64,000 nt of DNA from Thiomicrospira sp. XS5 (lineage in GTDB: Bacteria; Pseudomonadota; Gammaproteobacteria; Thiomicrospirales; Thiomicrospiraceae): positions 930,001 through 994,000 of the forward strand of contig NZ_LQBO01000001.1 in assembly GCF_001507555.1 (NCBI RefSeq). Reading direction: 5' to 3'. The position numbers and the translations under genes are program-made. How positions within the stretch are numbered: the stretch's first letter is position 1; the number at the start of each line of letters is the position of its first letter. The notes below the pieces were generated by a model. The model was not told the DNA's origin. It saw only the letters and a program-made list of their open reading frames with translations, and did not search any database. Below, piece by piece: positions 1 through 64,000 of this stretch.

Positions 1-1
1 G

Positions 2-2272
<2,271 letters not shown>

Positions 2273-2351
2273 GGATTCGGTTTGTTTCGATTGTCGGTGA
2301 AGGCAATATGGAAGCGAAAAAGTGATGGAATGGAAATTGAGGAGCCGTCAA

Positions 2352-2897
2352 ATGGCAAGTGTGTATGGTAAAAATCGCCAGGCCTGGGCGTTTTGGCACT
2401 GGCTGGCCGTCATCGGTTTGGCGTTGAGTCTGACGGCTTGCGGTTTCCATTTGAAAGGCACCGGGCCGAATGCGGTGGCCGGGTTCGAGTCCATTAAGTT
2501 CGAAAGCACCGGCGGTGTGCGCCCGGATATTTTGCGTGCCTTGAAAATGCAGTTGACGTCGACCGACGTTAAAATCGTCGATAATGCGGCTCAAGCCGAA
2601 GTGATTTTGCGCTTTTCGCCGACCCAGTACACCACCTCGCGGACCAGTATCAGCGGCCAAGGGGATGCGGCTTCCGAGCTGATTAAAATGGCGCAGCCGA
2701 TTCACGTGCAGGAAGTCGCGACGGAAAAAGACATTCTCGATACATCGGTACAGGCTTTCCGCGATCGACGGATTGATAATTCGGCGGCCTTGGCATCGAA
2801 TCGTGAGTTAATGTCGATTCAGCAACAAATGGCTGCGGACATCGCATCGCAGATCATCGACCGCATTAATCGTGCGCGGGCCGAGCCAGCGAAATGA
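2352..2897 (+). CDS. lptE: LPS-assembly lipoprotein LptE
   Basis: Outer-membrane lipoprotein that plugs LptD and helps deliver LPS to the cell surface. I chose the ATG at 2352 because GAGGAG (2339-2344) sits 7 bases before it; an upstream in-frame GTG at 2322 lacks such a site. The product is 181 aa with a hydrophobic signal and lipobox LTAC, acylated Cys at residue 30, followed by GFHLKG, which is characteristic of the family. The rest is a polar, mixed alpha/beta domain. It lies between leuS and holA. It contains one copy of the CCAGGCCTGG palindrome (2378-2387), read as Gln-Ala-Trp within the signal peptide. Confidence 0.9.
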   Translation: MASVYGKNRQAWAFWHWLAVIGLALSLTACGFHLKGTGPNAVAGFESIKFESTGGVRPDILRALKMQLTSTDVKIVDNAAQAEVILRFSPTQYTTSRTSISGQGDAASELIKMAQPIHVQEVATEKDILDTSVQAFRDRRIDNSAALASNRELMSIQQQMAADIASQIIDRINRARAEPAK

Positions 2898-2919
2898 TTA
2901 GCGGAGAGGGATTCAGCCT

Positions 2920-3936
2920 ATGATCATGGCGCCGGCGTTTTTAAAGCAACTGCAAACCCCGAATTTCGAGATTAAGCCGATCACGCTGATTTACGGCGAA
3001 GAGCCGTTGTATATCCGCCGTTCATTGGATGCGCTGCGCGAAGTGTTGAAGGGCCAGGAATATTGGCAACGCGACCGTTATGAAGTGGACGCCAATTTCA
3101 AGTGGGCCGATTTGAAAATGGACACCCAGGCCGGGAGTCTGTTTGCCGAGCGTCGCATCATCGAGCTGGACATGCCGAAAGGTGCACCGGGCAAAGACGG
3201 CGGCGCCTTTATCCAGGAATGGGCCAATGTCATGCACGATACGCCGCCGGAAATCTGTCTGGTGGTGTTGTGCGAAAAGCTGGACGGCCGCCAGATGAAA
3301 TCTAAATGGGTGCAAGCCATTGAAGCCCACGGCTGGGTGGTGCAGTCAAAGCCCATTGAAGGGCCAGGCCTGGTGAAATGGTGTCAACAACGCGCCCAGG
3401 AATCGGGGCTGGCATTGGAAGACGAAGCGGCCGGTTTGCTGGCGGAACGAGTGGAAGGCAACCTGCTGGCGGCGGATCAGGAAATCGAAAAACTGGCGTT
3501 GTTTTTCCCGCCGAACACCGTCTTGACGCCACAAAATATTATTGATAATGTGGCCGATCAGGCGCATTATCAGTTGTTTTCGTTAAGCACCGCCATGCTG
3601 TACGGACGTACCCAATATGCGTTGCAAATCCTGCATCGCCTGCAACAGGAAGGGCTGGAAGCCCCGGTGGTGCTGTGGCTATTGGCCAAGGATTTACGGC
3701 AGTTGATCGACATCGCCCAAAAGCAGCAAACCATGAGTTTGCCTCAGGCGTTTAAGCAACTCCGCATTTGGTCGTCGAAACAGGGTGAGTTCAGCGCGGC
3801 CTTGCAACGGCACGATCTGGTCTATTGGCAAAGCCTCTTGAATGTGGCCTTGCAAGTGGATTTGACCATCAAAGGCGTGCGACCGGGAGATGAATGGCTG
3901 GGCCTGTCGGAGTTGGTCAGCCAGATTGCACGATGA
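2920..3936 (+). CDS. holA: DNA polymerase III delta subunit
   Basis: Delta subunit of the clamp loader, which opens the beta sliding clamp during replication. It is 338 aa, the normal family length. The N-terminus (PITLIYGEEPLYIRRSLDALR) is the expected degenerate AAA+ core, followed by the segment with FAERRIIELDMP and the C-terminal collar domain (residues ~220-335). GGAGAGGG at 2903-2910, nine bases before ATG 2920, supports the first ATG rather than the in-frame ATG at 2926. It starts 22 bp after lptE and is probably cotranscribed with leuS-lptE. A CCAGGCCTGG copy at 3364-3373 is read as Pro-Gly-Leu. Confidence 0.95.
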   Translation: MIMAPAFLKQLQTPNFEIKPITLIYGEEPLYIRRSLDALREVLKGQEYWQRDRYEVDANFKWADLKMDTQAGSLFAERRIIELDMPKGAPGKDGGAFIQEWANVMHDTPPEICLVVLCEKLDGRQMKSKWVQAIEAHGWVVQSKPIEGPGLVKWCQQRAQESGLALEDEAAGLLAERVEGNLLAADQEIEKLALFFPPNTVLTPQNIIDNVADQAHYQLFSLSTAMLYGRTQYALQILHRLQQEGLEAPVVLWLLAKDLRQLIDIAQKQQTMSLPQAFKQLRIWSSKQGEFSAALQRHDLVYWQSLLNVALQVDLTIKGVRPGDEWLGLSELVSQIAR

Positions 3937-4026
3937 GCCGCTTCACAAGGCAAGCACGAAACCGAACATTCGCAAACGCACGATCAAATAATTGAATCAG
4001 TTGAATAAGACACGTTGGAAATGATT

Positions 4027-5295
4027 ATGACGCAACAAATATCGGACATTAAACAGTATATGCAACAACTTGGTCAGCAAGCCAGAGGCGCTTCGCGTCA
4101 GCTGACCGTGGCACCGACCAAGCAAAAAAACGATGCGTTGTTGAAAATCGCCACGGCGCTGGAAACCAATGCCGACACCTTGAAATCGGAAAACGCCAAG
4201 GATTTGGAACAAGGCAAAGCCAATGGTCTGGAGTCGGCGATGTTGGACCGTTTGGCCTTGACCGATAAGGTCATTGCCGGCATGGCGGAAGGCCTGCGTC
4301 AAATTGCGGCGTTGAACGATCCCATCGGTGAGATTTCCGATATGAATTATCTGCCGTCCGGCATTCAGGTCGGCAAAATGCGCGTGCCGTTGGGTGTGGT
4401 GGGCATTATTTATGAATCCCGCCCGAACGTTACCATTGACGCCGCGGCCTTGTGTTTGAAGTCCGGTAACGCGGCCTTGTTGCGCGGCGGTTCCGAAGCG
4501 GCGTATTCCAACCGTGCCTTGGCCAAATGCATCCAGGGTGCGTTGCGCGACGCCGGGTTACCGGAAGCTTCGGTGCAGGTGGTGGAAACCACCGATCGGG
4601 CGGCGGTGGGTGAAATGATTGCCATGCCGGAATTTGTCGACGTCATTATCCCGCGCGGCGGAAAAGGCTTGATCGAGCGCATCAGCCAGGGCGCGAAAGT
4701 GCCGGTCATCAAACACTTGGACGGTATTTGCCATGTGTACATCGATACCGATGCGGATGCCGATAAAGCGGTGAAAGTGGCGTTCAATGCCAAAACGCAT
4801 CGTTACGGGGTGTGCAATGCGATGGAAACGCTGTTGGTGGCCGAATCGCGAGCGGCGGAAATTCTGCCAGGCCTGGCGAAAATGTTTGTTGAGAAGGGCG
4901 TGGAGTTGCGTGGTTGTGAAAAAACACGCGGCTTTGTCGACATGGCGCCAGCGACCGAATCGGATTGGGCGACGGAATATCTGGACGCCATTTTATCGAT
5001 TCGAGTGGTCCAGGACGTGGAAGAGGCGATGGATCACATTGCTCAGTACAGCTCGGGGCACACCGAATCGATTATTACCGAAAACCTGACCACCTCGCGT
5101 CGCTTCCTGGCGCAAGTGGACTCCAGCTCGGTGATGGTGAATGCGTCCACCCGTTTTGCCGACGGCTTCGAATACGGTTTGGGCGCGGAAATCGGCATCA
5201 GTACCGATAAGTTCCATGCCCGTGGTCCGGTGGGGCTGGAAGGCTTGACCTCGCAAAAATACATTGTCTTGGGCGACGGGACCATTCGCGAATAA
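4027..5295 (+). CDS. proA: Gamma-glutamyl phosphate reductase (proline biosynthesis)
   Basis: Reduces L-glutamyl 5-phosphate with NADPH to glutamate semialdehyde, the second step of proline synthesis. It is 422 aa from ATG 4027; two earlier in-frame starts exist (TTG 4015, ATG 4021), but GGAA at 4017-4020 best fits 4027. Family motifs include [31 protein letters not shown], the catalytic Cys region VCNAMETLL, and the end [15 protein letters not shown]. It stands about 90 bp after holA. The proA-nadD-rsfS-rlmH neighbourhood is known from Pseudomonas-type genomes. CCAGGCCTGG at 4867-4876 is read as Pro-Gly-Leu. Confidence 0.95.
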
Positions 5296-5333
5296 TTCGC
5301 GAAAACCCGCTGGCGTCGTTCAGGGGGGCTATC

Positions 5334-5996
5334 TTATTTCGCCCGCCTAGCCAAATAACCTAACAGGCACTCGCGCGCTTCGCTGATGGCGTGAAACTGT
5401 TCGGCCTCGCCTCCCTTATCCGGATGGTGACGTTGCGACAGTTTGCGATATCGGCGATTCACTAAGGTCACTGTCAGCGACTCGGTGGTGTCCTGAATGC
5501 CCAGTTGCCGTTTGGCCGTCTCAAGGTCGGTTTCGCTGGCCGCCATGGCGGTATTCGTACCTTGCCCGAAATCTCGCCAGAACCCGGCGATGAGTTCAAT
5601 CACATCGCTTTCCTGCGTGCTCAGAAACTCGGCATAATCCAGATAATAATCCCGTACGCCGTCTTCAACCGCTAACGCTTGTTGTGCATTTTGCCAGGCC
5701 TGGTCGGAAATGGCGGACGCCGGTGTCAATTCAATCGCCAAGGTATGAATGCTGAGTGACCCTTGGCCGTTGCGAAGCCATTTGGCTTGCAAGCGATACA
5801 GCAGGTGAAACAGCAGAAAGTGCGACTGGAACATCGCCAGCGGGTCGAGGTCGGGTGTGAACTCGGAAAATCCGGCATTGACCAGTGCTTTCATCAGGTC
5901 GTATTCCTTGATGCCGCTCCGTTCGGAGAGCAATTGATATAAAGCGCTTTCCAGCTCCGCGGGGATTTCGGGAATTGTCATTTGATTATCTGACAT
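5334..5996 (-). CDS. DnaJ-related protein with C-terminal J domain
   Basis: A 220-aa protein with an N-terminal helical domain of the DnaJ-related type (PF12339-like, residues ~10-145) and a C-terminal J domain (residues ~165-218) with the diagnostic His-Pro-Asp at 191-193 (QRHHPDKGGEAEQFH). J domains stimulate Hsp70 ATPase; the client here is unknown. There is no signal peptide or membrane helix, so it is probably cytosolic. It is alone on the minus strand, converging on proA and divergent from nadD with only 39 bp between starts. A CCAGGCCTGG copy (5694-5703) encodes Gln-Ala-Trp. The family assignment is from recognition of the sequence pattern. Confidence 0.8.
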   Translation of the reverse strand: MSDNQMTIPEIPAELESALYQLLSERSGIKEYDLMKALVNAGFSEFTPDLDPLAMFQSHFLLFHLLYRLQAKWLRNGQGSLSIHTLAIELTPASAISDQAWQNAQQALAVEDGVRDYYLDYAEFLSTQESDVIELIAGFWRDFGQGTNTAMAASETDLETAKRQLGIQDTTESLTVTLVNRRYRKLSQRHHPDKGGEAEQFHAISEARECLLGYLARRAK

Positions 5997-5999
5997 AAT

Positions 6000-6008
6000 T
6001 GCTATAAT
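6000..6008 (+). promoter_or_regulatory. Extended -10 promoter element before nadD
   Basis: TGCTATAAT is a perfect TATAAT hexamer with the TG extension. It ends 27 bases before the TTG start of nadD and lies just outside the divergent J-domain gene. No good -35 at 16-18 bp is evident, which fits an extended -10 promoter. Confidence 0.6.
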
Positions 6009-6035
6009 ACCAAAAAACGTTCAAGAGACACTTTT

Positions 6036-6665
6036 TTGCACATCAAACGACTTATCGGCATCAATGGCGGCACCTTTGACCCGATTCATTTCGGTCATCT
6101 GCGCCCGGCACTCGAAGTGCTCACCGCTTTGCACTTGGATGAAATGCGGTTTATCCCTGTCTATCAGCCTGTCCATCGAGATTCGCCTTCCGCGACCGCT
6201 CAGCAACGTTGCGACATGGTGCGTCTGGCGATTCAATCGCAACCCAAGTTTCAGCTCGATACCATCGAAATCGACCGCGGTGGTCCATCTTACATGGTGG
6301 ATACGTTGCGCAGCCTGAAACAGAAAATACCGGATGCAACGCTGGTGTTGATGATGGGCACGGATGCGTTTGCCAAATTTCACCGCTGGCATGACTGGCA
6401 GGGGATTCTGACGTTGGCAAACATCGTGGTGACACACCGTCCGGGCGAGCCTTTGCCAAATGACGGTGAGGTTGGGGAGATTCTACGAACCCACTGGGTC
6501 GAAACCTTGAGCGAGGATCATGGGCAGATCATCGATCTGCCGATTACCCAACTGGATTTGAGTGCGACGGCTTTGCGGGAGACCTTGCAAAAACGCGAGC
6601 CGGTGGACTATCTCATGCCGCAAAGTGTGGCCGACTATATTCGACAACATCAACTGTATCAATAA
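6036..6665 (+). CDS. nadD: Nicotinate-nucleotide adenylyltransferase
   Basis: Adenylates nicotinic acid mononucleotide to deamido-NAD in NAD synthesis. It is 209 aa with the nucleotidyltransferase signature GGTFDPIHFGHLRPA near the N-terminus and the second motif DLSATALRE near the C-terminus. Translation most likely begins at TTG 6036 (HIKRLIGINGGTFDP), since no ATG or GTG precedes the GGTFDP motif in frame; an AAGAGA ribosome-binding sequence lies just upstream. It is first in a nadD-rsfS-rlmH cluster, which is the usual order. Confidence 0.93.
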   Translation: MHIKRLIGINGGTFDPIHFGHLRPALEVLTALHLDEMRFIPVYQPVHRDSPSATAQQRCDMVRLAIQSQPKFQLDTIEIDRGGPSYMVDTLRSLKQKIPDATLVLMMGTDAFAKFHRWHDWQGILTLANIVVTHRPGEPLPNDGEVGEILRTHWVETLSEDHGQIIDLPITQLDLSATALRETLQKREPVDYLMPQSVADYIRQHQLYQ

Positions 6666-6715
6666 ACCCCGGCATGGACCATGTCACGGGTTTCAACTAA
6701 GAGGGCAAAATCTTT

Positions 6716-7078
6716 ATGATGGATTTGCAACAAATGAAAGATTTAATCGTCAATACACTGGAAGACAGTAAGGCTCGCGATATTCAAGTGCTGGATGTGG
6801 CTGGGCTATGTTCTTTTACCGACCTGATGGTCGTTGCGACCGGGACATCCACAACACACGTAAAATCGACCGGTAACGCTTTAGCGCAAGCCTTTAAGGA
6901 AGCGGGTGAGCCGCCAATGGGCGTTGAAGCCGGACCGGAACCGGACTGGGTGTTGGTTGACTTGAGTGGTGCCGTGGTGCACATCATGACCGAGTCGGCC
7001 CGAGCGCATTATCAGTTGGAGAAACTGTGGAATCTCAAACCGGGTGACGCGTCGGAAAAAAGCTCTGCCAATGGTTAA
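6716..7078 (+). CDS. rsfS: Ribosome silencing factor RsfS
   Basis: Binds ribosomal protein L14 on the 50S subunit and blocks subunit joining when nutrients are scarce. It is 120 aa, with the family pattern KARDIQVLDV, then SFTDLMVVATGTSTTHVKS, and DWVLVDLSGAVVHIMTE. ATG 6716 is preceded by GAGGG about ten bases upstream; ATG 6719 is an equally possible start. It lies between nadD and rlmH, its standard neighbours, 50 bp after nadD and 26 bp before rlmH. Confidence 0.94.
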   Translation: MMDLQQMKDLIVNTLEDSKARDIQVLDVAGLCSFTDLMVVATGTSTTHVKSTGNALAQAFKEAGEPPMGVEAGPEPDWVLVDLSGAVVHIMTESARAHYQLEKLWNLKPGDASEKSSANG

Positions 7079-7104
7079 GGTTGGCGAGTTGAATTGAATC
7101 TGTT

Positions 7105-7575
7105 GTGATTATCCATTTTATTGTTGTCGGGCAGAAGATGCCGCGATGGGTACAGGATGGCTATGGGGAATACGCCAAGCGCTTACCGAAAGCCTGCACG
7201 TTGAAGTTGGTCGAATTGCCCATGGCGACGCGTGGCAAAAGCGGGTCGGTGGCGCACTATAAGGCGGAAGAAGCCAAACGAATTCTGGCGGCCTTGCCCA
7301 AAGGGTGTAAGTTGGTGGTGTTGGACGAACATGGGCAGCAAACGACCACGGTGCAGTTTTCACAAAAACTGGACGATTGGTTGGCTTCCGGCCAGGACGT
7401 GGCGTTGGTTGTGGGCGGCCCTGATGGCTTGGCCCCGGAGCTGATACAGCAAGCCGAGTGGAAGTGGGGCTTGTCGAAATTGACCTTGCCCCATCCGCTG
7501 GTGCGCGTGCTGGTGGCGGAGCAAATTTATCGGGCCTGGTCGGTGCTGCAAAACCACCCCTATCATCGAGAGTGA
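7105..7575 (+). CDS. rlmH: 23S rRNA pseudouridine-1915 N3-methyltransferase
   Basis: SPOUT-class methyltransferase that modifies pseudouridine 1915 of 23S rRNA. It is 156 aa, essentially the same length as the E. coli enzyme. It begins at a GTG (IIHFIVVGQKMPRWV), has the SAM-binding knot segment (VALVVGGPDGLAPEL) and ends LVRVLVAEQIYRAWSVLQNH followed by PYHRE. It is last in the nadD-rsfS-rlmH cluster and is followed by a hairpin terminator at 7638-7673. Confidence 0.95.
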   Translation: MIIHFIVVGQKMPRWVQDGYGEYAKRLPKACTLKLVELPMATRGKSGSVAHYKAEEAKRILAALPKGCKLVVLDEHGQQTTTVQFSQKLDDWLASGQDVALVVGGPDGLAPELIQQAEWKWGLSKLTLPHPLVRVLVAEQIYRAWSVLQNHPYHRE

Positions 7576-7637
7576 AGCGTTTCTCTACGTTTACTTTTCT
7601 GTTTCCGGCGTGCACATATTGCCAACCCTGAAAACGA

Positions 7638-7673
7638 AAAACCGCTGGTCGGGGACACCTGGCCAGCGGTTTT
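7638..7673. terminator. Bidirectional terminator between rlmH and the DUF1254 gene
   Basis: An 11-bp perfect stem (AAAACCGCTGG paired with CCAGCGGTTTT) around a 14-base loop. It has A and T tracts on both sides, so it can serve the converging rlmH (+) and DUF1254 (-) transcripts. Confidence 0.75.
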
Positions 7674-7694
7674 CATGTTTTTGAGTGTAGGATT

Positions 7695-8747
7695 TTATTT
7701 AACCGGTACCGGGTTCGGGAACGTCCAAGAACCGTTCAGAATGGATTCGTGTGGTCGATACAGTCGCACAATCAGATTCCACCCTGGCATCGTCGGTAAA
7801 CAGTTGGTTTGATGCTGGTCGCATTGCCCGAACCAGACGGTGAAAGAACCGTCTTTATTGGGCGTGGCCGTGATGTTGTTCAGTGAGTAAGCGTGATACG
7901 GATTTTTTTGGTAATAGCCTGCCTTGTTGTACAGGCTGATGGACCAGAAGCCGTCAACCGGAACGTCTTTGACATCCAATCGGTAAGGGGTTTTACCGTC
8001 ATTTTTTGCCGGTACAACGGTCAGGTAAATGGCGTCTTTTCGCGGATTGCCCGCCCAGCCACCGGCGCTGCCTAACAGGTGCATCAATTCATCCACCAGG
8101 CCTCTCGGGCCGAACATCTTCGCCGTATTCACGCCGCCGTTGGCTAAAGAGAGATTGTTCAGGGCATCGGTTAATCGTTTTTGAGAAGCCGTGTCCCAAT
8201 TCGGGATTTCAAAAGTCCCTTTTTTCGCCTGCTTTATTTGCAACTTGTCTTGAAGCGCGTGTACTTTTTTCAAGTCGGCTTGACTGTTTGGGTTCATGAA
8301 CGTACGAGCCATAAACAGGACATATCGTGTGCCAATATCTTTACGGGTAAAGGTATAAGAACCGGGGTTGTAAATGACTTCGGGGGAGTATTGCTCTTCG
8401 TCAATGACCTGTATTGACATAAAACGCCCGTCGGGATTCGGCATCACAACCGTGGCCGGCCCGGCGTCGAGGTCGACAATGGCAAAGGAGTAGAGGGTGT
8501 CGCGATTCATGCGAATGACGTTTTGATGGTCGATGGGCGCCGGTTCACGGTTGTGGACGAATTTTCCCAGTGCGCCTCGTTTAACGTATTTGGCAAAGTA
8601 CAGATCGCTGGTCGCTAAATTGTAATTATCTAAATGAACGGTTTTTGCCGGTTTGTCGGCGGCGGCTAATGGTAAGTTGACGGCCATAACCAGTAACAGT
8701 CCCATACCAATTTGGCTGAATCTCGTGAAGTTGAAAGGGGTTTTCAT
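7695..8747 (-). CDS. Secreted DUF1254/DUF1214 protein (short paralogue)
   Basis: About 350 aa from the ATG at 8747, chosen because it places a typical signal peptide (MKTPFNFTRFSQIGMGLLLV, then ...LPLAAA) at the N-terminus and has GGAG upstream; an upstream ATG at 8786 would add 13 polar residues. The N-terminal part carries DUF1254-like features (IRMNRDTLYSFAIVDLDAG, GRFMSIQVIDEEQYSP). The C-terminal part is DUF1214-like (VDGFWSISLYNKAGYYQKNP, LIVRLYRPHESILNGSW). These families are secreted or periplasmic proteins with no firmly established reaction. It is the second gene of a tandem pair with 8880-10277, 133 bp downstream, and is probably cotranscribed. Confidence 0.75.
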   Translation of the reverse strand: MKTPFNFTRFSQIGMGLLLVMAVNLPLAAADKPAKTVHLDNYNLATSDLYFAKYVKRGALGKFVHNREPAPIDHQNVIRMNRDTLYSFAIVDLDAGPATVVMPNPDGRFMSIQVIDEEQYSPEVIYNPGSYTFTRKDIGTRYVLFMARTFMNPNSQADLKKVHALQDKLQIKQAKKGTFEIPNWDTASQKRLTDALNNLSLANGGVNTAKMFGPRGLVDELMHLLGSAGGWAGNPRKDAIYLTVVPAKNDGKTPYRLDVKDVPVDGFWSISLYNKAGYYQKNPYHAYSLNNITATPNKDGSFTVWFGQCDQHQTNCLPTMPGWNLIVRLYRPHESILNGSWTFPNPVPVK

Positions 8748-8775
8748 TCTTTGAATACTCCATTTGTCGTGTGCA

Positions 8776-8853
8776 TTGCGCGGCATATTGGCTGCGCAAA
8801 GCTCACGGTTTTTGACTTGATATGAAACACGGCTGGCGTGCAGAGGTGTTTCA
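8776..8853 (-). other. Two small inverted repeats in the gap between the DUF1254 genes
   Basis: The 133-bp intercistronic gap holds TTGCGC/GCGCAA arms (8776-8781, 8794-8799) and TGAAACAC/GTGTTTCA arms (8823-8830, 8846-8853). Neither has a T-tract, so they may be processing or mRNA-stability hairpins rather than terminators. Their role is not established. Confidence 0.35.
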
Positions 8854-8879
8854 TTGGCATGGAATGGTCAATTCAGCGA

Positions 8880-10277
8880 TTATTGGGCCGGCTGGACGCC
8901 GGGCGGTGTCCAGCCGCCGTTTAACGCTTTGGCTTTTGGCCAGTAAAGGCGCATTCCTAAGCTGAACGACCCTTTGGCTGGCGTCGGCAACCAGTTGGAC
9001 TCTTTGTCTTTGCCTGGCGAAGTACGCTGAATGTAGAGGTCAAGCGATCCGTCTGCGTTGAACTTGAGTTTATCCCGGTCACCGATGGCGTAACGGTGGA
9101 TTGGGTTGGCGGCGAACAGTTGGCGTTCGTTATACATGGTTAACGACCAAAAACCATTGATGGGTGGAATGCGATCTTTGTCGAAATGCAAGACGTAACG
9201 CTTGGCACTGTCCAGCGGTTTGCCGTCCTGGTCGACGTAAGTGGTCGGGTAGATTGCGTCCTGTGGAACGTTGGCGCCATAGCCGCCATAGGCGACGCCC
9301 GCACGGTGTAGGTAGTCGGTGCCGTAGGTGCCGATGGCCGTCATGTTGGTGCGCCAGCCGTTGGCGTAGTCGCCGGCGCTTTTCCAGGCGGCTTTGATTT
9401 GTTTCAAAGCCGTTTTTGGCGCGGCGTTCAGCGCTTGCTGTACGATTTTCGGTGCTTGGTCGAATGCAAAGGATTCGCCCGGTACGATGCCGATCTGCTT
9501 CATGCGGTCAATCATCGGGTAGTCGTTGGCGTGAGGCGGATTCGCTTTCATCATTTCCGCGAAACGAGTGAAAAAGGTTTTTGCATCCATTTTATCGAGT
9601 TGATCGGGTGGCGCACTCATGTCTTGATTTGGGTTGACGTGGCCTTTTGGCGGAGTATAAGGTTTGCCATAGGCACTCAATGGAACGGCTTTCATGCCGT
9701 TTTGGAAGGCGCGTACGGCTTTATAGTCGGCTTTGCCGTCTGTCTGCGTCCGTCCGATTAACAACCCTCTGCCGGTTGGACTGCGGTATTCGCGTACATT
9801 GTCAGGAAGCTGTCCTTGCCAGTTTGGGCCGACAATCGCAAAGGTCAAGGCATCGTCCCCTGTCGTACGACTTCCCGGTACGGTGAAGACGTCGCTCCGC
9901 ATATCCAAAAATTGCAATAAATAGTAACGGCCGTTGGAGGCCGGGATGCTGATCACAATTGGCTCTTTCGTGACATCATATCCCATGGTGGTATAGAGGG
10001 TGTCGGCGTTGGGGCGAACCACGATGGTCCAGCTGGCATCCGGGAAAACATTCATGTGACCGAATTGGTTGATCGGCGCGCTGGTTCCGGTTGGCTTGGT
10101 GACATTTTGACCGATGTCTTGGGTGATGCCCGATAAAACCAGCGGATAACCGTAGATATAGGTTTCAATCGCGATGGCCTTGGCTTCTTCCGCAGTCAGT
10201 TTTTGTGCAGCATAGGTGGTTGAAAACGAACTCAGTAGCAAGCATACAAAAGCGACTTTTATTAATGTTTGTTTCAT
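8880..10277 (-). CDS. Secreted DUF1254/DUF1214 protein (full-length)
   Basis: A 465-aa protein with a clear Sec signal peptide (KVAFVCLLLSSFSTTYA, cleavage about residue 23). The DUF1254 part (residues ~30-170) includes IETYIYGYPLVLSGITQDIG, VVRPNADTLYTTMGYDVTKE and GRYYLLQFLDMRSDVFTVPG. The DUF1214 part (residues ~350-460) includes PPINGFWSLTMYNERQLFA and ends with MRLYWPKAKALNGGWTPP. It is probably periplasmic. The following gene (7695-8747) is a shorter paralogue that shares both signatures. A Fur-like AT-rich sequence lies 75-93 bp upstream of the start. No enzymatic activity can be assigned from the sequence. Confidence 0.8.
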   Translation of the reverse strand: MKQTLIKVAFVCLLLSSFSTTYAAQKLTAEEAKAIAIETYIYGYPLVLSGITQDIGQNVTKPTGTSAPINQFGHMNVFPDASWTIVVRPNADTLYTTMGYDVTKEPIVISIPASNGRYYLLQFLDMRSDVFTVPGSRTTGDDALTFAIVGPNWQGQLPDNVREYRSPTGRGLLIGRTQTDGKADYKAVRAFQNGMKAVPLSAYGKPYTPPKGHVNPNQDMSAPPDQLDKMDAKTFFTRFAEMMKANPPHANDYPMIDRMKQIGIVPGESFAFDQAPKIVQQALNAAPKTALKQIKAAWKSAGDYANGWRTNMTAIGTYGTDYLHRAGVAYGGYGANVPQDAIYPTTYVDQDGKPLDSAKRYVLHFDKDRIPPINGFWSLTMYNERQLFAANPIHRYAIGDRDKLKFNADGSLDLYIQRTSPGKDKESNWLPTPAKGSFSLGMRLYWPKAKALNGGWTPPGVQPAQ

Positions 10278-10621
10278 ATGACGTTCCTTTTTGACTGGTG
10301 GGTACGAAAAGCGTGTTGCAGCCTCTTATTTAGCGTCGGTTTCAATAAGTATAAATGATAATTATTTGTCAGAAAGGGTAAAAAATATTTATAGGCGAAC
10401 GTTTGACCGAAAGACCAAAAGTCCCCAGGCCTGACCGGTGCAAAAAATCCTGTCGTCACCTTGGGTTGAGAGAGTGTGAGAATGCGGTTCTAAAAGGGCA
10501 TGAATGGCTTTTCAAAAAGAGGGGAATCGGGTAGAGTTAAGCAAGTTGTCTTACCGAGTTTTCAGTGAACGGATGACAACGCCAATCCGAACAACCACCA
10601 GCGCTTGAGGAAACCACGCCG
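10278..10621. other. 344-bp intergenic region between divergent genes
   Basis: Separates the minus-strand DUF1254 gene from the plus-strand patatin gene. It holds the Fur-like sequence at 10352-10370 and a nine-of-ten copy of the iterated palindrome (CCAGGCCTGA, 10425-10434). I see no convincing open frame and no strong promoter for the patatin gene. Confidence 0.6.
10352..10370. promoter_or_regulatory. Possible Fur-box-like sequence upstream of the DUF1254 pair
   Basis: TAAATGATAATTATTTGTC contains the 7-mer TGATAAT followed by ATT, as in the Fur 7-1-7 consensus, but the second half-site is poor. It lies 75-93 bp upstream of the ATG at 10277. This is a weak match in AT-rich DNA and only a hint of iron regulation. 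Confidence 0.3.
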
Positions 10622-11554
10622 ATGCCGACCAAGGGGCCGCAAAAAACAACACAGGGGAAACGTATTTCACTGGTATTGGGCAGTGGTGGGGCCAGAGGGT
10701 TGGCGCATATTGGCGTTATCCGTTGGTTGGAAGAGCAGGGCTATGACATTTGTTCGGTTTCCGGGTGTTCGATGGGCGCATTGGTTGGCGGCGCTTACGC
10801 CGCCGGTAAGCTGGACGAAGTCGAAGACTGGTTTTGCAATATCCGTAAGGTCGATATTGTCGGGCTGCTGGATATTTCCTGGCAGAAAAGCGGCCTGGTC
10901 AAAGGCGATAAAATCATGCACGCCTTGATTGAACTGGTCGGCGACCAGATGATTGAAGATTTGCCGATTACCTATACCGCCGTGGCCACCGACATTGTTC
11001 GCCAAAAAGAGGTCTGGTTGCAATCCGGTCGTTTGTTCGATGCGATTCGCGCGTCGATTTCATTACCGATGTTTTTCACCCCGTTCCGTTATAACGGTGT
11101 GGATTTGATTGATGGCGGCGTTCTGAATCCGGTGCCGATTGCCCCGGCATTCAGTGATCATTCCGACCGGATTATCGCGGTGAGTTTAAGCGGTGAACCG
11201 CAGGGGCACGACAAGGTGGAAACGCTGGACGAGCTGCAGGCCGAAAAAACCGCTTCCGAGAAGGGGGAAGACGATGAAAGCATTTACGATAAGGTCGGCG
11301 AATGGTTGAAACCGTTTCTGAACGGTGGGGGGGAAGAGAGTGCCTCGAATTTAACCGTGTATGAAGTGGCGGATTTGGCGTTTGATTCGATGCAAAACTC
11401 CATTGCCCGTCAAAAGCTGGCCGCCTATCCGCCGGACTTGATTCTGGAGGTGGCCAGTGACGCATGCGGTTCCATGGAGTTCGACCGGGCGCGGGAAATG
11501 ATTGACTTGGGCTATCGCATCGCGTCGGAGAAAATGCCGGAGCATTTTAAATGA
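10622..11554 (+). CDS. Patatin-like phospholipase of the RssA/NTE type
   Basis: A 310-aa serine lipase of the patatin family. The anion-hole motif LVLGSGGARG is at residues ~17-26, the nucleophile elbow GCSMG has Ser50, and the Asp of the dyad is in DGG (Asp164, LIDGGVLNPVPIA). There is no signal peptide or membrane helix, so it is probably cytosolic, acting on membrane lipids or lysophospholipids as known for the family. Start ATG 10622 has GAGG 11 bases upstream. Its stop overlaps the start of the next gene by 4 bp (ATGA), coupling it to an outer-membrane phospholipase A. It resembles E. coli RssA; the substrate is unknown. Confidence 0.88.
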   Translation: MPTKGPQKTTQGKRISLVLGSGGARGLAHIGVIRWLEEQGYDICSVSGCSMGALVGGAYAAGKLDEVEDWFCNIRKVDIVGLLDISWQKSGLVKGDKIMHALIELVGDQMIEDLPITYTAVATDIVRQKEVWLQSGRLFDAIRASISLPMFFTPFRYNGVDLIDGGVLNPVPIAPAFSDHSDRIIAVSLSGEPQGHDKVETLDELQAEKTASEKGEDDESIYDKVGEWLKPFLNGGGEESASNLTVYEVADLAFDSMQNSIARQKLAAYPPDLILEVASDACGSMEFDRAREMIDLGYRIASEKMPEHFK

Positions 11555-12552
11555 CATTACGGCTAAGGCGCTCTGCGCGGTTGATGTTGGCGATTGCAGC
11601 CGTGAGTGTTTCTGGCCAGGCCTGGTCAAAATCCGATGATGGCGAATACGACGCCACCTGTATTCAAATTGCGATTGAAGAACAAGCTCCGGACACGACC
11701 ATTGAGGACATTCGTAATCAGTGCCGAAAGGCTCCCGGCTTGGAGACGAAATCTGCGCTGGATCAGCGTGTGGAAGCGGAAAAACGCAATCAGTACAATC
11801 AATTCACCTTACAGCTTTATCGCGCCAATTATGTTTTGGTCGGTTCCTATGATTTTGCCGGCATTAATGACAAGCCTTTTCAAGATGACAGCACGCTGGA
11901 GGGAGAGTCTTTCGAACCTTACGAGGTGAAGTTTCAAATCAGTTTAAAAGTGCCTTTAGCCAACGATTTACTGGGGTTGGGGGACCACTTGTTTGCGGGT
12001 TACACCAACCGTTCTTTTTGGCAGGCTTATACCCATAATATTTCCGCGCCGTTTCGGGAAACCAATCATGAACCGGAAGTTTGGATGAGTTTTGATATGG
12101 ACTGGGATCTGTTCGGGGTGCGCAGTCGAATGATTGATGTCGGTTTGTCGCATCAGTCGAACGGCCAATCCGGCGACTTATCCCGTTCCTGGAATCGCGC
12201 CTATTTGCGTTTTGTTTTTGAAACGGAAAGTTCAGCTTATATTCTTCAGCCTTGGGTGCGTCTACCGGAAAACCAAGGAGAGGATGATAACCCGGATATC
12301 ATTCATTATATGGGGAATGTCGAATTCATGGGGGTGACGCAATACGGGCAAAGTCAATTCAGTTTGATGCTGCGTGACAACTTTGATTTTCAGGACAATA
12401 AAGGCGCGTTCGAACTGGGGTACAGTTACCCGATTCATCGCAACCTCAATCTGTATGTGCAGTGGTTTTACGGTTACGGCGAAAGCCTGATCGATTACAA
12501 CTATCGAAACAATACACTGAGCATCGGGTTTCAGCTGGGGCGTTGGCTATAA
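11551..12552 (+). CDS. pldA: Outer-membrane phospholipase A (OMPLA)
   Basis: A 333-aa calcium-dependent outer-membrane phospholipase that removes misplaced phospholipids from the outer leaflet. It has a signal peptide (SARLMLAIAAVSVSGQAWS), a region rich in acidic residues, then a 12-stranded barrel. The catalytic signature is LSHQSNGQSGDLSRSWNR with His201, Ser203 and Asn215, spaced +2 and +14 as in E. coli OMPLA. DDNPDIIHYMGN and YGYGESLIDYN are also family-typical. The Asp149 of E. coli falls on Gly here, with an Asp next to it. Translation is coupled to the patatin gene by ATGA overlap. CCAGGCCTGG at 11616-11625 reads Gln-Ala-Trp in the signal peptide. Confidence 0.93.
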   Translation: MTLRLRRSARLMLAIAAVSVSGQAWSKSDDGEYDATCIQIAIEEQAPDTTIEDIRNQCRKAPGLETKSALDQRVEAEKRNQYNQFTLQLYRANYVLVGSYDFAGINDKPFQDDSTLEGESFEPYEVKFQISLKVPLANDLLGLGDHLFAGYTNRSFWQAYTHNISAPFRETNHEPEVWMSFDMDWDLFGVRSRMIDVGLSHQSNGQSGDLSRSWNRAYLRFVFETESSAYILQPWVRLPENQGEDDNPDIIHYMGNVEFMGVTQYGQSQFSLMLRDNFDFQDNKGAFELGYSYPIHRNLNLYVQWFYGYGESLIDYNYRNNTLSIGFQLGRWL

Positions 12553-12645
12553 AATCTGTTTAGTCGGCGGTTGATAAAATCGGCTTGCGTTGGTCTATCA
12601 AACCGATTAAAAATACACTGTACAGCAATTTTTCAGGGGTAGGGT

Positions 12646-13599
12646 GTGGCCTATTGGTTTGAAAAAAATGATATGCGGCGTTTCCGCCGCGTGGATATCC
12701 CGGCGCGTTTATTAATTGTGCCCAGCCGTCCGATTCAGGCTGGCGATATTTTCACTTATGGCATCGATTATTTCCCGCCGTCGGTGCAAAAGCGGCTTCA
12801 GCATGCACAAAGCAAAATGCATTACTGGATTAACCATATTCAGGAGCAGCAGGATATTCTGGCGCCGGTGTTTGCCGAGTTTGAGCGTTACAGCCGCTAT
12901 TTCGGCGGTTGGGTGGAGTCGGTTTCTCTGCAAGCGCGCAGTCCGCGGGCCGAGGTGGCCAGCTGGTTGGAGTTTCATGCTTATGGCAAAGGCGTTCAGG
13001 ACTTGGAAGCGCTCAAGGCGCATGCCCCCAAAACCTTTCAATATTTCGACTTGTTGAACCAGAAAATGCAAGCTTACTACCGCCACTTCAGCAAGTGCCT
13101 TGAGAAATCCGATGGCAGCCAGTTTCAGATGCCGGAGCCGCTGGACGGTTATTTTGAAATCGACGGCCTGGCGAAAAACTTTGCCGCCTCGGTCAATCAC
13201 GACCAAAAAGTGCCGTTGGTTCAAGCACTGTATTATTTATATTTGTACACCTCTTACTATTTTCGTGCCTATGACGAAATGTTGAACGATTTATCGCCGG
13301 CTTCCAGCCCAAAAGCCTGGCGGCAAAAAGAGATCAACCTCAGCGCCGGTGGCTTGTCGGTGTTGCTGGATAAGCGTTACCCGGCCAACAGCCGGTGTGA
13401 TATTCATTTGTATTTTCCGGACACCGGGCAGCGGCTGGATTTTGAAGCCTCCTTTATACGCAGCTTTACCGCAGCCCACACCCATAAAGAAACCAATGCC
13501 TTTAACTTCAATTTCCCGGACGGACACAGCCAGAAAGCGGTGGTGTTTGAAATCGAGCGCTACGAAATTCGCAGCAGCATGGAAGTGGCGGTCTTTTAA
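12646..13599 (+). CDS. PilZ-like protein with motifs split by a long insert
   Basis: A 317-aa cytosolic protein starting at GTG 12646 with AGGGGT upstream. The N-terminal RRFRRVDIPARLLIV resembles the RxxxR arm of PilZ domains, which binds cyclic di-GMP. The matching (D/N)xSxxG motif appears only near residue 230 (EINLSAGGLSVLL), followed by beta strands (CDIHLYFPDTGQRLDFEASF) typical of the PilZ barrel. About 200 mainly helical residues separate the two. If the halves fold together, this is a PilZ domain with a helical insertion; cyclic di-GMP binding is an inference. It is followed 17 bp later by an unknown small gene, probably in the same operon. Confidence 0.65.
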   Translation: MAYWFEKNDMRRFRRVDIPARLLIVPSRPIQAGDIFTYGIDYFPPSVQKRLQHAQSKMHYWINHIQEQQDILAPVFAEFERYSRYFGGWVESVSLQARSPRAEVASWLEFHAYGKGVQDLEALKAHAPKTFQYFDLLNQKMQAYYRHFSKCLEKSDGSQFQMPEPLDGYFEIDGLAKNFAASVNHDQKVPLVQALYYLYLYTSYYFRAYDEMLNDLSPASSPKAWRQKEINLSAGGLSVLLDKRYPANSRCDIHLYFPDTGQRLDFEASFIRSFTAAHTHKETNAFNFNFPDGHSQKAVVFEIERYEIRSSMEVAVF

Positions 13600-13616
13600 G
13601 TGAGGAGATTCCAACA

Positions 13617-14009
13617 ATGCCTAATTTAGGTCACGAAGTTGAACCCTGTTATATGAATGCATTGTCATTTTCCTTAAGACCGGTTGCCATTGAACTCTAT
13701 AACTATCATTTGTTGAAAACCGTCATGGAAGTGCGGCTTGGACGGATTCCTCAAAACTTGTTGGAGCGATTTGATTTGAGTGATGCCCAGTGGCAGGAAG
13801 TCTGTGATGCGGTGATTGTGACCAAATTGACGCAATTAAGCCTGTCTTCGCAGTTGACCCCGAAATGCACTCTGTATTTACAAAAACTGCTCAAACAAAC
13901 ATTGGGCATGTCGGAGCGGAGCTTGGACGATGTCTATCAATCCGTTCATGCGCAAGCGCCTGCTTTAGGGCAATGGATTCGGCGTTTGCAAAAACTTTCC
14001 AGCCGTTAA
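13617..14009 (+). CDS. Hypothetical small helical protein
   Basis: A 130-aa protein with a good ribosome-binding site (GAGGAG, eight to ten bases before ATG 13617). It has no signal peptide or membrane segment and no family I recognise. It is predicted mostly helical, with a central stretch (YNYHLLKTVMEVRLGRIP) and a basic end (WIRRLQKLSSR). It lies 17 bp after the PilZ-like gene and ends at a palindromic terminator, so the two likely form one transcript and may work together. No function can be assigned. Confidence 0.7.
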   Translation: MPNLGHEVEPCYMNALSFSLRPVAIELYNYHLLKTVMEVRLGRIPQNLLERFDLSDAQWQEVCDAVIVTKLTQLSLSSQLTPKCTLYLQKLLKQTLGMSERSLDDVYQSVHAQAPALGQWIRRLQKLSSR

Positions 14010-14014
14010 TCTTC

Positions 14015-14038
14015 AAAACCGCCAGGCCTGGCGGTTTT
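14015..14038. terminator. 24-bp perfect palindrome terminator built on CCAGGCCTGG
   Basis: AAAACCG + CCAGGCCTGG + CGGTTTT forms a perfect palindrome six bases after the stop of the small hypothetical gene. Folded, it gives a 10-bp stem with a GGCC loop, preceded by A4 and followed by T4. It is symmetric, so it can act on either strand. Confidence 0.65.
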
Positions 14039-14076
14039 CCATAAAAATATCTTATTAACTGCTTAAAGTAATAAAT

Positions 14077-14092
14077 ATAAGCAAATGCTTAT
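14077..14092. promoter_or_regulatory. Inverted repeat upstream of the rhodanese gene
   Basis: ATAAGCA-AA-TGCTTAT is a perfect 7-2-7 inverted repeat in AT-rich DNA, 54 bp before the rhodanese start. The same core AAGCAAATGCTT recurs upstream of kdsD at 31506-31517. It looks like an operator for a dimeric regulator; the regulator is unknown. Confidence 0.4.
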
Positions 14093-14145
14093 TTTTATGC
14101 TTTAATTGTCTCGTCAATTCACAGATTTGTTAAAAGGAATTCAAT

Positions 14146-14754
14146 ATGAAAAAGTTTGCTTTATCGATGATGGCTTCGGCCGTGATGGGCGCTTATGTCT
14201 CGACGGCTTCCGCCGCGCCGGAGCCGAAAGATCCAAAACGTCATACGCCGCAAGGCCTGTATGTGGATGCGAAAGAAACCCAGGAAATGATGAAAAAAGA
14301 TCCGAATGTGATTTTGGTGGACGTTCGTACCCCAGAAGAGTGGCAGTTTGTGGGTTACACCAAAGCGGCGCAGATTATGTTGCCGGGGGTGATGTTTGAT
14401 TATTCTCAAATGGATACCAAGCAAAATAAGCCGCGTTATATGCCGGCGCCGAACCCAAAGTGGATTTCGCAGTTTGAAGAAAAGATCGCCGATCTGGATG
14501 CCGACGAAGACAATACCTATGTCATTATGTGTCGTTCCGGCGCCACCCGTGCCGCGCCGATTGCGAAAATGATGGATCAATACGGCTATGAAAACGTCTA
14601 CATTATGACCGATGGTTTTGAAGGCGGTAAGCTGAAAGAGGGTGACAAGAAAGGCTTTCGCCTGAAAAACGGCTGGAAAAATTCCGGCGCCGAATGGACT
14701 TATAAAATTGACCCGGACAAGGTTTACTTTAAAACCTACGGTGTGAGTTACTAA
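14146..14754 (+). CDS. Periplasmic rhodanese-domain protein
   Basis: A 202-aa protein with a signal peptide (MKKFALSMMASAVMGAYVST, cleavage near ASA-APE, residue 23) and one rhodanese domain (residues ~40-155). The domain starts at VILVDVRTPEEWQFVGYTKA and carries the active loop CRSGATR with catalytic Cys129. Rhodaneses move sulfane sulfur; a periplasmic one fits sulfur-compound metabolism, but the substrate cannot be told from sequence. It is transcribed alone, between a palindromic terminator upstream and a strong hairpin terminator downstream (14793-14815). AAAGGA lies before the ATG. Confidence 0.88.
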   Translation: MKKFALSMMASAVMGAYVSTASAAPEPKDPKRHTPQGLYVDAKETQEMMKKDPNVILVDVRTPEEWQFVGYTKAAQIMLPGVMFDYSQMDTKQNKPRYMPAPNPKWISQFEEKIADLDADEDNTYVIMCRSGATRAAPIAKMMDQYGYENVYIMTDGFEGGKLKEGDKKGFRLKNGWKNSGAEWTYKIDPDKVYFKTYGVSY

Positions 14755-14792
14755 AAATTCTTCATTCACCGACCTCGTATCTCGGTAAGATT

Positions 14793-14815
14793 AGCGGCCT
14801 TAGGCCGCTTTTTTT
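14793..14815. terminator. Terminator after the rhodanese gene
   Basis: AGCGGCC-TTA-GGCCGCT followed by a T-run is a 7-bp GC-rich stem with a 3-base loop. The stop codon of the converging minus-strand gene (TAA, 14800-14802) is the loop itself, so the terminator is embedded in the end of that gene. Confidence 0.85.
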
Positions 14816-15999
14816 GTTTCTGGCGTCGGTGCTGGTTTTAACCAGGTGGTTAAGTTCACCTGCCAGATCTGTTTGAACCCTTTTATGAGCAGATACATAA
14901 ACAGTAAGGGCAGCAACAGGGTTTTCAGTAAATACAGCATCATCAAATTCAGCAAACTTTCCACTGAGGCTTCCAATTGCGCTTGGATTTTGAAAATGTC
15001 CACATCGCGGATGGTGGATGCGAAAGACGTTAAGCCTTGATTGATGGAGTCCATCATCGAATCGGTTTGGCCTGCCAGTCGGCGTTCATAACGAGCGATG
15101 CGTTCATCCAATGTTTCCAAGTCGTCTTGTAAGGTCTCGAGCGCTTCCGATGCTTGCGACCAACGGTTTTCCAGTCGGTCTAATCGAGCTTTCGCTTGGC
15201 TTAATGCGTTGTCCTGTTTAAAGATATTCAAACGTTCCCAGAGCGGAAGGGCTTGCCGAAGTTGTTCTATCCGCTCGATTTGTTCTTCAATCTGTGCCTG
15301 CCGTGTGATCAGTTGCGTTTGCTGGTTTTGAAGGCGTGTCACCAAGACGGGGCGTTGTTGTTGCAGCTTCGCCAAACTCTCTCGCATCGCTTGTGGGGTT
15401 TGAGGTGTCTGGTTGAGTTCATCCAGATCGTGGGCGAGGTGCTCGATCTTTTGTTGGTTGGATTGAATGCCCGGTTCGATAAAAGTGTGGTCCACCGCCA
15501 GGTTTAATAACAGCATCAGCGATAACGACAGCCGAAGAAAAATCGTCAATAAAAACAGTTTGCTCAAAACGCCCAGGCCTGGTTGGTTTGGGCGAAACAG
15601 GGCGACGATTAAACCCAGTCCAAACACCGATAAAATCACATTAAACAGATTCGAAGAAACAATGGTCAAGAGTACCTTTTGAATGGCAATGGAACCGGTG
15701 GCAAAGGTTAACAGCTCCGAGAAGCGTTCGATTAAATCGTTCAAGGGATCCAGCAGTTCGCCGACCGAAAGCGAGGCCACTCCAATGCTGATGGTGGACG
15801 TGGAAAACATCGAGATCACCGCGTTCAAAGAACGGCTCACACCATAACTGGCCAAGGCGTTCAGCAGAGAGCCTTTCAGGTAATCGTAGGTGTAATGGTC
15901 CAGGGCGCCCAACCAAGCCAATGTCAGTAAGGCGGCGATTAGAATCGCGCTGAAAACACGTCGGTTAAGCGGGTTGAGCGATGGCGGCTGAGTCGTCAT
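14800..15999 (-). CDS. Membrane protein with long periplasmic or cytoplasmic coiled coil, unknown family
   Basis: A 399-aa protein with an N-terminal membrane helix (VFSAILIAALLTLAWLGAL), two further hydrophobic segments (residues ~105-135 and ~142-170), then a long coiled coil (residues ~180-320; repeated Gln/Leu/Glu, for example LAKLQQQRPVLVTRLQNQQT), and a last membrane helix (residues ~340-368, LLLPLLFMYLLIKGF). GGAGAG precedes the ATG at 15999. I do not recognise a family. The architecture suggests a membrane-anchored scaffold or sensor-like module without a visible catalytic domain. CCAGGCCTGG at 15573-15582 is read as Pro-Gly-Leu. It converges on the rhodanese gene. Confidence 0.75.
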   Translation of the reverse strand: MTTQPPSLNPLNRRVFSAILIAALLTLAWLGALDHYTYDYLKGSLLNALASYGVSRSLNAVISMFSTSTISIGVASLSVGELLDPLNDLIERFSELLTFATGSIAIQKVLLTIVSSNLFNVILSVFGLGLIVALFRPNQPGLGVLSKLFLLTIFLRLSLSLMLLLNLAVDHTFIEPGIQSNQQKIEHLAHDLDELNQTPQTPQAMRESLAKLQQQRPVLVTRLQNQQTQLITRQAQIEEQIERIEQLRQALPLWERLNIFKQDNALSQAKARLDRLENRWSQASEALETLQDDLETLDERIARYERRLAGQTDSMMDSINQGLTSFASTIRDVDIFKIQAQLEASVESLLNLMMLYLLKTLLLPLLFMYLLIKGFKQIWQVNLTTWLKPAPTPETKKAA

Positions 16000-16305
16000 G
16001 CGGGCTCTCCAGGAATGGATTCAAAAGTCATTAACAGCAGTATAGAGCTTCGGCCGTTTTTCTCAACCGGAATCCAACCCATCGGGAAGGGGGTGACCGG
16101 TCTGAAAGGGTCCGTTTTGACCTTGTTTGGGGTGTAAAAAATAATGCGATAAGTATTTGACATCAATGGAAAGTTTATGGATAATTCCGCAATCCTTTCA
16201 AACATTTAGATGCTTAAACGAAAGATTTAGCCCTTTCTGAAAAGTGTCGATAGTCGATGCGTATCGATGTAAACGATTGAAAATACAAATTTTTTGGAGT
16301 AAAAA
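16000..16305. other. 306-bp region upstream of rpsT
   Basis: Lies between the divergent membrane-protein gene and rpsT. It contains the rpsT promoter (16157-16185) and a leader of about 115 bases before the rpsT ATG. A 69-codon minus-strand open frame covers the promoter and is not credible as a gene. Confidence 0.6.
16157..16185 (+). promoter_or_regulatory. Sigma-70 promoter of rpsT
   Basis: TTGACA (16157-16162), 17-bp spacer, GATAAT (16180-16185): a consensus -35 and near-consensus -10. The predicted start near 16192 gives a leader of about 115 bases, long enough for S20 autoregulation as known for rpsT. Confidence 0.8.
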
Positions 16306-16569
16306 ATGGCAAATTCAGCACAAGCAACTAAGCGCGCTCGCCAAGCCGAGAAGCATCGAATTCATAACGCGAGCATGCGCTCTGAAATGCGTACCAAGGT
16401 CAAAAAAGTTTTGACGGCAATTGAAGCGGGCGACAAAGAAGCGGCGACAGCTGCTTTCCGTGTGGCTCAGTCCAGCATGGACGGTATGGCGCGTAAAGGC
16501 ATCATCGAAAAAAATAAAGCGGCGCGTAACAAAAGCCGTTTGAACGCTCGCATCAAAGCGATGGCGTAA
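16306..16569 (+). CDS. rpsT: 30S ribosomal protein S20
   Basis: An 87-aa primary-binding protein of the 30S subunit that contacts 16S rRNA. The sequence has the classic start [20 protein letters not shown] and a very basic end ([16 protein letters not shown]). TTGGAG precedes the ATG. It is a single-gene transcript with a consensus promoter and a strong terminator. It sits next to murJ-ribF-ileS-lspA, its usual neighbours. Confidence 0.98.
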
Positions 16570-16601
16570 TTAACCGAATCGAAACCGATTCTGTTAAGTT
16601 G

Positions 16602-16629
16602 AAAAAACCGGGAGCTTCCCGGTTTTTTT
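16602..16629 (+). terminator. rpsT terminator
   Basis: A6-CCGGGA-GCT-TCCCGG-T7: a 6-bp GC-rich stem extended by A-T pairs, with a T7 tract, beginning about 33 bases after the rpsT stop. Confidence 0.9.
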
Positions 16630-16681
16630 ATGCCTGCAATTTGGTCTCATATTGAAAAAACGGCTTTTCCCGTAAAAAGAC

Positions 16682-16710
16682 TTCTGTGTGACGGTGAACC
16701 CCGTTACAAT
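16682..16710 (+). promoter_or_regulatory. Possible murJ promoter
   Basis: TACAAT (16705-16710) makes a good -10; a weak TTCTGT (16682-16687) stands 17 bp upstream. It lies after the rpsT terminator and 54 bp before the murJ TTG start. Confidence 0.4.
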
Positions 16711-16764
16711 AAATTCCATTAATTTCGTATTCCATTCAACTCATTTAAGTGATTAGGCTTTGCC

Positions 16765-18300
16765 TTGAAACGATTGATTAAAGCCACGGCCACGGTGGGT
16801 GGCATGACCATGATTTCCCGTGTGCTCGGCTTTGTTCGAGACATGGTGATCGCCCGCTATTTTGGCGCCTCTACGGGCGCAGATGCTTTTTTCGTCGCCT
16901 TTAAAATCCCCAATTTTTTTCGTCGCCTTTTTGCCGAAGGGGCTTTTTCGCAAGCCTTTGTCCCGGTGCTGGCTGGGGTCAAAGAGCGGGAAGGAAAAGC
17001 GGCGGTCAAAGCCTTGGTGGATGCCATTCTGTTCCGGTTGGGCGGCATACTGCTCCTGCTAACCGCGTTTGGCGTCTTTGGTTCCGGCTTGTGGATGATG
17101 GTGTTTGCCCCGGGGTTTATAGATGACCCGGTTAAATTCCAGCTTGCCTCAGACATGTTGTCCATCACTTTCCCGTATCTATTGCTGATTTCCCTGGTAG
17201 CGTTTTCATCCGCCATTATGAACACCTACAACCAGTTTGCGGTGCCGGCGTTTACGCCGGTGTTCCTGAACTTGACGCTGATTTCGTTTGCCATTTGGAT
17301 CTCCCCGATGCTGGATGTGCCGGTCATGGCGCTAGCATGGGGTGTGCTGGCCGCCGGCGTATTGCAGTTGTTATTCCATGTGCCTTTTTTGAAGCGTTTG
17401 GGCTTATTGCCGGTGCCGTCGGCGCGGAAAAATGAAGGCGTTGGCGAGGTCAAACGTTTGATGATTCCGGCGTTGTTCGGGGTGTCGGTCGCGCAAATCA
17501 ATTTGCTGGTGGATACGGTGTTGGCGTCGTTTCTGGTGACGGGGTCGATGTCCTGGTTGTATTACTCGGATCGGTTGATGGAGTTTCCGCTGGGCGTATT
17601 TGGGGTGGCGTTGGCGACGGTGGTGTTGCCGGGCTTATCGAAAAAAGCCGCCAATGAAAATTGGACCGGCTATCGTCAGGACATCGATACGGCGTTGCGT
17701 TTGGTATTGGTCATTGGGCTGCCGGCGACATTGGGCTTGTTGTTATTGGCGCAACCGCTGATTATTAGCCTGTTTCATTACGGTGCTTTTACCGACGAGG
17801 ATGTCACCATGTCCGGCTTAAGCCTCATGGCGTATTCGTTTGGGTTGCTTGGTTTTATTTTGGTGAAAATTCTGGCCCCGGCGTTTTATGCGCGTAAGGA
17901 AATGAAAACACCGGTCAAAGTTGCGGTGGTGGCGCTGGTGGTCAATGTGATCTTGAATCTGGCGCTGATTGGGCCTTTCGCGCACGTGGGGCTGGCGGCC
18001 GCGACCAGTGCGTCGGCGTTTGTGAATGCCGGGCTCTTGTATCTTCTATTACGCAAGCAGGATAAGTTTGCGCCTTTAGCGGGGTGGGGCAAGCTTTGGG
18101 GGCAGGTCTTGCTGGCCAATGTCGCCTTGGTGGCTTTTTTGGCTTACCTATCGCCCGCCCCGGTCGAATGGCTGGCCTTTGATGCTTGGCATCGTTTGGC
18201 TTGGCTGGGCGCGTTAGTGTTGGGTGCCATCGCTTTATACGGCGTGGTGCTCTGGTTACTTGGCGTGCGCCCGGCGGGTTGGTTGCCGTCGAAAGCTTAA
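16765..18300 (+). CDS. murJ: Lipid II flippase MurJ (MviN)
   Basis: Integral membrane flippase that moves lipid II across the inner membrane for peptidoglycan synthesis. It is 511 aa starting at TTG 16765 (KRLIKATATVGGMTMISRVL), with the family signature FGASTGADAFFVAFKIPNFF and RRLFAEGAFSQAFVPVLAGV. About 14 hydrophobic segments span the rest, with FPLGVFGVALATVVLPGLS in the middle. It precedes ribF, ileS and lspA. A CCAGGCCTGG hairpin with T5 follows the stop (18301-18326). Confidence 0.95.
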   Translation: MKRLIKATATVGGMTMISRVLGFVRDMVIARYFGASTGADAFFVAFKIPNFFRRLFAEGAFSQAFVPVLAGVKEREGKAAVKALVDAILFRLGGILLLLTAFGVFGSGLWMMVFAPGFIDDPVKFQLASDMLSITFPYLLLISLVAFSSAIMNTYNQFAVPAFTPVFLNLTLISFAIWISPMLDVPVMALAWGVLAAGVLQLLFHVPFLKRLGLLPVPSARKNEGVGEVKRLMIPALFGVSVAQINLLVDTVLASFLVTGSMSWLYYSDRLMEFPLGVFGVALATVVLPGLSKKAANENWTGYRQDIDTALRLVLVIGLPATLGLLLLAQPLIISLFHYGAFTDEDVTMSGLSLMAYSFGLLGFILVKILAPAFYARKEMKTPVKVAVVALVVNVILNLALIGPFAHVGLAAATSASAFVNAGLLYLLLRKQDKFAPLAGWGKLWGQVLLANVALVAFLAYLSPAPVEWLAFDAWHRLAWLGALVLGAIALYGVVLWLLGVRPAGWLPSKA

Positions 18301-18326
18301 ACTTGCCAGGCCTGGCCGTTTTTAGG
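18301..18326 (+). terminator. Weak palindromic terminator after murJ
   Basis: ACTTG-CCAGGCCTGG-CCGTTTTT begins right after the murJ stop codon. The core palindrome gives a short GC stem, the outer arms are imperfect, and a T5 tract follows. It may attenuate rather than end transcription before ribF. Confidence 0.4.
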
Positions 18327-18436
18327 GCACGCGGTTTTGGCAATGATTTTTTCGAAACGCCAGACGATTTTGCGCGGTCTCAAACCCCGGAATACGTTAT
18401 AATCTATCGCTTATTTCAGGCAATAAAATCAAACAG

Positions 18437-19384
18437 ATGCACTTGATACGGGGTTTACACAATTTGGATTCGGTTCGAGACGCGTTCCGTCAGGGCTGTG
18501 TGTTGACCATCGGCAATTTCGACGGCGTGCATCTCGGGCACCAGGCCATTTTGCAACAAGTGCAGGATTTGGCCAGCGCGAGCGGGTTGCCGTCGGTGGT
18601 CATGGTGTTTGAGCCTTTGCCCATCGAATATTTTGCGCCGCAATCGGCGCCGGTGCGTTTGATGAATTTGCGTGAAAAACTGGCCGCCTTTCAAGATTCC
18701 GATGTGGATTATGTCTTGGTGTGTCGTTTTGATGAAGCCTTTGCCGCTTGGACGGCCGACGATTTTGTTCAAAACCTGTTGGCGGAACGCTTGAATGTGC
18801 GCCATTTGGTGGTGGGGGACGATTTCCGATTCGGGTGTCAACGCCGCGGCAATTTCGAGTTTCTGGTGGCGCGAGGCAAGGAATTCGGGTTTGACGTCAC
18901 CGATGTGGCGACGTTTGAGGTCGGTGGCGAACGCGTCAGCAGTACGCGGGTCCGACAAGCCTTGGCACAGCACGACTTGCCGTTGGCCGGGCGCTTATTG
19001 GGGGGCGATTTTCGCTTTCAAGGCCGGGTGATTCACGGTCAGAAGCTGGGGCGTCAAATCGGGTTTCGAACCTTGAATCTGAATCCGAAACGCATCCAAA
19101 TGCCGTTGGAAGGGGTGTATGCCGTTAAAGTGAGCGGGTTGGCGGAGATGGATTGGCCCGGCGTCGCCAATATCGGTGTTCGGCCAACCGTTAACGGTTC
19201 GCGGCCGTCCATCGAAGTGCACTTGTTCGATTGGCAGAAAGAGGTTTACGGCGCGCACATCGGCGTTAAAATAGAGAGCTTCATTCGCTCCGAAATGAAG
19301 TTCGACTCGCTGGACGCCTTGACCGCACAAATTCAAAAAGACGCTCAAGTGGCGCGTACAATGCATGGTCTGAAAGACGATTGA
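18437..19384 (+). CDS. ribF: Bifunctional riboflavin kinase / FAD synthetase
   Basis: Makes FMN from riboflavin and FAD from FMN. It is 315 aa. The N-terminal adenylyltransferase domain (residues ~1-180) carries TIGNFDGVHLGHQAIL and SSTRVRQAL. The C-terminal kinase domain (residues ~185-310) begins FRFQGRVIHGQKLGRQIGF and contains GVANIGVRPTVNGSRPSIEV. ATG 18437 follows a TATAAT-containing stretch (about 18400). The gap to ileS is 57 bp; the murJ-ribF-ileS-lspA order is conserved in many Gammaproteobacteria. Confidence 0.96.
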   Translation: MHLIRGLHNLDSVRDAFRQGCVLTIGNFDGVHLGHQAILQQVQDLASASGLPSVVMVFEPLPIEYFAPQSAPVRLMNLREKLAAFQDSDVDYVLVCRFDEAFAAWTADDFVQNLLAERLNVRHLVVGDDFRFGCQRRGNFEFLVARGKEFGFDVTDVATFEVGGERVSSTRVRQALAQHDLPLAGRLLGGDFRFQGRVIHGQKLGRQIGFRTLNLNPKRIQMPLEGVYAVKVSGLAEMDWPGVANIGVRPTVNGSRPSIEVHLFDWQKEVYGAHIGVKIESFIRSEMKFDSLDALTAQIQKDAQVARTMHGLKDD

Positions 19385-19441
19385 GCGGTGTGAAACGCCG
19401 CTAAAACCGAATTTTTAAAAATCTAAACTGAAGTTATCGAC

Positions 19442-22273
19442 ATGACAAAAGATTACAAACCGACATTAAACTTACCCGAAACCGATTTCCCGATGCGCGG
19501 AAATTTGCCGAACCGGGAACCGAAACAGGTTGAACGTTGGATGCAGGTCGACCTGTATCGCAAGGTGCGTGAAACCATGGCGGGGCGTCCGAAGTTTATT
19601 TTGCATGACGGACCGCCGTATGCCAACGGCCAGATTCACATTGGCCATGCGGTGAATAAAGTGTTGAAGGATATGATCGTCAAATCCAAAGGCTTGAGCG
19701 GGTTTGATGCGCCTTATGTGCCGGGTTGGGACTGTCACGGGTTGCCGATTGAGCTGAATGTCGAGAAGAAGAAAGGCAAGGTCGGTCAGAAAATCGGTGC
19801 CACCGAATTCCGCCAGGCCTGCCGCGACTACGCTCAAAAGCAAGTCGATGCACAGATGACGGACTTCAAACGTCTGGGCGTTGTGGCGGATTGGGATCAA
19901 CCGTATTTGACCAAAGATTATCAGTTTGAAGCTAATGAAATCCGTGCTTTGGCGAAAATCGTTGAAAACGGCCATTTGATGAAAGGCACCAAGCCGGTTT
20001 ACTGGAGTGTCGGCGGGCATTCCGCTTTGGCGGAAGCCGAGGTGGAGTATGAGGACAAGCGTTCTCATGCCATTGATGTGCGATTCAAAGTATTGGATGA
20101 GGCCGCGTTCTTCGAACGTTGTCATCATGTGGAAGCGCAATTGGGCGAAGGGCCTTTGTCGGTGGTGATTTGGACCACGACGCCCTGGACCCTGCCGGCC
20201 AACCAGGCGGTCTCGATCAACCCGGAATTGGAATACGCCGTGGTGCAGGTCGAAGGCGAAAACGGGTCGGAGCGTCTGTTCCTGGCCGAAGCGCTTTTAA
20301 AAGACAGCATGGACAAATGGGGCTTCGAAAACTATCGCGTCATCGCTTATGGCCGTGGTGATCAGTTTGAGTTAATCCGTCTGCAACATCCGTTTTACGA
20401 CCGCATTGTCCCGTTGATTTTGGGCGACCATGTCACCACCGACGCCGGGACCGGTTGTGTACACACGGCGCCGGGGCACGGTCAGGAAGACTACGCGGTC
20501 GGCTTGAAATACGATTTGGAAGTGGATTGTCCGGTGGACGGTCGCGGTAACTATGTGTCGGGCACACCGTTGTTTGAAGGCGAGAACGTTCTCAAGGCCG
20601 ATGACCACGTGATTGAGGTGTTGCAAGAACATCAGGCGCTGGTCCATCACGAAGCGATTGTGCACAGTTATCCGCACTGCTGGCGAACCAAAACCCCGCT
20701 GATTTTCCGTGCGACTCCGCAATGGTTTATCAGTATGACCGAAGGCCATCTACGCGACCAGGCCATGGACGCTATCCAGAAAGTGGAATGGGTGCCGGAT
20801 TGGGGGAAAGCCCGTATCGAAGGGATGGTCGATGGCCGCCCGGATTGGTGTATTTCCCGTCAGCGTTTCTGGGGCGTGCCGATTCCGATTTTCATTCATA
20901 AGGCCACCGGCACCATGCACCCGAATACCGTCGAGATGATGGAAAAAGTGGCGCAAATGGTGGAAGAAAAATCCATTGATGCCTGGTATGACCTGGAGCC
21001 GGAGGTGTTGTTGGGCGTGGAGGCGGACGATTATGAAAAAGTCACCGACATTCTGGACGTTTGGTTCGATTCGGGGATTTCGCATTTCACCGTGCTGGAT
21101 CAGCGCGATGAATTGACGACGCCGGCGGATTTGTACTTGGAAGGGTCCGACCAACATCGTGGCTGGTTCCAGTCGTCTCTGTTGACGTCCTTAGCGATTC
21201 GTGGCAGCGCACCGTACAAGCAAGTGCTGACGCACGGCTTTACCGTGGATAAAGACGGCAAGAAAATGTCGAAGTCGAAAGGCAATGTCGTGGCACCGCA
21301 AGACATCGCCAATAAGTTTGGCGCCGATATTCTGCGCTTGTGGATTGCCGCGGCCGATTACCGTTATGAAATGACCGTGTCCGACGAAATCATTCAACGT
21401 ACGGCGGATGCTTATCGCCGTATTCGGAATACTTCGCGCTTCCTGTTAGCGAACCTGAACGGCTTCGATCCGAAAACCGATGCCGTGCCGTACGACGAAA
21501 TGTTGCCGTTGGATCAATGGGCCGTCGGTCAGGCGGCACAGATTCAACAGGAAGTGGAAGCGGCTTATGAGTCCTATCATTTCCACACCATTTATCAAGC
21601 GGTGACGCACTTCTGTTCGGTCGAACTGGGCGCATTCTATCTGGATGTCATCAAGGATCGCCAGTACACCTGTAAGGCGGACAGTTTGCCGCGACGTTCC
21701 GCGCAGACCGCCTTGTATCACATTGTGGAAGCCTTGACGCGTTGGATTGCACCGATTTTGAGTTTCACTGCCGAGGAAATTTGGCAGTCGTTACCGGGTG
21801 ACCGTTCCGACACCGTCTTTACCGAGCAGTGGTACGACGGCTTGACGGCATTGGACGAAACGCAACCGATGAATTCGGCCTATTGGGCGCGGATGATGGA
21901 CGTGCGTTCGGCGGTCGCCAAACAGTTGGAACAGCTGCGAAATGACGGTGTGGTGAAAGGGTCTTTGACCGCCGAAGTGACGCTGTATGCCGACGGCGAT
22001 CTGTTCGAGCAGATTCAAGCCTTGCAGGACGAATTGCGTTTTGTGTTGATTACCTCTTACGCCATTGTGAAACCGGCGTCGGAAAAAACCGATACCGCCG
22101 TCACCACCGATGTGGATGGCTTGTGGGTGGATGCCGGAGCGGCCGATAAACCGAAATGCGGCCGTTGCTGGCACCATCGTGAGGATGTCGGTTCGCACAG
22201 TGAAGACGAGGATTTGTGTCAACGTTGTATCGATAATGTCTATGGCGAAGGGGAGCAACGTCAGTTTGCTTAA
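19442..22273 (+). CDS. ileS: Isoleucyl-tRNA synthetase
   Basis: Charges tRNA-Ile and edits Val-tRNA. It is 943 aa, as expected for a bacterial class-I IleRS. The HIGH motif is in [14 protein letters not shown] (residues ~59-72). The editing domain includes [17 protein letters not shown]. The KMSKS loop is in [11 protein letters not shown] (about residue 608). The C-terminal zinc finger has CGRCWHH and CQRCIDN. It is cotranscribed with ribF and followed by a palindromic hairpin and lspA. A nine-of-ten palindrome copy (CCAGGCCTGC, 19813-19822) is inside. Confidence 0.98.
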
Positions 22274-22298
22274 AATCGGCCAGGCCTGGTCGGTTTCA
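22272..22298 (+). terminator. Palindromic hairpin between ileS and lspA
   Basis: AAAATCGG + CCAGGCCTGG + TCGGTTT overlaps the ileS stop. Including G-T pairs, the stem reaches about 12 bp around the CCAGGCCTGG core (22280-22289). The T-tract is short (TTT), so attenuation or mRNA processing is as likely as termination. Confidence 0.4.
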
Positions 22299-22315
22299 CC
22301 ATTCGACGTATCGTT

Positions 22316-22840
22316 ATGACGCATCCCGTTACTCTTTCCCAATCGGCGCTGAAAACGCTGTGGCTCGCTGTTGTGCTGCTGGTGTTGGATCAGTTGACTA
22401 AATACTGGGCCAATACCGGTTTGACACTGGGCGAGCCGGTGGCGATTCTGCCGCATTTGAACTTCACGCTGGTCTATAACTACGGCGCAGCCTTCAGTTT
22501 TCTGGCGGATATGGGCGGCTGGCAACGCTGGCTGTTCACCGGATTGGCGCTGGGGGTCAGCGGCGCGTTGCTTTTCTGGCTGTCAAAATTGCCGAAGGTG
22601 TGGAGTGCGGAAACCGTTGGCATCAATCTGATTTTGAGTGGTGCCGTCGGTAATGTCATTGACCGGATTCTGTTCGGTCGGGTGACCGACTTCGTCGACT
22701 TCTATATTGGTTCCTGGCATTACGCCACCTTTAATGTGGCCGATATGGCGATTAATATCGGGGCGGGATTATTGATTCTGTCCGAATTTTGGTTAAAGCC
22801 GAGACGTGAAAAGCGCGCCGTGCAACGCGACGAATCTTAA
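22316..22840 (+). CDS. lspA: Lipoprotein signal peptidase
   Basis: Inner-membrane aspartic protease that cleaves prolipoproteins at the lipobox Cys. It is 174 aa with four membrane segments. The catalytic Asp residues lie in GAVGNVIDRILFGRVTDFVD and FNVADMAINIG. DQLTKYWA near the N-terminus and NYGAAFSFL are also family motifs. It follows ileS by 42 bp. The ispH and fkpB genes that often come next are absent here. Confidence 0.96.
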   Translation: MTHPVTLSQSALKTLWLAVVLLVLDQLTKYWANTGLTLGEPVAILPHLNFTLVYNYGAAFSFLADMGGWQRWLFTGLALGVSGALLFWLSKLPKVWSAETVGINLILSGAVGNVIDRILFGRVTDFVDFYIGSWHYATFNVADMAINIGAGLLILSEFWLKPRREKRAVQRDES

Positions 22841-22887
22841 GCCTTTCCTCTTTCAATTCTTTTCCTAGTCTTTTAGTGATGTCAGTC

Positions 22888-23043
22888 TTACGTCTTCGGT
22901 GACGATTGGGTTTGCTGCGCCTGTTGCTTGGCTTTTTCGGATTTTTCCAGTTGATTGGCGAGTTTGGTCAGGCGGCTTTGTAGCTTCCAGAATAAGTAGG
23001 CCGGTTGTTCGCACACATCGGGTTTGGGTGTTTTGAGCATGTC
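22888..23043 (-). CDS. Possible small protein, Gln/Lys-rich
   Basis: A 51-codon frame starting at ATG 23043 (LKTPKPDVCEQPAYLFWKLQ) and ending in a Gln/Lys/Ser-rich tail. An upstream in-frame ATG at 23085 would overlap a TATAAT hexamer on the minus strand, which instead could be the promoter. The composition looks protein-like, with a short amphipathic helix (SRLTKLANQLEKSEKAKQQ). There is no family match from memory. It is between lspA and mltB with no other role for the gap; existence is uncertain. Confidence 0.4.
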   Translation of the reverse strand, partial: DMLKTPKPDVCEQPAYLFWKLQSRLTKLANQLEKSEKAKQQAQQTQSSPKT

Positions 23044-23143
23044 CGCTGACCTGTCTAACAGTTTGAAATGTCGTTTAAAGACCATTATAGCCGATTGCGA
23101 TAATTTACAATCAACCTGCTAAAGGTGTTGATGACTGTATCGA

Positions 23144-24367
23144 CTAACGAACGGTTTTCTGTAAGATTTTCAGCATGCGATAGGATGGATAGCCGTCGGC
23201 CGGCAAGCCATTTTGCAGTTGGAAAGCGCGCAGAGCGCTGCGGGTTTTGCTGCCGGCAATGCCGTCGATCTTACCGATGTCTTCGCCGGCCAGGGCTAAG
23301 CGTTCTTGCAGCTCTTTGATTTGGTCGCGGGTGAGCGACTTATCGTCTTTCGGGGCGGTTTTGCTCAGTGGCGGGCGCCCGACGATCCGGTCCGCCAAGT
23401 GGCCGACGGCGAGAGCATAACTGTCGGAACGGTTCCAACGTTTGATGACGTCGAAGTTATCGAAGACCAAAAACGCCGGGCCGCGATAGTCGTATGGCAA
23501 GAGCAGGGCGGCTTCCATGTCCGCTTTCGGTAACGGGCGACCATCCGCCAGTTTTAAACCGAGTTGCCGCCATTCATCCAGCGGGCGCTTGGTACGACCA
23601 TCGGCCAGCCCTAAATCAAAGGCTTCCGGTAAGGTGACTTCCCGTCCCCAGTTTTCTTCACGCTGCCAACCCAGTTCATTCAGAAAGTTCCCCATTGAAT
23701 AGAAGACGTCCGGCAGGCTGTTCCAAAGGTCGCGTTTGCCGGAGTTGTCGGCATCCACGGCGTATCGTAAATAATTGCTGGGCATGAATTGGCATTGTCC
23801 CATGGCACCGGCCCAAGAGCCTTTCATTTGCGCGGGATCAATATGACCTTGGTCGATAATGCGCAAAGCGGCCATGAGTTCTCGTTGAAAAAATTCGGAG
23901 CGACGGCGGTCATAGGATAAGGTGGCCAGGGATTCGATAATCGGGGTGTTGCCGGTGTAACCGCCGAAATTGGTTTCCATGCCCCAGAAGGCGATTAGAA
24001 AACGCCCGGGCACCCCGTATTCACGCGTGACTTCTTGCAATTGGGGTTTGTATTTTTCATACAGTTTTTGGCCGGTTTCAATGCGCCAGTCGGTGACGGC
24101 ACGGTTAAAGTATTGCCAGAAGGTGCGAGTAAATTCCGGTTGACGGCGATCCAATTCCAGCACACGCTCATTCAAATGCACATTTTTGAAAGCTTGATTC
24201 AGGGTCTGTTGGGAAATGCCGTCCTGGCGGGCCTGTTTTTTGAAGCCTTTTAGCCAGGCCTGAAAATCGGCTTCGGATTGAGGCGGTGGCTCATAGGCCA
24301 TGGCCGGCGACTGTGCCAGCAGAAAGGATACAAAAACCGTGAAAAAAAGTCGTGTGATGTGTGTCAT
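23144..24367 (-). CDS. MltB-family lytic murein transglycosylase with peptidoglycan-binding domain
   Basis: Cleaves the glycan strand between MurNAc and GlcNAc, leaving 1,6-anhydro ends. It is 407 aa. The signal peptide ends ...QSPAMA (residue 24) with no lipobox Cys, so it is a soluble periplasmic form rather than a lipoprotein. The SLT_2 domain (residues ~30-325) holds the catalytic Glu131 in AFWGMETNFGGYTG and the family stretch GSWAGAMGQCQFMPSNYLRY. A C-terminal PG_binding_1 domain (residues ~345-405) contains IKELQERLALAGED and GIAGSKTRSALRAFQ. It is divergent from rlmKL. A nine-of-ten palindrome copy (24254-24263) reads Gln-Ala-Trp. Confidence 0.92.
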   Translation of the reverse strand: MTHITRLFFTVFVSFLLAQSPAMAYEPPPQSEADFQAWLKGFKKQARQDGISQQTLNQAFKNVHLNERVLELDRRQPEFTRTFWQYFNRAVTDWRIETGQKLYEKYKPQLQEVTREYGVPGRFLIAFWGMETNFGGYTGNTPIIESLATLSYDRRRSEFFQRELMAALRIIDQGHIDPAQMKGSWAGAMGQCQFMPSNYLRYAVDADNSGKRDLWNSLPDVFYSMGNFLNELGWQREENWGREVTLPEAFDLGLADGRTKRPLDEWRQLGLKLADGRPLPKADMEAALLLPYDYRGPAFLVFDNFDVIKRWNRSDSYALAVGHLADRIVGRPPLSKTAPKDDKSLTRDQIKELQERLALAGEDIGKIDGIAGSKTRSALRAFQLQNGLPADGYPSYRMLKILQKTVR

Positions 24368-24517
24368 AAAAAAATCATAAGCCGGTGTTCAAATGTGCAT
24401 TCTTGTTTATAAATTGTATATAAGTGCGCTCTAATAATGTCGTCACAGGGTGGCCATTTTACTAAAGTGACTTGTCGTAATGCAGTAAAATAACGTTTTT
24501 GTCGATAGGTAATTTCA

Positions 24518-26734
24518 ATGTGTCGTTTTTTTGCAACGTCTCCGCCGGGTTTGAACGAGCTGCTTCGTGAAGAGTTGACCCGTTTTGGCGCGGAAAACAT
24601 CAAAGTTCAGCCAACAGGCGCGACCTTTGAAGGGCCTCTGGACGTAGGCTACCGAACTTGTCTTTGGTCGCGTTTGGCCAATCGGGTCTATTATGTGCTG
24701 CTGGAAACCGAGGTGCCGAATCAGGAAGCCTTGAGCGGCCTGGTAGCGTCCATCGATTGGATTCAGCATGTGGCGCAAGACGGCACCTTTGCGGTGTCCT
24801 TCACCGGGAAAGGATTGGGCATCGAGCACAGCCATTACGGTGCGCTGAAAATCAAAGACGGCATCGTCGATTATTTTCGCGAACGTTATCAAACACGTCC
24901 GTCGGTGGATGCGACCACGCCGGACATTCGCGTACACGGTCACGTCAATCGCAACCATTTGACGTTGAGTTTGGACTTGGCCGGTTACAGTTTGCACCAG
25001 CGCGGCTATCGCGAAGGCATGCAGGTGACGGCTCCGTTGAAAGAAAATGTCGCGGCGGCGATTTTGATGCGGGCCAATTGGCCGGAAATCGCCCAACGGG
25101 GTGGTTCGCTGTATGACCCCTTGTGCGGTTCCGGTACCTTCCTGGTTGAAGCGGCGATGATGGCGTCCGATGCGGCACCAGGCCTGGCCAAATCCGGTGA
25201 AATGCTATTGAACTATTGGCGAGGGCACGACGAAGTCCTGTGGGAAAACCTGGTCGAGGAAGCCGAACAACGCGAAACCGACGGTTTGCGTCAGTTGCCG
25301 ATGATTTATGGCTCGGACATTTCGCATAAGTCCTTGGACATTGCTCGCGAAGCCATTCAAGCGGCCGGTTATGACGATGTGATTGAAATCAAACAAATGA
25401 GCGTTGAGCAGGGACGAAAATGGGGCGATTGGCCGACCGGCTTGATTGTGACCAACCCGCCGTATGGGGAACGCTTGAGCGATGAAGAGTCGGTCAAGCA
25501 GATTTACATGCAACTGGGCGAGTACCTGAAGTCGGAATTCAAAGATTGGAAAGCGGCGGTGTTGACGTGCAATACCGAGTTGGGCATGTACCTGGGCATT
25601 AAGGCGAAACGTTCGCACGACTTTTACAACGGCGCCATGGCGTGTCGTTTGTTCCGTTTTGATTTGGACGAAAGTTTATTTCGCCAACCGGCCTTGCAGG
25701 TCAAGTCGGATTTGGTGTCTCAAGTCCGACGTTTGCAACCGGAGTTGGCGGCGTCCGATAACGCGCGCATGGTGGCCAACCGCATCCGCAAGAATATGAA
25801 AGGGCTGAAAAGCTGGGTGAAGCAGCAGGACATTCAAGCCTACCGCGTTTACGATGCCGACATCCCGGAATACGCCCTGGCGATTGATTTGTACGATACG
25901 CTGGAAAGCGGTTTGTGGGTGGTGGTGGCTGAATACGCGCCGCCGAAAACCGTTAACCCGACCAAAGCGAAGCGCCGTTTATACGAGGCCTTGTCGGTGT
26001 TGCCCGAGGTGTTCGATGTGGCCGCGGAGCGCATTATTTTCAAAGTGCGCAGTCAGCAAAAAGGCCAGGATCAGTACGAAAAAATGGACGAGCAGAAAGC
26101 CTTTTTCACCGTGCTGGAAAACCAAACCAAAATCCGCGTCAACTTCACCGATTATCTGGACACCGGTTTGTTTCTAGACCACCGGGACGTGCGCCGGGAA
26201 GTGGCGAAGCTGGCCAGTGGAAAACGTTTGTTGAACCTGTTCTGTTACACGGCCAGCGCCACGGCGGAAGCCGTCAAAGCCGGTTGTAAAGGCAGTTTGA
26301 GTTTGGATATGTCGAAAACCTATTTGTATTGGGCCAAGCACAATTTCATGTGCAACGACATTGATGAACGACAGCACCGTTTGCAGCAGGAAAATGTGCT
26401 GGAATGGCTGGAAAAGCAAACCGATGGTTCGTCTAAAGCGCCGTCCGAGACCTTTGATGTGATTTTCCTGGACCCGCCATCGTTTTCGACGTCCAAGCGC
26501 ATGGAAGGCACCTTGGACATTCAGCGTGATCATGTGGATTTAATTCGCAAAACCTTGACGCTGTTGGCACCGGGCGGGCGTTTGGTGTTCTCGAACAATC
26601 TGCGCAAGTTCAAGCTGGATCAAGCGGCATTTGCCGACGATTGGGCCATTGAAAACATCACTCAGCGCACCTTGCCGAAAGACTTTGCACGTAACCCAAA
26701 AATCCACCAGGCCTGGGTGTTTTCGGCGAAATGA
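24518..26734 (+). CDS. rlmL: 23S rRNA (G2445-N2)/(G2069-N7) methyltransferase RlmKL
   Basis: Fused enzyme that methylates two guanines of 23S rRNA. It is 738 aa. Order: ferredoxin-like/THUMP region (residues ~1-160, begins CRFFATSPPGLNELLREEL), RlmL methyltransferase (YDPLCGSGTFLVEAAM; catalytic TNPPYGERL), then the RlmK methyltransferase (RLLNLFCYTASATAEAVKAG; VIFLDPPSFSTSKRM). Two CCAGGCCTGG copies lie inside: 25178-25187 (Pro-Gly-Leu) and 26707-26716 (Gln-Ala-Trp near the C-terminus). It is divergent from mltB and monocistronic by appearance. Confidence 0.95.
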   Translation: MCRFFATSPPGLNELLREELTRFGAENIKVQPTGATFEGPLDVGYRTCLWSRLANRVYYVLLETEVPNQEALSGLVASIDWIQHVAQDGTFAVSFTGKGLGIEHSHYGALKIKDGIVDYFRERYQTRPSVDATTPDIRVHGHVNRNHLTLSLDLAGYSLHQRGYREGMQVTAPLKENVAAAILMRANWPEIAQRGGSLYDPLCGSGTFLVEAAMMASDAAPGLAKSGEMLLNYWRGHDEVLWENLVEEAEQRETDGLRQLPMIYGSDISHKSLDIAREAIQAAGYDDVIEIKQMSVEQGRKWGDWPTGLIVTNPPYGERLSDEESVKQIYMQLGEYLKSEFKDWKAAVLTCNTELGMYLGIKAKRSHDFYNGAMACRLFRFDLDESLFRQPALQVKSDLVSQVRRLQPELAASDNARMVANRIRKNMKGLKSWVKQQDIQAYRVYDADIPEYALAIDLYDTLESGLWVVVAEYAPPKTVNPTKAKRRLYEALSVLPEVFDVAAERIIFKVRSQQKGQDQYEKMDEQKAFFTVLENQTKIRVNFTDYLDTGLFLDHRDVRREVAKLASGKRLLNLFCYTASATAEAVKAGCKGSLSLDMSKTYLYWAKHNFMCNDIDERQHRLQQENVLEWLEKQTDGSSKAPSETFDVIFLDPPSFSTSKRMEGTLDIQRDHVDLIRKTLTLLAPGGRLVFSNNLRKFKLDQAAFADDWAIENITQRTLPKDFARNPKIHQAWVFSAK

Positions 26735-26755
26735 AGGTTCTCTAGAACCAAAAGC

Positions 26756-26769
26756 TTGATTTACATTAA
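26756..26769. promoter_or_regulatory. Candidate FNR/Anr box upstream of hemN
   Basis: TTGAT-TTAC-ATTAA matches the FNR consensus TTGAT-N4-ATCAA at nine of ten positions. It is centred 113 bp before the hemN ATG and about 58 bp before a start predicted from the TAGAAT at 26809-26814. hemN is oxygen-regulated by FNR/Anr in several proteobacteria. Confidence 0.45.
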
Positions 26770-26786
26770 GTCTGGTGAGCGTCGTC

Positions 26787-26807
26787 GGGCGTGCGCCCCT
26801 TTTTTTG
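26787..26807 (+). terminator. Short terminator after rlmL
   Basis: GGGC-GTGC-GCCC followed by C and T8: a 4-bp GC stem with a clean T-tract, between rlmL and hemN. It ends just before the hemN -10-like TAGAAT. Confidence 0.5.
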
Positions 26808-26875
26808 TTAGAATGCCGCGGTACCGTCTCTGATGATGGCGGCCGCCCGTAACGATAATGCCATAGGAACCCCGC

Positions 26876-28258
26876 ATGGAACAGAGTATTCGATTCGACG
26901 AAGATTTGATTAAGCGTTATAACCAGTCCGGGCCGAGGTACACCTCGTATCCGACGGCGGTGCAGTTTGACGAATCGTTCGGCATTCCCGAGTATCAGGC
27001 CGCGGCCGAGCGCAGTAATGCCTCGGATCGTAATCTATCGTTGTATTTTCATATTCCGTTTTGCGATACGGTGTGTTTTTTCTGCGCCTGCAACAAGGTT
27101 TGGACGCGGGACCGCAGCAAAACCACGCCTTACCTAGACCGCTTGTACCGCGAAATCGAAATGCAATCCAAGCTGTTCGATCCGAACCGTAAGGTGGACC
27201 AATTGCACTGGGGCGGCGGTACGCCGACCTTCATCAATATGGATGAAATGCGCGAGCTGATGACGGTGACGCGCCAGCACTTTAATCTTCATGATGACGA
27301 TTCCGGTGAATATTCGATTGAAATCGACCCGCGTGAAGCGAATAAAGAATCCGTCAAGTTATTGCGTGACCTGGGCTTTAACCGTATGAGCCTTGGCGTG
27401 CAGGATTTTGACCCGAAAGTGCAGAAGGCGGTGAATCGTATTCAGACCGAAGCCCAAACCTTTGAAGTGTTGGAAGGTGCGCGGGAAGCCGGGTTTATGT
27501 CGGTGAACGTGGACTTGATTTACGGTTTGCCGCATCAGACCGAAGCCGGCTTTATGGCAACTCTGGACAAGGTCTTGGCGGTGGAGCCGGATCGTTTCTC
27601 GGTCTTCAATTATGCCCATATGCCGAGCATGTTCCCGACCCAGAAAAAAATGAATGAAGCCGATATGCCATCGCCGGATGAAAAACTGGCGATTTTGCAT
27701 GCCACCACAAATCGACTGCTGGAGGCCGGTTATGTCTATATCGGTATGGATCATTTCGCCAAGCCGGACGACGAGTTGGCGGTGGCGCAGCGCAACGAAA
27801 CCCTGTATCGGAATTTCCAGGGCTATTCCACGCATGCTGAATGCGATTTGGTTGGCATGGGCGCGACGTCGATTTCGTTGATCAATAACACCTATGCGCA
27901 GAACTACAAGTCGTTAAACGACTATTATGCGGCGATCGATGCCGGGCACTTGGCGGTGTTCCGTGGCGTGACCTTGACCGAAGACGATGAGTTGAGACGG
28001 GATGTGATTACCCGTTTGATCAGCCACTTCCATTTGAATTTTGCCAAGGTCGAGCAGCAGTGGGGCATTGTCTTTAACGAATATTTCGAGCAAGCGCTGC
28101 CGAGATTGGCGCCGATGGTGGAAGACGGTTTGATCGAGTTGACGGAAACGGATTTATACGTCACCGCCGCCGGGCGTTTGCTGATTCGCAATATCTGTAT
28201 GGTGTTTGACGCCTATTTGAAGCCGGGGACTCAAAACCGCTTTTCCAAAGTAATTTAA
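26876..28258 (+). CDS. hemN: Oxygen-independent coproporphyrinogen III oxidase (radical SAM)
   Basis: Decarboxylates coproporphyrinogen III to protoporphyrinogen IX in haem synthesis without oxygen. It is 460 aa, as in E. coli HemN. The start RYNQSGPRYTSYPTAVQF is diagnostic. The [4Fe-4S] motif is CDTVCFFCAC (Cys63, Cys67, Cys70, with Cys72). HWGGGTPTF and SLGVQDFDPKVQKAVNR follow, and the HemN C-terminal domain ends the protein. A candidate FNR box upstream supports expression at low oxygen. It is converging with the HDOD gene. Confidence 0.97.
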   Translation: MEQSIRFDEDLIKRYNQSGPRYTSYPTAVQFDESFGIPEYQAAAERSNASDRNLSLYFHIPFCDTVCFFCACNKVWTRDRSKTTPYLDRLYREIEMQSKLFDPNRKVDQLHWGGGTPTFINMDEMRELMTVTRQHFNLHDDDSGEYSIEIDPREANKESVKLLRDLGFNRMSLGVQDFDPKVQKAVNRIQTEAQTFEVLEGAREAGFMSVNVDLIYGLPHQTEAGFMATLDKVLAVEPDRFSVFNYAHMPSMFPTQKKMNEADMPSPDEKLAILHATTNRLLEAGYVYIGMDHFAKPDDELAVAQRNETLYRNFQGYSTHAECDLVGMGATSISLINNTYAQNYKSLNDYYAAIDAGHLAVFRGVTLTEDDELRRDVITRLISHFHLNFAKVEQQWGIVFNEYFEQALPRLAPMVEDGLIELTETDLYVTAAGRLLIRNICMVFDAYLKPGTQNRFSKVI

Positions 28259-28265
28259 GACTTGA

Positions 28266-28299
28266 TTTAAGTCGCCCAGTTCTTTTGGAGCGACTTGAA
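28266..28299. terminator. Stem-loop between hemN and HDOD gene
   Basis: TTTAAGTCGC and GCGACTTGAA form a 10-bp stem (one G-T pair) around a 14-base loop in the 46-bp gap between two converging genes. No long T-tract follows on either strand, so it may be a weak or Rho-assisted terminator. Confidence 0.5.
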
Positions 28300-28304
28300 T
28301 TGCG

Positions 28305-29129
28305 TTAAGGGTGTACCTGACGGCGAATTTGGTTGACGTCGTCTTCAGTCAGCCCTAATACTTGAATAGTGTCTTCGTACAGAACCGGTAATTCGGTTTC
28401 GAGAATATTCTTTTTGTTTTCCAACGCCAAGACGTGCGCCAGTTCCAACATGGCGGTCAATTGGCGAATGTCTTTATCCTTGATGCGATTTAGGTCATCT
28501 TCATGATGCAGCAAAATCGCTTTGCAGACTTCATCTTTCAAGCCCCAATCTTTGGTCATGACATAGCCCACCGCGCTGTGCGTCGTACCGAAACGGGCGT
28601 ATTCGTCCTGGTGGACTTGGTAATGGTTCATTAAACTGGCCACAAAGGTTTCCGGGTGGAGTTTGTCGAGCTCGGCGAATAGGAAAGTGCCGATGTCGTG
28701 CACCAATCCAAACATATAGGCTTCCGCCGTATTCAGCAAATTCAGTTTTTTGGTCAGCGGCACCAGAATGTCGGCAATGACGATGCTGTGATAGGACAGG
28801 CCTTGCACCGGGCTGGCGTCGAGCATTTTCTGAATTTGCACACAGAAAACATAATGTTTGATGTTTTTCAGGCCGAGAAAGTCGATGGCGGCATCGATGG
28901 ATTGGATGCTTTTCGGCTTGGGTTTCTTTTGGCTCAGTTTATTGGCCAATGCCACTAAGTCACCTGCCAGCGTGGGGCTGGTGGAGACCAGTTCCTTGAT
29001 TTTCGAGGGATTGGGGAATTCGTATAAATCGAGGAGTTTGCGCAATTCCATGACTTCCCGGGGGATGGTCACCACCGGGTAGTTGGCGAGGAGTTGGCGA
29101 GCCACATCGACTTGATCTTTTAATGACAT
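28305..29129 (-). CDS. HDOD-domain signalling protein
   Basis: A 274-aa protein made almost entirely of an HDOD domain, the catalytically silent relative of HD phosphohydrolases, found in bacterial signalling. Visible features: PREVMELRKLLDLYEFPNPS, IDAAIDFLGLKNIKHYV (the HDOD helix), LVHDIGTFLF and AILLHHEDD. No receiver, GGDEF or EAL domain is attached. It lies 17 bp after waaA on the minus strand, so it is probably the last gene of kdsD-waaA-HDOD. Why a signalling domain shares an operon with LPS-core genes is not evident. Confidence 0.85.
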   Translation of the reverse strand: MSLKDQVDVARQLLANYPVVTIPREVMELRKLLDLYEFPNPSKIKELVSTSPTLAGDLVALANKLSQKKPKPKSIQSIDAAIDFLGLKNIKHYVFCVQIQKMLDASPVQGLSYHSIVIADILVPLTKKLNLLNTAEAYMFGLVHDIGTFLFAELDKLHPETFVASLMNHYQVHQDEYARFGTTHSAVGYVMTKDWGLKDEVCKAILLHHEDDLNRIKDKDIRQLTAMLELAHVLALENKKNILETELPVLYEDTIQVLGLTEDDVNQIRRQVHP

Positions 29130-29146
29130 AGTGCAACCAGGTTTCG

Positions 29147-30499
29147 TTATTTTTCTATTGTTGTTTGGGATGGGTTCGGCGCTAAAAAAGGTTTGATCGC
29201 ATCCATAAAGCGTGGCAGGGCTCCGGATTGTTTTTTAAAGCAAGTATGAGCGCGCTCTGCATATTGTTGCCGTTGTTCCGGGTTTTGCGCAAACAGAACC
29301 AATTGTTCACCGAGTTGAATGTCGTCGTCGGCAATGGAAATGGCATTGTCATCCTTAAAGGTATCGTAAAGCGCTTGCAAATTCATGTGGTATTGGCCGG
29401 ATAAAACCGGTTTGCCCAACGCGGCCGGTTCCAGAATGTTATGGCCGCCGAAGGGCACCAGGCTACCGCCCACAAACGCGGCGTCGCTGACTTGGAACCA
29501 AAGCATCAATTCACCGATGGTGTCGGCCAGATAAACCTGTGTATCGGCGGTGACCGTCTCGCCACGGGAACGCACCGCAACCTTGAGGTCGGATTGTTCG
29601 AGAAGCTTCGAGACCTCGGTAAAGCGGTCGGTGTGCCGGGGGACCAGAATCAACAACGCGTCCGGTGTGGATTTTAATAACGTTTGATGGGCGCTCAACA
29701 TCAGGACTTCTTCGGAAGTCTGACCGTCTTTGACCGGCCCGTGCGTACTGGCCGCGACCCAGATAAAGCGGTTGTCGGAATGGGCTTCTTTTCGCCAGGC
29801 CTGGGCATTTTCCGCTAAATCCGACGGGATGTGAATGTCGGACTTGAGGTTGCCGAGCTGCTGAATACGGTTTCTGTTTGCGCCCAGTGCGATCAAGTGG
29901 TCTGTGTCCGCTTTGAATTGACTGACAATTAAGTGGGTTTGATTCAAGGCATTGGCAATCAGGCGGCCGCCCCATTTTCGGTAGGCTTGAAACGATTTTT
30001 CCTTGATGCGTGCATTCGCCAGCACCAACGGAATCTGGTGGTCGTGGCAGGCCTGGTATAAATTCGGCCAGATTTCGGTTTCCACCATAATCACCAGTTT
30101 GGGGGCGATATTGTCCAGAAAACGCTGTACGGCGCCGGGGTAATCGTATGGAATCATTTGATGCTGAATCGGCACCGGCGCAAAGCGTAAGGCTTGCTGT
30201 GCGCCTTGCGTCGAACCGCTGGTCAGGGTGATGGGTAGGTTGGGATATTGTGCTTTCAGTTCAGTCAGCAGGGGGAAAATGGAGCGGGTTTCACCGACCG
30301 ACACGGCGTGTATCCAAATGCCACCTTTCTGAAACGGCGGGTTATTCCAGCCGAACCGGGCGCGAAAGCATTGCGAGATGGGCGCATAATCGCGATCCTG
30401 CCGGGCTTGCTTGTCGGCTTTCCGGCAGCGTTTCCAGCCGGAATAGGCCACCAACGGAAACGCCAGGAATAACAAAAATCGGTAGAGCCAAAGTCCCAT
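29147..30499 (-). CDS. waaA: 3-deoxy-D-manno-octulosonic acid (Kdo) transferase
   Basis: Transfers Kdo from CMP-Kdo to lipid A at the inner membrane. It is 450 aa, slightly longer than E. coli WaaA (425). The N-terminal membrane anchor is LYRFLLFLAFPLVAYSGW. The catalytic Glu is in HAVSVGETRS (Glu70), with VETEIWPNL and LANARIKEKS typical. The C-terminal GT-B half has GGHNILEPAALGKPV. Between STH and the EE of the usual STHxGEE loop, about eight extra residues (GPVKDGQT, about 254-261) are present. It is 12 bp after kdsD. CCAGGCCTGG at 29795-29804 reads Gln-Ala-Trp. Confidence 0.95.
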   Translation of the reverse strand: MGLWLYRFLLFLAFPLVAYSGWKRCRKADKQARQDRDYAPISQCFRARFGWNNPPFQKGGIWIHAVSVGETRSIFPLLTELKAQYPNLPITLTSGSTQGAQQALRFAPVPIQHQMIPYDYPGAVQRFLDNIAPKLVIMVETEIWPNLYQACHDHQIPLVLANARIKEKSFQAYRKWGGRLIANALNQTHLIVSQFKADTDHLIALGANRNRIQQLGNLKSDIHIPSDLAENAQAWRKEAHSDNRFIWVAASTHGPVKDGQTSEEVLMLSAHQTLLKSTPDALLILVPRHTDRFTEVSKLLEQSDLKVAVRSRGETVTADTQVYLADTIGELMLWFQVSDAAFVGGSLVPFGGHNILEPAALGKPVLSGQYHMNLQALYDTFKDDNAISIADDDIQLGEQLVLFAQNPEQRQQYAERAHTCFKKQSGALPRFMDAIKPFLAPNPSQTTIEK

Positions 30500-30511
30500 T
30501 GTCAGTCGTCG

Positions 30512-31447
30512 TTATCGGTTCAGGTCGTAAATTTGAATGACGCCGACAATGCGGTTTTGTTCCGACACCAGTAAGGAGGTGATTTTTTGTTGGGTCATCA
30601 TTTCTTCGGCGTCCGACAAGCGGGCGTCGGCATCAATGGTTTTCGGCTGACGTTTCATAATGTCGCCGGCGGTTTTCTGTAAGAAGGTTTCGGTGTTTTC
30701 TTCCATTTGGCGGCGTAAATCGCCGTCGGTAATGATGCCTTCGCCATCGTTGACAATGCACAACCCGAGGCGGCCGTCGGTCATGGTATGAATGATTTCT
30801 TTCATGCTGGCCGTGGCCGGAATGAAGGGCAGGTTTTCCGATTTCATTTCGTGTTTGACGCGGGTTAAGAGTTTGCGCCCGAGGCTACCACCTGGGTGGA
30901 AGCGAGCAAAATCCTGCGGCTGGAAGTCGCGGGCTTCCATCAGGGCGACGGCTAGCGCATCGCCCATGACCAGCGTGGCGGTGGTGGATGAGGTTGGCGC
31001 CAGTTGATGTGGGCAGGCTTCTTGCGGCACGGCAATGTTCAGATGGAACTCGGAGTTTTTCGCCAAGGTTGATTCCGGGCGGCCGGTCATGGAGATGATG
31101 GTATTGCCATTGTCTTTTAAAAACGGAATCAGCTTGATGACTTCTTCGGTTTCACCGGAGTTGGAGATGGCGAGAAAGACATCTTCGGGGGACACCATGC
31201 CCAAATCGCCGTGAAACGCTTCGCCTGGGTGCATGAAAAAACACGGCGTGCCGGTGCTGGCCAGGGTGGCCATGATTTTTTTACCGATGAGGCCGGATTT
31301 CCCCATGCCACAAATGACCAGACGCCCCTGTGTTTTGAGAATGGCGTCGACGCTTTGGGTAAAGTGGTCGTCCAGTAGTTGTTTCAAGTGGGTGATGGCT
31401 TCGGCTTCAATGTCGAAAACCCGTTTTGCAATGTCAATAGCGCTCAT
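30512..31447 (-). CDS. kdsD: D-arabinose 5-phosphate isomerase (KpsF/GutQ type)
   Basis: Converts ribulose 5-phosphate to arabinose 5-phosphate, the first step of Kdo synthesis. It is 311 aa: SIS domain (residues ~30-180; VICGMGKSGLIGKKIMATLA, FFMHPGEAFHGDLGMV, FLAISNSGETEEVIKLI) followed by two CBS domains (residues ~200-310). The substrate-loop end has FARFHPGGSLGRKLL. AAGGAAAG precedes the ATG. It forms an apparent operon with waaA and the HDOD gene, which puts Kdo synthesis and Kdo transfer together. Confidence 0.95.
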   Translation of the reverse strand: MSAIDIAKRVFDIEAEAITHLKQLLDDHFTQSVDAILKTQGRLVICGMGKSGLIGKKIMATLASTGTPCFFMHPGEAFHGDLGMVSPEDVFLAISNSGETEEVIKLIPFLKDNGNTIISMTGRPESTLAKNSEFHLNIAVPQEACPHQLAPTSSTTATLVMGDALAVALMEARDFQPQDFARFHPGGSLGRKLLTRVKHEMKSENLPFIPATASMKEIIHTMTDGRLGLCIVNDGEGIITDGDLRRQMEENTETFLQKTAGDIMKRQPKTIDADARLSDAEEMMTQQKITSLLVSEQNRIVGVIQIYDLNR

Positions 31448-31505
31448 GTCTTTCCTTTACGGATGTGTTCGATGGGCTGAGGCTGTCTCAGCCAGAATCA
31501 TATTA

Positions 31506-31517
31506 AAGCAAATGCTT
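31506..31517. promoter_or_regulatory. Inverted repeat upstream of kdsD
   Basis: AAGCA-AA-TGCTT, flanked by TTA and AAC, lies in the 77-bp gap between kdsD and pagL (both on the minus strand), about 60 bp before the kdsD ATG. The same 12-mer occurs before the rhodanese gene (14079-14090). Possible operator. Confidence 0.3.
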
Positions 31518-31524
31518 AACGTGA

Positions 31525-32184
31525 TTAAAACTTATAGGCAATGTGTAAATTGTGAAAATCCGTGCCCGGGTTCGGCGTTTCGATATTGGCGTTGGAAATG
31601 TGCAGATAGCGATAACCGATTTCAAACTGGTCGCTTTGCACCCCCAGGCCGAAAATGCTGCCGAACTGGAATTGGGTGGATTTGAATTCGTTTTCGATGG
31701 TGACGTCCGACAGGTATTGCGGGCCGCCGCCGAGTTCCAAGTAGGGTTTGATCTGGCCGGTTTTCCAAATGTAATGAAACACCGGGGTCAAGCCGACAAT
31801 ATAACCGCTTTTATTGTCGGCGTCCTTGTCGGTGGAGTACCAGTAGTTAGCATTGATTTCCCAGCGTCCGCCGATCCGAAAATGCTCGTTTTCGAATAAC
31901 GGTTTTTGCCAGTCGGCCCCGAAGGCGAAGCGATTGTTTTGGATGGTGTTGTCGGCACCGACATCGACACTCAGTGATAATTTGTCGGTATTCAAACTTG
32001 GATCAAAAGAACAAGGGGCCTGTCCTTCGTAACAGGCATAGCCGAACGAACCGATGGCTCCGATGATGGTGAGGTTCATTAATAAGTCGTTGGAGCTGTC
32101 GGCGTGTGCTTTAGGGGCTGTGATGGAAAATAATACCGTGAAGGCGATGAAAATTGACCGCAAAGTCGGGTTAAAAACGAACAT
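31525..32184 (-). CDS. pagL: PagL-type lipid A 3-O-deacylase
   Basis: Outer-membrane lipase that removes the 3-O acyl chain of lipid A. It is 219 aa with a signal peptide (FIAFTVLFSITAPKAHA) and beta-barrel strands alternating aromatic and polar residues, ending in Phe. The family signature near the C-terminus is YLHISNANIETPNPGTD: His195 and Ser197 match the catalytic His-x-Ser, but the position of the third residue (Glu in P. aeruginosa PagL) falls on Asp209 if the spacing is kept. Two Cys (YACYEGQAPC) near the mature N-terminus could form a disulfide. It lies among LPS genes, divergent from hldE by 78 bp. Confidence 0.82.
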   Translation of the reverse strand: MFVFNPTLRSIFIAFTVLFSITAPKAHADSSNDLLMNLTIIGAIGSFGYACYEGQAPCSFDPSLNTDKLSLSVDVGADNTIQNNRFAFGADWQKPLFENEHFRIGGRWEINANYWYSTDKDADNKSGYIVGLTPVFHYIWKTGQIKPYLELGGGPQYLSDVTIENEFKSTQFQFGSIFGLGVQSDQFEIGYRYLHISNANIETPNPGTDFHNLHIAYKF

Positions 32185-32262
32185 TAAAATGGAATCCTGT
32201 TAGACTTATGTCGGAGTTTTAAATCATAATAAATACTTTCGATATTTTAATCTAATCAATCC

Positions 32263-33684
32263 ATGAAAATGCACGATTTTTCCAAAACCAAAATTTTAGT
32301 CGTCGGTGATGTCATGTTGGACCAGTATTGGTCTGGTCGCGCAGGCCGTATTTCCCCTGAAGCGCCGGTGCCGGTGGTGAAAGTCGCGGACGAAGATGTT
32401 CGGGCCGGCGGCGCGGCCAATGTCGCATTGAATATTGCCGATTTGGGCGCCGAAGTTCAGTTGATGGGGATTGTCGGCCGCGACAGCTTTGGTGAGCAGC
32501 TTTCGCAAGTGTTGAAAGACGCCGATTTGACGTCTGATTGGGTGTATTCCGAAGCGGGCACCATATGTAAATTGCGTGTGCTGAGCCATCATCAGCAATT
32601 GATTCGGATGGATTTCGAAAACGCCGTGCCGGAAAAAGATGCGCAGGCCTTGGCGGAATTGGTAGCCTCTCAGGTGTCGGCGTTCGATGTGGTGGTGATT
32701 TCCGATTACGCCAAAGGGGCTTTGCAGTATGTCGAAAAAATGATTGAAGCGGCCAAAAAGCAAAATGTACCGGTGTTAATTGACCCGAAAGGCGATGATT
32801 TTACCCGTTACAGTGGTGCGACCTTAGTGAAGCCAAATCAGGGTGAATTTGAATTGATTGTCGGCGCTTGTCCAACGGAACAGGATGTCGTGGAGCGTGG
32901 TGAAAAACTGATTCGTGACATCGATATTGAAGCTTTGTTGGTGACGCGAAGCGAACATGGTATGGCGTTGGTGGAGCAAGGTGCGAAACCGACGTTACTG
33001 AAATCACAGGCGCAGGAAGTGTTTGACGTCACCGGCGCGGGCGATACGGTGATTGCGACCTTGGCCACTGCATTCGGCAGCGGCATGTCCTTACCGGATT
33101 CGGTGCGGTTGGCGAATGAAGCGGCCAGTATTGTGGTGCGTAAAGTCGGCACGTCGACGGTCACGCGGGTGGAGCTGGAAGAGCAGGTGTATGCTTCTCA
33201 ACGGCATCAGGCGTATATGTCGATGTCGGAAGACGAGGTGGAAGCCTTGATTCGCTTGGCACAGGAAAAAGGCGAGAAGGTGGTGTTCACCAACGGCTGT
33301 TTTGATTTGCTGCACAGTGGACACGTGCGTTATTTGAACGAGGCGGCGAAAACCGGCGATCGTTTGGTGGTGGCGGTGAACTCCGATGAGTCGGTGAAAT
33401 TATTGAAAGGCGACAGTCGCCCGATTGTGCCACTGGAAGGGCGAATGGAATTGTTGTCGGCTTTGAGTTGCGTCGATTGGGTGGTGCCTTTCGGAGAGGA
33501 AACACCGGAGCGTTTGATTTGTAAATTGAAGCCGGATGTGCTGGTGAAAGGCGGCGATTACAAGCCGGACGAAATCGCCGGCGCACAGTGTGTGTGGGAG
33601 AATGGTGGTGAAGTCGCTGTTCTCTCGTTTTGGGACGGGTATTCCACCACCAATATGGTGGACAAAATCCAAGCGCAAGAATGA
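32263..33684 (+). CDS. hldE: Bifunctional heptose 7-phosphate kinase / heptose 1-phosphate adenylyltransferase
   Basis: Makes ADP-heptose for the LPS inner core: phosphorylates heptose 7-phosphate at C1, then adenylates heptose 1-phosphate. It is 473 aa. The N-terminal ribokinase-type domain (residues ~1-315) has GDVMLDQYW, RAGGAANVALN and DVTGAGDTVIAT. The C-terminal nucleotidyltransferase domain (residues ~340-473) has FTNGCFDLLHSGHVRYL. ATG 32263 has no obvious ribosome-binding site; ATG 32269 is the alternative start. gmhA follows 19 bp downstream, giving kinase, isomerase and adenylyltransferase together. Confidence 0.96.
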   Translation: MKMHDFSKTKILVVGDVMLDQYWSGRAGRISPEAPVPVVKVADEDVRAGGAANVALNIADLGAEVQLMGIVGRDSFGEQLSQVLKDADLTSDWVYSEAGTICKLRVLSHHQQLIRMDFENAVPEKDAQALAELVASQVSAFDVVVISDYAKGALQYVEKMIEAAKKQNVPVLIDPKGDDFTRYSGATLVKPNQGEFELIVGACPTEQDVVERGEKLIRDIDIEALLVTRSEHGMALVEQGAKPTLLKSQAQEVFDVTGAGDTVIATLATAFGSGMSLPDSVRLANEAASIVVRKVGTSTVTRVELEEQVYASQRHQAYMSMSEDEVEALIRLAQEKGEKVVFTNGCFDLLHSGHVRYLNEAAKTGDRLVVAVNSDESVKLLKGDSRPIVPLEGRMELLSALSCVDWVVPFGEETPERLICKLKPDVLVKGGDYKPDEIAGAQCVWENGGEVAVLSFWDGYSTTNMVDKIQAQE

Positions 33685-33703
33685 AAAGTGGAAAAAACGT
33701 GTA

Positions 33704-34261
33704 ATGAACTTAGAACATGCTTTGCAAGCGCATCAAAAAGCCATACAATCTGTAACTGAATCGTCACAAATACTTACGGAACTGGTTGATAGAATGGTTC
33801 GGTCCTTCAACGACGGCGGGAAGGTACTTTGGATGGGGAACGGCGGCAGTGCGGCGGATGCTCAGCACATGGCGGCGGAATTGATGGTGCGTTACGTGAA
33901 AAACCGCGCGCCGCTGGCGTCAATCGCTTTGACGACCGACAGTTCAATTTTAACCGCGCACACCAACGACTTTGAATTCGAGACCCTGTTTTCCCGCCAA
34001 ATTGAAGGATTGGCCAGGCCTGGTGATATTGTGATCGGCTTGTCGACATCGGGTCGTAGCCCCAACGTCGTAAAAGGGATTGAGAAAGCCCGTGACCTTG
34101 GGTGTGTTACCGTGGCCATGACCGGCAATCAGCCGACCGTATTGGCCGAGATTTCAGATTTCTGTTTTCAGGTGGATTCCAATGAAACTGCCCGAATACA
34201 GGAAGCGCACAGCTTCATCAGCCATCTTCTGTGCGAAGGGCTGGATGAAGAGTTTGGATAG
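33704..34261 (+). CDS. gmhA: Sedoheptulose 7-phosphate isomerase
   Basis: Converts sedoheptulose 7-phosphate to heptose 7-phosphate, the first step of LPS heptose synthesis. It is 185 aa from ATG 33704 (NLEHALQAHQKAIQSV). The same frame is open upstream through the end of hldE, but an extension would overlap that gene and lacks homology. The SIS domain shows LWMGNGGSAADAQHMAAELM and IGLSTSGRSPNVVKGIE; ETARIQEAHSFISHLLCE near the end is typical. CCAGGCCTGG (34014-34023) is read here in its third frame as Arg-Pro. glk follows after 58 bp. Confidence 0.95.
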   Translation: MNLEHALQAHQKAIQSVTESSQILTELVDRMVRSFNDGGKVLWMGNGGSAADAQHMAAELMVRYVKNRAPLASIALTTDSSILTAHTNDFEFETLFSRQIEGLARPGDIVIGLSTSGRSPNVVKGIEKARDLGCVTVAMTGNQPTVLAEISDFCFQVDSNETARIQEAHSFISHLLCEGLDEEFG

Positions 34262-34319
34262 GAGGTTCCTTCTTTTTATTTTGAGCCTCTTACACATATG
34301 ACTGTTTTGAGGGTGCTCA

Positions 34320-35288
34320 ATGTCTTATATCCTAGCGGCCGATGTCGGGGCGACCAAAGTGTTGTTACAGGCATTGGATACGACCAAAAATCTTGTCTTG
34401 GCCGAGAAACGCTATCTCAGTGCCGATTTTCCTTCTCTGACGACCTTAATTGAAACCTTTCTGTCTGAATTCGATTTACCGGCCATCGATGCCGCCTGTT
34501 TGGGGTTGCCCGGCCCGGTAAAAGGCCGACGTGTCGAACTAACCAATTTACCTTGGACGGTGGATGCCGATGCGCTGGAAACGCTGTGCGGCATTGATCG
34601 GGTCGACGTTATCAATGATTTTTACGCGGCGGCCCTTGGCGTGGGCGATTTACAGGCCGACGATTTGGTCTGCTTGCAGGCCGGTCAATGCGACATGACC
34701 GGTAATCGACTGGTGGTCGGTGCCGGTTCCGGTTTGGGCGTGGCGCCGGTCAAAAACTGCAATGGTTCTTTTATTCCTCAGCCTTCCGAAGGCGGTCACG
34801 CCGACTTTGCTCCTTTAAATGATGAACAAGACAAAATTCTCGGCTGGCTGCGTCAAAAGTGGCCGCATGTTTCGTATGAGCGGTTGTTGTCCGGTGAAGG
34901 ACTGGAAACCCTCTATTTCTTTTACAGTATTCAATCGCATGGTCACGGTAAGCGTGGCATGAATGCCGCCGAAATTCATCAAGCCGCTTTGGATGGTGAA
35001 CAGATTGCGGTGCAGACGCTGGATACGTTCGTTGAAATCTACGGCGCTTATATCGGCAATGCCGCTTTGATTTGGGAACCACAGGCCGGTATTTTTGTGG
35101 CGGGAGGGATTGCGCCGAAAATTCAGGACTGGATGACGCAGCCGCGTTTTATCCATGCTTTTTTGAACAAAGGGCGCATGAAAAAAATTGTTGAAACTTT
35201 TCCGATTTACTTGGTGGTGAACGAGTCGGTCGGTTTACTCGGTGCGGTCAAACAAGCACAAAGAATGATTGTCGAACACGCTGTATAA
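34320..35288 (+). CDS. glk: Glucokinase
   Basis: Phosphorylates glucose with ATP to glucose 6-phosphate. It is 322 aa of the bacterial Glk (PF02685) type: N-terminal phosphate motif LAADVGATKVLL, LGLPGPVKGRRVELTNLPW, INDFYAAALGV, GAGSGLGVAPV and the EGGHADFAP substrate stretch. It begins the run glk-glgC-GH57-malQ-glgB-glgA-glgP, where it could return glucose freed from maltodextrins by malQ to metabolism. It follows gmhA by 58 bp, so the heptose and glycogen genes may share transcripts. Confidence 0.93.
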   Translation: MSYILAADVGATKVLLQALDTTKNLVLAEKRYLSADFPSLTTLIETFLSEFDLPAIDAACLGLPGPVKGRRVELTNLPWTVDADALETLCGIDRVDVINDFYAAALGVGDLQADDLVCLQAGQCDMTGNRLVVGAGSGLGVAPVKNCNGSFIPQPSEGGHADFAPLNDEQDKILGWLRQKWPHVSYERLLSGEGLETLYFFYSIQSHGHGKRGMNAAEIHQAALDGEQIAVQTLDTFVEIYGAYIGNAALIWEPQAGIFVAGGIAPKIQDWMTQPRFIHAFLNKGRMKKIVETFPIYLVVNESVGLLGAVKQAQRMIVEHAV

Positions 35289-35353
35289 CGGAGTGCCTAG
35301 ACGGTTTGTCGAAACTATTTTCGGTTGCATGGATCGAGAGGAGATATGAAAGG

Positions 35354-36622
35354 ATGAAGTATTACTGTGAAACAAAAACCGCAACGGATTTAACTCGTAA
35401 GACATTAGCTTTGGTGTTGGCCGGAGGAGAAGGAAGCCGTTTGAAGGATTTAACCAAATGGCGCGCGAAACCGGCGGTTCCATTTGGCGGTAAGTACCGT
35501 ATCGTTGATTTTGTCTTATCCAATTGCGTGAATTCCGGGATTCGTAAAATCGGTGTATTGACCCAATATAAATCCCACTCGCTGATTCGCCATATTCAGC
35601 GGGCCTGGTCGTTTATGCGTTATGAAGTTGGTGAGTTTGTCGAATTGCTGCCCGCACAGCAGCGGGTGCACAAAGGCTGGTATGAAGGCACGGCAGATGC
35701 GCTTTATCAGAATTTGGATATTCTGCGTCGTCATACGCCGGAGTATGTGCTGGTGCTGGGCGGGGATCATATCTACTCCATGGATTACAGCAAGATGCTT
35801 TACGATCATGCCGAATCCGGCGCGGACGTCACCATTGGGTGCATTGAGGTGCCGCGCATGGAAGCCACCGGTTTTGGTGTCATGTCGGTTAATGACAACC
35901 TGGAAATCACCAAATTCACCGAAAAACCGGCCGACCCGGAAGCCATGCCCGGTAAGCCGGATAAGGCGTTGGCCTCGATGGGGATTTATGTGTTTTCCAC
36001 CGAGTTTTTGTTTGAAAAGTTGATTGAAGATGCCGATAACATGACGTCTTCGCGGGATTTCGGCAAGGACATTATTCCGTCGGTGATTGCCGATTGGCAT
36101 GTGCGGGCGTTTCCGTTTCAGGATGATGACAATAAACCGGTTTATTGGCGAGATGTGGGCACGATTGAATCCTATTGGAAGGCGAGTATGGATTTGTGTT
36201 CGGTCACACCGGAACTGAATTTGTATGATGAAGATTGGCCGATGTGGACCTATCAGGCGCAGATGCCGCCGGCCAAATTCATCTTCGATGACGAGGGGCG
36301 TCGAGGTGAGGCCATCGATTCATTGGTTGCTGGCGGGTGCATTATTTCCGGGGCGCGTATCAAACGATCGGTGATTTCCAGTGGTGGGCGCATTCACAGC
36401 TATACCCTCATCAAAGACTCGGTGTTGTTGCCAAGAGTGGAAGTGCAACGAAACTGCCGTATCCAAAATGCCGTCATTGATAAAGGAAGTATCATTCCTG
36501 AAGGCACGATTATCGGTGAAAATTTGGAAGACGATAAAAGACGTTTTTATGTTGAGGAATCTTCTGGTATTGTGTTGGTAACGCCGGAAATGCTTGGACA
36601 AAAATTGCACGTTACTCGTTAA
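35354..36622 (+). CDS. glgC: Glucose-1-phosphate adenylyltransferase
   Basis: Makes ADP-glucose, the donor for glycogen synthesis and the regulated step. It is 422 aa from ATG 35354, with AAAGG/GAGGAG upstream; in-frame codons before it back to 35306 are not family-like. Motifs: LALVLAGGEGSRLKDLTKWR, KPAVPFGGKYRIVDFVLSN, GTADALYQN, VLVLGGDHIYSMDYSKML and the C-terminal left-handed helix (IISGARIKRSVIS). The KWRAKPAVPFGGKYRIVDF stretch includes the Lys and Arg positions used for allosteric control in the family. It is part of the glycogen run. Confidence 0.96.
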   Translation: MKYYCETKTATDLTRKTLALVLAGGEGSRLKDLTKWRAKPAVPFGGKYRIVDFVLSNCVNSGIRKIGVLTQYKSHSLIRHIQRAWSFMRYEVGEFVELLPAQQRVHKGWYEGTADALYQNLDILRRHTPEYVLVLGGDHIYSMDYSKMLYDHAESGADVTIGCIEVPRMEATGFGVMSVNDNLEITKFTEKPADPEAMPGKPDKALASMGIYVFSTEFLFEKLIEDADNMTSSRDFGKDIIPSVIADWHVRAFPFQDDDNKPVYWRDVGTIESYWKASMDLCSVTPELNLYDEDWPMWTYQAQMPPAKFIFDDEGRRGEAIDSLVAGGCIISGARIKRSVISSGGRIHSYTLIKDSVLLPRVEVQRNCRIQNAVIDKGSIIPEGTIIGENLEDDKRRFYVEESSGIVLVTPEMLGQKLHVTR

Positions 36623-36653
36623 GAATGCTCAACTAGGTGATTAGATCCCTGTT

Positions 36654-38381
36654 ATGGAACCGAAAAAAATTAAATTGGTGCTGTGTTGGCACATGCATCA
36701 ACCGCATTATCGAGATGGACTGAATGGTGAATATCGTTTGCCGTGGGTGTATTTGCACGCGATCAAGGACTACACCGATATGGTGGCGCACCTCGAAAAG
36801 TTGCCCGAAGCGAAAGTGGTGGTGAATTTTGCGCCGGTGTTACTTGAACAGTTAGGTGACTATGCCAAGCAAATGCGCAGTTGGCTACACTCCGGAACCC
36901 ATATTCAGGACGCTTTGTTGAATTGGGTGTCGGGTGAAACTTCGGTGACCGATGATCTGGCTCAGCGACTCGAAATTGTTCAGGCCTGCCAGAAAGCGTA
37001 TGCGCCAACCATGATCGATACGTTTCCGGCCTTTCGCCGGTTGTTGGATATGTCCAATTGTGATGAAGCCACTACGCTGGAAGAAGCCGCTTGTTTGTCG
37101 TATTTCAATGAACAATATTTTATTGATCTGCTGATGTGGTACCACTTAGCTTGGATGGGGCAAAGCCTGCGCCAGGATGACGAACGGGTTGAAGCCTTGA
37201 TTGAAACCGGACAAAACGGTGTTCACTTTACAGCAAAAGACCAAAGAATGATGGTTGATGTTATGGCCGATGCGATTGAAGGTGTGATTCCGCGATATCG
37301 GCGACTGATGGAAGCCGGTCAGATTGAGATTTCCATGACGCCGTATGGGCATCCGATTGTTCCGTTGTTGATTGATTTTGATAGCATGAAAGATGCTCAG
37401 CCGCATTCGCCAATGCCGGAGTCCGAATGTTATCCGGACGGCTATGAGCGCGCTAAATGGCATATGGAACATGGTTTTAAGGTGTTTGAAGAATATTTCG
37501 GCACCAAGCCGAAAGGGGTTTGGTTGTCGGAAGGCGCGGTCAGCGCTGCGGCCATCGGCTTGCTGGATCATTACGAAATTGACTGGACAGCCTCGGGCGA
37601 AGGGGTGTGGCGCCATTCATGTGAGGCGTCGCACCTGGATCATCATGATATCGCTTCTAAACGGGCTTTGTATCAGCCACTGCAACATGCTACTCAGAAT
37701 TGTGCGTTGTTTTTCCGTGACGATGGCTTATCGGATTTAATTGGTTTTCAGTACAAGGATTGGAGCCCTCAGGATGCCGCTAATAACTTTGCCCATAATT
37801 TGCACAACATCGCTGAAGCTTTGGGTGAAGACGTGGAAGATTATGTGGTGTCAGTCATTTTAGATGGTGAAAATGCCTGGGAATATTATCCCGACAATGC
37901 CTATCACTTTTTATCGGCCTTGTATCAAACCTTGGTCGATCACCCTCAGGTGGAAATGACGACGTTTTCCGATGCCCTGCAAAGCGGGGTTCGACCGCGG
38001 CATTTGCCGGTTTTGAAAGCCGGTAGTTGGGTGTATGGTTCTTTCTCTACCTGGATTGGGGAGCCGGACAAGAACGCTGGATGGGATTTGCTGGTGGATG
38101 CTAAGTTGACCTTTGACAAGGTGATGGCTTCCGGCAAACTGTCGGAAGAGGAGATTCGCCTGGCGACAGAACAGTTGGCAGTTTGTGAAGGCTCAGACTG
38201 GTTTTGGTGGTTCGGTGATTATAACCCGTCGGGGAGCGTGAAAGACTTTGATCAACTGTTCCGGCGTCACCTCGAAAAACTGTTTATTTTGCTGGGCGAA
38301 AAACCGCCTGAACAACTCTCCATTCCACTGTCTTATGGTGGCGGCGATATGGAAAATGCCGGCACCATGCGGCGAAATTAA
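36654..38381 (+). CDS. Glycoside hydrolase family 57 enzyme
   Basis: A 575-aa alpha-glucan-active hydrolase or transferase of family GH57. Conserved regions: region 1 WHMHQPHYRDG (residues ~12-22); region 3 KGVWLSEGAVS with the likely nucleophile Glu293; region 4 FFRDDGLSDLIGF with the likely acid Asp356; and VILDGENAWEYYPDN, typical of the amylase/amylopullulanase-like branch. There is no signal peptide, so it is cytosolic and probably acts on glycogen or maltodextrins. The exact activity (amylase, glucanotransferase or branching) is not clear from sequence. It is 31 bp after glgC and 32 bp before malQ, within the glycogen operon. Confidence 0.9.
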   Translation: MEPKKIKLVLCWHMHQPHYRDGLNGEYRLPWVYLHAIKDYTDMVAHLEKLPEAKVVVNFAPVLLEQLGDYAKQMRSWLHSGTHIQDALLNWVSGETSVTDDLAQRLEIVQACQKAYAPTMIDTFPAFRRLLDMSNCDEATTLEEAACLSYFNEQYFIDLLMWYHLAWMGQSLRQDDERVEALIETGQNGVHFTAKDQRMMVDVMADAIEGVIPRYRRLMEAGQIEISMTPYGHPIVPLLIDFDSMKDAQPHSPMPESECYPDGYERAKWHMEHGFKVFEEYFGTKPKGVWLSEGAVSAAAIGLLDHYEIDWTASGEGVWRHSCEASHLDHHDIASKRALYQPLQHATQNCALFFRDDGLSDLIGFQYKDWSPQDAANNFAHNLHNIAEALGEDVEDYVVSVILDGENAWEYYPDNAYHFLSALYQTLVDHPQVEMTTFSDALQSGVRPRHLPVLKAGSWVYGSFSTWIGEPDKNAGWDLLVDAKLTFDKVMASGKLSEEEIRLATEQLAVCEGSDWFWWFGDYNPSGSVKDFDQLFRRHLEKLFILLGEKPPEQLSIPLSYGGGDMENAGTMRRN

Positions 38382-38396
38382 ACCCTTAGGGGTTTT
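38380..38396 (+). terminator. Weak hairpin between the GH57 gene and malQ
   Basis: AAACCC-TTAG-GGGTTT followed by TAT, overlapping the end of the GH57 gene. It is a small stem within an operon, perhaps attenuating expression of the genes downstream. Confidence 0.35.
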
Positions 38397-38413
38397 ATAA
38401 GAGGCACGGCCAT

Positions 38414-39787
38414 ATGAGACAACGACAAGCCGGCGTATTGCTGCATCCTACCTCCTTGCCGTCGGGCAAAATCGACGAGCAGGCCTGGCGGTTTTTGGAG
38501 TGGATGGAAGCGGCCAAGTTAACGGTTTGGCAGATGTTACCCTTGACCGAACCGGTGCAAGGCTTGTCGCCTTATCAAAGTGTTTCGGCTTTTGCGATGA
38601 ATCCGGCGTTGTTGCCAGAGGACTGGCAGGACCAAATCAATGAAACCGACTATTTGGCTTTTTTAGCCGATGCCCCGCACTGGCTTGAAAACTATGCCTT
38701 ATTCATGGCGTTACGGAATCATTTCAACCAGGCTTCTTGGGCCGACTGGCCCACCGCATACCGGAATCGCGGCAAACAAGCATTGATGGATTTTGCGTTG
38801 ACGCATGCCGAGCAGATTGACTTTTTAAAACGACAACAATATGTGTTGCTGAAAAACTGGCTGGCTTTAAAGCAGTCTGCTAATGCGAAAGGCATTGAAT
38901 TGTTTGGCGATATGCCGATTTTTGTGGCTTACGATAGCGCCGATGTATGGGCTAATCCGCACTTGTTTAAATTGGATGAAAACGGACAGCCAACCGTTGT
39001 GACGGGCGTGCCGCCCGATTATTTTTCCGAGACAGGTCAACGCTGGGGGAACCCGCATTATGATTGGCAAGCGATGCAGCAAGACGGTTTTCAGTGGTGG
39101 TTGCAGCGGGTCGAAGGAGCGCTTGAGTTATTCGACTTGATTCGTATCGATCATTTTCGCGGTTTAGAAGCTTGCTGGGAAATTGAGGCCAGTGAAGAAA
39201 CCGCCATAAACGGCCATTGGGTCAAAGTACCCGGTGAGGCTTTCTTGAAGGCTTTGCAGGCTGAGTTCCCGCGGTTGCCTTTGGTGGCCGAAGACTTGGG
39301 AATCATTACGCCGGAAGTGGTGGCGCTGAAAGAAGCGTTCGACTTGCCGGGGATGTCGGTGTTGCAATTCGGCTTTAACGGCTTGCCGGATAACCCGCAT
39401 GCCTTGTCGGAACAGGTGGAAAACTCCGTGGTGTATACCGGTACGCACGACAATGACACCACGCTGGGTTGGTGGGCCTCTTTAGAAGGCGACGAGTATC
39501 GTCATTGGGTGTTGTCACAGTTGCCAAACTCACAAGAGCCCATGCCTTGGCCGGTAGTGGAAGCGGCGTTGAATTCCGTTGCGTATTTAGCCATGATTCC
39601 GATGCAAGATTTTTTAGAGCTGGGAAATGAAGGCCGAATGAACACGCCCGGCACCGTGGAGGGTAATTGGCTTTGGAAATTAAGCTCGGAACAATTGACC
39701 GAATCGTTGGCCAGTCGAATCGCGACGTTAGTGACGGCCAGTGAACGGAATGGAAAAATTCCGCTAATCTCAGACGAGAAAGAGTAA
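38414..39787 (+). CDS. malQ: 4-alpha-glucanotransferase (amylomaltase)
   Basis: Transfers alpha-1,4-glucan segments between maltodextrins and releases glucose. It is 457 aa, family GH77, on the short side. Motifs: [15 protein letters not shown] (N-terminus), [53 protein letters not shown] with the catalytic Asp, [12 protein letters not shown] with the catalytic Glu, and [14 protein letters not shown]. It sits between the GH57 gene and glgB (2 bp gap). A nine-of-ten palindrome copy (38479-38488) reads Gln-Ala-Trp. Confidence 0.94.
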
Positions 39788-39789
39788 TT

Positions 39790-41970
39790 ATGACTCAAAA
39801 AACCGTATCACAAATGGATTTACAACGCTTGATGGATGGCACACATCATGACCCTTTTCAGGTGTTGGGGGTGCATCAAACCGACCAGGCCTGGGAGATT
39901 CGCGAATGGTTGCCCACCGCGAAGTCGGCCGAGGTTGATGGCGATATTAAGCTGACTCGCATTGAAGGCAGTGACCTGTTTGTGGGAACCTTGACCGCCG
40001 CCCAAAAGAAAGCATTGCCGGCACACTATAAAGTGACTTGGCGCGAAGCGGATGGGTTAAGTTATTCGGCGGTATCTCCCTACACGTTTTGGCCGCAGTT
40101 GGGAGAGTTGGATTTGCATCTGTATGCCGAAGGCCGACATTGGCAGTTGTATGACTTATTGGGCGCTCAGGTTAAAGAGATAGACGGTATTCACGGTGTT
40201 CAGTTTGCGGTTTGGGCACCCGCCGCCAATCGTGTGTCGGTAATTGGCGATTTTAACGGCTGGAATGGCCTACGCCATCCCATGCGTACCAATGGTACCT
40301 CCGGGGTCTGGGAGTTGTTTATTCCGGGTTTGCAAGCCGGCGATATTTATAAGTTTGAAATTCGCAACCAGCGCACGGGCCATTCATTGGTGAAGACTGA
40401 CCCGTTTGCCAAACAAATGGAAGTGCGGCCTTTAACGGGATCCGTGGTCAGTGAGACCGCGTTTGAATGGCAGGACCAAGATTGGATGCTTCAACGGGAA
40501 AGTTTCGATTGGCAGCAGACCCCAATGAATATTTACGAAGTTCACTTGGGGTCCTGGCAACGCGATCACGACGGCCATTTTTTGAACTACCGGGAAGCCG
40601 CTCACCGTTTGGTGGAATACGTTAATTGGATGGGGTATACCCATATCGAGTTGCTACCGATTTCCGAGCATCCTTTGGATGAATCTTGGGGGTATCAGAC
40701 GTCCGGTTATTATGCGCCCACCAGTCGTTTCGGTTCGCCGGACGACTTCCGTTATTTTGTGGATCATTGCCATCAAAACGGCATCGGCGTGTTTCTGGAT
40801 TGGGTGCCGGCGCACTTTCCAAAGGACGAATTTGCCCTAGCGCGCTTTGACGGTTCGGCACTGTACGAGCATGAAGACCCAAGAAAAGGTGAACACCGTG
40901 ACTGGGGAACCTATATTTTCAACTTTGGTCGTAACGAAGTGCGCAACTTTCTGCTGGCCAATGCGCTCTATTGGTTAAAAGAATTCCATATTGACGGATT
41001 GCGAGTGGATGCGGTGGCGTCGATGCTGTACTTGGATTACTCGCGCGAGGCAGGAGATTGGGTGCCGAATGAATATGGCGGACGGGAAAACCTGGAAGCG
41101 ATTGAGTTTTTAAAAACACTGAATGCCGAGGTGCATTCACAATGCCCGGGCACGGTCATGATGGCGGAAGAATCGACCTCCTGGCCAATGGTGTCGCGTC
41201 CCACCTGGATGGGCGGGTTAGGCTTTTCCATGAAATGGAATATGGGTTGGATGAATGATACGCTGGATTTTTTCGAAAAGGACCCTGTGTATCGGCCTTT
41301 CCATCATAATCAGTTAACGTTTAGCCAAATGTACGCCTATTCGGAAAACTTTATTTTGCCGTTGTCGCACGATGAAGTCGTGCACCTCAAACACGCGCTG
41401 GTCAGCAAAATGCCGGGGGATAATTGGCAAAAAATGGCTAATATGCGTCTGCTGATGGCGTACCAATCGTTGAATCCTGGCAAGAAGTTATTGTTTATGG
41501 GCTCGGAGTTCGCGCAATGGCAGGAGTGGAGTGAAAGTCGAGGGTTGGACTGGTATTTATGTGATCAGAGTGCGAACCGTGGTGTACAACTGCTGGTTCG
41601 GGACCTGAATCATCTTTACCGAGAGTCGTCGGCCTTGTATGCGCATGATTTTGATGCAGAAGGTTTTCAATGGATTGATTGTCATGATTATGAGCAGTCG
41701 GTGTTGAGCTTTATGCGGGTTTCCGATACGGAAAAATTGATTTGCGTGTTCAATTTCACGCCGGTGCCGAGGGATAATTATCGTATCGGTTTGCCGGAAG
41801 CCGGTGTATATGAAGAAATCGTTAATACCGATGCGGAAGTGTATGGCGGCAGCAACCTGGGTAATGGTGGACAGTTGCATAGTGATGACCAGGCCTGGAT
41901 GAATTTACCTTATTCGACGTCTTTAATGTTGCCGCCTTTGGGGGCGGTGGTGTTGAGACGACAACGCTAA
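39790..41970 (+). CDS. glgB: 1,4-alpha-glucan branching enzyme
   Basis: Forms alpha-1,6 branches in glycogen. It is 726 aa with the long GlgB layout: N1 domain, CBM48 ([20 protein letters not shown]), then the GH13 core. The core shows [47 protein letters not shown] with the nucleophile Asp, [10 protein letters not shown] with the Glu, and [11 protein letters not shown] with the third Asp. It begins 2 bp after malQ. Two CCAGGCCTGG copies lie at 39885-39894 and 41889-41898, near the two ends of the gene; both read Asp-Gln-Ala-Trp. Confidence 0.97.
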
Positions 41971-41992
41971 TGTTTGGAGAGAAATAACGTCC

Positions 41993-43459
41993 ATGAAAAT
42001 TCTGTTTGCGACTTCCGAAGCGCATCCACTGATTAAAACCGGCGGACTGGCCGATGTGTCCGGCAGTTTACCCGATGCTTATCGTCACCAGAAACAACAG
42101 GTACGTTTGATAATGCCGGCTTACGGGGATGTTTGGGAAAAGGTTTCCCATATCTCGCAAATTGCCGATTTCATGGTGCCGGCCTGCGGTCGCAATTTGC
42201 ATGTTCGTATTTTGAAAGCCAAGGCGGACGGCATTGATGTGCCGATTTGGTTAGTGGATATCCCGGAGTTGTTTCACCGTCCTGGTAACCCTTATTTGGC
42301 GTTGGATGGTCGAGACTGGTGGGATAATGGTGAGCGTTTCGGCATTTTTTCCAAAGCCGTGGTGGAGGTCGCCATGAACCGGGTCGGACTGGGCTGGAAA
42401 CCCGATCTGGTTCAATCCAATGACTGGCAAACGGGGTTGGTGCCGGCTTTGCTGACGCGCGAAACCGAACGGCCAAAAACCCTGTTTACCATTCACAACA
42501 TGGCGTATGCCGGATTGTTTCCAAAAAGCCTGTTTGAAGGGTTGGCTCTGCCATGGGAATGGTGGTCTGCCGACAGAGGGATTGAATTTTACGGCAATAT
42601 GTCAATGTTGAAAGCCGGCATTCAAATGGCGGATTGGGTGACGACGGTCAGCCCGTCCTATGCCAAGGAAATTACCTATCCGGAGTACGCGTATGGCTTG
42701 GAAGGTGTCTTAATGCGCCGTGAAGAGGAAGGGCGTTTGGTCGGTATTTTGAATGGCATTGACGGTGATGTTTGGAACCCGCAGACGGACCCTTTTATCG
42801 CGAAACATTATTCGTCGGAAAAAGGCCGCGTGGCGGCGAAAAAACAGAACAAGCAATCTATGTTGGATTTTTGGGATATGCCGCAAGCCGTGCTGGACTC
42901 CGATGACCCGGTTGTCGGTTTGGTGGGGCGGCTGGTGCCGCAAAAAGGCATTGATATTGTGTTGGAAATTCTGCCGGAGCTGATTGAGCAGACGTCGGCG
43001 CGTTTTGTTTTGGTGGGGACCGGGGAGAGCCATTACGAATATTTGTTGAATGAGATGGCGCACCGTTATCCCGAACGGGTGCTCGTGTACATCGGGTATT
43101 CCGAATCTCTGGCACACAAAGTCGAAGCCGGAGCGGATCTGTTTTTAATGCCGTCTCGTTTTGAGCCGTGCGGATTGAACCAAATGTACAGTTTGATTTA
43201 CGGTACGCCACCGATTGTGCATTCCACGGGGGGATTGGCCGATACGGTGGTGAATGCCACCAAAGAAAATCTAGCGGCGGGTACGGCGACCGGTTTCGTG
43301 TTTTATGACCCGAGTCGGCATGCGCTGAAGTCGACTATTTTGCATGCTTTATATTTGTACGGTAAGAAGCGCACTTGGCAAAAATTACAGAAAACCGGCA
43401 TGCGAAAAGACTTCAGTTGGGATCGCAGCGCAAAACAGTATTTAGCGCTGTTTAAATAA
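41993..43459 (+). CDS. glgA: Glycogen synthase (ADP-glucose type)
   Basis: Extends glycogen with glucose from ADP-glucose; GT5, GT-B fold. It is 488 aa. N-terminal KILFATSEAHPLIKTGGLAD holds the KTGGL ADP-glucose loop. FTIHNMAYAG and GILNGIDGDVWNPQTDP follow. The C-terminal half has VGLVGRLVPQKGIDIVLEIL, the PSRFEPCGLNQMYSLIYGT nucleotide motif and GGLADTV. GGAGAG precedes ATG 41993. It is 22 bp after glgB and 99 bp before glgP. Confidence 0.96.
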   Translation: MKILFATSEAHPLIKTGGLADVSGSLPDAYRHQKQQVRLIMPAYGDVWEKVSHISQIADFMVPACGRNLHVRILKAKADGIDVPIWLVDIPELFHRPGNPYLALDGRDWWDNGERFGIFSKAVVEVAMNRVGLGWKPDLVQSNDWQTGLVPALLTRETERPKTLFTIHNMAYAGLFPKSLFEGLALPWEWWSADRGIEFYGNMSMLKAGIQMADWVTTVSPSYAKEITYPEYAYGLEGVLMRREEEGRLVGILNGIDGDVWNPQTDPFIAKHYSSEKGRVAAKKQNKQSMLDFWDMPQAVLDSDDPVVGLVGRLVPQKGIDIVLEILPELIEQTSARFVLVGTGESHYEYLLNEMAHRYPERVLVYIGYSESLAHKVEAGADLFLMPSRFEPCGLNQMYSLIYGTPPIVHSTGGLADTVVNATKENLAAGTATGFVFYDPSRHALKSTILHALYLYGKKRTWQKLQKTGMRKDFSWDRSAKQYLALFK

Positions 43460-43558
43460 CCGGAAAATGCCTTTCGAATAGAGGTTCGAAAACGTAAATA
43501 GACACAGTAGTGGGCAACGTTGCCTAATTAAAATTTTCAAATTTTGGAGTTGGTGGTT

Positions 43559-46063
43559 ATGGCAAAGAAAAAACAGACGAAAGCGGAAATAGATCACGAA
43601 AAACACATTTTCGAGTTGCTCAAAAAAATGGGTATGTCGGAGAAGGATATTGAGGCCGACTTTGTCCACTATTTGTATAACATGTTGGGTCGGGACATTG
43701 AATCTGATGCCTATTATCAATTCAAGGCCATGTCTTATACGGTGCGCGACCGTTTGATGATGCATTGGAAGGATACCTGGAAAGCCTATAACGGTGGCAA
43801 AAATAAAAAAGCCTATTACCTGTCGATGGAATTTTTGATTGGGCGTTCCTTATCCAATAACCTGTTGAATTTGGGGATTGAAACCGAAGCCGAAAAAGCC
43901 ATGTATCAACTGGGCGGCTCCTTGGAAATGATTGAAGAGGCCGAAAAAGACGCCGGCTTGGGCAATGGTGGCTTAGGGCGTTTAGCCGCTTGCTTTATGG
44001 ATTCTTGCGCCACTTTGGGCTTGCCGGTGATGGGGTATGGTTTGCGGTATGAATACGGCATGTTCAAACAGCTGATTAAAAACGGCTATCAAGTGGAAGA
44101 ACCGGATCACTGGCTTGGATTTGGTTATTATCCTTGGGAAATTCAACGTTCCGAATACACGCGTGTTATTAAATTTGGCGGTCACAGTCGGCAATTTACC
44201 GACCCGCATACTGGCGAACTTATTGTGCACTGGGAAGACGCTGAAGAAGTGTTTGCCGTACCGTTCGATGTGCCGATTCCCGGATACAAAAACGGTGTGG
44301 TCAACACCTTACGTCTATGGTCGGCCGAAGCGACAGAGGGCTTTAACCTATCTGAGTTCAACCAAGGATCGTATTTTGAAGCGGTGGCGGATAAAAGCGA
44401 TGCCGAAAACATCACCATGGTACTTTATCCGAACGATAGCAGTGAAAACGGTAAAGAGTTACGTTTGCGGCAGCAGTACTTTTTGGTGTCCGCCTCGTTG
44501 CAAGATGTGGTGTGTCAGTGGGTGAATAAGTTTGGCGACGATTTTTCCGATTTTGCCGAGCATAATGTTTTCCAATTGAACGACACCCACCCGAGCCTGG
44601 CGGTGGCGGAATTGATGCGTATTTTGATTGATGATCGTAAATTGCATTGGGATGAAGCTTGGGCGATCGTGTCAAACTCTATGGCTTATACCAACCACAC
44701 CTTGTTGCCGGAAGCGTTGGAACGCTGGTCGGTGTCGTTGTTTGAAAAACTTTTACCGCGCGTGCTGGAAATCATTTACGAAATTAATGCGCGTTTTATG
44801 AAACAGGTGGCGATGAAGTGGCCGGGAGACGTCGCGCGTCAAAGACGTATGTCGATTATTGATGAGCACAATCACGTGTGCATGGCATATTTGGCGATTG
44901 TCGGCAGTTTTTCCATTAATGGGGTGGCAGCGTTGCATTCGCAGTTATTGAAAGAAGGCTTGTTCAATGATTTCTGCCAACTGTGGCCGGAACGTTTTAA
45001 CAACAAAACCAACGGTGTGACGCAACGTCGTTGGATGGCCAGTTGTAACCCCGGGTTGAAAGGTTTGCTGGATGAAAAAATCGGTGAACAATGGGTGACG
45101 AACCTCGAGCAGTTAAGCAAAATTGAAGAAAGTGTCAATGACAAGGCTTTTCGCCAGACCTGGATGGCCATAAAACGTGAAAATAAACAGCGGTTAGCCG
45201 ATTTGGTTGAAAAAGAGACCGGTGTGAAGTTTGATGTCACCGCGTTGTTTGATGTGCAGGTCAAGCGCATTCACGAGTACAAACGCCAGTTGCTGAATAT
45301 TTTGCACGTTATTCATCTTTACGCGCGTATTAAACGGGGGGATACCAAAAACTGGACCAACCGTTGTGTGATTGTCGGTGGTAAGGCGGCACCAGGCTAC
45401 GCCATGGCCAAAAAAATCATTAAGCTGGTCAACAGTGTCGCGGATATCGTCAACTCCGACCCGGATGTCGGTGATAAATTGAAAGTGGCGTTCATTCCGA
45501 ATTACCGTGTATCGGCGATGGAAGTGATTGCTCCGGGGACGGATTTGTCCGAGCAAATTTCCACGGCGGGTAAAGAAGCATCCGGTACCGGGAATATGAA
45601 ATTCATGATGAACGGCGCGATCACCATTGGTACGCTGGATGGTGCCAATGTCGAAATTCTGGATGCCGTCGGCCAGGAAAATTTCTTCTTGTTTGGGTTG
45701 AAAACGCCCGAAGTGGCCGAGTTGCGACAGCATTATTATCCGCAAGGTTATATCGATACCGACTCGGATTTGCAAGCGGTCTTCGGGTTGCTGGAAGCCG
45801 GGCACTTTAATCAGTTGGAGCCGGGCATTTTTGACGACATTATCCAGTCGGTCAAAAGTCCAAACGATCCCTGGATGACGTTGGCGGATTTCCGCAGCTA
45901 TGTCGAAGCGCAAGAGGAGGTTGCCTTGGCCTTCCAGAACCACAGTCGCTGGAACACCATGAGTATTATCAATTCAGCGCGCAGTGGCATCTTTTCGACC
46001 GACCGAACCATGCGTGAATATAATGATGACATCTGGAAGTTGAAACCGATTAAAATGTCCTGA
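43559..46063 (+). CDS. glgP: Glycogen phosphorylase
   Basis: Releases glucose 1-phosphate from glycogen using a PLP cofactor; GT35. It is 834 aa from ATG 43559, with TTGGAG nine bases before it; a TTG at 43544 in the same frame overlaps that site and is less likely. Motifs: YYLSMEFLIGRSLSNNL, DAGLGNGGLGRLAACFMDS, YEYGMFKQ, NDTHPSLAVAEL, DVQVKRIHEYKRQLLN, and the PLP-binding ASGTGNMKFMMNGAITIG. It is the last gene of the glycogen run; a CCAGGCCTGG site (46093-46102) follows. Confidence 0.96.
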   Translation: MAKKKQTKAEIDHEKHIFELLKKMGMSEKDIEADFVHYLYNMLGRDIESDAYYQFKAMSYTVRDRLMMHWKDTWKAYNGGKNKKAYYLSMEFLIGRSLSNNLLNLGIETEAEKAMYQLGGSLEMIEEAEKDAGLGNGGLGRLAACFMDSCATLGLPVMGYGLRYEYGMFKQLIKNGYQVEEPDHWLGFGYYPWEIQRSEYTRVIKFGGHSRQFTDPHTGELIVHWEDAEEVFAVPFDVPIPGYKNGVVNTLRLWSAEATEGFNLSEFNQGSYFEAVADKSDAENITMVLYPNDSSENGKELRLRQQYFLVSASLQDVVCQWVNKFGDDFSDFAEHNVFQLNDTHPSLAVAELMRILIDDRKLHWDEAWAIVSNSMAYTNHTLLPEALERWSVSLFEKLLPRVLEIIYEINARFMKQVAMKWPGDVARQRRMSIIDEHNHVCMAYLAIVGSFSINGVAALHSQLLKEGLFNDFCQLWPERFNNKTNGVTQRRWMASCNPGLKGLLDEKIGEQWVTNLEQLSKIEESVNDKAFRQTWMAIKRENKQRLADLVEKETGVKFDVTALFDVQVKRIHEYKRQLLNILHVIHLYARIKRGDTKNWTNRCVIVGGKAAPGYAMAKKIIKLVNSVADIVNSDPDVGDKLKVAFIPNYRVSAMEVIAPGTDLSEQISTAGKEASGTGNMKFMMNGAITIGTLDGANVEILDAVGQENFFLFGLKTPEVAELRQHYYPQGYIDTDSDLQAVFGLLEAGHFNQLEPGIFDDIIQSVKSPNDPWMTLADFRSYVEAQEEVALAFQNHSRWNTMSIINSARSGIFSTDRTMREYNDDIWKLKPIKMS

Positions 46064-46088
46064 ACGGCGGCTGAGTGTTATTGTTAAT

Positions 46089-46112
46089 TTCACCAGGCCT
46101 GGTTACTTTTTA
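46089..46112 (+). terminator. Possible palindromic terminator after glgP
   Basis: ACCAGGCCTGGT, a 12-bp perfect palindrome, is followed two bases later by CT5. The outer arms do not extend the stem, so it is a weak terminator candidate located 26-49 bases after the glgP stop. Confidence 0.35.
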
Positions 46113-46219
46113 TGGAGTGATTGGTTTTGATGTTTGAATGGGGGAGTTGAGGCTCCCAGTTCAGGCTGGCGTCATCGTTTTGTTGACGGAAAAAGCAATA
46201 ATGAATTATGGATTGATGT

Positions 46220-46552
46220 ATGGACTATATCATTGAGGCCGTATCGACGGTTTCCGGTTGGATGCGGCCTTATTTATTGGAAATCGGTCTGTCGATGGTG
46301 GCAACCTTACTGGTGATTTACGGCAACGATATTACCGACTTTATTCGCAAGCAGATCGGCAGTTTGAAGTTTATCTTGAAGCTAACGCTGTTTGTGTTGT
46401 TTTGTGCCTTTGGGTTTGCGTTTTTGACGTCTTTTGTTACGCCGTTACTGGTTGGGTTTCTGGCGAAAACGCCGGATGTGTGGTTAGCGCCATTGGTCAT
46501 CGCTATCTTTTTCGGTATTGGATTACTGGCCCAGAAAAAACGCATGCTGTAG
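46220..46552 (+). CDS. Small inner-membrane protein, DUF3392 family
   Basis: A 110-aa protein with three hydrophobic segments (residues ~15-37, ~52-75, ~82-103). The pattern SGWMRPYLLEIGLSMVATLL and VIYGNDITDFIRKQIGSLKF is what I know of DUF3392 proteins, which are small, conserved and uncharacterised in Gammaproteobacteria. It ends in QKKRML, a positive tail that should face the cytosol. Its TAG stop abuts the GTG start of greB, so the two genes are coupled. Confidence 0.75.
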   Translation: MDYIIEAVSTVSGWMRPYLLEIGLSMVATLLVIYGNDITDFIRKQIGSLKFILKLTLFVLFCAFGFAFLTSFVTPLLVGFLAKTPDVWLAPLVIAIFFGIGLLAQKKRML

Positions 46553-47032
46553 GTGGCATTGTTGAGTTTGAATTACATCACTCAAGAGGGCTTTTACCGT
46601 TTATCGGAAGAGTTGAGTTATCTCTGGAGAGTAAAACGCCCGGAAATTGTTCGGGCCATTAGTACCGCCGCTGCAGAAGGGGATCGCTCCGAAAACGCGG
46701 AATACATTTACCGTAAAAAAGAATTGCGGGAAACCGATCGTAAAATTCGCTATTTGGAGCGTCATCTGAAAGACATTCAAGTGGTGCGTGACAAGCCAAG
46801 ACAGCGAGATAAAGTCTTTTTCGGGGCAAGAGTCCTGCTGGAAGATGAAGCCGGAGAGCGGGTTTGTTACCGCATTGTCGGTGGTTTGGAAGTGCGACTG
46901 GAAGAAAATGAGATTTCTGTAGCGTCCCCTGTTGCAAAAGCATTGCTTGGAAAACAACTCGGAGACGACGTTGTCGTGTTTTTGCCCGACAGTCGGAAAG
47001 TGGAGTATACATTGCTTGAAATCCAATATTGA
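46553..47032 (+). CDS. greB: Transcript cleavage factor GreB
   Basis: Rescues backtracked RNA polymerase by stimulating cleavage of the RNA 3' end. It is 159 aa from GTG 46553. TTG 46562 is a possible true start, since AGGTGG (46551-46556) is well spaced for it. The N-terminal coiled coil carries the GreB-type acidic tip (TAAAEGDRSENAEYIYRKKE), and the C-terminal FKBP-like domain has KVFFGARVLLEDE and SVASPVAKALLGKQLGDDVV. E. coli GreB is 158 aa. It is translationally coupled to the DUF3392 gene. Confidence 0.93.
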   Translation: MALLSLNYITQEGFYRLSEELSYLWRVKRPEIVRAISTAAAEGDRSENAEYIYRKKELRETDRKIRYLERHLKDIQVVRDKPRQRDKVFFGARVLLEDEAGERVCYRIVGGLEVRLEENEISVASPVAKALLGKQLGDDVVVFLPDSRKVEYTLLEIQY

Positions 47033-47089
47033 GGTGTGCCGGGTTTCATTTTAAAATCGAATTTGTGTGGACAAACAGAAGGAAAAAAC

Positions 47090-47698
47090 ATGAAAAAAAT
47101 GCTCTGTTTTGGCTTATTGGTTGCGGCCAGTACGATGTCAGCTTGCAGTACTCAGGAAACAAAAGACGAGTCGGCGGAAAAACAAAACCCACTCGCGGTA
47201 GCCGATTGCGTGTTTCCAAACACCAATGTGGCCGCGCCGGGTTGGATTTGTGATGAGCCGGTGGATAGTTTGGCCATTAGTGCGGTAGGGATTGCCGAGC
47301 CGTCCAAGGCAGGCATCAGTTTTATGAAAGATATGGCGGCCGCAGATGGTCGTGGTCGTCTGGCCGAGCAGATTAAAGTGCAAGTCCAAAAAATGGTGAA
47401 GCAGTATCTGGGCACCACCGGTGTCGGTGATACTGAAACCGTGGATGCCGCCGCCAGCTCCACATTAAAAACCATCACCAACCAAAGCCTGGTGGGGTCC
47501 AAGGTATATAAGACTCGAACCGGTCCGAATGGTAAGTTGTATGCTTTGGTCGGAATGGATAAAGCGACCCAGGATAAAATCGTCGAAACCGCCGTGCGTA
47601 CATCGATGAAAAATGACCAGGCCCTGTGGCAGCAATTTAAAGCCAAACAAAGTTTTGATGAAATGGCGCGAGACATTGCCAATCAACAGGTCCAGTAA
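47090..47698 (+). CDS. LPP20-family lipoprotein
   Basis: A 202-aa lipoprotein: the signal peptide KKMLCFGLLVAASTMSAC gives lipobox MSAC. I chose ATG 47090 because GAAGGA lies upstream and it places the lipobox correctly; an in-frame codon at 47036 lacks both. The middle resembles LPP20-type domains (GWICDEPVDSLAISAVGIAE, DMAAADGRGRLAEQIKVQ), a fold also met in outer-membrane lipoproteins such as LpoB-like proteins. A Cys pair (DCVFPN...WICDEP) may form a disulfide. The role is unknown; no neighbour points to one. Confidence 0.78.
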   Translation: MKKMLCFGLLVAASTMSACSTQETKDESAEKQNPLAVADCVFPNTNVAAPGWICDEPVDSLAISAVGIAEPSKAGISFMKDMAAADGRGRLAEQIKVQVQKMVKQYLGTTGVGDTETVDAAASSTLKTITNQSLVGSKVYKTRTGPNGKLYALVGMDKATQDKIVETAVRTSMKNDQALWQQFKAKQSFDEMARDIANQQVQ

Positions 47699-47781
47699 TG
47701 GCTTGATTATCTGACCAAACGATAAGTTTGGTCGGCTATTTGCTAGGAATTGAGCCATTTTAAAAACAAGAGGAAGTGACG

Positions 47782-48066
47782 ATGGGATGGGTGATAAAAG
47801 ATCATTACGAAGATGAGTACGATTTTGAAGTCGATCGAATGAATCTGGAAGCCTTGGACATCACGGCTTTTTCTTGCCCGAAACTGCGCATTATTGAAGT
47901 GCCGGTCGATGAAAGCGATTTGGAAAAAATTGAACAGGTTTATGAAATTTTGTTCCCCGGGTTGTTTGAAGACATGGCTGAGATGATGGACAGTGACGAG
48001 GCACGCGACCCTTATCGGGTCCGTTACTATTACAAGCGTCGTAAGTCCGATTCAGGGCAATTGTGA
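47782..48066 (+). CDS. Small acidic protein, unknown
   Basis: A 94-aa protein from ATG 47782, with AGAGGAAG upstream. It is strongly acidic through the middle (VPVDESDLEKIEQVYEILFP, MAEMMDSDEARDPY) and ends with a basic segment (YYYKRRKSDSG). It has no signal peptide or membrane helix. I do not recognise a family. It follows the LPP20-type gene by 83 bp and precedes the regulatory region of ectABC. Confidence 0.7.
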   Translation: MGWVIKDHYEDEYDFEVDRMNLEALDITAFSCPKLRIIEVPVDESDLEKIEQVYEILFPGLFEDMAEMMDSDEARDPYRVRYYYKRRKSDSGQL

Positions 48067-48130
48067 ATGCTTGGTAAATAGTTCTTTAAAATCATATTGT
48101 TATAATCTCTGTTTGGGGCTGAATTGGTGC

Positions 48131-48160
48131 AACAAGTTGCAGTTTGGTTTGAAACTTGTT
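48131..48160. promoter_or_regulatory. Operator-like inverted repeat on the ectABC promoter
   Basis: AACAAGTT (48131-48138) and AACTTGTT (48153-48160) are perfect 8-bp inverted arms, centres 22 bp apart (two helical turns). They bracket the spacer of the promoter at 48137-48165, overlapping its -35 and -10. The geometry suits a dimeric regulator. No regulator gene is next to it. Confidence 0.5.
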
Positions 48161-48165
48161 ACAAT
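48137..48165 (+). promoter_or_regulatory. Probable ectABC promoter
   Basis: TTGCAG (48137-48142), 17-bp spacer, TACAAT (48160-48165) with an upstream TG extension. It is the best sigma-70-type promoter in the region and points toward ectA. Confidence 0.65.
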
Positions 48166-48191
48166 CTAGTCAATTTCATAACCCAAATAGG

Positions 48192-48398
48192 TTAAGTCAT
48201 CTTTTTTTCAGCTGTATTTAATACACTGTCATTTGCGTTTAGGCGCCGTTCTTCTTTAGACCAACGTTGGTCGAGTCTAATCCAAAGGATCAGTCCTGAG
48301 GAGTCAACCGTAACCGTTTCCCCAATGCGAACTTTTACCCTAGCTGGTACAGGGGCCATGGATGAAACGAATGTTAGCACTGGAAGTTTCAGTGTCAC
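48192..48398 (-). CDS. Possible small gene antisense to the ect leader
   Basis: A 68-codon frame from GTG 48398 (AGG just before it) to a TAA at 48192-48194. The product (TLKLPVLTFVSSMAPVPARV, then KVRIGETVTVDSSGLILWIR) has a protein-like amino-acid mix, with codon choices that look normal, but no family I recognise. It runs against the ectABC leader. It may be a real small protein or chance; the conserved part could equally be the leader on the other strand. Confidence 0.3.
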   Translation of the reverse strand: MTLKLPVLTFVSSMAPVPARVKVRIGETVTVDSSGLILWIRLDQRWSKEERRLNANDSVLNTAEKKMT

Positions 48399-48454
48399 AC
48401 CTGTCTTTTTGCGGTTGGTTGAACCATTAACCTTTCAAATCTTAAAAAAATATC

Positions 48455-48976
48455 ATGGATACTCAAAAATCTGAAGCGTCCGTTCAATTTAGAAAACCTA
48501 AATTGGAAGATGGACTGGCTATTTATCACTTAATCCAGGCGTCACCGCCGTTGGATGTGAATTCGAGCTACTTATATTTTCTGCAAGCGTCGCATTTTGC
48601 GGACACTTGTGCGGTGGCGGAGGTCGACGGTCAAATCGTCGGTTTTATTTCCGCTTATTATCGACCGGATCGGCCTGGCTCTCTGTTTGTCTGGCAGGTG
48701 GCCATATCCGATACCATGCGAGGCCAGGGCATGGCCAAACGCTTGTTAACGGCTTTGCTGACGCAACAGCCGAAAGACAGCGTGACGGAACTGTGTTGTA
48801 CCATCAGTCCGTCTAATAAAGCCTCCCAAGGGCTGTTTAAATCATTTGCCAGACAACACGGGCTGACGTTACAGGTCGCGCCGTTTATCACCGAGGCACA
48901 TTTCGGGGATGAAGGGCATGAAGCGGAAGAGTTGTACTCCCTGACGTCGGAAACCGAATCAACGATTACACTTTAA
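48455..48976 (+). CDS. ectA: L-2,4-diaminobutyrate acetyltransferase
   Basis: Acetylates diaminobutyrate at N4, the second step of ectoine synthesis. It is 173 aa and a GNAT-fold enzyme: VQFRKPKLEDGLAIYHLIQ, SPPLDVNSSYLYFL (EctA-specific), SLFVWQVAISDTMRGQGMAK with the acetyl-CoA loop, and ISPSNKASQGLFKSFAR. It begins ectABC, 21 bp before ectB. Ectoine is an osmoprotectant, so the operon points to a saline habitat. Confidence 0.96.
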   Translation: MDTQKSEASVQFRKPKLEDGLAIYHLIQASPPLDVNSSYLYFLQASHFADTCAVAEVDGQIVGFISAYYRPDRPGSLFVWQVAISDTMRGQGMAKRLLTALLTQQPKDSVTELCCTISPSNKASQGLFKSFARQHGLTLQVAPFITEAHFGDEGHEAEELYSLTSETESTITL

Positions 48977-48997
48977 ATTTTCAAAGGAACTTAAAAC

Positions 48998-50251
48998 ATG
49001 GCATTAGAAACGTTTAATAAATACGAATCGGAAGTGCGTGGTTACATTCGATCGTTTCCAACGATTTTCGATAAATCTAAAATGGCTGAAATTTGGGATG
49101 TTGACGGTAAACGTTACATCGACTTTTTTGCCGGCGCAGGCGCGCTGAACTACGGTCACAACAACCCGGCCATCAACGATGCTTTGATTGATTATCTGAA
49201 GCATGACGGCATCGGACACGCTCTGGATATGGGGACCGTTGCGAAAAAAGACTTCATTGAGAGCTTCGTTCATAACGTGCTGGAACCGCGCGACATGGAG
49301 TACAAGCTTCAGTTTGTCGGCCCGACCGGGACCAACGCGATTGAAACCGCGCTGAAAATTGCCCGTAAAGTCAAAGGCCGTAAGCAGGTCATGTCCTTCA
49401 CCAACGGCTTCCACGGTATGTCGATGGGCTCTTTGAGTATCACCGGTAACAGTTATTACCACGACGAAAGTTACGGTGTACCGGGTTACACCACTCAGGT
49501 GCCGTTCCATAAGTACCTGGGCGACAAGGTCGATACCATCGCTTACTTGCGTAAAATTCTGGAAGATACTTCTAGTGGGACGGAATTGCCGGCGGCGATC
49601 GTATTGGAAACCATTCAGGCCGAAGGCGGGATCAACGTTTCCGGTGAACAGTGGCTGCGCGACTTACGTCAAATCTGTGACGATTTCGACATCTTGATGG
49701 TGGCGGATGAGATTCAGGTCGGTAACGGTCGTTCCGGTGACTTTTTCAGTTTTGAACGTGCAGGCATTAAGCCGGACATCATTACATTGTCGAAGTCGAT
49801 TGGTGCCGGTCAGCCGATGGCCTTGGTGTTGTTGAAACCGGAGCTGGACCAATGGAGTCCGGGCGAGCACTCAGGGACTTTCCGCGGGAATAACCTGGCG
49901 TTTGTTTCCTCCAGCGTGGCCTTGAAAAAATATTGGTCGGACGACAGCTTCTCGAAAGAAGTGAAAGCGAAAGCCGCTCTGGTTCAAGCGCGCATGGAAA
50001 AATTGGCATTGCGTTTCCCGCAATATGTACGCGAAATTCGCGGGCATGGCATGATTTGGGGGGCCGAATTTAAAGATCCAGATATGACGTCTAAAGTCTG
50101 TGCACAAGCCTTTGAAGATGGTTTGGTCATTGAAACGGCGGGTGCCGGCGATGAAGTCATTAAATTCTTAGGGCCATTGGTGATTAGCGAAGATTTGATT
50201 AACGAAGGCTTTGATATTTTGGAAGGTGCGGTTGAAAAAGTCGGCAAGTAA
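48998..50251 (+). CDS. ectB: Diaminobutyrate-2-oxoglutarate transaminase
   Basis: PLP enzyme that converts aspartate semialdehyde and glutamate to 2,4-diaminobutyrate, the first step of ectoine synthesis. It is 417 aa, class-III aminotransferase. Motifs: FFAGAGALNYGHNNPAINDA, QFVGPTGTNAIETALKIARK, MVADEIQVGNGRSGDFFSFE and TLSKSIGAGQPMAL with the PLP Lys266. AAAGGAA precedes the ATG. It is followed by ectC after 50 bp. Confidence 0.97.
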   Translation: MALETFNKYESEVRGYIRSFPTIFDKSKMAEIWDVDGKRYIDFFAGAGALNYGHNNPAINDALIDYLKHDGIGHALDMGTVAKKDFIESFVHNVLEPRDMEYKLQFVGPTGTNAIETALKIARKVKGRKQVMSFTNGFHGMSMGSLSITGNSYYHDESYGVPGYTTQVPFHKYLGDKVDTIAYLRKILEDTSSGTELPAAIVLETIQAEGGINVSGEQWLRDLRQICDDFDILMVADEIQVGNGRSGDFFSFERAGIKPDIITLSKSIGAGQPMALVLLKPELDQWSPGEHSGTFRGNNLAFVSSSVALKKYWSDDSFSKEVKAKAALVQARMEKLALRFPQYVREIRGHGMIWGAEFKDPDMTSKVCAQAFEDGLVIETAGAGDEVIKFLGPLVISEDLINEGFDILEGAVEKVGK

Positions 50252-50301
50252 TTTTTGCCCACAAGCGACAACCTTTTGAACAGAAACGATTAGGAGAAAA
50301 C

Positions 50302-50700
50302 ATGATTGTTCGTAATTTATATGACGATATTATTGGTACCGATGCCGATGTAGACGATAAGCAGTGGACCAGCCGCCGCCTATTATTGGCCAAAGACGGC
50401 ATGGGCTTTTCATTGCACGATACTTTGATCAAAGAAGGTGAAGAACTGCACCTGTGGTACAAGAACCACTTGGAAGCGGTGTATTGCATTGAAGGCGAAG
50501 GCGAAATCGAAGAGAAGAAAAACGGGAAAGTCCACGCGATCCGCGAAGGGACCGTTTACGCCTTGAATGAAAACGATCAGCACATCTTGAAAGCCAATAA
50601 AGGCAGTCAGATGCGCATGGTATGTGTTTTCAATCCGCCGGTCACCGGGCGTGAAACCCATGACGAAGACGGTTCTTACGTCTTAGTGGATGAAGCTTAA
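50302..50700 (+). CDS. ectC: L-ectoine synthase
   Basis: Cyclises N4-acetyl-diaminobutyrate to ectoine. It is 132 aa, cupin fold. Start IVRNLYDDIIGTDADVDD is diagnostic; LHLWYKNHLEAVYCIEGEGE and TVYALNENDQHILKANKG form the cupin core, and MVCVFNPPVTGRETHDEDGS the end. AGGAGAAA precedes ATG 50302. No hydroxylase gene (ectD) is nearby. A 24-bp palindromic terminator separates it from ask. Confidence 0.97.
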   Translation: MIVRNLYDDIIGTDADVDDKQWTSRRLLLAKDGMGFSLHDTLIKEGEELHLWYKNHLEAVYCIEGEGEIEEKKNGKVHAIREGTVYALNENDQHILKANKGSQMRMVCVFNPPVTGRETHDEDGSYVLVDEA

Positions 50701-50737
50701 ACCTCATCGCTTTTTAGCATCGATTTGATCGAGCTTG

Positions 50738-50761
50738 AAAATGCCCAGGCCTGGGCATTTT
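50738..50761. terminator. 24-bp perfect palindrome terminator between ectC and ask
   Basis: AAAATGC + CCAGGCCTGG + GCATTTT: a perfect palindrome, continued by TATCCTTTT. It has the same length and design as the one at 14015-14038. It lies 38 bases after the ectC stop and 41 bases before ask, so it may lower ask expression relative to ectABC. Confidence 0.6.
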
Positions 50762-50801
50762 ATCCTTTTAAATAACGGAGTGTTTTTTTTAAAAAATTAC
50801 C

Positions 50802-52247
50802 ATGTCAAACACACATAAAAATCAGTTGAGTGTCGAAAAAATCGGCGGCACGTCAATGAGTGATTATCAGGCGGTTCGAGACAATATTATTTTGTATCCG
50901 GACAGTCCTTACCAGCGTATTTTTGTGGTGTCGGCCTACGGCGGCATTACCAACGACTTGCTGGAACATAAAAAGACCGATCAGCCCGGTGTCTACGGCT
51001 TGTTTGCCAATGACGACGTTGAGGATGATTGGCGCATTGCTTTGGACCAGTTGAGTCTGAAACTGAATAAAATTAATGCCGATTTGTTCGATGACGATGA
51101 CGTGCGCACAAAAGCCAATGCTTTTATCGACGAACGGTTTGCAGAAACCAAACAGCTGTTGAACCATTTGCAGGACTTGTGTCGGCACGGTCACTTTTCG
51201 CTAGAAAGCCACCTGTTGACGGTGCGCGAACTTCTGGCCAGTCTTGGGGAAGCCCACAGTGCCTGGAACCTAGCCCACCTCTTGCAGCAAGAAGGTGTTA
51301 ATGCACGGTTTGTCGACTTGACCGGCTGGCAGGCGGATAAAACCTTGTCCTTGGACGAAATGATTAAAGTGCATCTGGGCGATGTTGACTTTTCACGTGA
51401 ACTACCGATTGTCACCGGCTATGCGCATTGTCAGGAAAATTTGATGCATACCTTTGACCGAGGTTACAGTGAAATGACGTTTAGCCGTATCGCGGTCTTA
51501 ACCGAAGCGACCGAAGCGGTGATTCACAAAGAGTACCACCTCAGCAGTGCCGACCCAAAATTGGTGGGCGAAGAGAATGTGGTGCCAATCGGGAAAACCA
51601 ATTACGATATTGCCGATCAATTGGCTAATCTTGGTATGGAGGCCGTGCATCCGAAAGCGGCGCAAGGCTTGCGTCAAGCGCAAATTCCATTACGGATTAA
51701 AAACACCTTTGACCCGGGGCATCACGGCACTATCTTTACCGAAGATTATGTCAGTGAGTTCCCTCAGGTGGAAATCATTGCCGGCATGCAGCACTTGATT
51801 GCGCTGGAAGTGTTCGATCAGGAAATGATGGGGCAACAAGGGCATTATGAAAAGATTCTGATTGATACCAGTAATCGTCTGAAATGTCAGGTTATCACCA
51901 AGGATTTCAACGCCAATACCATTACCTTGTATTTGAGTGCGTCCTTGAAGAAAGTGAAACGACTTTCGGAACAACTGCAGCAGGCGTTGCCAACCGCTAC
52001 CATCAATACCAGTAAAGTCGCCTTGGCGTCCGCGATGGGCAGTGATATGCGCATTAAAGGCTTGTTGGCCAAAGCGGTTCAGACGCTATTCGATCAGGGG
52101 ATTAACGTTGAAGCGATTCATCAAAATACCCGTCAGGTCGAAATGCAATTTTTCGTGAATGAAACGGATTTCGAAAAGGCGGTCAAAGCCTTGCACTCCA
52201 AGCTGATTGAAGTCCACGATCATGGGAAGGCGATATGCGAGCATTGA
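50802..52247 (+). CDS. ask: Aspartokinase associated with ectoine synthesis (Ask_Ect)
   Basis: Phosphorylates aspartate, feeding aspartate semialdehyde to EctB. It is 481 aa. N-terminal SVEKIGGTSMSDYQAVRDNI holds the K-x-G-G-T-S kinase motif. GYSEMTFSRIAVLTEATEAV, EYHLSSADPKLVGEENVVPI and HPKAAQGLRQAQIPLRIKNT resemble the ectoine-specific Ask branch, and two ACT domains end the protein. In the known family this isoform serves osmoadaptation and is less feedback-inhibited. The placement behind ectC supports this role. Its last 13 bases overlap the next gene. Confidence 0.92.
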   Translation: MSNTHKNQLSVEKIGGTSMSDYQAVRDNIILYPDSPYQRIFVVSAYGGITNDLLEHKKTDQPGVYGLFANDDVEDDWRIALDQLSLKLNKINADLFDDDDVRTKANAFIDERFAETKQLLNHLQDLCRHGHFSLESHLLTVRELLASLGEAHSAWNLAHLLQQEGVNARFVDLTGWQADKTLSLDEMIKVHLGDVDFSRELPIVTGYAHCQENLMHTFDRGYSEMTFSRIAVLTEATEAVIHKEYHLSSADPKLVGEENVVPIGKTNYDIADQLANLGMEAVHPKAAQGLRQAQIPLRIKNTFDPGHHGTIFTEDYVSEFPQVEIIAGMQHLIALEVFDQEMMGQQGHYEKILIDTSNRLKCQVITKDFNANTITLYLSASLKKVKRLSEQLQQALPTATINTSKVALASAMGSDMRIKGLLAKAVQTLFDQGINVEAIHQNTRQVEMQFFVNETDFEKAVKALHSKLIEVHDHGKAICEH

Positions 52248-53119
52248 TTCTATTGGGGTTTACATTGTTGTTGGCGTCGGCAACGGCCGGTGCGGCTGAC
52301 CAACGGCACTCCAAAGAAACACAGGATGTGGAAGAGCTCACGGAACCGATGTACAACCCATTCGTGGAACGCTATGTCATGGACGAGCTGAAGCAGTTGC
52401 GGGTGGATATGAACAATTTGCGTGTTGAAATCACCAAAGAAGTGACCAACCGCGAATTGTCGGCCACTTCACGAGCGGTTGGGTATGCGACCGATACCGT
52501 CACCTATTTCTTTTATTTGATTGCTGGGATTTCCTCCGTTCTCCTTTTGGTTGGTTGGAATTCCATGCGTGAAGTGAAAGAGAAAGTCTTGACGCTCGCG
52601 GACAGCAAAGTCGATAAGGTCATTGAGGAGTACGAAGCGCGTTTGGCGAAGCTGGAAGAAGAGCTGAACCGAAAGTCACGCGGCATTTCCAATGCTCAGA
52701 AACGATTGGCACAGCATCAGGATATTCATAGCCTGTGGCTGAAAGCCGGCCAGGAGCAGATTCTCAGTAACCGCATGGCGATTTACGACCAGATATTGGA
52801 GCTGGATCCCGGCAATACTGAGGCGATGACGTATAAAGCCGATGCGGCACTTGAAATGGGGGAACCGCAATGGGCCGTGAACTTGTGTAATCAAGCGTTG
52901 CGTATCGATCCTGAAAACACCCATGCGTTTTATCAGTTAGCCGGCGCTTATGCCTTGATGGATAAAGCGAGCGAAGCCATCGACTTTCTGCAAACGGCCT
53001 TGCAAAATTCCGAAGGTTATAAGGAGCAGGTACAAAACGATCCGGTCTTTAAGTCTTTACAAGATAACCCGGATTTTCAAAAACTTCTGCAAGAAGACGA
53101 AACCACAACCCCCTCTTAA
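52235..53119 (+). CDS. Membrane-anchored TPR protein with coiled coil
   Basis: A 294-aa protein with signal peptide (ALILLGFTLLLASATAGA), an acidic segment, a membrane helix (residues ~87-108, TVTYFFYLIAGISSVLLLVG), a coiled coil (residues ~110-150, VIEEYEARLAKLEEELNRKS), then two or three TPR repeats (residues ~165-270, AIYDQILELDPGNTEAMTYK and NLCNQALRIDPENTHAFYQL). It overlaps the end of ask by 13 bp, so translation is probably coupled. TPR regions bind partner proteins; which one is not known. The link to ectoine may be only positional. Confidence 0.8.
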   Translation: MRALILLGFTLLLASATAGAADQRHSKETQDVEELTEPMYNPFVERYVMDELKQLRVDMNNLRVEITKEVTNRELSATSRAVGYATDTVTYFFYLIAGISSVLLLVGWNSMREVKEKVLTLADSKVDKVIEEYEARLAKLEEELNRKSRGISNAQKRLAQHQDIHSLWLKAGQEQILSNRMAIYDQILELDPGNTEAMTYKADAALEMGEPQWAVNLCNQALRIDPENTHAFYQLAGAYALMDKASEAIDFLQTALQNSEGYKEQVQNDPVFKSLQDNPDFQKLLQEDETTTPS

Positions 53120-53200
53120 TCGGGCCGTCATGTCTTTACGGCGAGGCTAACGTGAGCCTTGCCTTTCTCAACTTCCATTTTTTATCCACATTATTTACCT

Positions 53201-53218
53201 GTATTTATGTATAAATAC
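53201..53218. promoter_or_regulatory. 18-bp inverted repeat upstream of the thioredoxin-TolC operon
   Basis: GTATTTAT-GT-ATAAATAC is a perfect 8-2-8 inverted repeat, 31 bp before the -10-like TATGAT (53250-53255) and 109 bp before the ATG at 53328. Its position suits an operator or activator site. The regulator is unknown. Confidence 0.45.
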
Positions 53219-53246
53219 GGACTATTGGCGATGCGTCAAAGCACCA

Positions 53247-53255
53247 TGCTATGAT
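53247..53255 (+). promoter_or_regulatory. Extended -10 of the thioredoxin-TolC operon
   Basis: TGC-TATGAT is an extended -10; a TTGGCG (53225-53230) stands 19 bp upstream, which is long for a -35. It lies 72 bp before the first gene. Confidence 0.45.
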
Positions 53256-53327
53256 GCTGCAAAAATAGCGTACTAGGTTCACAGTCAGTGATATGGAATT
53301 GCACATAACAAAAAAGGTGGTAACTCG

Positions 53328-53834
53328 ATGAATAACATTTGGCAAGCCGTCGGCATTGCGTTTTTGACCCTTGCAAGCTTCCACGCTTCGGCCGCGGATT
53401 TTTTCGATGAAACGTTTGGTAATCTGCAAGAAGAACTGGAAGTGGCAAAAGACGATGGTAAACAGGGTATTTTCATTTTCTTTCACATGGAAGAATGTCC
53501 ATTCTGTGACCGTATGAAGAACACCATTCTAAACAAACCGGATGTCATTCAATACTTCAAAAAGCATTTTTTGACCTATCAAATGGATATTGAAGGTTCA
53601 AACGACATGGTCAACTTTGATGGGACTGAAGGAACGTCTCAGTACTTGTCTGAAAAAATTTATCGCGTACGGGCAACACCGGTGATGATTATTTTCGATT
53701 TGGAAGGCAAGCCAGTGGTTCGTTATACCGGGCCAACCCGAACCAAAGAAGAGTTTATGCTGTTAGGGAAGTATGTTGTCGACGGCGCTTATAAAGACAC
53801 GTCATTTACACGTTATAAAAGACAAAACAGATAA
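53328..53834 (+). CDS. Periplasmic thioredoxin-fold protein, CPFC type
   Basis: A 168-aa protein with a signal peptide (FLTLASFHASA, cleavage near residue 22) and a thioredoxin domain. The redox motif is Cys-Pro-Phe-Cys (57-60) in FFHMEECPFCDRMKNTILN, with the cis-Pro loop RVRATPVMIIFDLEGKPVVR. The pattern is close to thioredoxin-like SoxW/DsbE-type proteins of the Thioredoxin_2/7 kind. It begins a three-gene run with a TolC-type channel and a membrane-fusion protein (9 bp gap), so it may keep a cysteine in one of the partners or cargo reduced. The client is unknown. Confidence 0.85.
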   Translation: MNNIWQAVGIAFLTLASFHASAADFFDETFGNLQEELEVAKDDGKQGIFIFFHMEECPFCDRMKNTILNKPDVIQYFKKHFLTYQMDIEGSNDMVNFDGTEGTSQYLSEKIYRVRATPVMIIFDLEGKPVVRYTGPTRTKEEFMLLGKYVVDGAYKDTSFTRYKRQNR

Positions 53835-53845
53835 CGGGTGGCTTG

Positions 53846-55216
53846 ATGAGATTGAATCCGTTACATTTTACGATACGCGGCGTGCTGGTGTTATCAGCGT
53901 TGCTGCCGCATAGTGTTTTGGCGGCTGATGACGCCGTTATGAATGCCGCCCAAGCCACTGGACCGGTGGCTGAAGGCGCGATGACCCCAGGCCATCCGGC
54001 TCAGGACTTACCCGAACCTTTGACCTTGGAAAGTGTGATGGCGTTGCCGGAAACCATCAGCCCACAGATCATGCGAGCCAAAGCACGTCATGCTCAAGCG
54101 CAGGCACGTTATAACCTACAAGAAACCGACGATAATTTCGAACTGGATTTGATCGGCCGCTTGGGTTGGCGCGAGTATGACTTTCAGACCGAGGACAACC
54201 ATTTATTCGGGCTGCATTTAGGCAAGGAATTGTATGACTTTGGTCGCAACGAGGCTGCGTTGGAAGCGGAACAACGTCTGACGGCGGCGCAGAATGAACG
54301 CTACCAAGATCAGAAAATTCAGTTTCAGATTCGGTTGATGCAAGCCTACTTTAATATCATTCTGGCCGATTTTCAGTACCGGATTGAAAATGAATCCATG
54401 GCCGTCGCCTATATTGCCATGGACAAGGCCGAAGACCGCCATGAACTCAAACAAATGTCTGACGTGGACTATCTGAAACTGCAAGCGGATTATGAGAAAT
54501 TGTTGGTCAAACGAACGCGAGCATCCTATGAGCAGCGCCGTACCCGAACCAATCTCGCCAACTTGGTTGGCCGTCCGGATGCCTTGCCGGATAAACTGCG
54601 TTTTCCGTCACTGGAGTCAGTCACGAAACGGTCATTGGATGACTTGGGTGTGTATCAAAAACAGGCATTAGCCAGCAATTTGCACTTACACAGTTTGCAG
54701 TTAAAGCTCCAGGCCGCAGAATCGCGCTTAAACGGTGAATCGTTAGAAGATATGCCAACCTTCCGGGTGGATGCTTTGGGCGGCTATTCCTCAAACTATG
54801 CTTACGGTCGAGAGGGACGTTGGCGATTCGATTTGACGATGGATTACCCACTGTATGATGGCGGGGTGCGTTCCGCAAAAGTGAGTGAGGCACGCGCTGA
54901 AGTGCAGGCGATTCAAGCTGACATTCATGAGTACGAACAATCGTTGCGCGATCAGGTGGCCGATTTGTATTTTAAATTGCAGATGGCGGAAGCGGAAAAG
55001 AAACAAAATAAGGTGTTTGGTGAATATTCCGAGCTGTACCTGGATTACAGTCGTGCATTGTATGAAAACGAATCCACAACCGATTTAGGTGATTCGATGG
55101 TGCGTTTGTCGGAAGCCAATTATCGAGTCATCGCTCAGCAGTTTCGTGAAACGTTGCACTGGGCGCAGTTGGATTATTTGACCGGTAAGCCGGTAGAACT
55201 GGAGGCTTACCAATGA
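53846..55216 (+). CDS. TolC-family outer-membrane channel protein
   Basis: A 456-aa outer-membrane efflux protein. I chose ATG 53846 (GGGTGG just upstream); a TTG at 53843 is adjacent. The signal peptide ends near HSVLAAD. The helical repeats of the OEP family are visible: PETISPQIMRAKARHAQAQA and later QALASNLHLHSLQLKLQAAE. Short strands of the barrel include WRFDLTMDYPLYDGGVRSAK. It is followed by a short periplasmic adaptor that overlaps its stop codon or starts 17 bp after it. No inner-membrane pump is in the operon, so the export partner is unclear. Confidence 0.88.
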   Translation: MRLNPLHFTIRGVLVLSALLPHSVLAADDAVMNAAQATGPVAEGAMTPGHPAQDLPEPLTLESVMALPETISPQIMRAKARHAQAQARYNLQETDDNFELDLIGRLGWREYDFQTEDNHLFGLHLGKELYDFGRNEAALEAEQRLTAAQNERYQDQKIQFQIRLMQAYFNIILADFQYRIENESMAVAYIAMDKAEDRHELKQMSDVDYLKLQADYEKLLVKRTRASYEQRRTRTNLANLVGRPDALPDKLRFPSLESVTKRSLDDLGVYQKQALASNLHLHSLQLKLQAAESRLNGESLEDMPTFRVDALGGYSSNYAYGREGRWRFDLTMDYPLYDGGVRSAKVSEARAEVQAIQADIHEYEQSLRDQVADLYFKLQMAEAEKKQNKVFGEYSELYLDYSRALYENESTTDLGDSMVRLSEANYRVIAQQFRETLHWAQLDYLTGKPVELEAYQ

Positions 55217-55233
55217 GTGAAAAGGAAAACATT

Positions 55234-55740
55234 ATGAAACAATGCTTCATCGGGTGTCTGCTGACGGGCGGCCTTTTTCTGGGAGGCGTGCAAACCGCTT
55301 GGGCCGAAGTCGTTCAAATCGGTTCCTTGGTGTCGGGCCAGGTTGAAAAAGTCATGGTGATGCCTGGGCAAAACGTGAAGACAGGTCAATTACTGATGAC
55401 CATTGATGATGACCGTTATCAGGCCAAATTGAAAACCGCTCGGGCTGAGGTCAAGCTTTGGCAGTTAAAACTGGCCGATGCGCAAATCGAACTGGATCAG
55501 GCGTTGGATTTGTATGATCGGACCGTCACCGCGAAGCGTGAGCTGGATGCCGCGCAGTTGGCATACGATGTCGTGAAACAGGAATTGGTGAAGGCGAAAG
55601 CGAATTTGGAATCTTACCAGGCCTGGTCGAAATACTTTGTGATTAAGGCTCCGGTTTCCGGCAAAATCGCTAAAATCAATGCGCCGAAAGGCACCACGGT
55701 GTACAAGGAAAACACGCCGTTGATTCAGATTGAACATTGA
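55234..55740 (+). CDS. Short periplasmic adaptor (membrane-fusion) protein
   Basis: A 168-aa protein from ATG 55234, with AAGGAAAA upstream and a signal peptide (CFIGCLLTGGLFLGGVQTAWA); an ATG at 55213, overlapping the previous stop as ATGA, is the alternative. It has a biotinyl-lipoyl-like half (QIGSLVSGQVEKVMVMPGQN, VKTGQLLMTIDDDRYQAKLK), a helical hairpin (residues ~65-135), and a second lipoyl half (FVIKAPVSGKIAKINAPKGT). The beta-barrel and membrane-proximal domains of full adaptors are missing, so it is about half normal length. CCAGGCCTGG at 55617-55626 reads Gln-Ala-Trp. Function without a pump is unknown. Confidence 0.82.
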   Translation: MKQCFIGCLLTGGLFLGGVQTAWAEVVQIGSLVSGQVEKVMVMPGQNVKTGQLLMTIDDDRYQAKLKTARAEVKLWQLKLADAQIELDQALDLYDRTVTAKRELDAAQLAYDVVKQELVKAKANLESYQAWSKYFVIKAPVSGKIAKINAPKGTTVYKENTPLIQIEH

Positions 55741-55786
55741 TTTGTGGAGAGAGAGCGCCCAAAAGCAACGGGCGCCGTTGAGAAAA

Positions 55787-56176
55787 TTATAAGTCTTGGC
55801 CGAAACCAAAGAATGTGCCTTCGATAGCCGTTTGTCTGTCCAGTGCGCTGAGGCCTTTTACCGAACGGATAATTAACCAAATCATCCACCAGACAAGAAT
55901 GATGGCGCCGACAAAAACGGTGGCCAGTAGCAAGCCTGCGAGCAGGTAAACCAGTCCGTACCAGAAGGTTTGAATTTGGAAATCGAAGTGGGTTTTCAGC
56001 CAAACCGGCATTTCCGGTTCACTGCGTTTTACATAGGCCATCACGACGCCGATAATGGCGGTCAGGCCAATCACCAATCCGACAAGATACAGAATGTAAA
56101 TAATCTTGGCATAAGTACTGTTGCTGCGGGTTGTCGACTCAATTGACGGGGCGGTTTCCGTAGCTTGTTCGCTCAT
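55787..56176 (-). CDS. Small membrane protein, DUF4870-like
   Basis: A 129-aa protein with a polar N-terminal tail (SEQATETAPSIESTTRSNST) and three hydrophobic segments (residues ~23-47, ~70-95 and ~88-108, the last two possibly one re-entrant pair). The stretch YILYLVGLVIGLTAIIGVVM and HFDFQIQTFWYGLV resemble DUF4870/Tic20-like small membrane proteins. GGAGGA lies upstream of the ATG. No function known. It is transcribed apart from its neighbours. Confidence 0.65.
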   Translation of the reverse strand: MSEQATETAPSIESTTRSNSTYAKIIYILYLVGLVIGLTAIIGVVMAYVKRSEPEMPVWLKTHFDFQIQTFWYGLVYLLAGLLLATVFVGAIILVWWMIWLIIRSVKGLSALDRQTAIEGTFFGFGQDL

Positions 56177-56333
56177 AAACAGGGTCCTCCTTCGTTATTG
56201 TTCTTCTGAGAATTCAGAGCTAAGCAAAAATCATTATTATCGATGGCTCCACCTTTCTCCAATTTAATTTTTTTGATTCAATATCATAGAATTCTATGAT
56301 GGTGCGGAAACGTGGTTTTCCAATTGAGGGAAA

Positions 56334-57662
56334 TCAATAGAGCTTCAGCTTGGGTTTAACACGACGTTCGATAAAGGCATCAAGCAGAATCCAAATCATT
56401 TGCCAGAAGCCATGCAGGGTCATTTGATGTTGGCGATATAAGCTGGCGTAAGCCCAGTGAGCCATTTTTCCTTCCAGCATCCAGTTCTTTTTGAAAAGTT
56501 GGTCGAGCACACTGCCGAATGTCTGAAATCGACTTAAGGAGAGCAGAGACCCATGATCGTGATAGGTGAACTCCGCGAGCGGCTGGCCGTTGACCAACGC
56601 CTGTAAGTTGGCGGCGCAGGTGTCGGCCATTTGATGAGCGGCTTGGGCGAGCGGCGGAACCGGTCGGGCTTGATCGCCTTCGCCCTGCAGCAAACTGGCG
56701 CAATCGCCGATAGCAAAGATATTCGATTCGCCTTTGACTTGCAGGGTGGGGGTGATTTCAATTTGATGAATCCGGTTTGTCGGCAGCCCCAATTCCGAAA
56801 GAAATTTGGGGGCTTTGACACCGGCTGCCCAGACTAATAAGTCGGCTTCCAGCGTTTCGTTTTCGGTCACCAATTGCTGGGCCTGAACGTCTTTGATCAT
56901 CGTCTGGGTTCGTATTTCAATACCGTGTTGGGTCAGTACGTGCTCTGCCTTGGTGGCGAGTGGTTCCGGTAAGGCCGGTAAAATGCGGTCAGTGGCCTCG
57001 ATCAGGGTCACTTGTAAACTGTCGGGGTGAATGGCGCGGATGCCGAATTTTTCCAGTCGCTCAACGGCATTACACAATTCGGCTGCCAATTCCACGCCTG
57101 TGGCCCCAGCCCCGACGATGGCCACTCGAACTGGCGAAGGCGGTGTTTTAGAGGTGTGGTTTTCCACGGCCTGCTGATTCGCCGCTTCTGAAAATTGCAT
57201 GAAACGGTTTAAAAAGGTTAGGTGAAAATCCTCCGCTTCTTGTGCCGAATCCAAGGTGTGGCAATGCTCGCGAACGCGGGTGAGCCCAAAGTCGTTCCCG
57301 CGTGCGCCCACCGCCATGACAAGGTAATCGTAATGAATGGCGCGTTCGCCCAGAATTTCTTTGCCATGGTGGTCCAGTAACGGCGCCAGCGTCAGTGTTT
57401 GATTGTGTTTATCCAAGCCGATCATGCGGCCCATACGAAAATAATAATGGTGTTCGGAGGAGTGGGCGCGGTAACTTAAGGCTTCATGCCCGGTGTCTAA
57501 GGAACCGGAAGCCACTTCGTGCAGAAGCGGTTTCCAAAGGTGGGTTCGGTTGGCATCGATTAAGGTAATGGCCGCTAACCGCTTTTTGCCCAATGAGTTT
57601 CCCAGGCGGGTCGCCAACTCCAATCCACCGGCTCCGCCACCGACAATCACGATGTGTTTCAT
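56334..57662 (-). CDS. ndh: NADH dehydrogenase type 2 (single-subunit, FAD)
   Basis: Oxidises NADH and reduces quinone at the inner membrane without pumping protons. It is 442 aa from ATG 57662 (AGGACA upstream); an upstream in-frame ATG at 57722 would add 20 residues before the flavin motif. FAD-binding KHIVIVGGGAGGLELATRLG is at the very N-terminus, LWKPLLHEVASGSLD is typical of NDH-2, the NADH-binding fold is VAIVGAGATGVELAAEL, and NIFAIGDCASLL contacts FAD. A basic, hydrophobic C-terminal tail (WQMIWILLDAFIERRVKPKL) should anchor it in the membrane. Sulfide:quinone reductases lack this layout. Confidence 0.88.
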   Translation of the reverse strand: MKHIVIVGGGAGGLELATRLGNSLGKKRLAAITLIDANRTHLWKPLLHEVASGSLDTGHEALSYRAHSSEHHYYFRMGRMIGLDKHNQTLTLAPLLDHHGKEILGERAIHYDYLVMAVGARGNDFGLTRVREHCHTLDSAQEAEDFHLTFLNRFMQFSEAANQQAVENHTSKTPPSPVRVAIVGAGATGVELAAELCNAVERLEKFGIRAIHPDSLQVTLIEATDRILPALPEPLATKAEHVLTQHGIEIRTQTMIKDVQAQQLVTENETLEADLLVWAAGVKAPKFLSELGLPTNRIHQIEITPTLQVKGESNIFAIGDCASLLQGEGDQARPVPPLAQAAHQMADTCAANLQALVNGQPLAEFTYHDHGSLLSLSRFQTFGSVLDQLFKKNWMLEGKMAHWAYASLYRQHQMTLHGFWQMIWILLDAFIERRVKPKLKLY

Positions 57663-57722
57663 GTTCTGTCCTTTATTGCTGCAGGGTTTGCAAATCAACA
57701 GAGGTCGAACCACCATGCGCAA

Positions 57723-57890
57723 CCTGAATTGAAGAAGTCTGATATCGTTATTTTACGTATTAAAGAGCAGGTTAAAAGGGGCTTTTCCACACTTTGTTCA
57801 ATTAGTCACAAAAATTTCAAAATAGGACTTGCCAGAGACAAAATTATCTCTATAATACACATCCATCAAACGCAAGGTTTGAATGATTCT
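57723..57890. other. Intergenic region before tRNA-Asn
   Basis: Holds the tRNA-Asn promoter (57829-57856). No gene is evident in the rest. Confidence 0.5.
57829..57856 (+). promoter_or_regulatory. tRNA-Asn promoter
   Basis: TTGCCA (57829-57834), 16-bp spacer, TATAAT (57851-57856). The TATAAT ends 34 bases before the mature tRNA. Confidence 0.75.
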
Positions 57891-57966
57891 TCCCCAATAG
57901 TTCAGTTGGTAGAACACCGGACTGTTAATCCGTATGTCGCTGGTTCGAGTCCAGCTTGGGGAGCCA
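57891..57966 (+). tRNA. tRNA-Asn (anticodon GTT)
   Basis: A 76-base cloverleaf with CCA encoded. The acceptor stem pairs TCCCCAA with TTGGGGA; the anticodon arm has GTT at 57924-57926; the T loop is GGTTCGAGTCC. It closely resembles E. coli tRNA-Asn. It is alone, with its own promoter and terminator. Confidence 0.97.
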
Positions 57967-57974
57967 AATTCTTG

Positions 57975-58003
57975 AAAAAGCCGCTTTTATGCGGCTTTTT
58001 TTA
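57975..58003 (+). terminator. tRNA-Asn terminator
   Basis: AAAAAGCCGC-TTTTAT-GCGGCTTTTTTT: a 10-bp stem with a 6-base loop and T-tract, beginning eight bases after the CCA end. Confidence 0.9.
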
Positions 58004-58014
58004 TTGTTTTTTGT

Positions 58015-58020
58015 TAGAAT
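58015..58020 (+). promoter_or_regulatory. Probable -10 of the 4.5S RNA gene
   Basis: TAGAAT lies about 17 bases before the predicted 5' end of the mature 4.5S RNA, consistent with a short processed leader. No clear -35 is evident because the tRNA terminator occupies that position. Confidence 0.4.
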
Positions 58021-58036
58021 CGACACTTCACAATAT

Positions 58037-58148
58037 GGTGACTCTGTTCGTCCCCTCGCGACGATAGGTTGGGAATCCCGCCAGGTCCGGAAGGAAGCAA
58101 CGGTACCTTCTGATTCGTGCGCCGAGGTCAGGCGGGCAGGGTTGCCTC
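58037..58148 (+). ncRNA. ffs: Signal recognition particle 4.5S RNA
   Basis: Short bacterial SRP RNA that binds Ffh and targets membrane proteins. The invariant apical hairpin CAGGTCCGGAAGGAAGCA, with the GGAA tetraloop, is at about 58082-58099. The ends pair over ten bases (GGTGACTCTG with CAGGGTTGCC, counting G-T pairs). Ends are my estimate within a few bases. It lies just before dnaX, next to ebfC and recR, a common order. Confidence 0.93.
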
Positions 58149-58245
58149 CATTTTCTCAATGACATTCTTTTTCCTCAATTTAAATTCGCATTCCTGTTCT
58201 TAGACGTTAAAATAGTCTTACTTTAAATCATAAGAATCGAAGCCT

Positions 58246-60579
58246 GTGAGCGATACCGTTTTAGCCAGAAAATGGCGCCCGAAAAACTTCTCCGAACTCG
58301 TCGGTCAAGAGCACGTCATGCAAGCTTTGGCCAATGCCTTGGATCAGCAGAGACTGCATCACGCCTATTTGTTTACCGGCACGCGAGGCGTAGGGAAGAC
58401 CACCATTGCCCGCATCTTTTCCAAAGCGCTGAACTGCGAGCAAGGTATCAGCTCCAAACCCTGTGGCGTCTGTTCGACCTGTCGTTCAATTGATGAAGGC
58501 CGCTTTGTGGATTTGATTGAGGTGGATGCGGCCTCCAAAACCAAAGTCGAAGACACGCGTGAGCTGTTGGAAAACGTTCAATATGCGCCGGTTCAAGGTC
58601 GTTATAAAGTCTACCTTATCGACGAAGTGCACATGCTGTCGAAAAGCAGTTTTAATGCGCTGCTGAAAACACTGGAAGAACCACCGGAACACGTGAAGTT
58701 CTTGTTGGCGACCACCGATCCGCATAAATTGCCAATGACGGTTTTGTCACGTTGCCTGCAGTTTAATTTGATGCGGCTGACGCAAACCCAAATTCAAACC
58801 CATTTAGGCTATATCCTTCAGCAGGAAGGCATTTCGTTTGAAGACGCGGCTTTGGCGATGATCGCTAAAAGTGCCGACGGTTCTGCGCGGGATTCCTTGA
58901 GTATTCTGGATCAAGCCATCGCTTATGGGGGCGGGCAGGTGCAGTTGGCCGCGGTGCAAGCGATGCTTGGATTAGTTGACCAGCAGTTTACCCGACAAAT
59001 TCTAGCGGCGCTGGCGGATGAGTCCGCCGAGGAATTGAAAAACGTCATTCAACAGCTGGCGGCAATGGGTGTGGATTATATGGCGCTGAATGCGCAGTTG
59101 ATTGAGGTCCTGCACCAAATTAGCCTGCTACAGGTGTTGAATACGCTGGATGATGCCTGCATTCTGGATGATGAAACCATGCGCCTGCTCGCCGACGCCT
59201 TAGCCCCGGAACGGGTTCAAGTACTGTATCAAATTGCTTTGCTGGCCAAGCAGGATATGTCGATGGCGCCCGATATTCGTATCGGTTTCGAAATGGCGTT
59301 GTTGCGCATGTTGGCTTTTCAGCCAGGGACGCAAGGAGAAGGCCATTTGGAAAGTGGTGAGGCTTCGTCTGGTAACGCGGTCGGTGACGGCGGCTCGATG
59401 ATGGCTAAAATTACTCGGCCGGGCGATGTATTGAAACAGCAAGGCTTAACAGCACCAACAGGCGTGTCCGAGCCGGTTCAAACGGTACCAGAGCCAACGT
59501 TGCCTGAAATTTCCCCAGCGGCGCAGCCCGCTGCATCGCACGCGCCGGAGGTGAGCGCGCCGCAAGCTGAACCGGCTCAACCCCCGTCACAGAATTTCGA
59601 GCAGGAAGCGGTTCAGCAAGAAACGCCGCCGCCATCTTCGCCGTCCATTGCCGCGGATAAACCGGACGTCCCCGATGCGCCGGTTGACCATTTAGCGGAC
59701 TTGAAGGCGAGGTTAGACTTAACGCTGGGAAAGCCTGACTCTTTACCACAGTCATCGGCAGAGTCGGTGGCTCCGTCTGCTCCTCCGTCGTTGGAAACAC
59801 CGACATCGGCTCAGGAGGAACCGATTCAGGAATCGCCGAGCATGCCAGGCTTTGGACCGGATACGGCGGCTGAATCGAGCTCGACAGTCAATGCGATTAA
59901 GGCGGAAGCGCCTTTGCCTTGGGAAGAGGAAGATTCGCAAATGGTTTCGCAGCAAATGCCTTCCACTGAGCCGACCACCGAAACGGCCCCGGCTGACCTC
60001 TCTGTTTCGGTTGCCCCGGCCGAGGCCGCCGTTGAAGCGCTGAGTGATAAGGCCAATTTGGCTTCTGATGCGCGCTTCGAAGTGGAAGCCTCGGAATCGA
60101 ATGCCGTCCATTCCCGAATCGATCATGGAGCAGAAGCGCAAGAGCCGGGTTTGTCTTCTGAAGCGGCGGGTATTCGCATTGCGGTAGAAGGCGATTGGGG
60201 TGACGCGGAAAAATGGTTGCAGTTGATTGTCCAATTGCAGTTGGATGGCATGGCGGCCGAATTGGCTCGGCAATCAATTTTAGTGTCTCAGGACGCGCAA
60301 ACGTTGACTTTGAGCGTGGACCCGCAGCAACGTCATGCTAAAACCGAGTTGGCATTACAGCGCTTGGAAGAACAACTTAAATCGCAGTTGGGCTGCCGTT
60401 TGGTGTTTGTAGAGTCCGACCAAACGCATTTGACGCCAGCCCGTTATGAAAACGAAATGAAGGCCCAGCGGCAAGCGAATGCCGTCAACAGTATTCAGTC
60501 CGACCCTCAGGTGCAAAATCTGATTCAGACGTTAAATTTAAAGGTCATCGAATCGTCGATTCGACCGGTCAAACAATAG
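58246..60579 (+). CDS. dnaX: DNA polymerase III subunits gamma/tau
   Basis: ATPase of the clamp loader; tau also ties the polymerase to DnaB helicase. It is 777 aa from GTG 58246. The AAA+ domain (residues ~1-220) has the P-loop GTRGVGKTTIARIF, the zinc finger CGVCSTC with a Cys before it, and the IDEVHMLSKSSFNALLKTLE Walker B. Domain III reaches to about residue 370. A long Pro/Ala/Glu/Ser-rich linker (residues ~385-640) precedes the C-terminal domain V (residues ~645-777), which binds the polymerase alpha subunit in tau. I find no A6-type slippery heptamer as used in E. coli for gamma. Confidence 0.96.
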   Translation: MSDTVLARKWRPKNFSELVGQEHVMQALANALDQQRLHHAYLFTGTRGVGKTTIARIFSKALNCEQGISSKPCGVCSTCRSIDEGRFVDLIEVDAASKTKVEDTRELLENVQYAPVQGRYKVYLIDEVHMLSKSSFNALLKTLEEPPEHVKFLLATTDPHKLPMTVLSRCLQFNLMRLTQTQIQTHLGYILQQEGISFEDAALAMIAKSADGSARDSLSILDQAIAYGGGQVQLAAVQAMLGLVDQQFTRQILAALADESAEELKNVIQQLAAMGVDYMALNAQLIEVLHQISLLQVLNTLDDACILDDETMRLLADALAPERVQVLYQIALLAKQDMSMAPDIRIGFEMALLRMLAFQPGTQGEGHLESGEASSGNAVGDGGSMMAKITRPGDVLKQQGLTAPTGVSEPVQTVPEPTLPEISPAAQPAASHAPEVSAPQAEPAQPPSQNFEQEAVQQETPPPSSPSIAADKPDVPDAPVDHLADLKARLDLTLGKPDSLPQSSAESVAPSAPPSLETPTSAQEEPIQESPSMPGFGPDTAAESSSTVNAIKAEAPLPWEEEDSQMVSQQMPSTEPTTETAPADLSVSVAPAEAAVEALSDKANLASDARFEVEASESNAVHSRIDHGAEAQEPGLSSEAAGIRIAVEGDWGDAEKWLQLIVQLQLDGMAAELARQSILVSQDAQTLTLSVDPQQRHAKTELALQRLEEQLKSQLGCRLVFVESDQTHLTPARYENEMKAQRQANAVNSIQSDPQVQNLIQTLNLKVIESSIRPVKQ

Positions 60580-60591
60580 AAAGGAGTAGCC

Positions 60592-60921
60592 ATGTTTGGT
60601 GGAAAAGGTGGTTTGGGCAACTTGATGAAGCAAGCCCAGGAAATGCAAAAGAATATGCAAGCGGCGCAAGAAGAAATCGCCCAAATGGAAATTACCGGTG
60701 AAGCCGGCGGCGGAATGGTCAAAGTAGTCATGACCGGTAAGCATGAGTTGGTCAAAGTTGATATCGACGACAGTTTAATGGACGACCGTGAAATGCTGGA
60801 AGATTTGTTTGCGGCGGCGGTTAACAGTGCGGCACGCCGTGTTGAAGAAGAAACGCAGGAGCGCATGTCGGGCTTGACGGGCGGGATGGATTTGCCGCCG
60901 GGCATGAAGATGCCATTTTAA
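60592..60921 (+). CDS. ebfC: YbaB/EbfC nucleoid-associated protein
   Basis: A 109-aa DNA-binding dimer of the YbaB/EbfC family that coats the nucleoid. Start [20 protein letters not shown] and core [20 protein letters not shown] are typical, as is the Met/Gly-rich tail. AGGAGTAGCC precedes ATG 60592, 12 bp after dnaX. The dnaX-ebfC-recR order is conserved. CCAGGCCTGG (60922-60931) begins one base after its stop. Confidence 0.96.
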
Positions 60922-60968
60922 CCAGGCCTGGCTGTTTTAACGTGATTGACCTGAATGGATAACGCCTG

Positions 60969-61562
60969 ATGCAAAGTCCTTTGATTAATGAGTTGATAGA
61001 TGCCTTCAAGTTGTTACCGACGATAGGTCCAAAATCCGCGCAGCGGATGGCGTATTATTTGTTGCAGAATAACCCGAACGGCGGCAAGCGTTTGGCGGGA
61101 GCGATTGTTGAGGCGATTGAAAAGGTGGGGCATTGTCAGCAATGCCGGAACTTTTCTGAAACAGACGTCTGTCGCATTTGTTCCTCGCCGGCGCGTAAGC
61201 GCGAGCAGCTCTGTATTGTGGAAACGCCGACCGATGTGGTGGCCATTGAGCAATCCGGGATTTACCAAGGTCTGTATTTTGTTCTGATGGGGCATTTGTC
61301 GCCGATTGATGGAGTGGGCCCGGAAGACTTAGGTTTGCCTTTGTTGGAGGCGCGCTTGAAAGAAGGTGAAGTGTCAGAGTTGATTCTGGCCACCAATCCG
61401 ACAGTGGAAGGCGAAGCGACCGCGCACTATATTCATCAGATGGCGACCGTCGCAGAGGTGCCGGTTACGCGTTTGGCGCAGGGCATTCCGTTAGGTGGGG
61501 AGCTGGAATACATCGACAGCGGCACGCTCAGTCAAGCGTTTGCCGGGCGGAAAGCGGTTTAG
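60969..61562 (+). CDS. recR: Recombination protein RecR
   Basis: Acts with RecF and RecO to load RecA on gapped DNA. It is 197 aa with the HhH start LPTIGPKSAQRMAYYLL, a four-Cys zinc finger (CQQCRNFSETDVCRIC), a TOPRIM domain (CIVETPTDVVAIEQSGIYQG) and the C-terminal end ARGIPLGGELEYID-type segment (LAQGIPLGGELEYIDSGTLS). It is last in dnaX-ebfC-recR and shares a bidirectional terminator with argF. Confidence 0.97.
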   Translation: MQSPLINELIDAFKLLPTIGPKSAQRMAYYLLQNNPNGGKRLAGAIVEAIEKVGHCQQCRNFSETDVCRICSSPARKREQLCIVETPTDVVAIEQSGIYQGLYFVLMGHLSPIDGVGPEDLGLPLLEARLKEGEVSELILATNPTVEGEATAHYIHQMATVAEVPVTRLAQGIPLGGELEYIDSGTLSQAFAGRKAV

Positions 61563-61606
61563 TAAGGCATGAAACGATAGTTGTTCCGTCAGAGGCATCC
61601 GAATGA

Positions 61607-61644
61607 AAAAACGGCCGACATAGTGCACTATGCCGGCCGTTTTT
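61607..61644. terminator. Bidirectional terminator between recR and argF
   Basis: A near-perfect 38-bp palindrome: A4-ACGGCCG and CGGCCGT-T4 outer arms with an inner CATAGTGCACTATG; one A-C mismatch. A- and T-tracts on both sides serve the converging recR and argF transcripts. Confidence 0.9.
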
Positions 61645-61672
61645 GTTTTGAACGATTTCTGGCGGTTACCAG

Positions 61673-62575
61673 TTATGCCATTAAGAATTCCAGCAGTGCT
61701 TTTTGGGCGTGTAGACGGTTTTCGGCCTCGTCCCAGACCACGCTGTCTTTGGCATCCATGACCTCGGCGGAGACTTCTTCACCACGGTGGGCTGGCAAAC
61801 AATGCATGAATAGGGCGTCCGAATTGGCTTGTGCCATCAATTCGCTGTTGACCTGATAGTTCTTAAACGCGCGCTCGCGCTTTTTCTGTTCTTCTTCCTG
61901 GCCCATGCTGGCCCAAACATCCGTGACCACGAGATCAACGTTTTCCGCCGCATCCATTGGGTTGCGAATCAGTTCCACACGGTCCTGGTTGGCGGCCACT
62001 AAATCGGCGTTTGGCTCATAGTCTTCCGGGGTGGAGATGCGCAGCTTGAAACCGTATTGTTTGGCGGCGTTAATGTAAGAGTGACACATGTTGTTGCCGT
62101 CACCCACCCACAAAACCGTTTTGTCGGCAATGCTGCCGCGGTGTTCGTAATAGGTCTGCATATCCGCTAGCAACTGGCAAGGGTGAAAGTCATCGGTCAG
62201 GGCATTGATGACCGGTGCCTGAGAATGTTCAGCCATTTTTTCCACCACGTCATGTCCGAAGGTGCGAATCATAATGCCATCCGCCATGCTGGAAATGACG
62301 CGCGCACTGTCTTCAATCGGCTCGCCACGCCCCAATTGTGTGTCTTTGGGGGATAAGAACAGCGCGTGCCCGCCTAGTTGGCTCATGCCAATCTCGAACG
62401 AGATGCGGGTGCGGGTCGAGGATTTTTCGAAAATCATCGCCAGTGTTTTGTTTTTCAGCGGTTCGAAAACCTCACCCGATTTTTGGATTTTCTTTAATTC
62501 AACGGCCCGCAATAAGAGTTGATTTAACTCTTCTCTGGAGAGATCGTTTAGGGTCAAAAAATGTCTAATGCTCAT
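61673..62575 (-). CDS. argF: Ornithine carbamoyltransferase (anabolic)
   Basis: Makes citrulline from ornithine and carbamoyl phosphate in arginine synthesis. It is 300 aa. Carbamoyl phosphate binding: [15 protein letters not shown] and [11 protein letters not shown]; ornithine binding: [17 protein letters not shown] and the loop [14 protein letters not shown]. It is 31 bp after argD on the minus strand, so the pair argD-argF forms one operon. Confidence 0.96.
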
Positions 62576-62606
62576 AAGCTGTCTTCTTTCCGTTCTGGCA
62601 AGAACG

Positions 62607-63788
62607 TTAATCTTGCCGTGTGAATTGGTTGACGAGTTCGACCACTGTGTCGATCAATTGATCGGTTTGGTCGTTTGACATGACAAAAGCCGGTAGCAAA
62701 CGAATGGTATTGCCTTGCGTGACGTTGATCAGGACGTGTTGTTCCAAGGCCTGAGCGACCAGCTCGCCGCATGGGCGGTCCAGTTCGATGCCGATCATGT
62801 AGCCAAGGCCGCGAACGTCCTTAACGGAAGGGTTGTCGGCCAGAGCCGATTGAAAGCGTGTCAGGATTTCCTGGCCTTTTTCGGCAACATGTTCAATGAA
62901 GTTGTGAGCTTTCATAACCTTTAAAACGGCCAGGCCTGCGGCTGAAGCCAGTGGGTTGCCACCAAAGGTGGTGCCGTGGTTGCCGGGTTCTAAAATATCG
63001 GCAGCTTTTTGACCGGCCAGGCAGGCGCCAATCGGCAAGCCGTTGCCGAGAGCTTTTGCCAAGGACATGACGTCCGGTTGAATCCCTTCGTGTTGGTGGG
63101 CAAACCATTTGCCGGTACGGCCGATGCCGGTCTGAATTTCATCCAGCATCATCAACCAGCCATTGCGGTCGCAAATGTCGCGTATGGTTTTTAAATAGCC
63201 TTTCGGTGGAATGTTGACGCCGCCTTCACCTTGAATCGGTTCGACCAAAACGGCCACGATGTCGCTGTCTTCGCTCAGGGCCTCAATCGCACCGGCATCT
63301 CCGAATGGTACGCGCACGAAACCATCCACGAGAGGGGCGAACCCTTCTTGCACTTTTTTATTGCCGGTGGCCGACAAGGTGGCCAGTGTCCGGCCGTGGA
63401 AGCTGTTTTCCATGACGATGATTTTCGGCGCGGTAATTTGCTGCTGGTAGGCGTATTTGCGCGCGATTTTAATGGCGGTTTCATTCGCTTCGGCACCGGA
63501 GTTGCAGAAGAACACTTTTTCCATGCCGGAAATTTCAATCAGGTTTTCTGCCAGGGCGGCTTGTTTTTCAATGCAGTACAAATTGGAGGTGTGAATCAAT
63601 TCACGGCTTTGCGCGCAAATTGTTTCAGTGATTTCCGGGTGGGCATGCCCCAAGCTGCAGACGGCGATGCCACTGATGGCGTCCAAATAGTTTTGGCCGT
63701 GTTCGTCGTACAGCCAAGCGCCTTTACCGGATTTAAAGCAAACCGGCAGTCTGGCATAGGTGTTCATTAAATGCGGTGATGTTTTCAT
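62607..63788 (-). CDS. argD: Acetylornithine aminotransferase
   Basis: PLP enzyme that makes N-acetylornithine from N-acetylglutamate semialdehyde; related enzymes also act in lysine synthesis. It is 393 aa, class III. Motifs: [60 protein letters not shown] and [15 protein letters not shown] with the PLP Lys. ATG 63788 has only a weak AGAATAA upstream, and in-frame Met at 63767 lacks one too. A nine-of-ten palindrome copy (62930-62939) lies inside. A strong terminator lies about 50 bases upstream of its start. Confidence 0.95.
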
Positions 63789-63838
63789 TGTCGTTATTAT
63801 TCTTTTCCAGCGTTTTCAATAAAAGGGTCTTTGAAAAC

Positions 63839-63877
63839 AAAAAAGCAATCGCAAGACGGGCTTGGGATTGCTTTTTT
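63839..63877. terminator. Strong hairpin terminator upstream of argD
   Basis: AAAAAAGCAATC pairs with GATTGCTTTTTT (12 bp), extended inside by CAAG/CTTG across a G-G mismatch. It should end transcription in both directions. On the minus strand it stands before argD, so it either ends an upstream gene or could attenuate argD. Confidence 0.85.
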
Positions 63878-63963
63878 GAATCGAATCGGTTTTTTATTTT
63901 TAAATTCAAAAGAATGATTTTAATCATATGCTCCGTAATTTCAAGCAAAAATGTAGTGAAATT

Positions 63964-63976
63964 CCGGCAAAGCCGG
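63964..63976. other. CCGGC-AAA-GCCGG hairpin at the window edge
   Basis: A perfect 5-bp stem with an AAA loop inside the last 40 bases, followed by GGGAGCAAGTC. It looks like part of a structured RNA or a leader running off the window; nothing more can be said. Confidence 0.3.
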
Positions 63977-64000
63977 GGAGCAAGTCTATGAAAGAGCTAT

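Follow-up and report, generated by a model that had tools for sequence, protein, structure and literature searches.

What might be achieved by an operon in which a TolC-type outer-membrane channel and a periplasmic adaptor are encoded together with a thioredoxin and without a pump? The question is raised by three genes in a 64,000-nucleotide stretch of DNA from Thiomicrospira sp. XS5, referred to here as the window.

The three genes and their products

A reading of the sequence alone had described three packed genes for a CPFC thioredoxin, a full TolC-type channel and a reduced adaptor, and this description was confirmed at 53328-55740. The open reading frames of the window run head-to-tail on the + strand in the order TRX (periplasmic thioredoxin-fold protein, 53328..53834), OEP (TolC-type outer-membrane channel, 53843..55216), and MFP (short periplasmic adaptor, 55213..55740). 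OEP starts 8 bp past the TRX stop with a TTG at 53843 that is directly followed by an ATG at 53846, and the ATG of MFP at 55213 overlaps the OEP stop; an internal ATG at 55234 is an alternative start that yields 168 aa, the length given by the sequence-only reading, in place of 175 aa. According to Pfam, the genes upstream of the trio encode a TPR protein and ectoine-type functions (Ectoine_synth, Aminotran_3, AA_kinase), and those for a small membrane-type protein (55787-56176, no Pfam match above cut-off), a Pyr_redox_2 protein, dnaX, recR, and OTCase lie downstream. The host genome (G000) comprises 2.63 Mb, and its OEP groups with Hydrogenovibrio in the channel tree.

TRX (168 aa) carries a signal peptide and, at residues 57-60 (53496..53507, + strand), the CPFC active-site motif, as read from the sequence, within which its sole cysteines, Cys 57 and 60, are found. 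C57, P58, C60, and T117-P118 are invariant across 24 relatives. The protein matches the Pfam families PF13098 (E=1.7e-15) and PF13899 (E=1.1e-8); against the DsbH disulfide reductase model NF043050 it scores 33.6 bits, under the cut-off of 190, and no match to a SoxW model was obtained in NCBIfam.

OEP (457 aa, zero cysteine) matches PF02321 (E=4.1e-34) and is predicted by AlphaFold2 to adopt a TolC fold (pLDDT 88.9), the models of both OEP and MFP having been built from window proteins and related loci only. Two blocks of predicted barrel strands were assigned on the + strand: block 1 comprises residues 100-131 (54140..54235; strands 100-106, 109-112, 115-118, and 121-131) and block 2 residues 306-334 (54758..54844; strands 306-316 and 327-334). 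The best PDB matches of the model in Foldseek are ST50, CusC, and TolC (TMq up to 0.76). At sequence level, the single OEP sequence found no match in the PDB at 1e-5 with phmmer, and an OEP profile did; TIGR01844, the model for TolC of type I secretion, is matched with 81.1 bits, under its cut-off of 225.15.

MFP (175 aa) begins with a cleavable-type signal sequence. In the AlphaFold2 model (pLDDT 92.3) a signal helix is followed, on the + strand, by lipoyl half 1 (residues 33-64, 55309..55404; strands 33-36, 42-47, and 60-64), an alpha-hairpin (helices 67-104 and 108-142, 55411..55638), and lipoyl half 2 (residues 143-174, 55639..55734), where the gene ends and the adaptors of relatives run on into a beta-barrel; the model contains neither a beta-barrel nor a membrane-proximal domain. 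Its Foldseek matches are MacA and AcrA. The RND_mfp model TIGR01730 is matched above cut-off (101.6 versus 94.9 bits), although the match spans just positions 25-166 of the 322 in the model, and the second-best NCBIfam match is AaeA (NF007850, E=8e-18 over residues 31-168).

Loss of the adaptor barrel

The half-length adaptor noted by the sequence-only reading holds for the window, where the barrel and the membrane-proximal domain are both missing, but not in general, since most families keep the barrel. In most other families the adaptor measures ~250 aa and its lipoyl domain is succeeded by a HlyD_3-type segment with the beta-barrel, again without a membrane-proximal domain, which is missing in all lineages sampled. 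Among loci of the class sample (274 genomes, see below), 53 long adaptors stand against 7 short ones, among which L072 and L200 are truncated at a contig end, as L225 may be; among the 80 best named loci out of at least 455 relatives, 27 are long and 26 short. The short form is found in the window's family and also at L138, L145, L164, L207, L230, and L231. Given that long, barrel-bearing adaptors prevail in most other families, the shortening is a later, secondary loss that took place in several lineages.

Shortening by a frameshift was ruled out, as no barrel remnant was found 3′ of 17 short-adaptor loci and of the window gene in a search that detected the barrel at 9/12 long control loci (8/11 if the self-match L178 is excluded); L225, which ends near a contig end in this search, was not taken as a real short form. 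An MFP frame of 1928 aa at L247 proved to be an artefact of masked N. It had been allowed that the adaptor might be a truncated pseudogene, which is ruled out by a dN/dS of about 0.1 (0.10-0.11 versus G002) and by its retention in 50/58 family genomes: MFP is under purifying selection. The half-length adaptor is thus the product of a genuine, clean and repeated loss from an ancestor that was already devoid of the membrane-proximal domain.

Absence of a linked pump

In known tripartite systems, the beta-barrel and membrane-proximal domains of the adaptor contact the pump. That no pump is encoded in the operon or its neighbourhood had been proposed from the sequence and is borne out, with no linked pump seen in any lineage sampled. 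Profiles built from the 8 RND and 2 ABC proteins of the host genome revealed no RND- or ABC-like protein in the 64-kb window, and no pump was identified among 12 neighbouring proteins scanned with Pfam. Across 157 loci, some of which share a genome and 129 of which have OEP, the RND profile yielded 2 matches, both on the opposite strand and >6 kb off, and the ABC profile 7, six of them on the opposite strand at 3.4-6.9 kb and the seventh on the same strand as the trio, 6.5 kb upstream. A pump gene always adjacent in relatives, for which the sequence-only reading had allowed, was thus not found with RND and ABC profiles at these 157 loci. Clustering of neighbour frames, through which alone MFS and FUSC pumps were covered, detected no conserved pump-sized family beside the operon among the named loci, the best 80 out of at least 455 relatives.

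Recruitment of a pump from elsewhere had also been suggested. In the host genome 8 RND pumps were found with PF00873, each adjoined by an adaptor-like gene, so that an orphan RND pump was sought in vain (0/8). Since 8/8 RND pumps have their own adaptor and MFP is devoid of the pump-contacting part, this suggestion is not supported by the inventory of RND pumps.

Distribution of the trio and its link to Sox

Within the family (58 genomes), the short MFP is present in 50 genomes, TRX in 49, and both in 49; longer unrelated adaptors in G023 and G027 and a second match in G019 were left out of the MFP count. In 47/49 genomes, TRX and MFP share contig and strand and lie 1301-1838 bp apart. They are on different contigs in G014 and G054, and in G014 the adaptor is missing after the channel gene although the contig continues.

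Co-occurrence was also assessed in a class sample of 274 genomes, of which 72 have TRX (E 4e-43 or better), 69 OEP (E 1.6e-47 or better), and 68 both. The next genome-level TRX matches, at 1.7e-34 or weaker and in longer frames, were taken as paralogues. All 69 OEPs are matched over the full barrel-bearing length or are cut by a contig end. OEP occurs without TRX in G123, and TRX without OEP in G058, G117, G223, and G325; in G223, the gene after a TRX homologue at the weak end (E=6.9e-44) encodes a PF04143 sulfur-transport protein, and SoxB lies 5.6 kb from this homologue. Among 70 class loci, OEP follows TRX in 61/66 and MFP in 55/61 having room. The 80 best named loci out of at least 455 relatives, a sample biased to close ones and sharing some genomes with the class loci, have OEP in 54/72 and MFP in 50/69 cases; 17 of the 18 without a channel in these best 80 bear Chromatiaceae names and one is Sedimenticola, and the named relatives include Hydrogenovibrio and Thiomicrorhabdus. 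The gene for a TlpA-like CPPC protein precedes TRX at 35/68 class loci and lies upstream at 36/76 loci from the 80 best named ones out of at least 455 relatives. The trio is therefore a widespread, conserved operon of many sulfur-oxidizing bacteria.

It also tracks the Sox pathway strongly. SoxB, called with TIGR04486 at E 1e-60 or better (112/115 above cut-off), is present in 64/69 OEP genomes and in 51/205 others (Fisher p=1.5e-24), and, when counted by family with 168 families taken as total, in 41/44 with OEP and 32/124 others (p=1e-15), this family-level count being the sole adjustment for kinship, so that shared ancestry is incompletely removed. The OEP genomes without SoxB are G111, G114, G247, G263, and G314, three of which carry DsrA, and SoxB or DsrA is found in 65/66 genomes with a TRX-linked OEP. 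Within SoxB genomes, no association with DsrA emerged (46/62 versus 35/53, p=0.41). The sulfur-forming Sox variant that lacks SoxCD was considered as a predictor of the trio and rejected, as SoxC occurs in 12/62 versus 12/53 SoxB genomes (p=0.82). In the host genome, the trio maps to 0.98 Mb and SoxB to 1.23 and 2.32 Mb. A redox-active sulfur compound had been among the cargoes guessed from the sequence; this guess fits the strong SoxB association, even if the cargo itself is deduced, and is the better half of the earlier interpretation.

A barrel-deleted channel in Chromatiaceae

The channel-less Chromatiaceae loci might be taken to reflect loss of OEP and MFP; this proved wrong, since all 9/9 genomes searched whole contain an unlinked, shortened OEP. 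It measures 319-413 aa in aligned readings, is located away from TRX, and is adjoined by a long-form MFP in 8/9 genomes; in the ninth (L254), a contig of 4.6 kb, no MFP was matched. In a profile comparison, the shortened form matches the OEP family of the window with a probability of 100 (E=6e-57), and the nine proteins form a single clade in the channel tree (support 100/100). The alignment skips residues about 293-356 of the window OEP, and with them the whole second strand pair; block 1 is mostly missing, with a short unrelated stretch remaining; judged from its sequence, the shortened OEP cannot form a TolC barrel with four strands per subunit. Periplasmic tip motifs are kept, and two invariant cysteines are present (C117 and C352, L248 numbering), the window OEP having none. 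Among 77 genomes of the Chromatiaceae family, 25 have the full OEP, 16 the shortened one, and 36 neither, without overlap; 4 of the 16 belong to the nine aligned proteins, and the other 12 were assigned solely from the range of the match and the short frame. The 27 phototrophs in this set (PF00124) comprise 0 full, 11 shortened, and 16 neither (Fisher 1.4e-6), a contrast that represents essentially one clade. A second, weaker case is G117, in which TRX is followed by a remnant of 282 aa that has a sub-threshold PF02321 match (E=0.0025) and a branch length of 3.5 in the channel tree, with no adaptor seen.

Chromatiaceae, which are purple sulfur bacteria, are described as keeping sulfur in the periplasm and Ectothiorhodospiraceae as excreting it (excerpts of PMC8877833 and PMC10386293). 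The site of storage is an imperfect rule for the form of OEP, weakened by internal-storing lineages that possess a full channel. Sulfur is internal in Ca. Thiobius, the Solemya symbiont, and Sedimenticola, and a full OEP was found in Ca. Thiobius zoothamnicola (L137), the Solemya symbiont (L126), and Sedimenticola MAGs (L138, G339). The same is true of Thioalkalivibrio ALJ7 (L162), whose genus appears, along with others, among those with internal sulfur in an excerpt of PMC10386293. L133, a MAG labelled Chromatiaceae, contains the full set, again against such a rule.

Comparison with known systems

Tripartite efflux systems (AcrAB-TolC, MacAB-TolC, AaeAB) share with the trio a TolC-fold channel and a lipoyl/alpha-hairpin adaptor, and the trio would work like the outer two thirds of such a system, which it resembles. 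In contrast to these systems, it has no pump gene, its adaptor is devoid of a membrane-proximal domain and, in the window's family, of a barrel, the operon includes a thioredoxin, and one lineage possesses a barrel-deleted channel. Because neither a linked pump nor the part that would dock to one is present, the trio is not a member of the tripartite efflux systems on the features tested. Adaptors of the AaeA type (NF007850) are matched by MFP, but with 64.6 of 400 bits, far under the cut-off; MFP lacks the C-terminal part, and no linked AaeB-type pump was seen among the genes scanned. Type I secretion systems (TolC-HlyD-ABC) likewise have TolC and HlyD-like parts, whereas the trio has no ABC exporter and its adaptor is short. 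SoxW and further sulfur-oxidation thioredoxins of the periplasm are, like TRX, exported CxxC proteins, and the genomes with TRX carry Sox; the window TRX, however, lies outside a sox cluster, with soxB >0.2 Mb away.

A possible route for zero-valent sulfur

Hydrogenovibrio and Thiomicrorhabdus form extracellular S0 globules from thiosulfate despite the presence of SoxCD (excerpts of PMC5733100 and PMC10608990), and the authors writing on Hydrogenovibrio refer to an unknown process of sulfur trafficking (in an excerpt of PMC5733100). No paper tying a TolC channel to sulfur export was found in searches of the open-licence PMC literature. A TolC, which may or may not belong to the OEP family, was most abundant in the small, sulfur-rich Riftia symbionts, where it is credited to host interaction (excerpt of PMC7787665), and Alvin_0013-0015 of A. 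vinosum, which looked like a match, is adjoined by a CzcA pump in an excerpt of PMC11267869 and was discarded.

The trio may constitute a route of elemental sulfur between periplasm and cell exterior. A Sox-linked tunnel, thioredoxins, an adaptor unable to engage a pump, and a shortened channel in periplasmic storers together fit a sulfur conduit, and we tentatively assign a probability of about 0.4 to the reading that the trio serves, without a pump, as a conduit for zero-valent sulfur from Sox, coupled to periplasmic thioredoxin chemistry. We infer the cargo, its direction, the mechanism, and the docking of MFP to OEP. In such a mechanism, an OEP trimer would open the outer membrane and the hairpins of MFP would cap its periplasmic tip; devoid of a pump-docking part, MFP would open to the periplasm rather than to an inner-membrane pump. 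At the mouth of the tunnel, TRX, joined by the CPPC TlpA-like partner that is encoded adjacently in about half of the loci, would handle persulfide, sulfane sulfur, or polysulfide arising from periplasmic Sox or sulfide oxidation. Zero-valent sulfur would then exit the periplasm and build extracellular globules, in a flow driven by chemistry and not by a pump. A more specific version, which appears doubtful, posits a sulfur portal whose transport would be powered by thioredoxin thiol-persulfide chemistry in place of ATP or proton force, and a barrel-less tunnel that would act in periplasmic storers as a soluble helical bundle handling or seeding the globule.

Fifty-one SoxB genomes do without OEP, and the f2 genomes G058 and G325 have lost OEP and kept TRX, both of which speak against a conduit. 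Loss of OEP with TRX kept, together with the persistence of barrel-deleted forms, suggests that the parts can work without an outer-membrane pore. TRX, the TlpA-like protein, OEP, and MFP could then make up a scaffold in the periplasm with a redox or assembly role for Sox proteins, reducing SoxYZ persulfide or c-type cytochromes; transport would be a secondary function or none at all. This is supported by the occurrence of TRX without OEP in f2 genomes, by its separation from OEP in Chromatiaceae, by the retention of the periplasmic tip and the acquisition of two invariant cysteines in barrel-deleted OEPs, and by the fact that the usual reductants of Sox proteins are two thioredoxins. However, in most members (69/274 class genomes) OEP is retained and either matches over the whole length that includes the barrel or runs off a contig, and a barrel would be costly, which makes a scaffold rather unlikely. 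TolC-type tunnels are exits, which counts against an inward conduit, through which polysulfide or solubilised extracellular S0 would enter the periplasm for Sox oxidation; without a pump, on the other hand, direction is not imposed. The strains oxidise elemental sulfur too (excerpt of PMC5733100), and HlyD-/TolC-type genes of Sulfurovum, which may be of another family, are up 1.65-9.64-fold on S0, a rise read by the authors as polysaccharide secretion (excerpt of PMC10045233). As loss of export explains the shortened OEP of periplasmic storers at least equally well, uptake is considered unlikely.

Docking of the trio with an inner-membrane pump encoded elsewhere would accord with the 5/8 RND loci of the host genome that are without an adjoining OEP, suggesting that some pumps share a channel, and with the beta-barrel retained in the adaptors of most relatives. 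Such docking is improbable, given an adjacent adaptor for every RND pump in an inventory that covered RND pumps genome-wide, the missing barrel of the window MFP, and the loss of that barrel in several lineages without remnants. Finally, OEP might serve these bacteria simply as their general-purpose TolC, with the small adaptor as a leftover, as the sub-threshold score with TIGR01844 (81 bits) could be taken to indicate; purifying selection on MFP and its retention across the family, the tie of OEP to SoxB and TRX, and the presence of further OEP-type genes in the host genome render this highly improbable.

On the preferred reading of a pump-less conduit for zero-valent sulfur, the conserved, Sox-linked channel operon offers concrete genes for a traffic of zero-valent sulfur that is left unexplained in the part of PMC5733100 cited here. 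If true, a pump-independent TolC and a barrel-less TolC homologue would broaden the known roles of this protein family.

Gene neighborhoods of the thioredoxin and channel families

The periplasmic CPFC thioredoxin (TRX) is retained alone in family f2, at loci L074 (genome G058) and L229 (G325), and a search at 1e-10 found no TolC-type channel anywhere in these two genomes. At L074, TRX is adjoined by a frame which we take to be acylphosphatase-like. In G223, a TRX homologue is followed by a PF04143 sulfur-transport protein (L233:7050-8836), and this homologue lies 5.6 kb from SoxB, the marker of the Sox sulfur-oxidation pathway. A second family with a related thioredoxin domain, comprising longer proteins (frames of about 340-400 aa), is common in the same genomes of the 274-genome class sample; one member in G236 lies within 0.7 kb of SoxB (C30).

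In the window, the genes directly upstream of the trio (48455-52247) are of the ectoine-biosynthesis type: they encode an acetyltransferase, a class-III aminotransferase, an ectoine synthase, and an aspartokinase-like protein, and the last of them is overlapped by a TPR gene at 52235.

The TolC homologue of Chromatiaceae loci L246-L254 has its barrel strands deleted (e.g., L248:6678-7778, minus strand; L250:5156-6163, plus strand), bears two invariant cysteines, and in most of these loci adjoins a long-form adaptor. In G117, TlpA-like and TRX genes directly precede a shortened channel of 282 aa (L224:7783-8631), which has no adaptor beside it at this locus and is followed by a frame that, judging by a motif, is presumably an acylphosphatase. 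This shortening appears to be a second, independent case, separate from the Chromatiaceae form.
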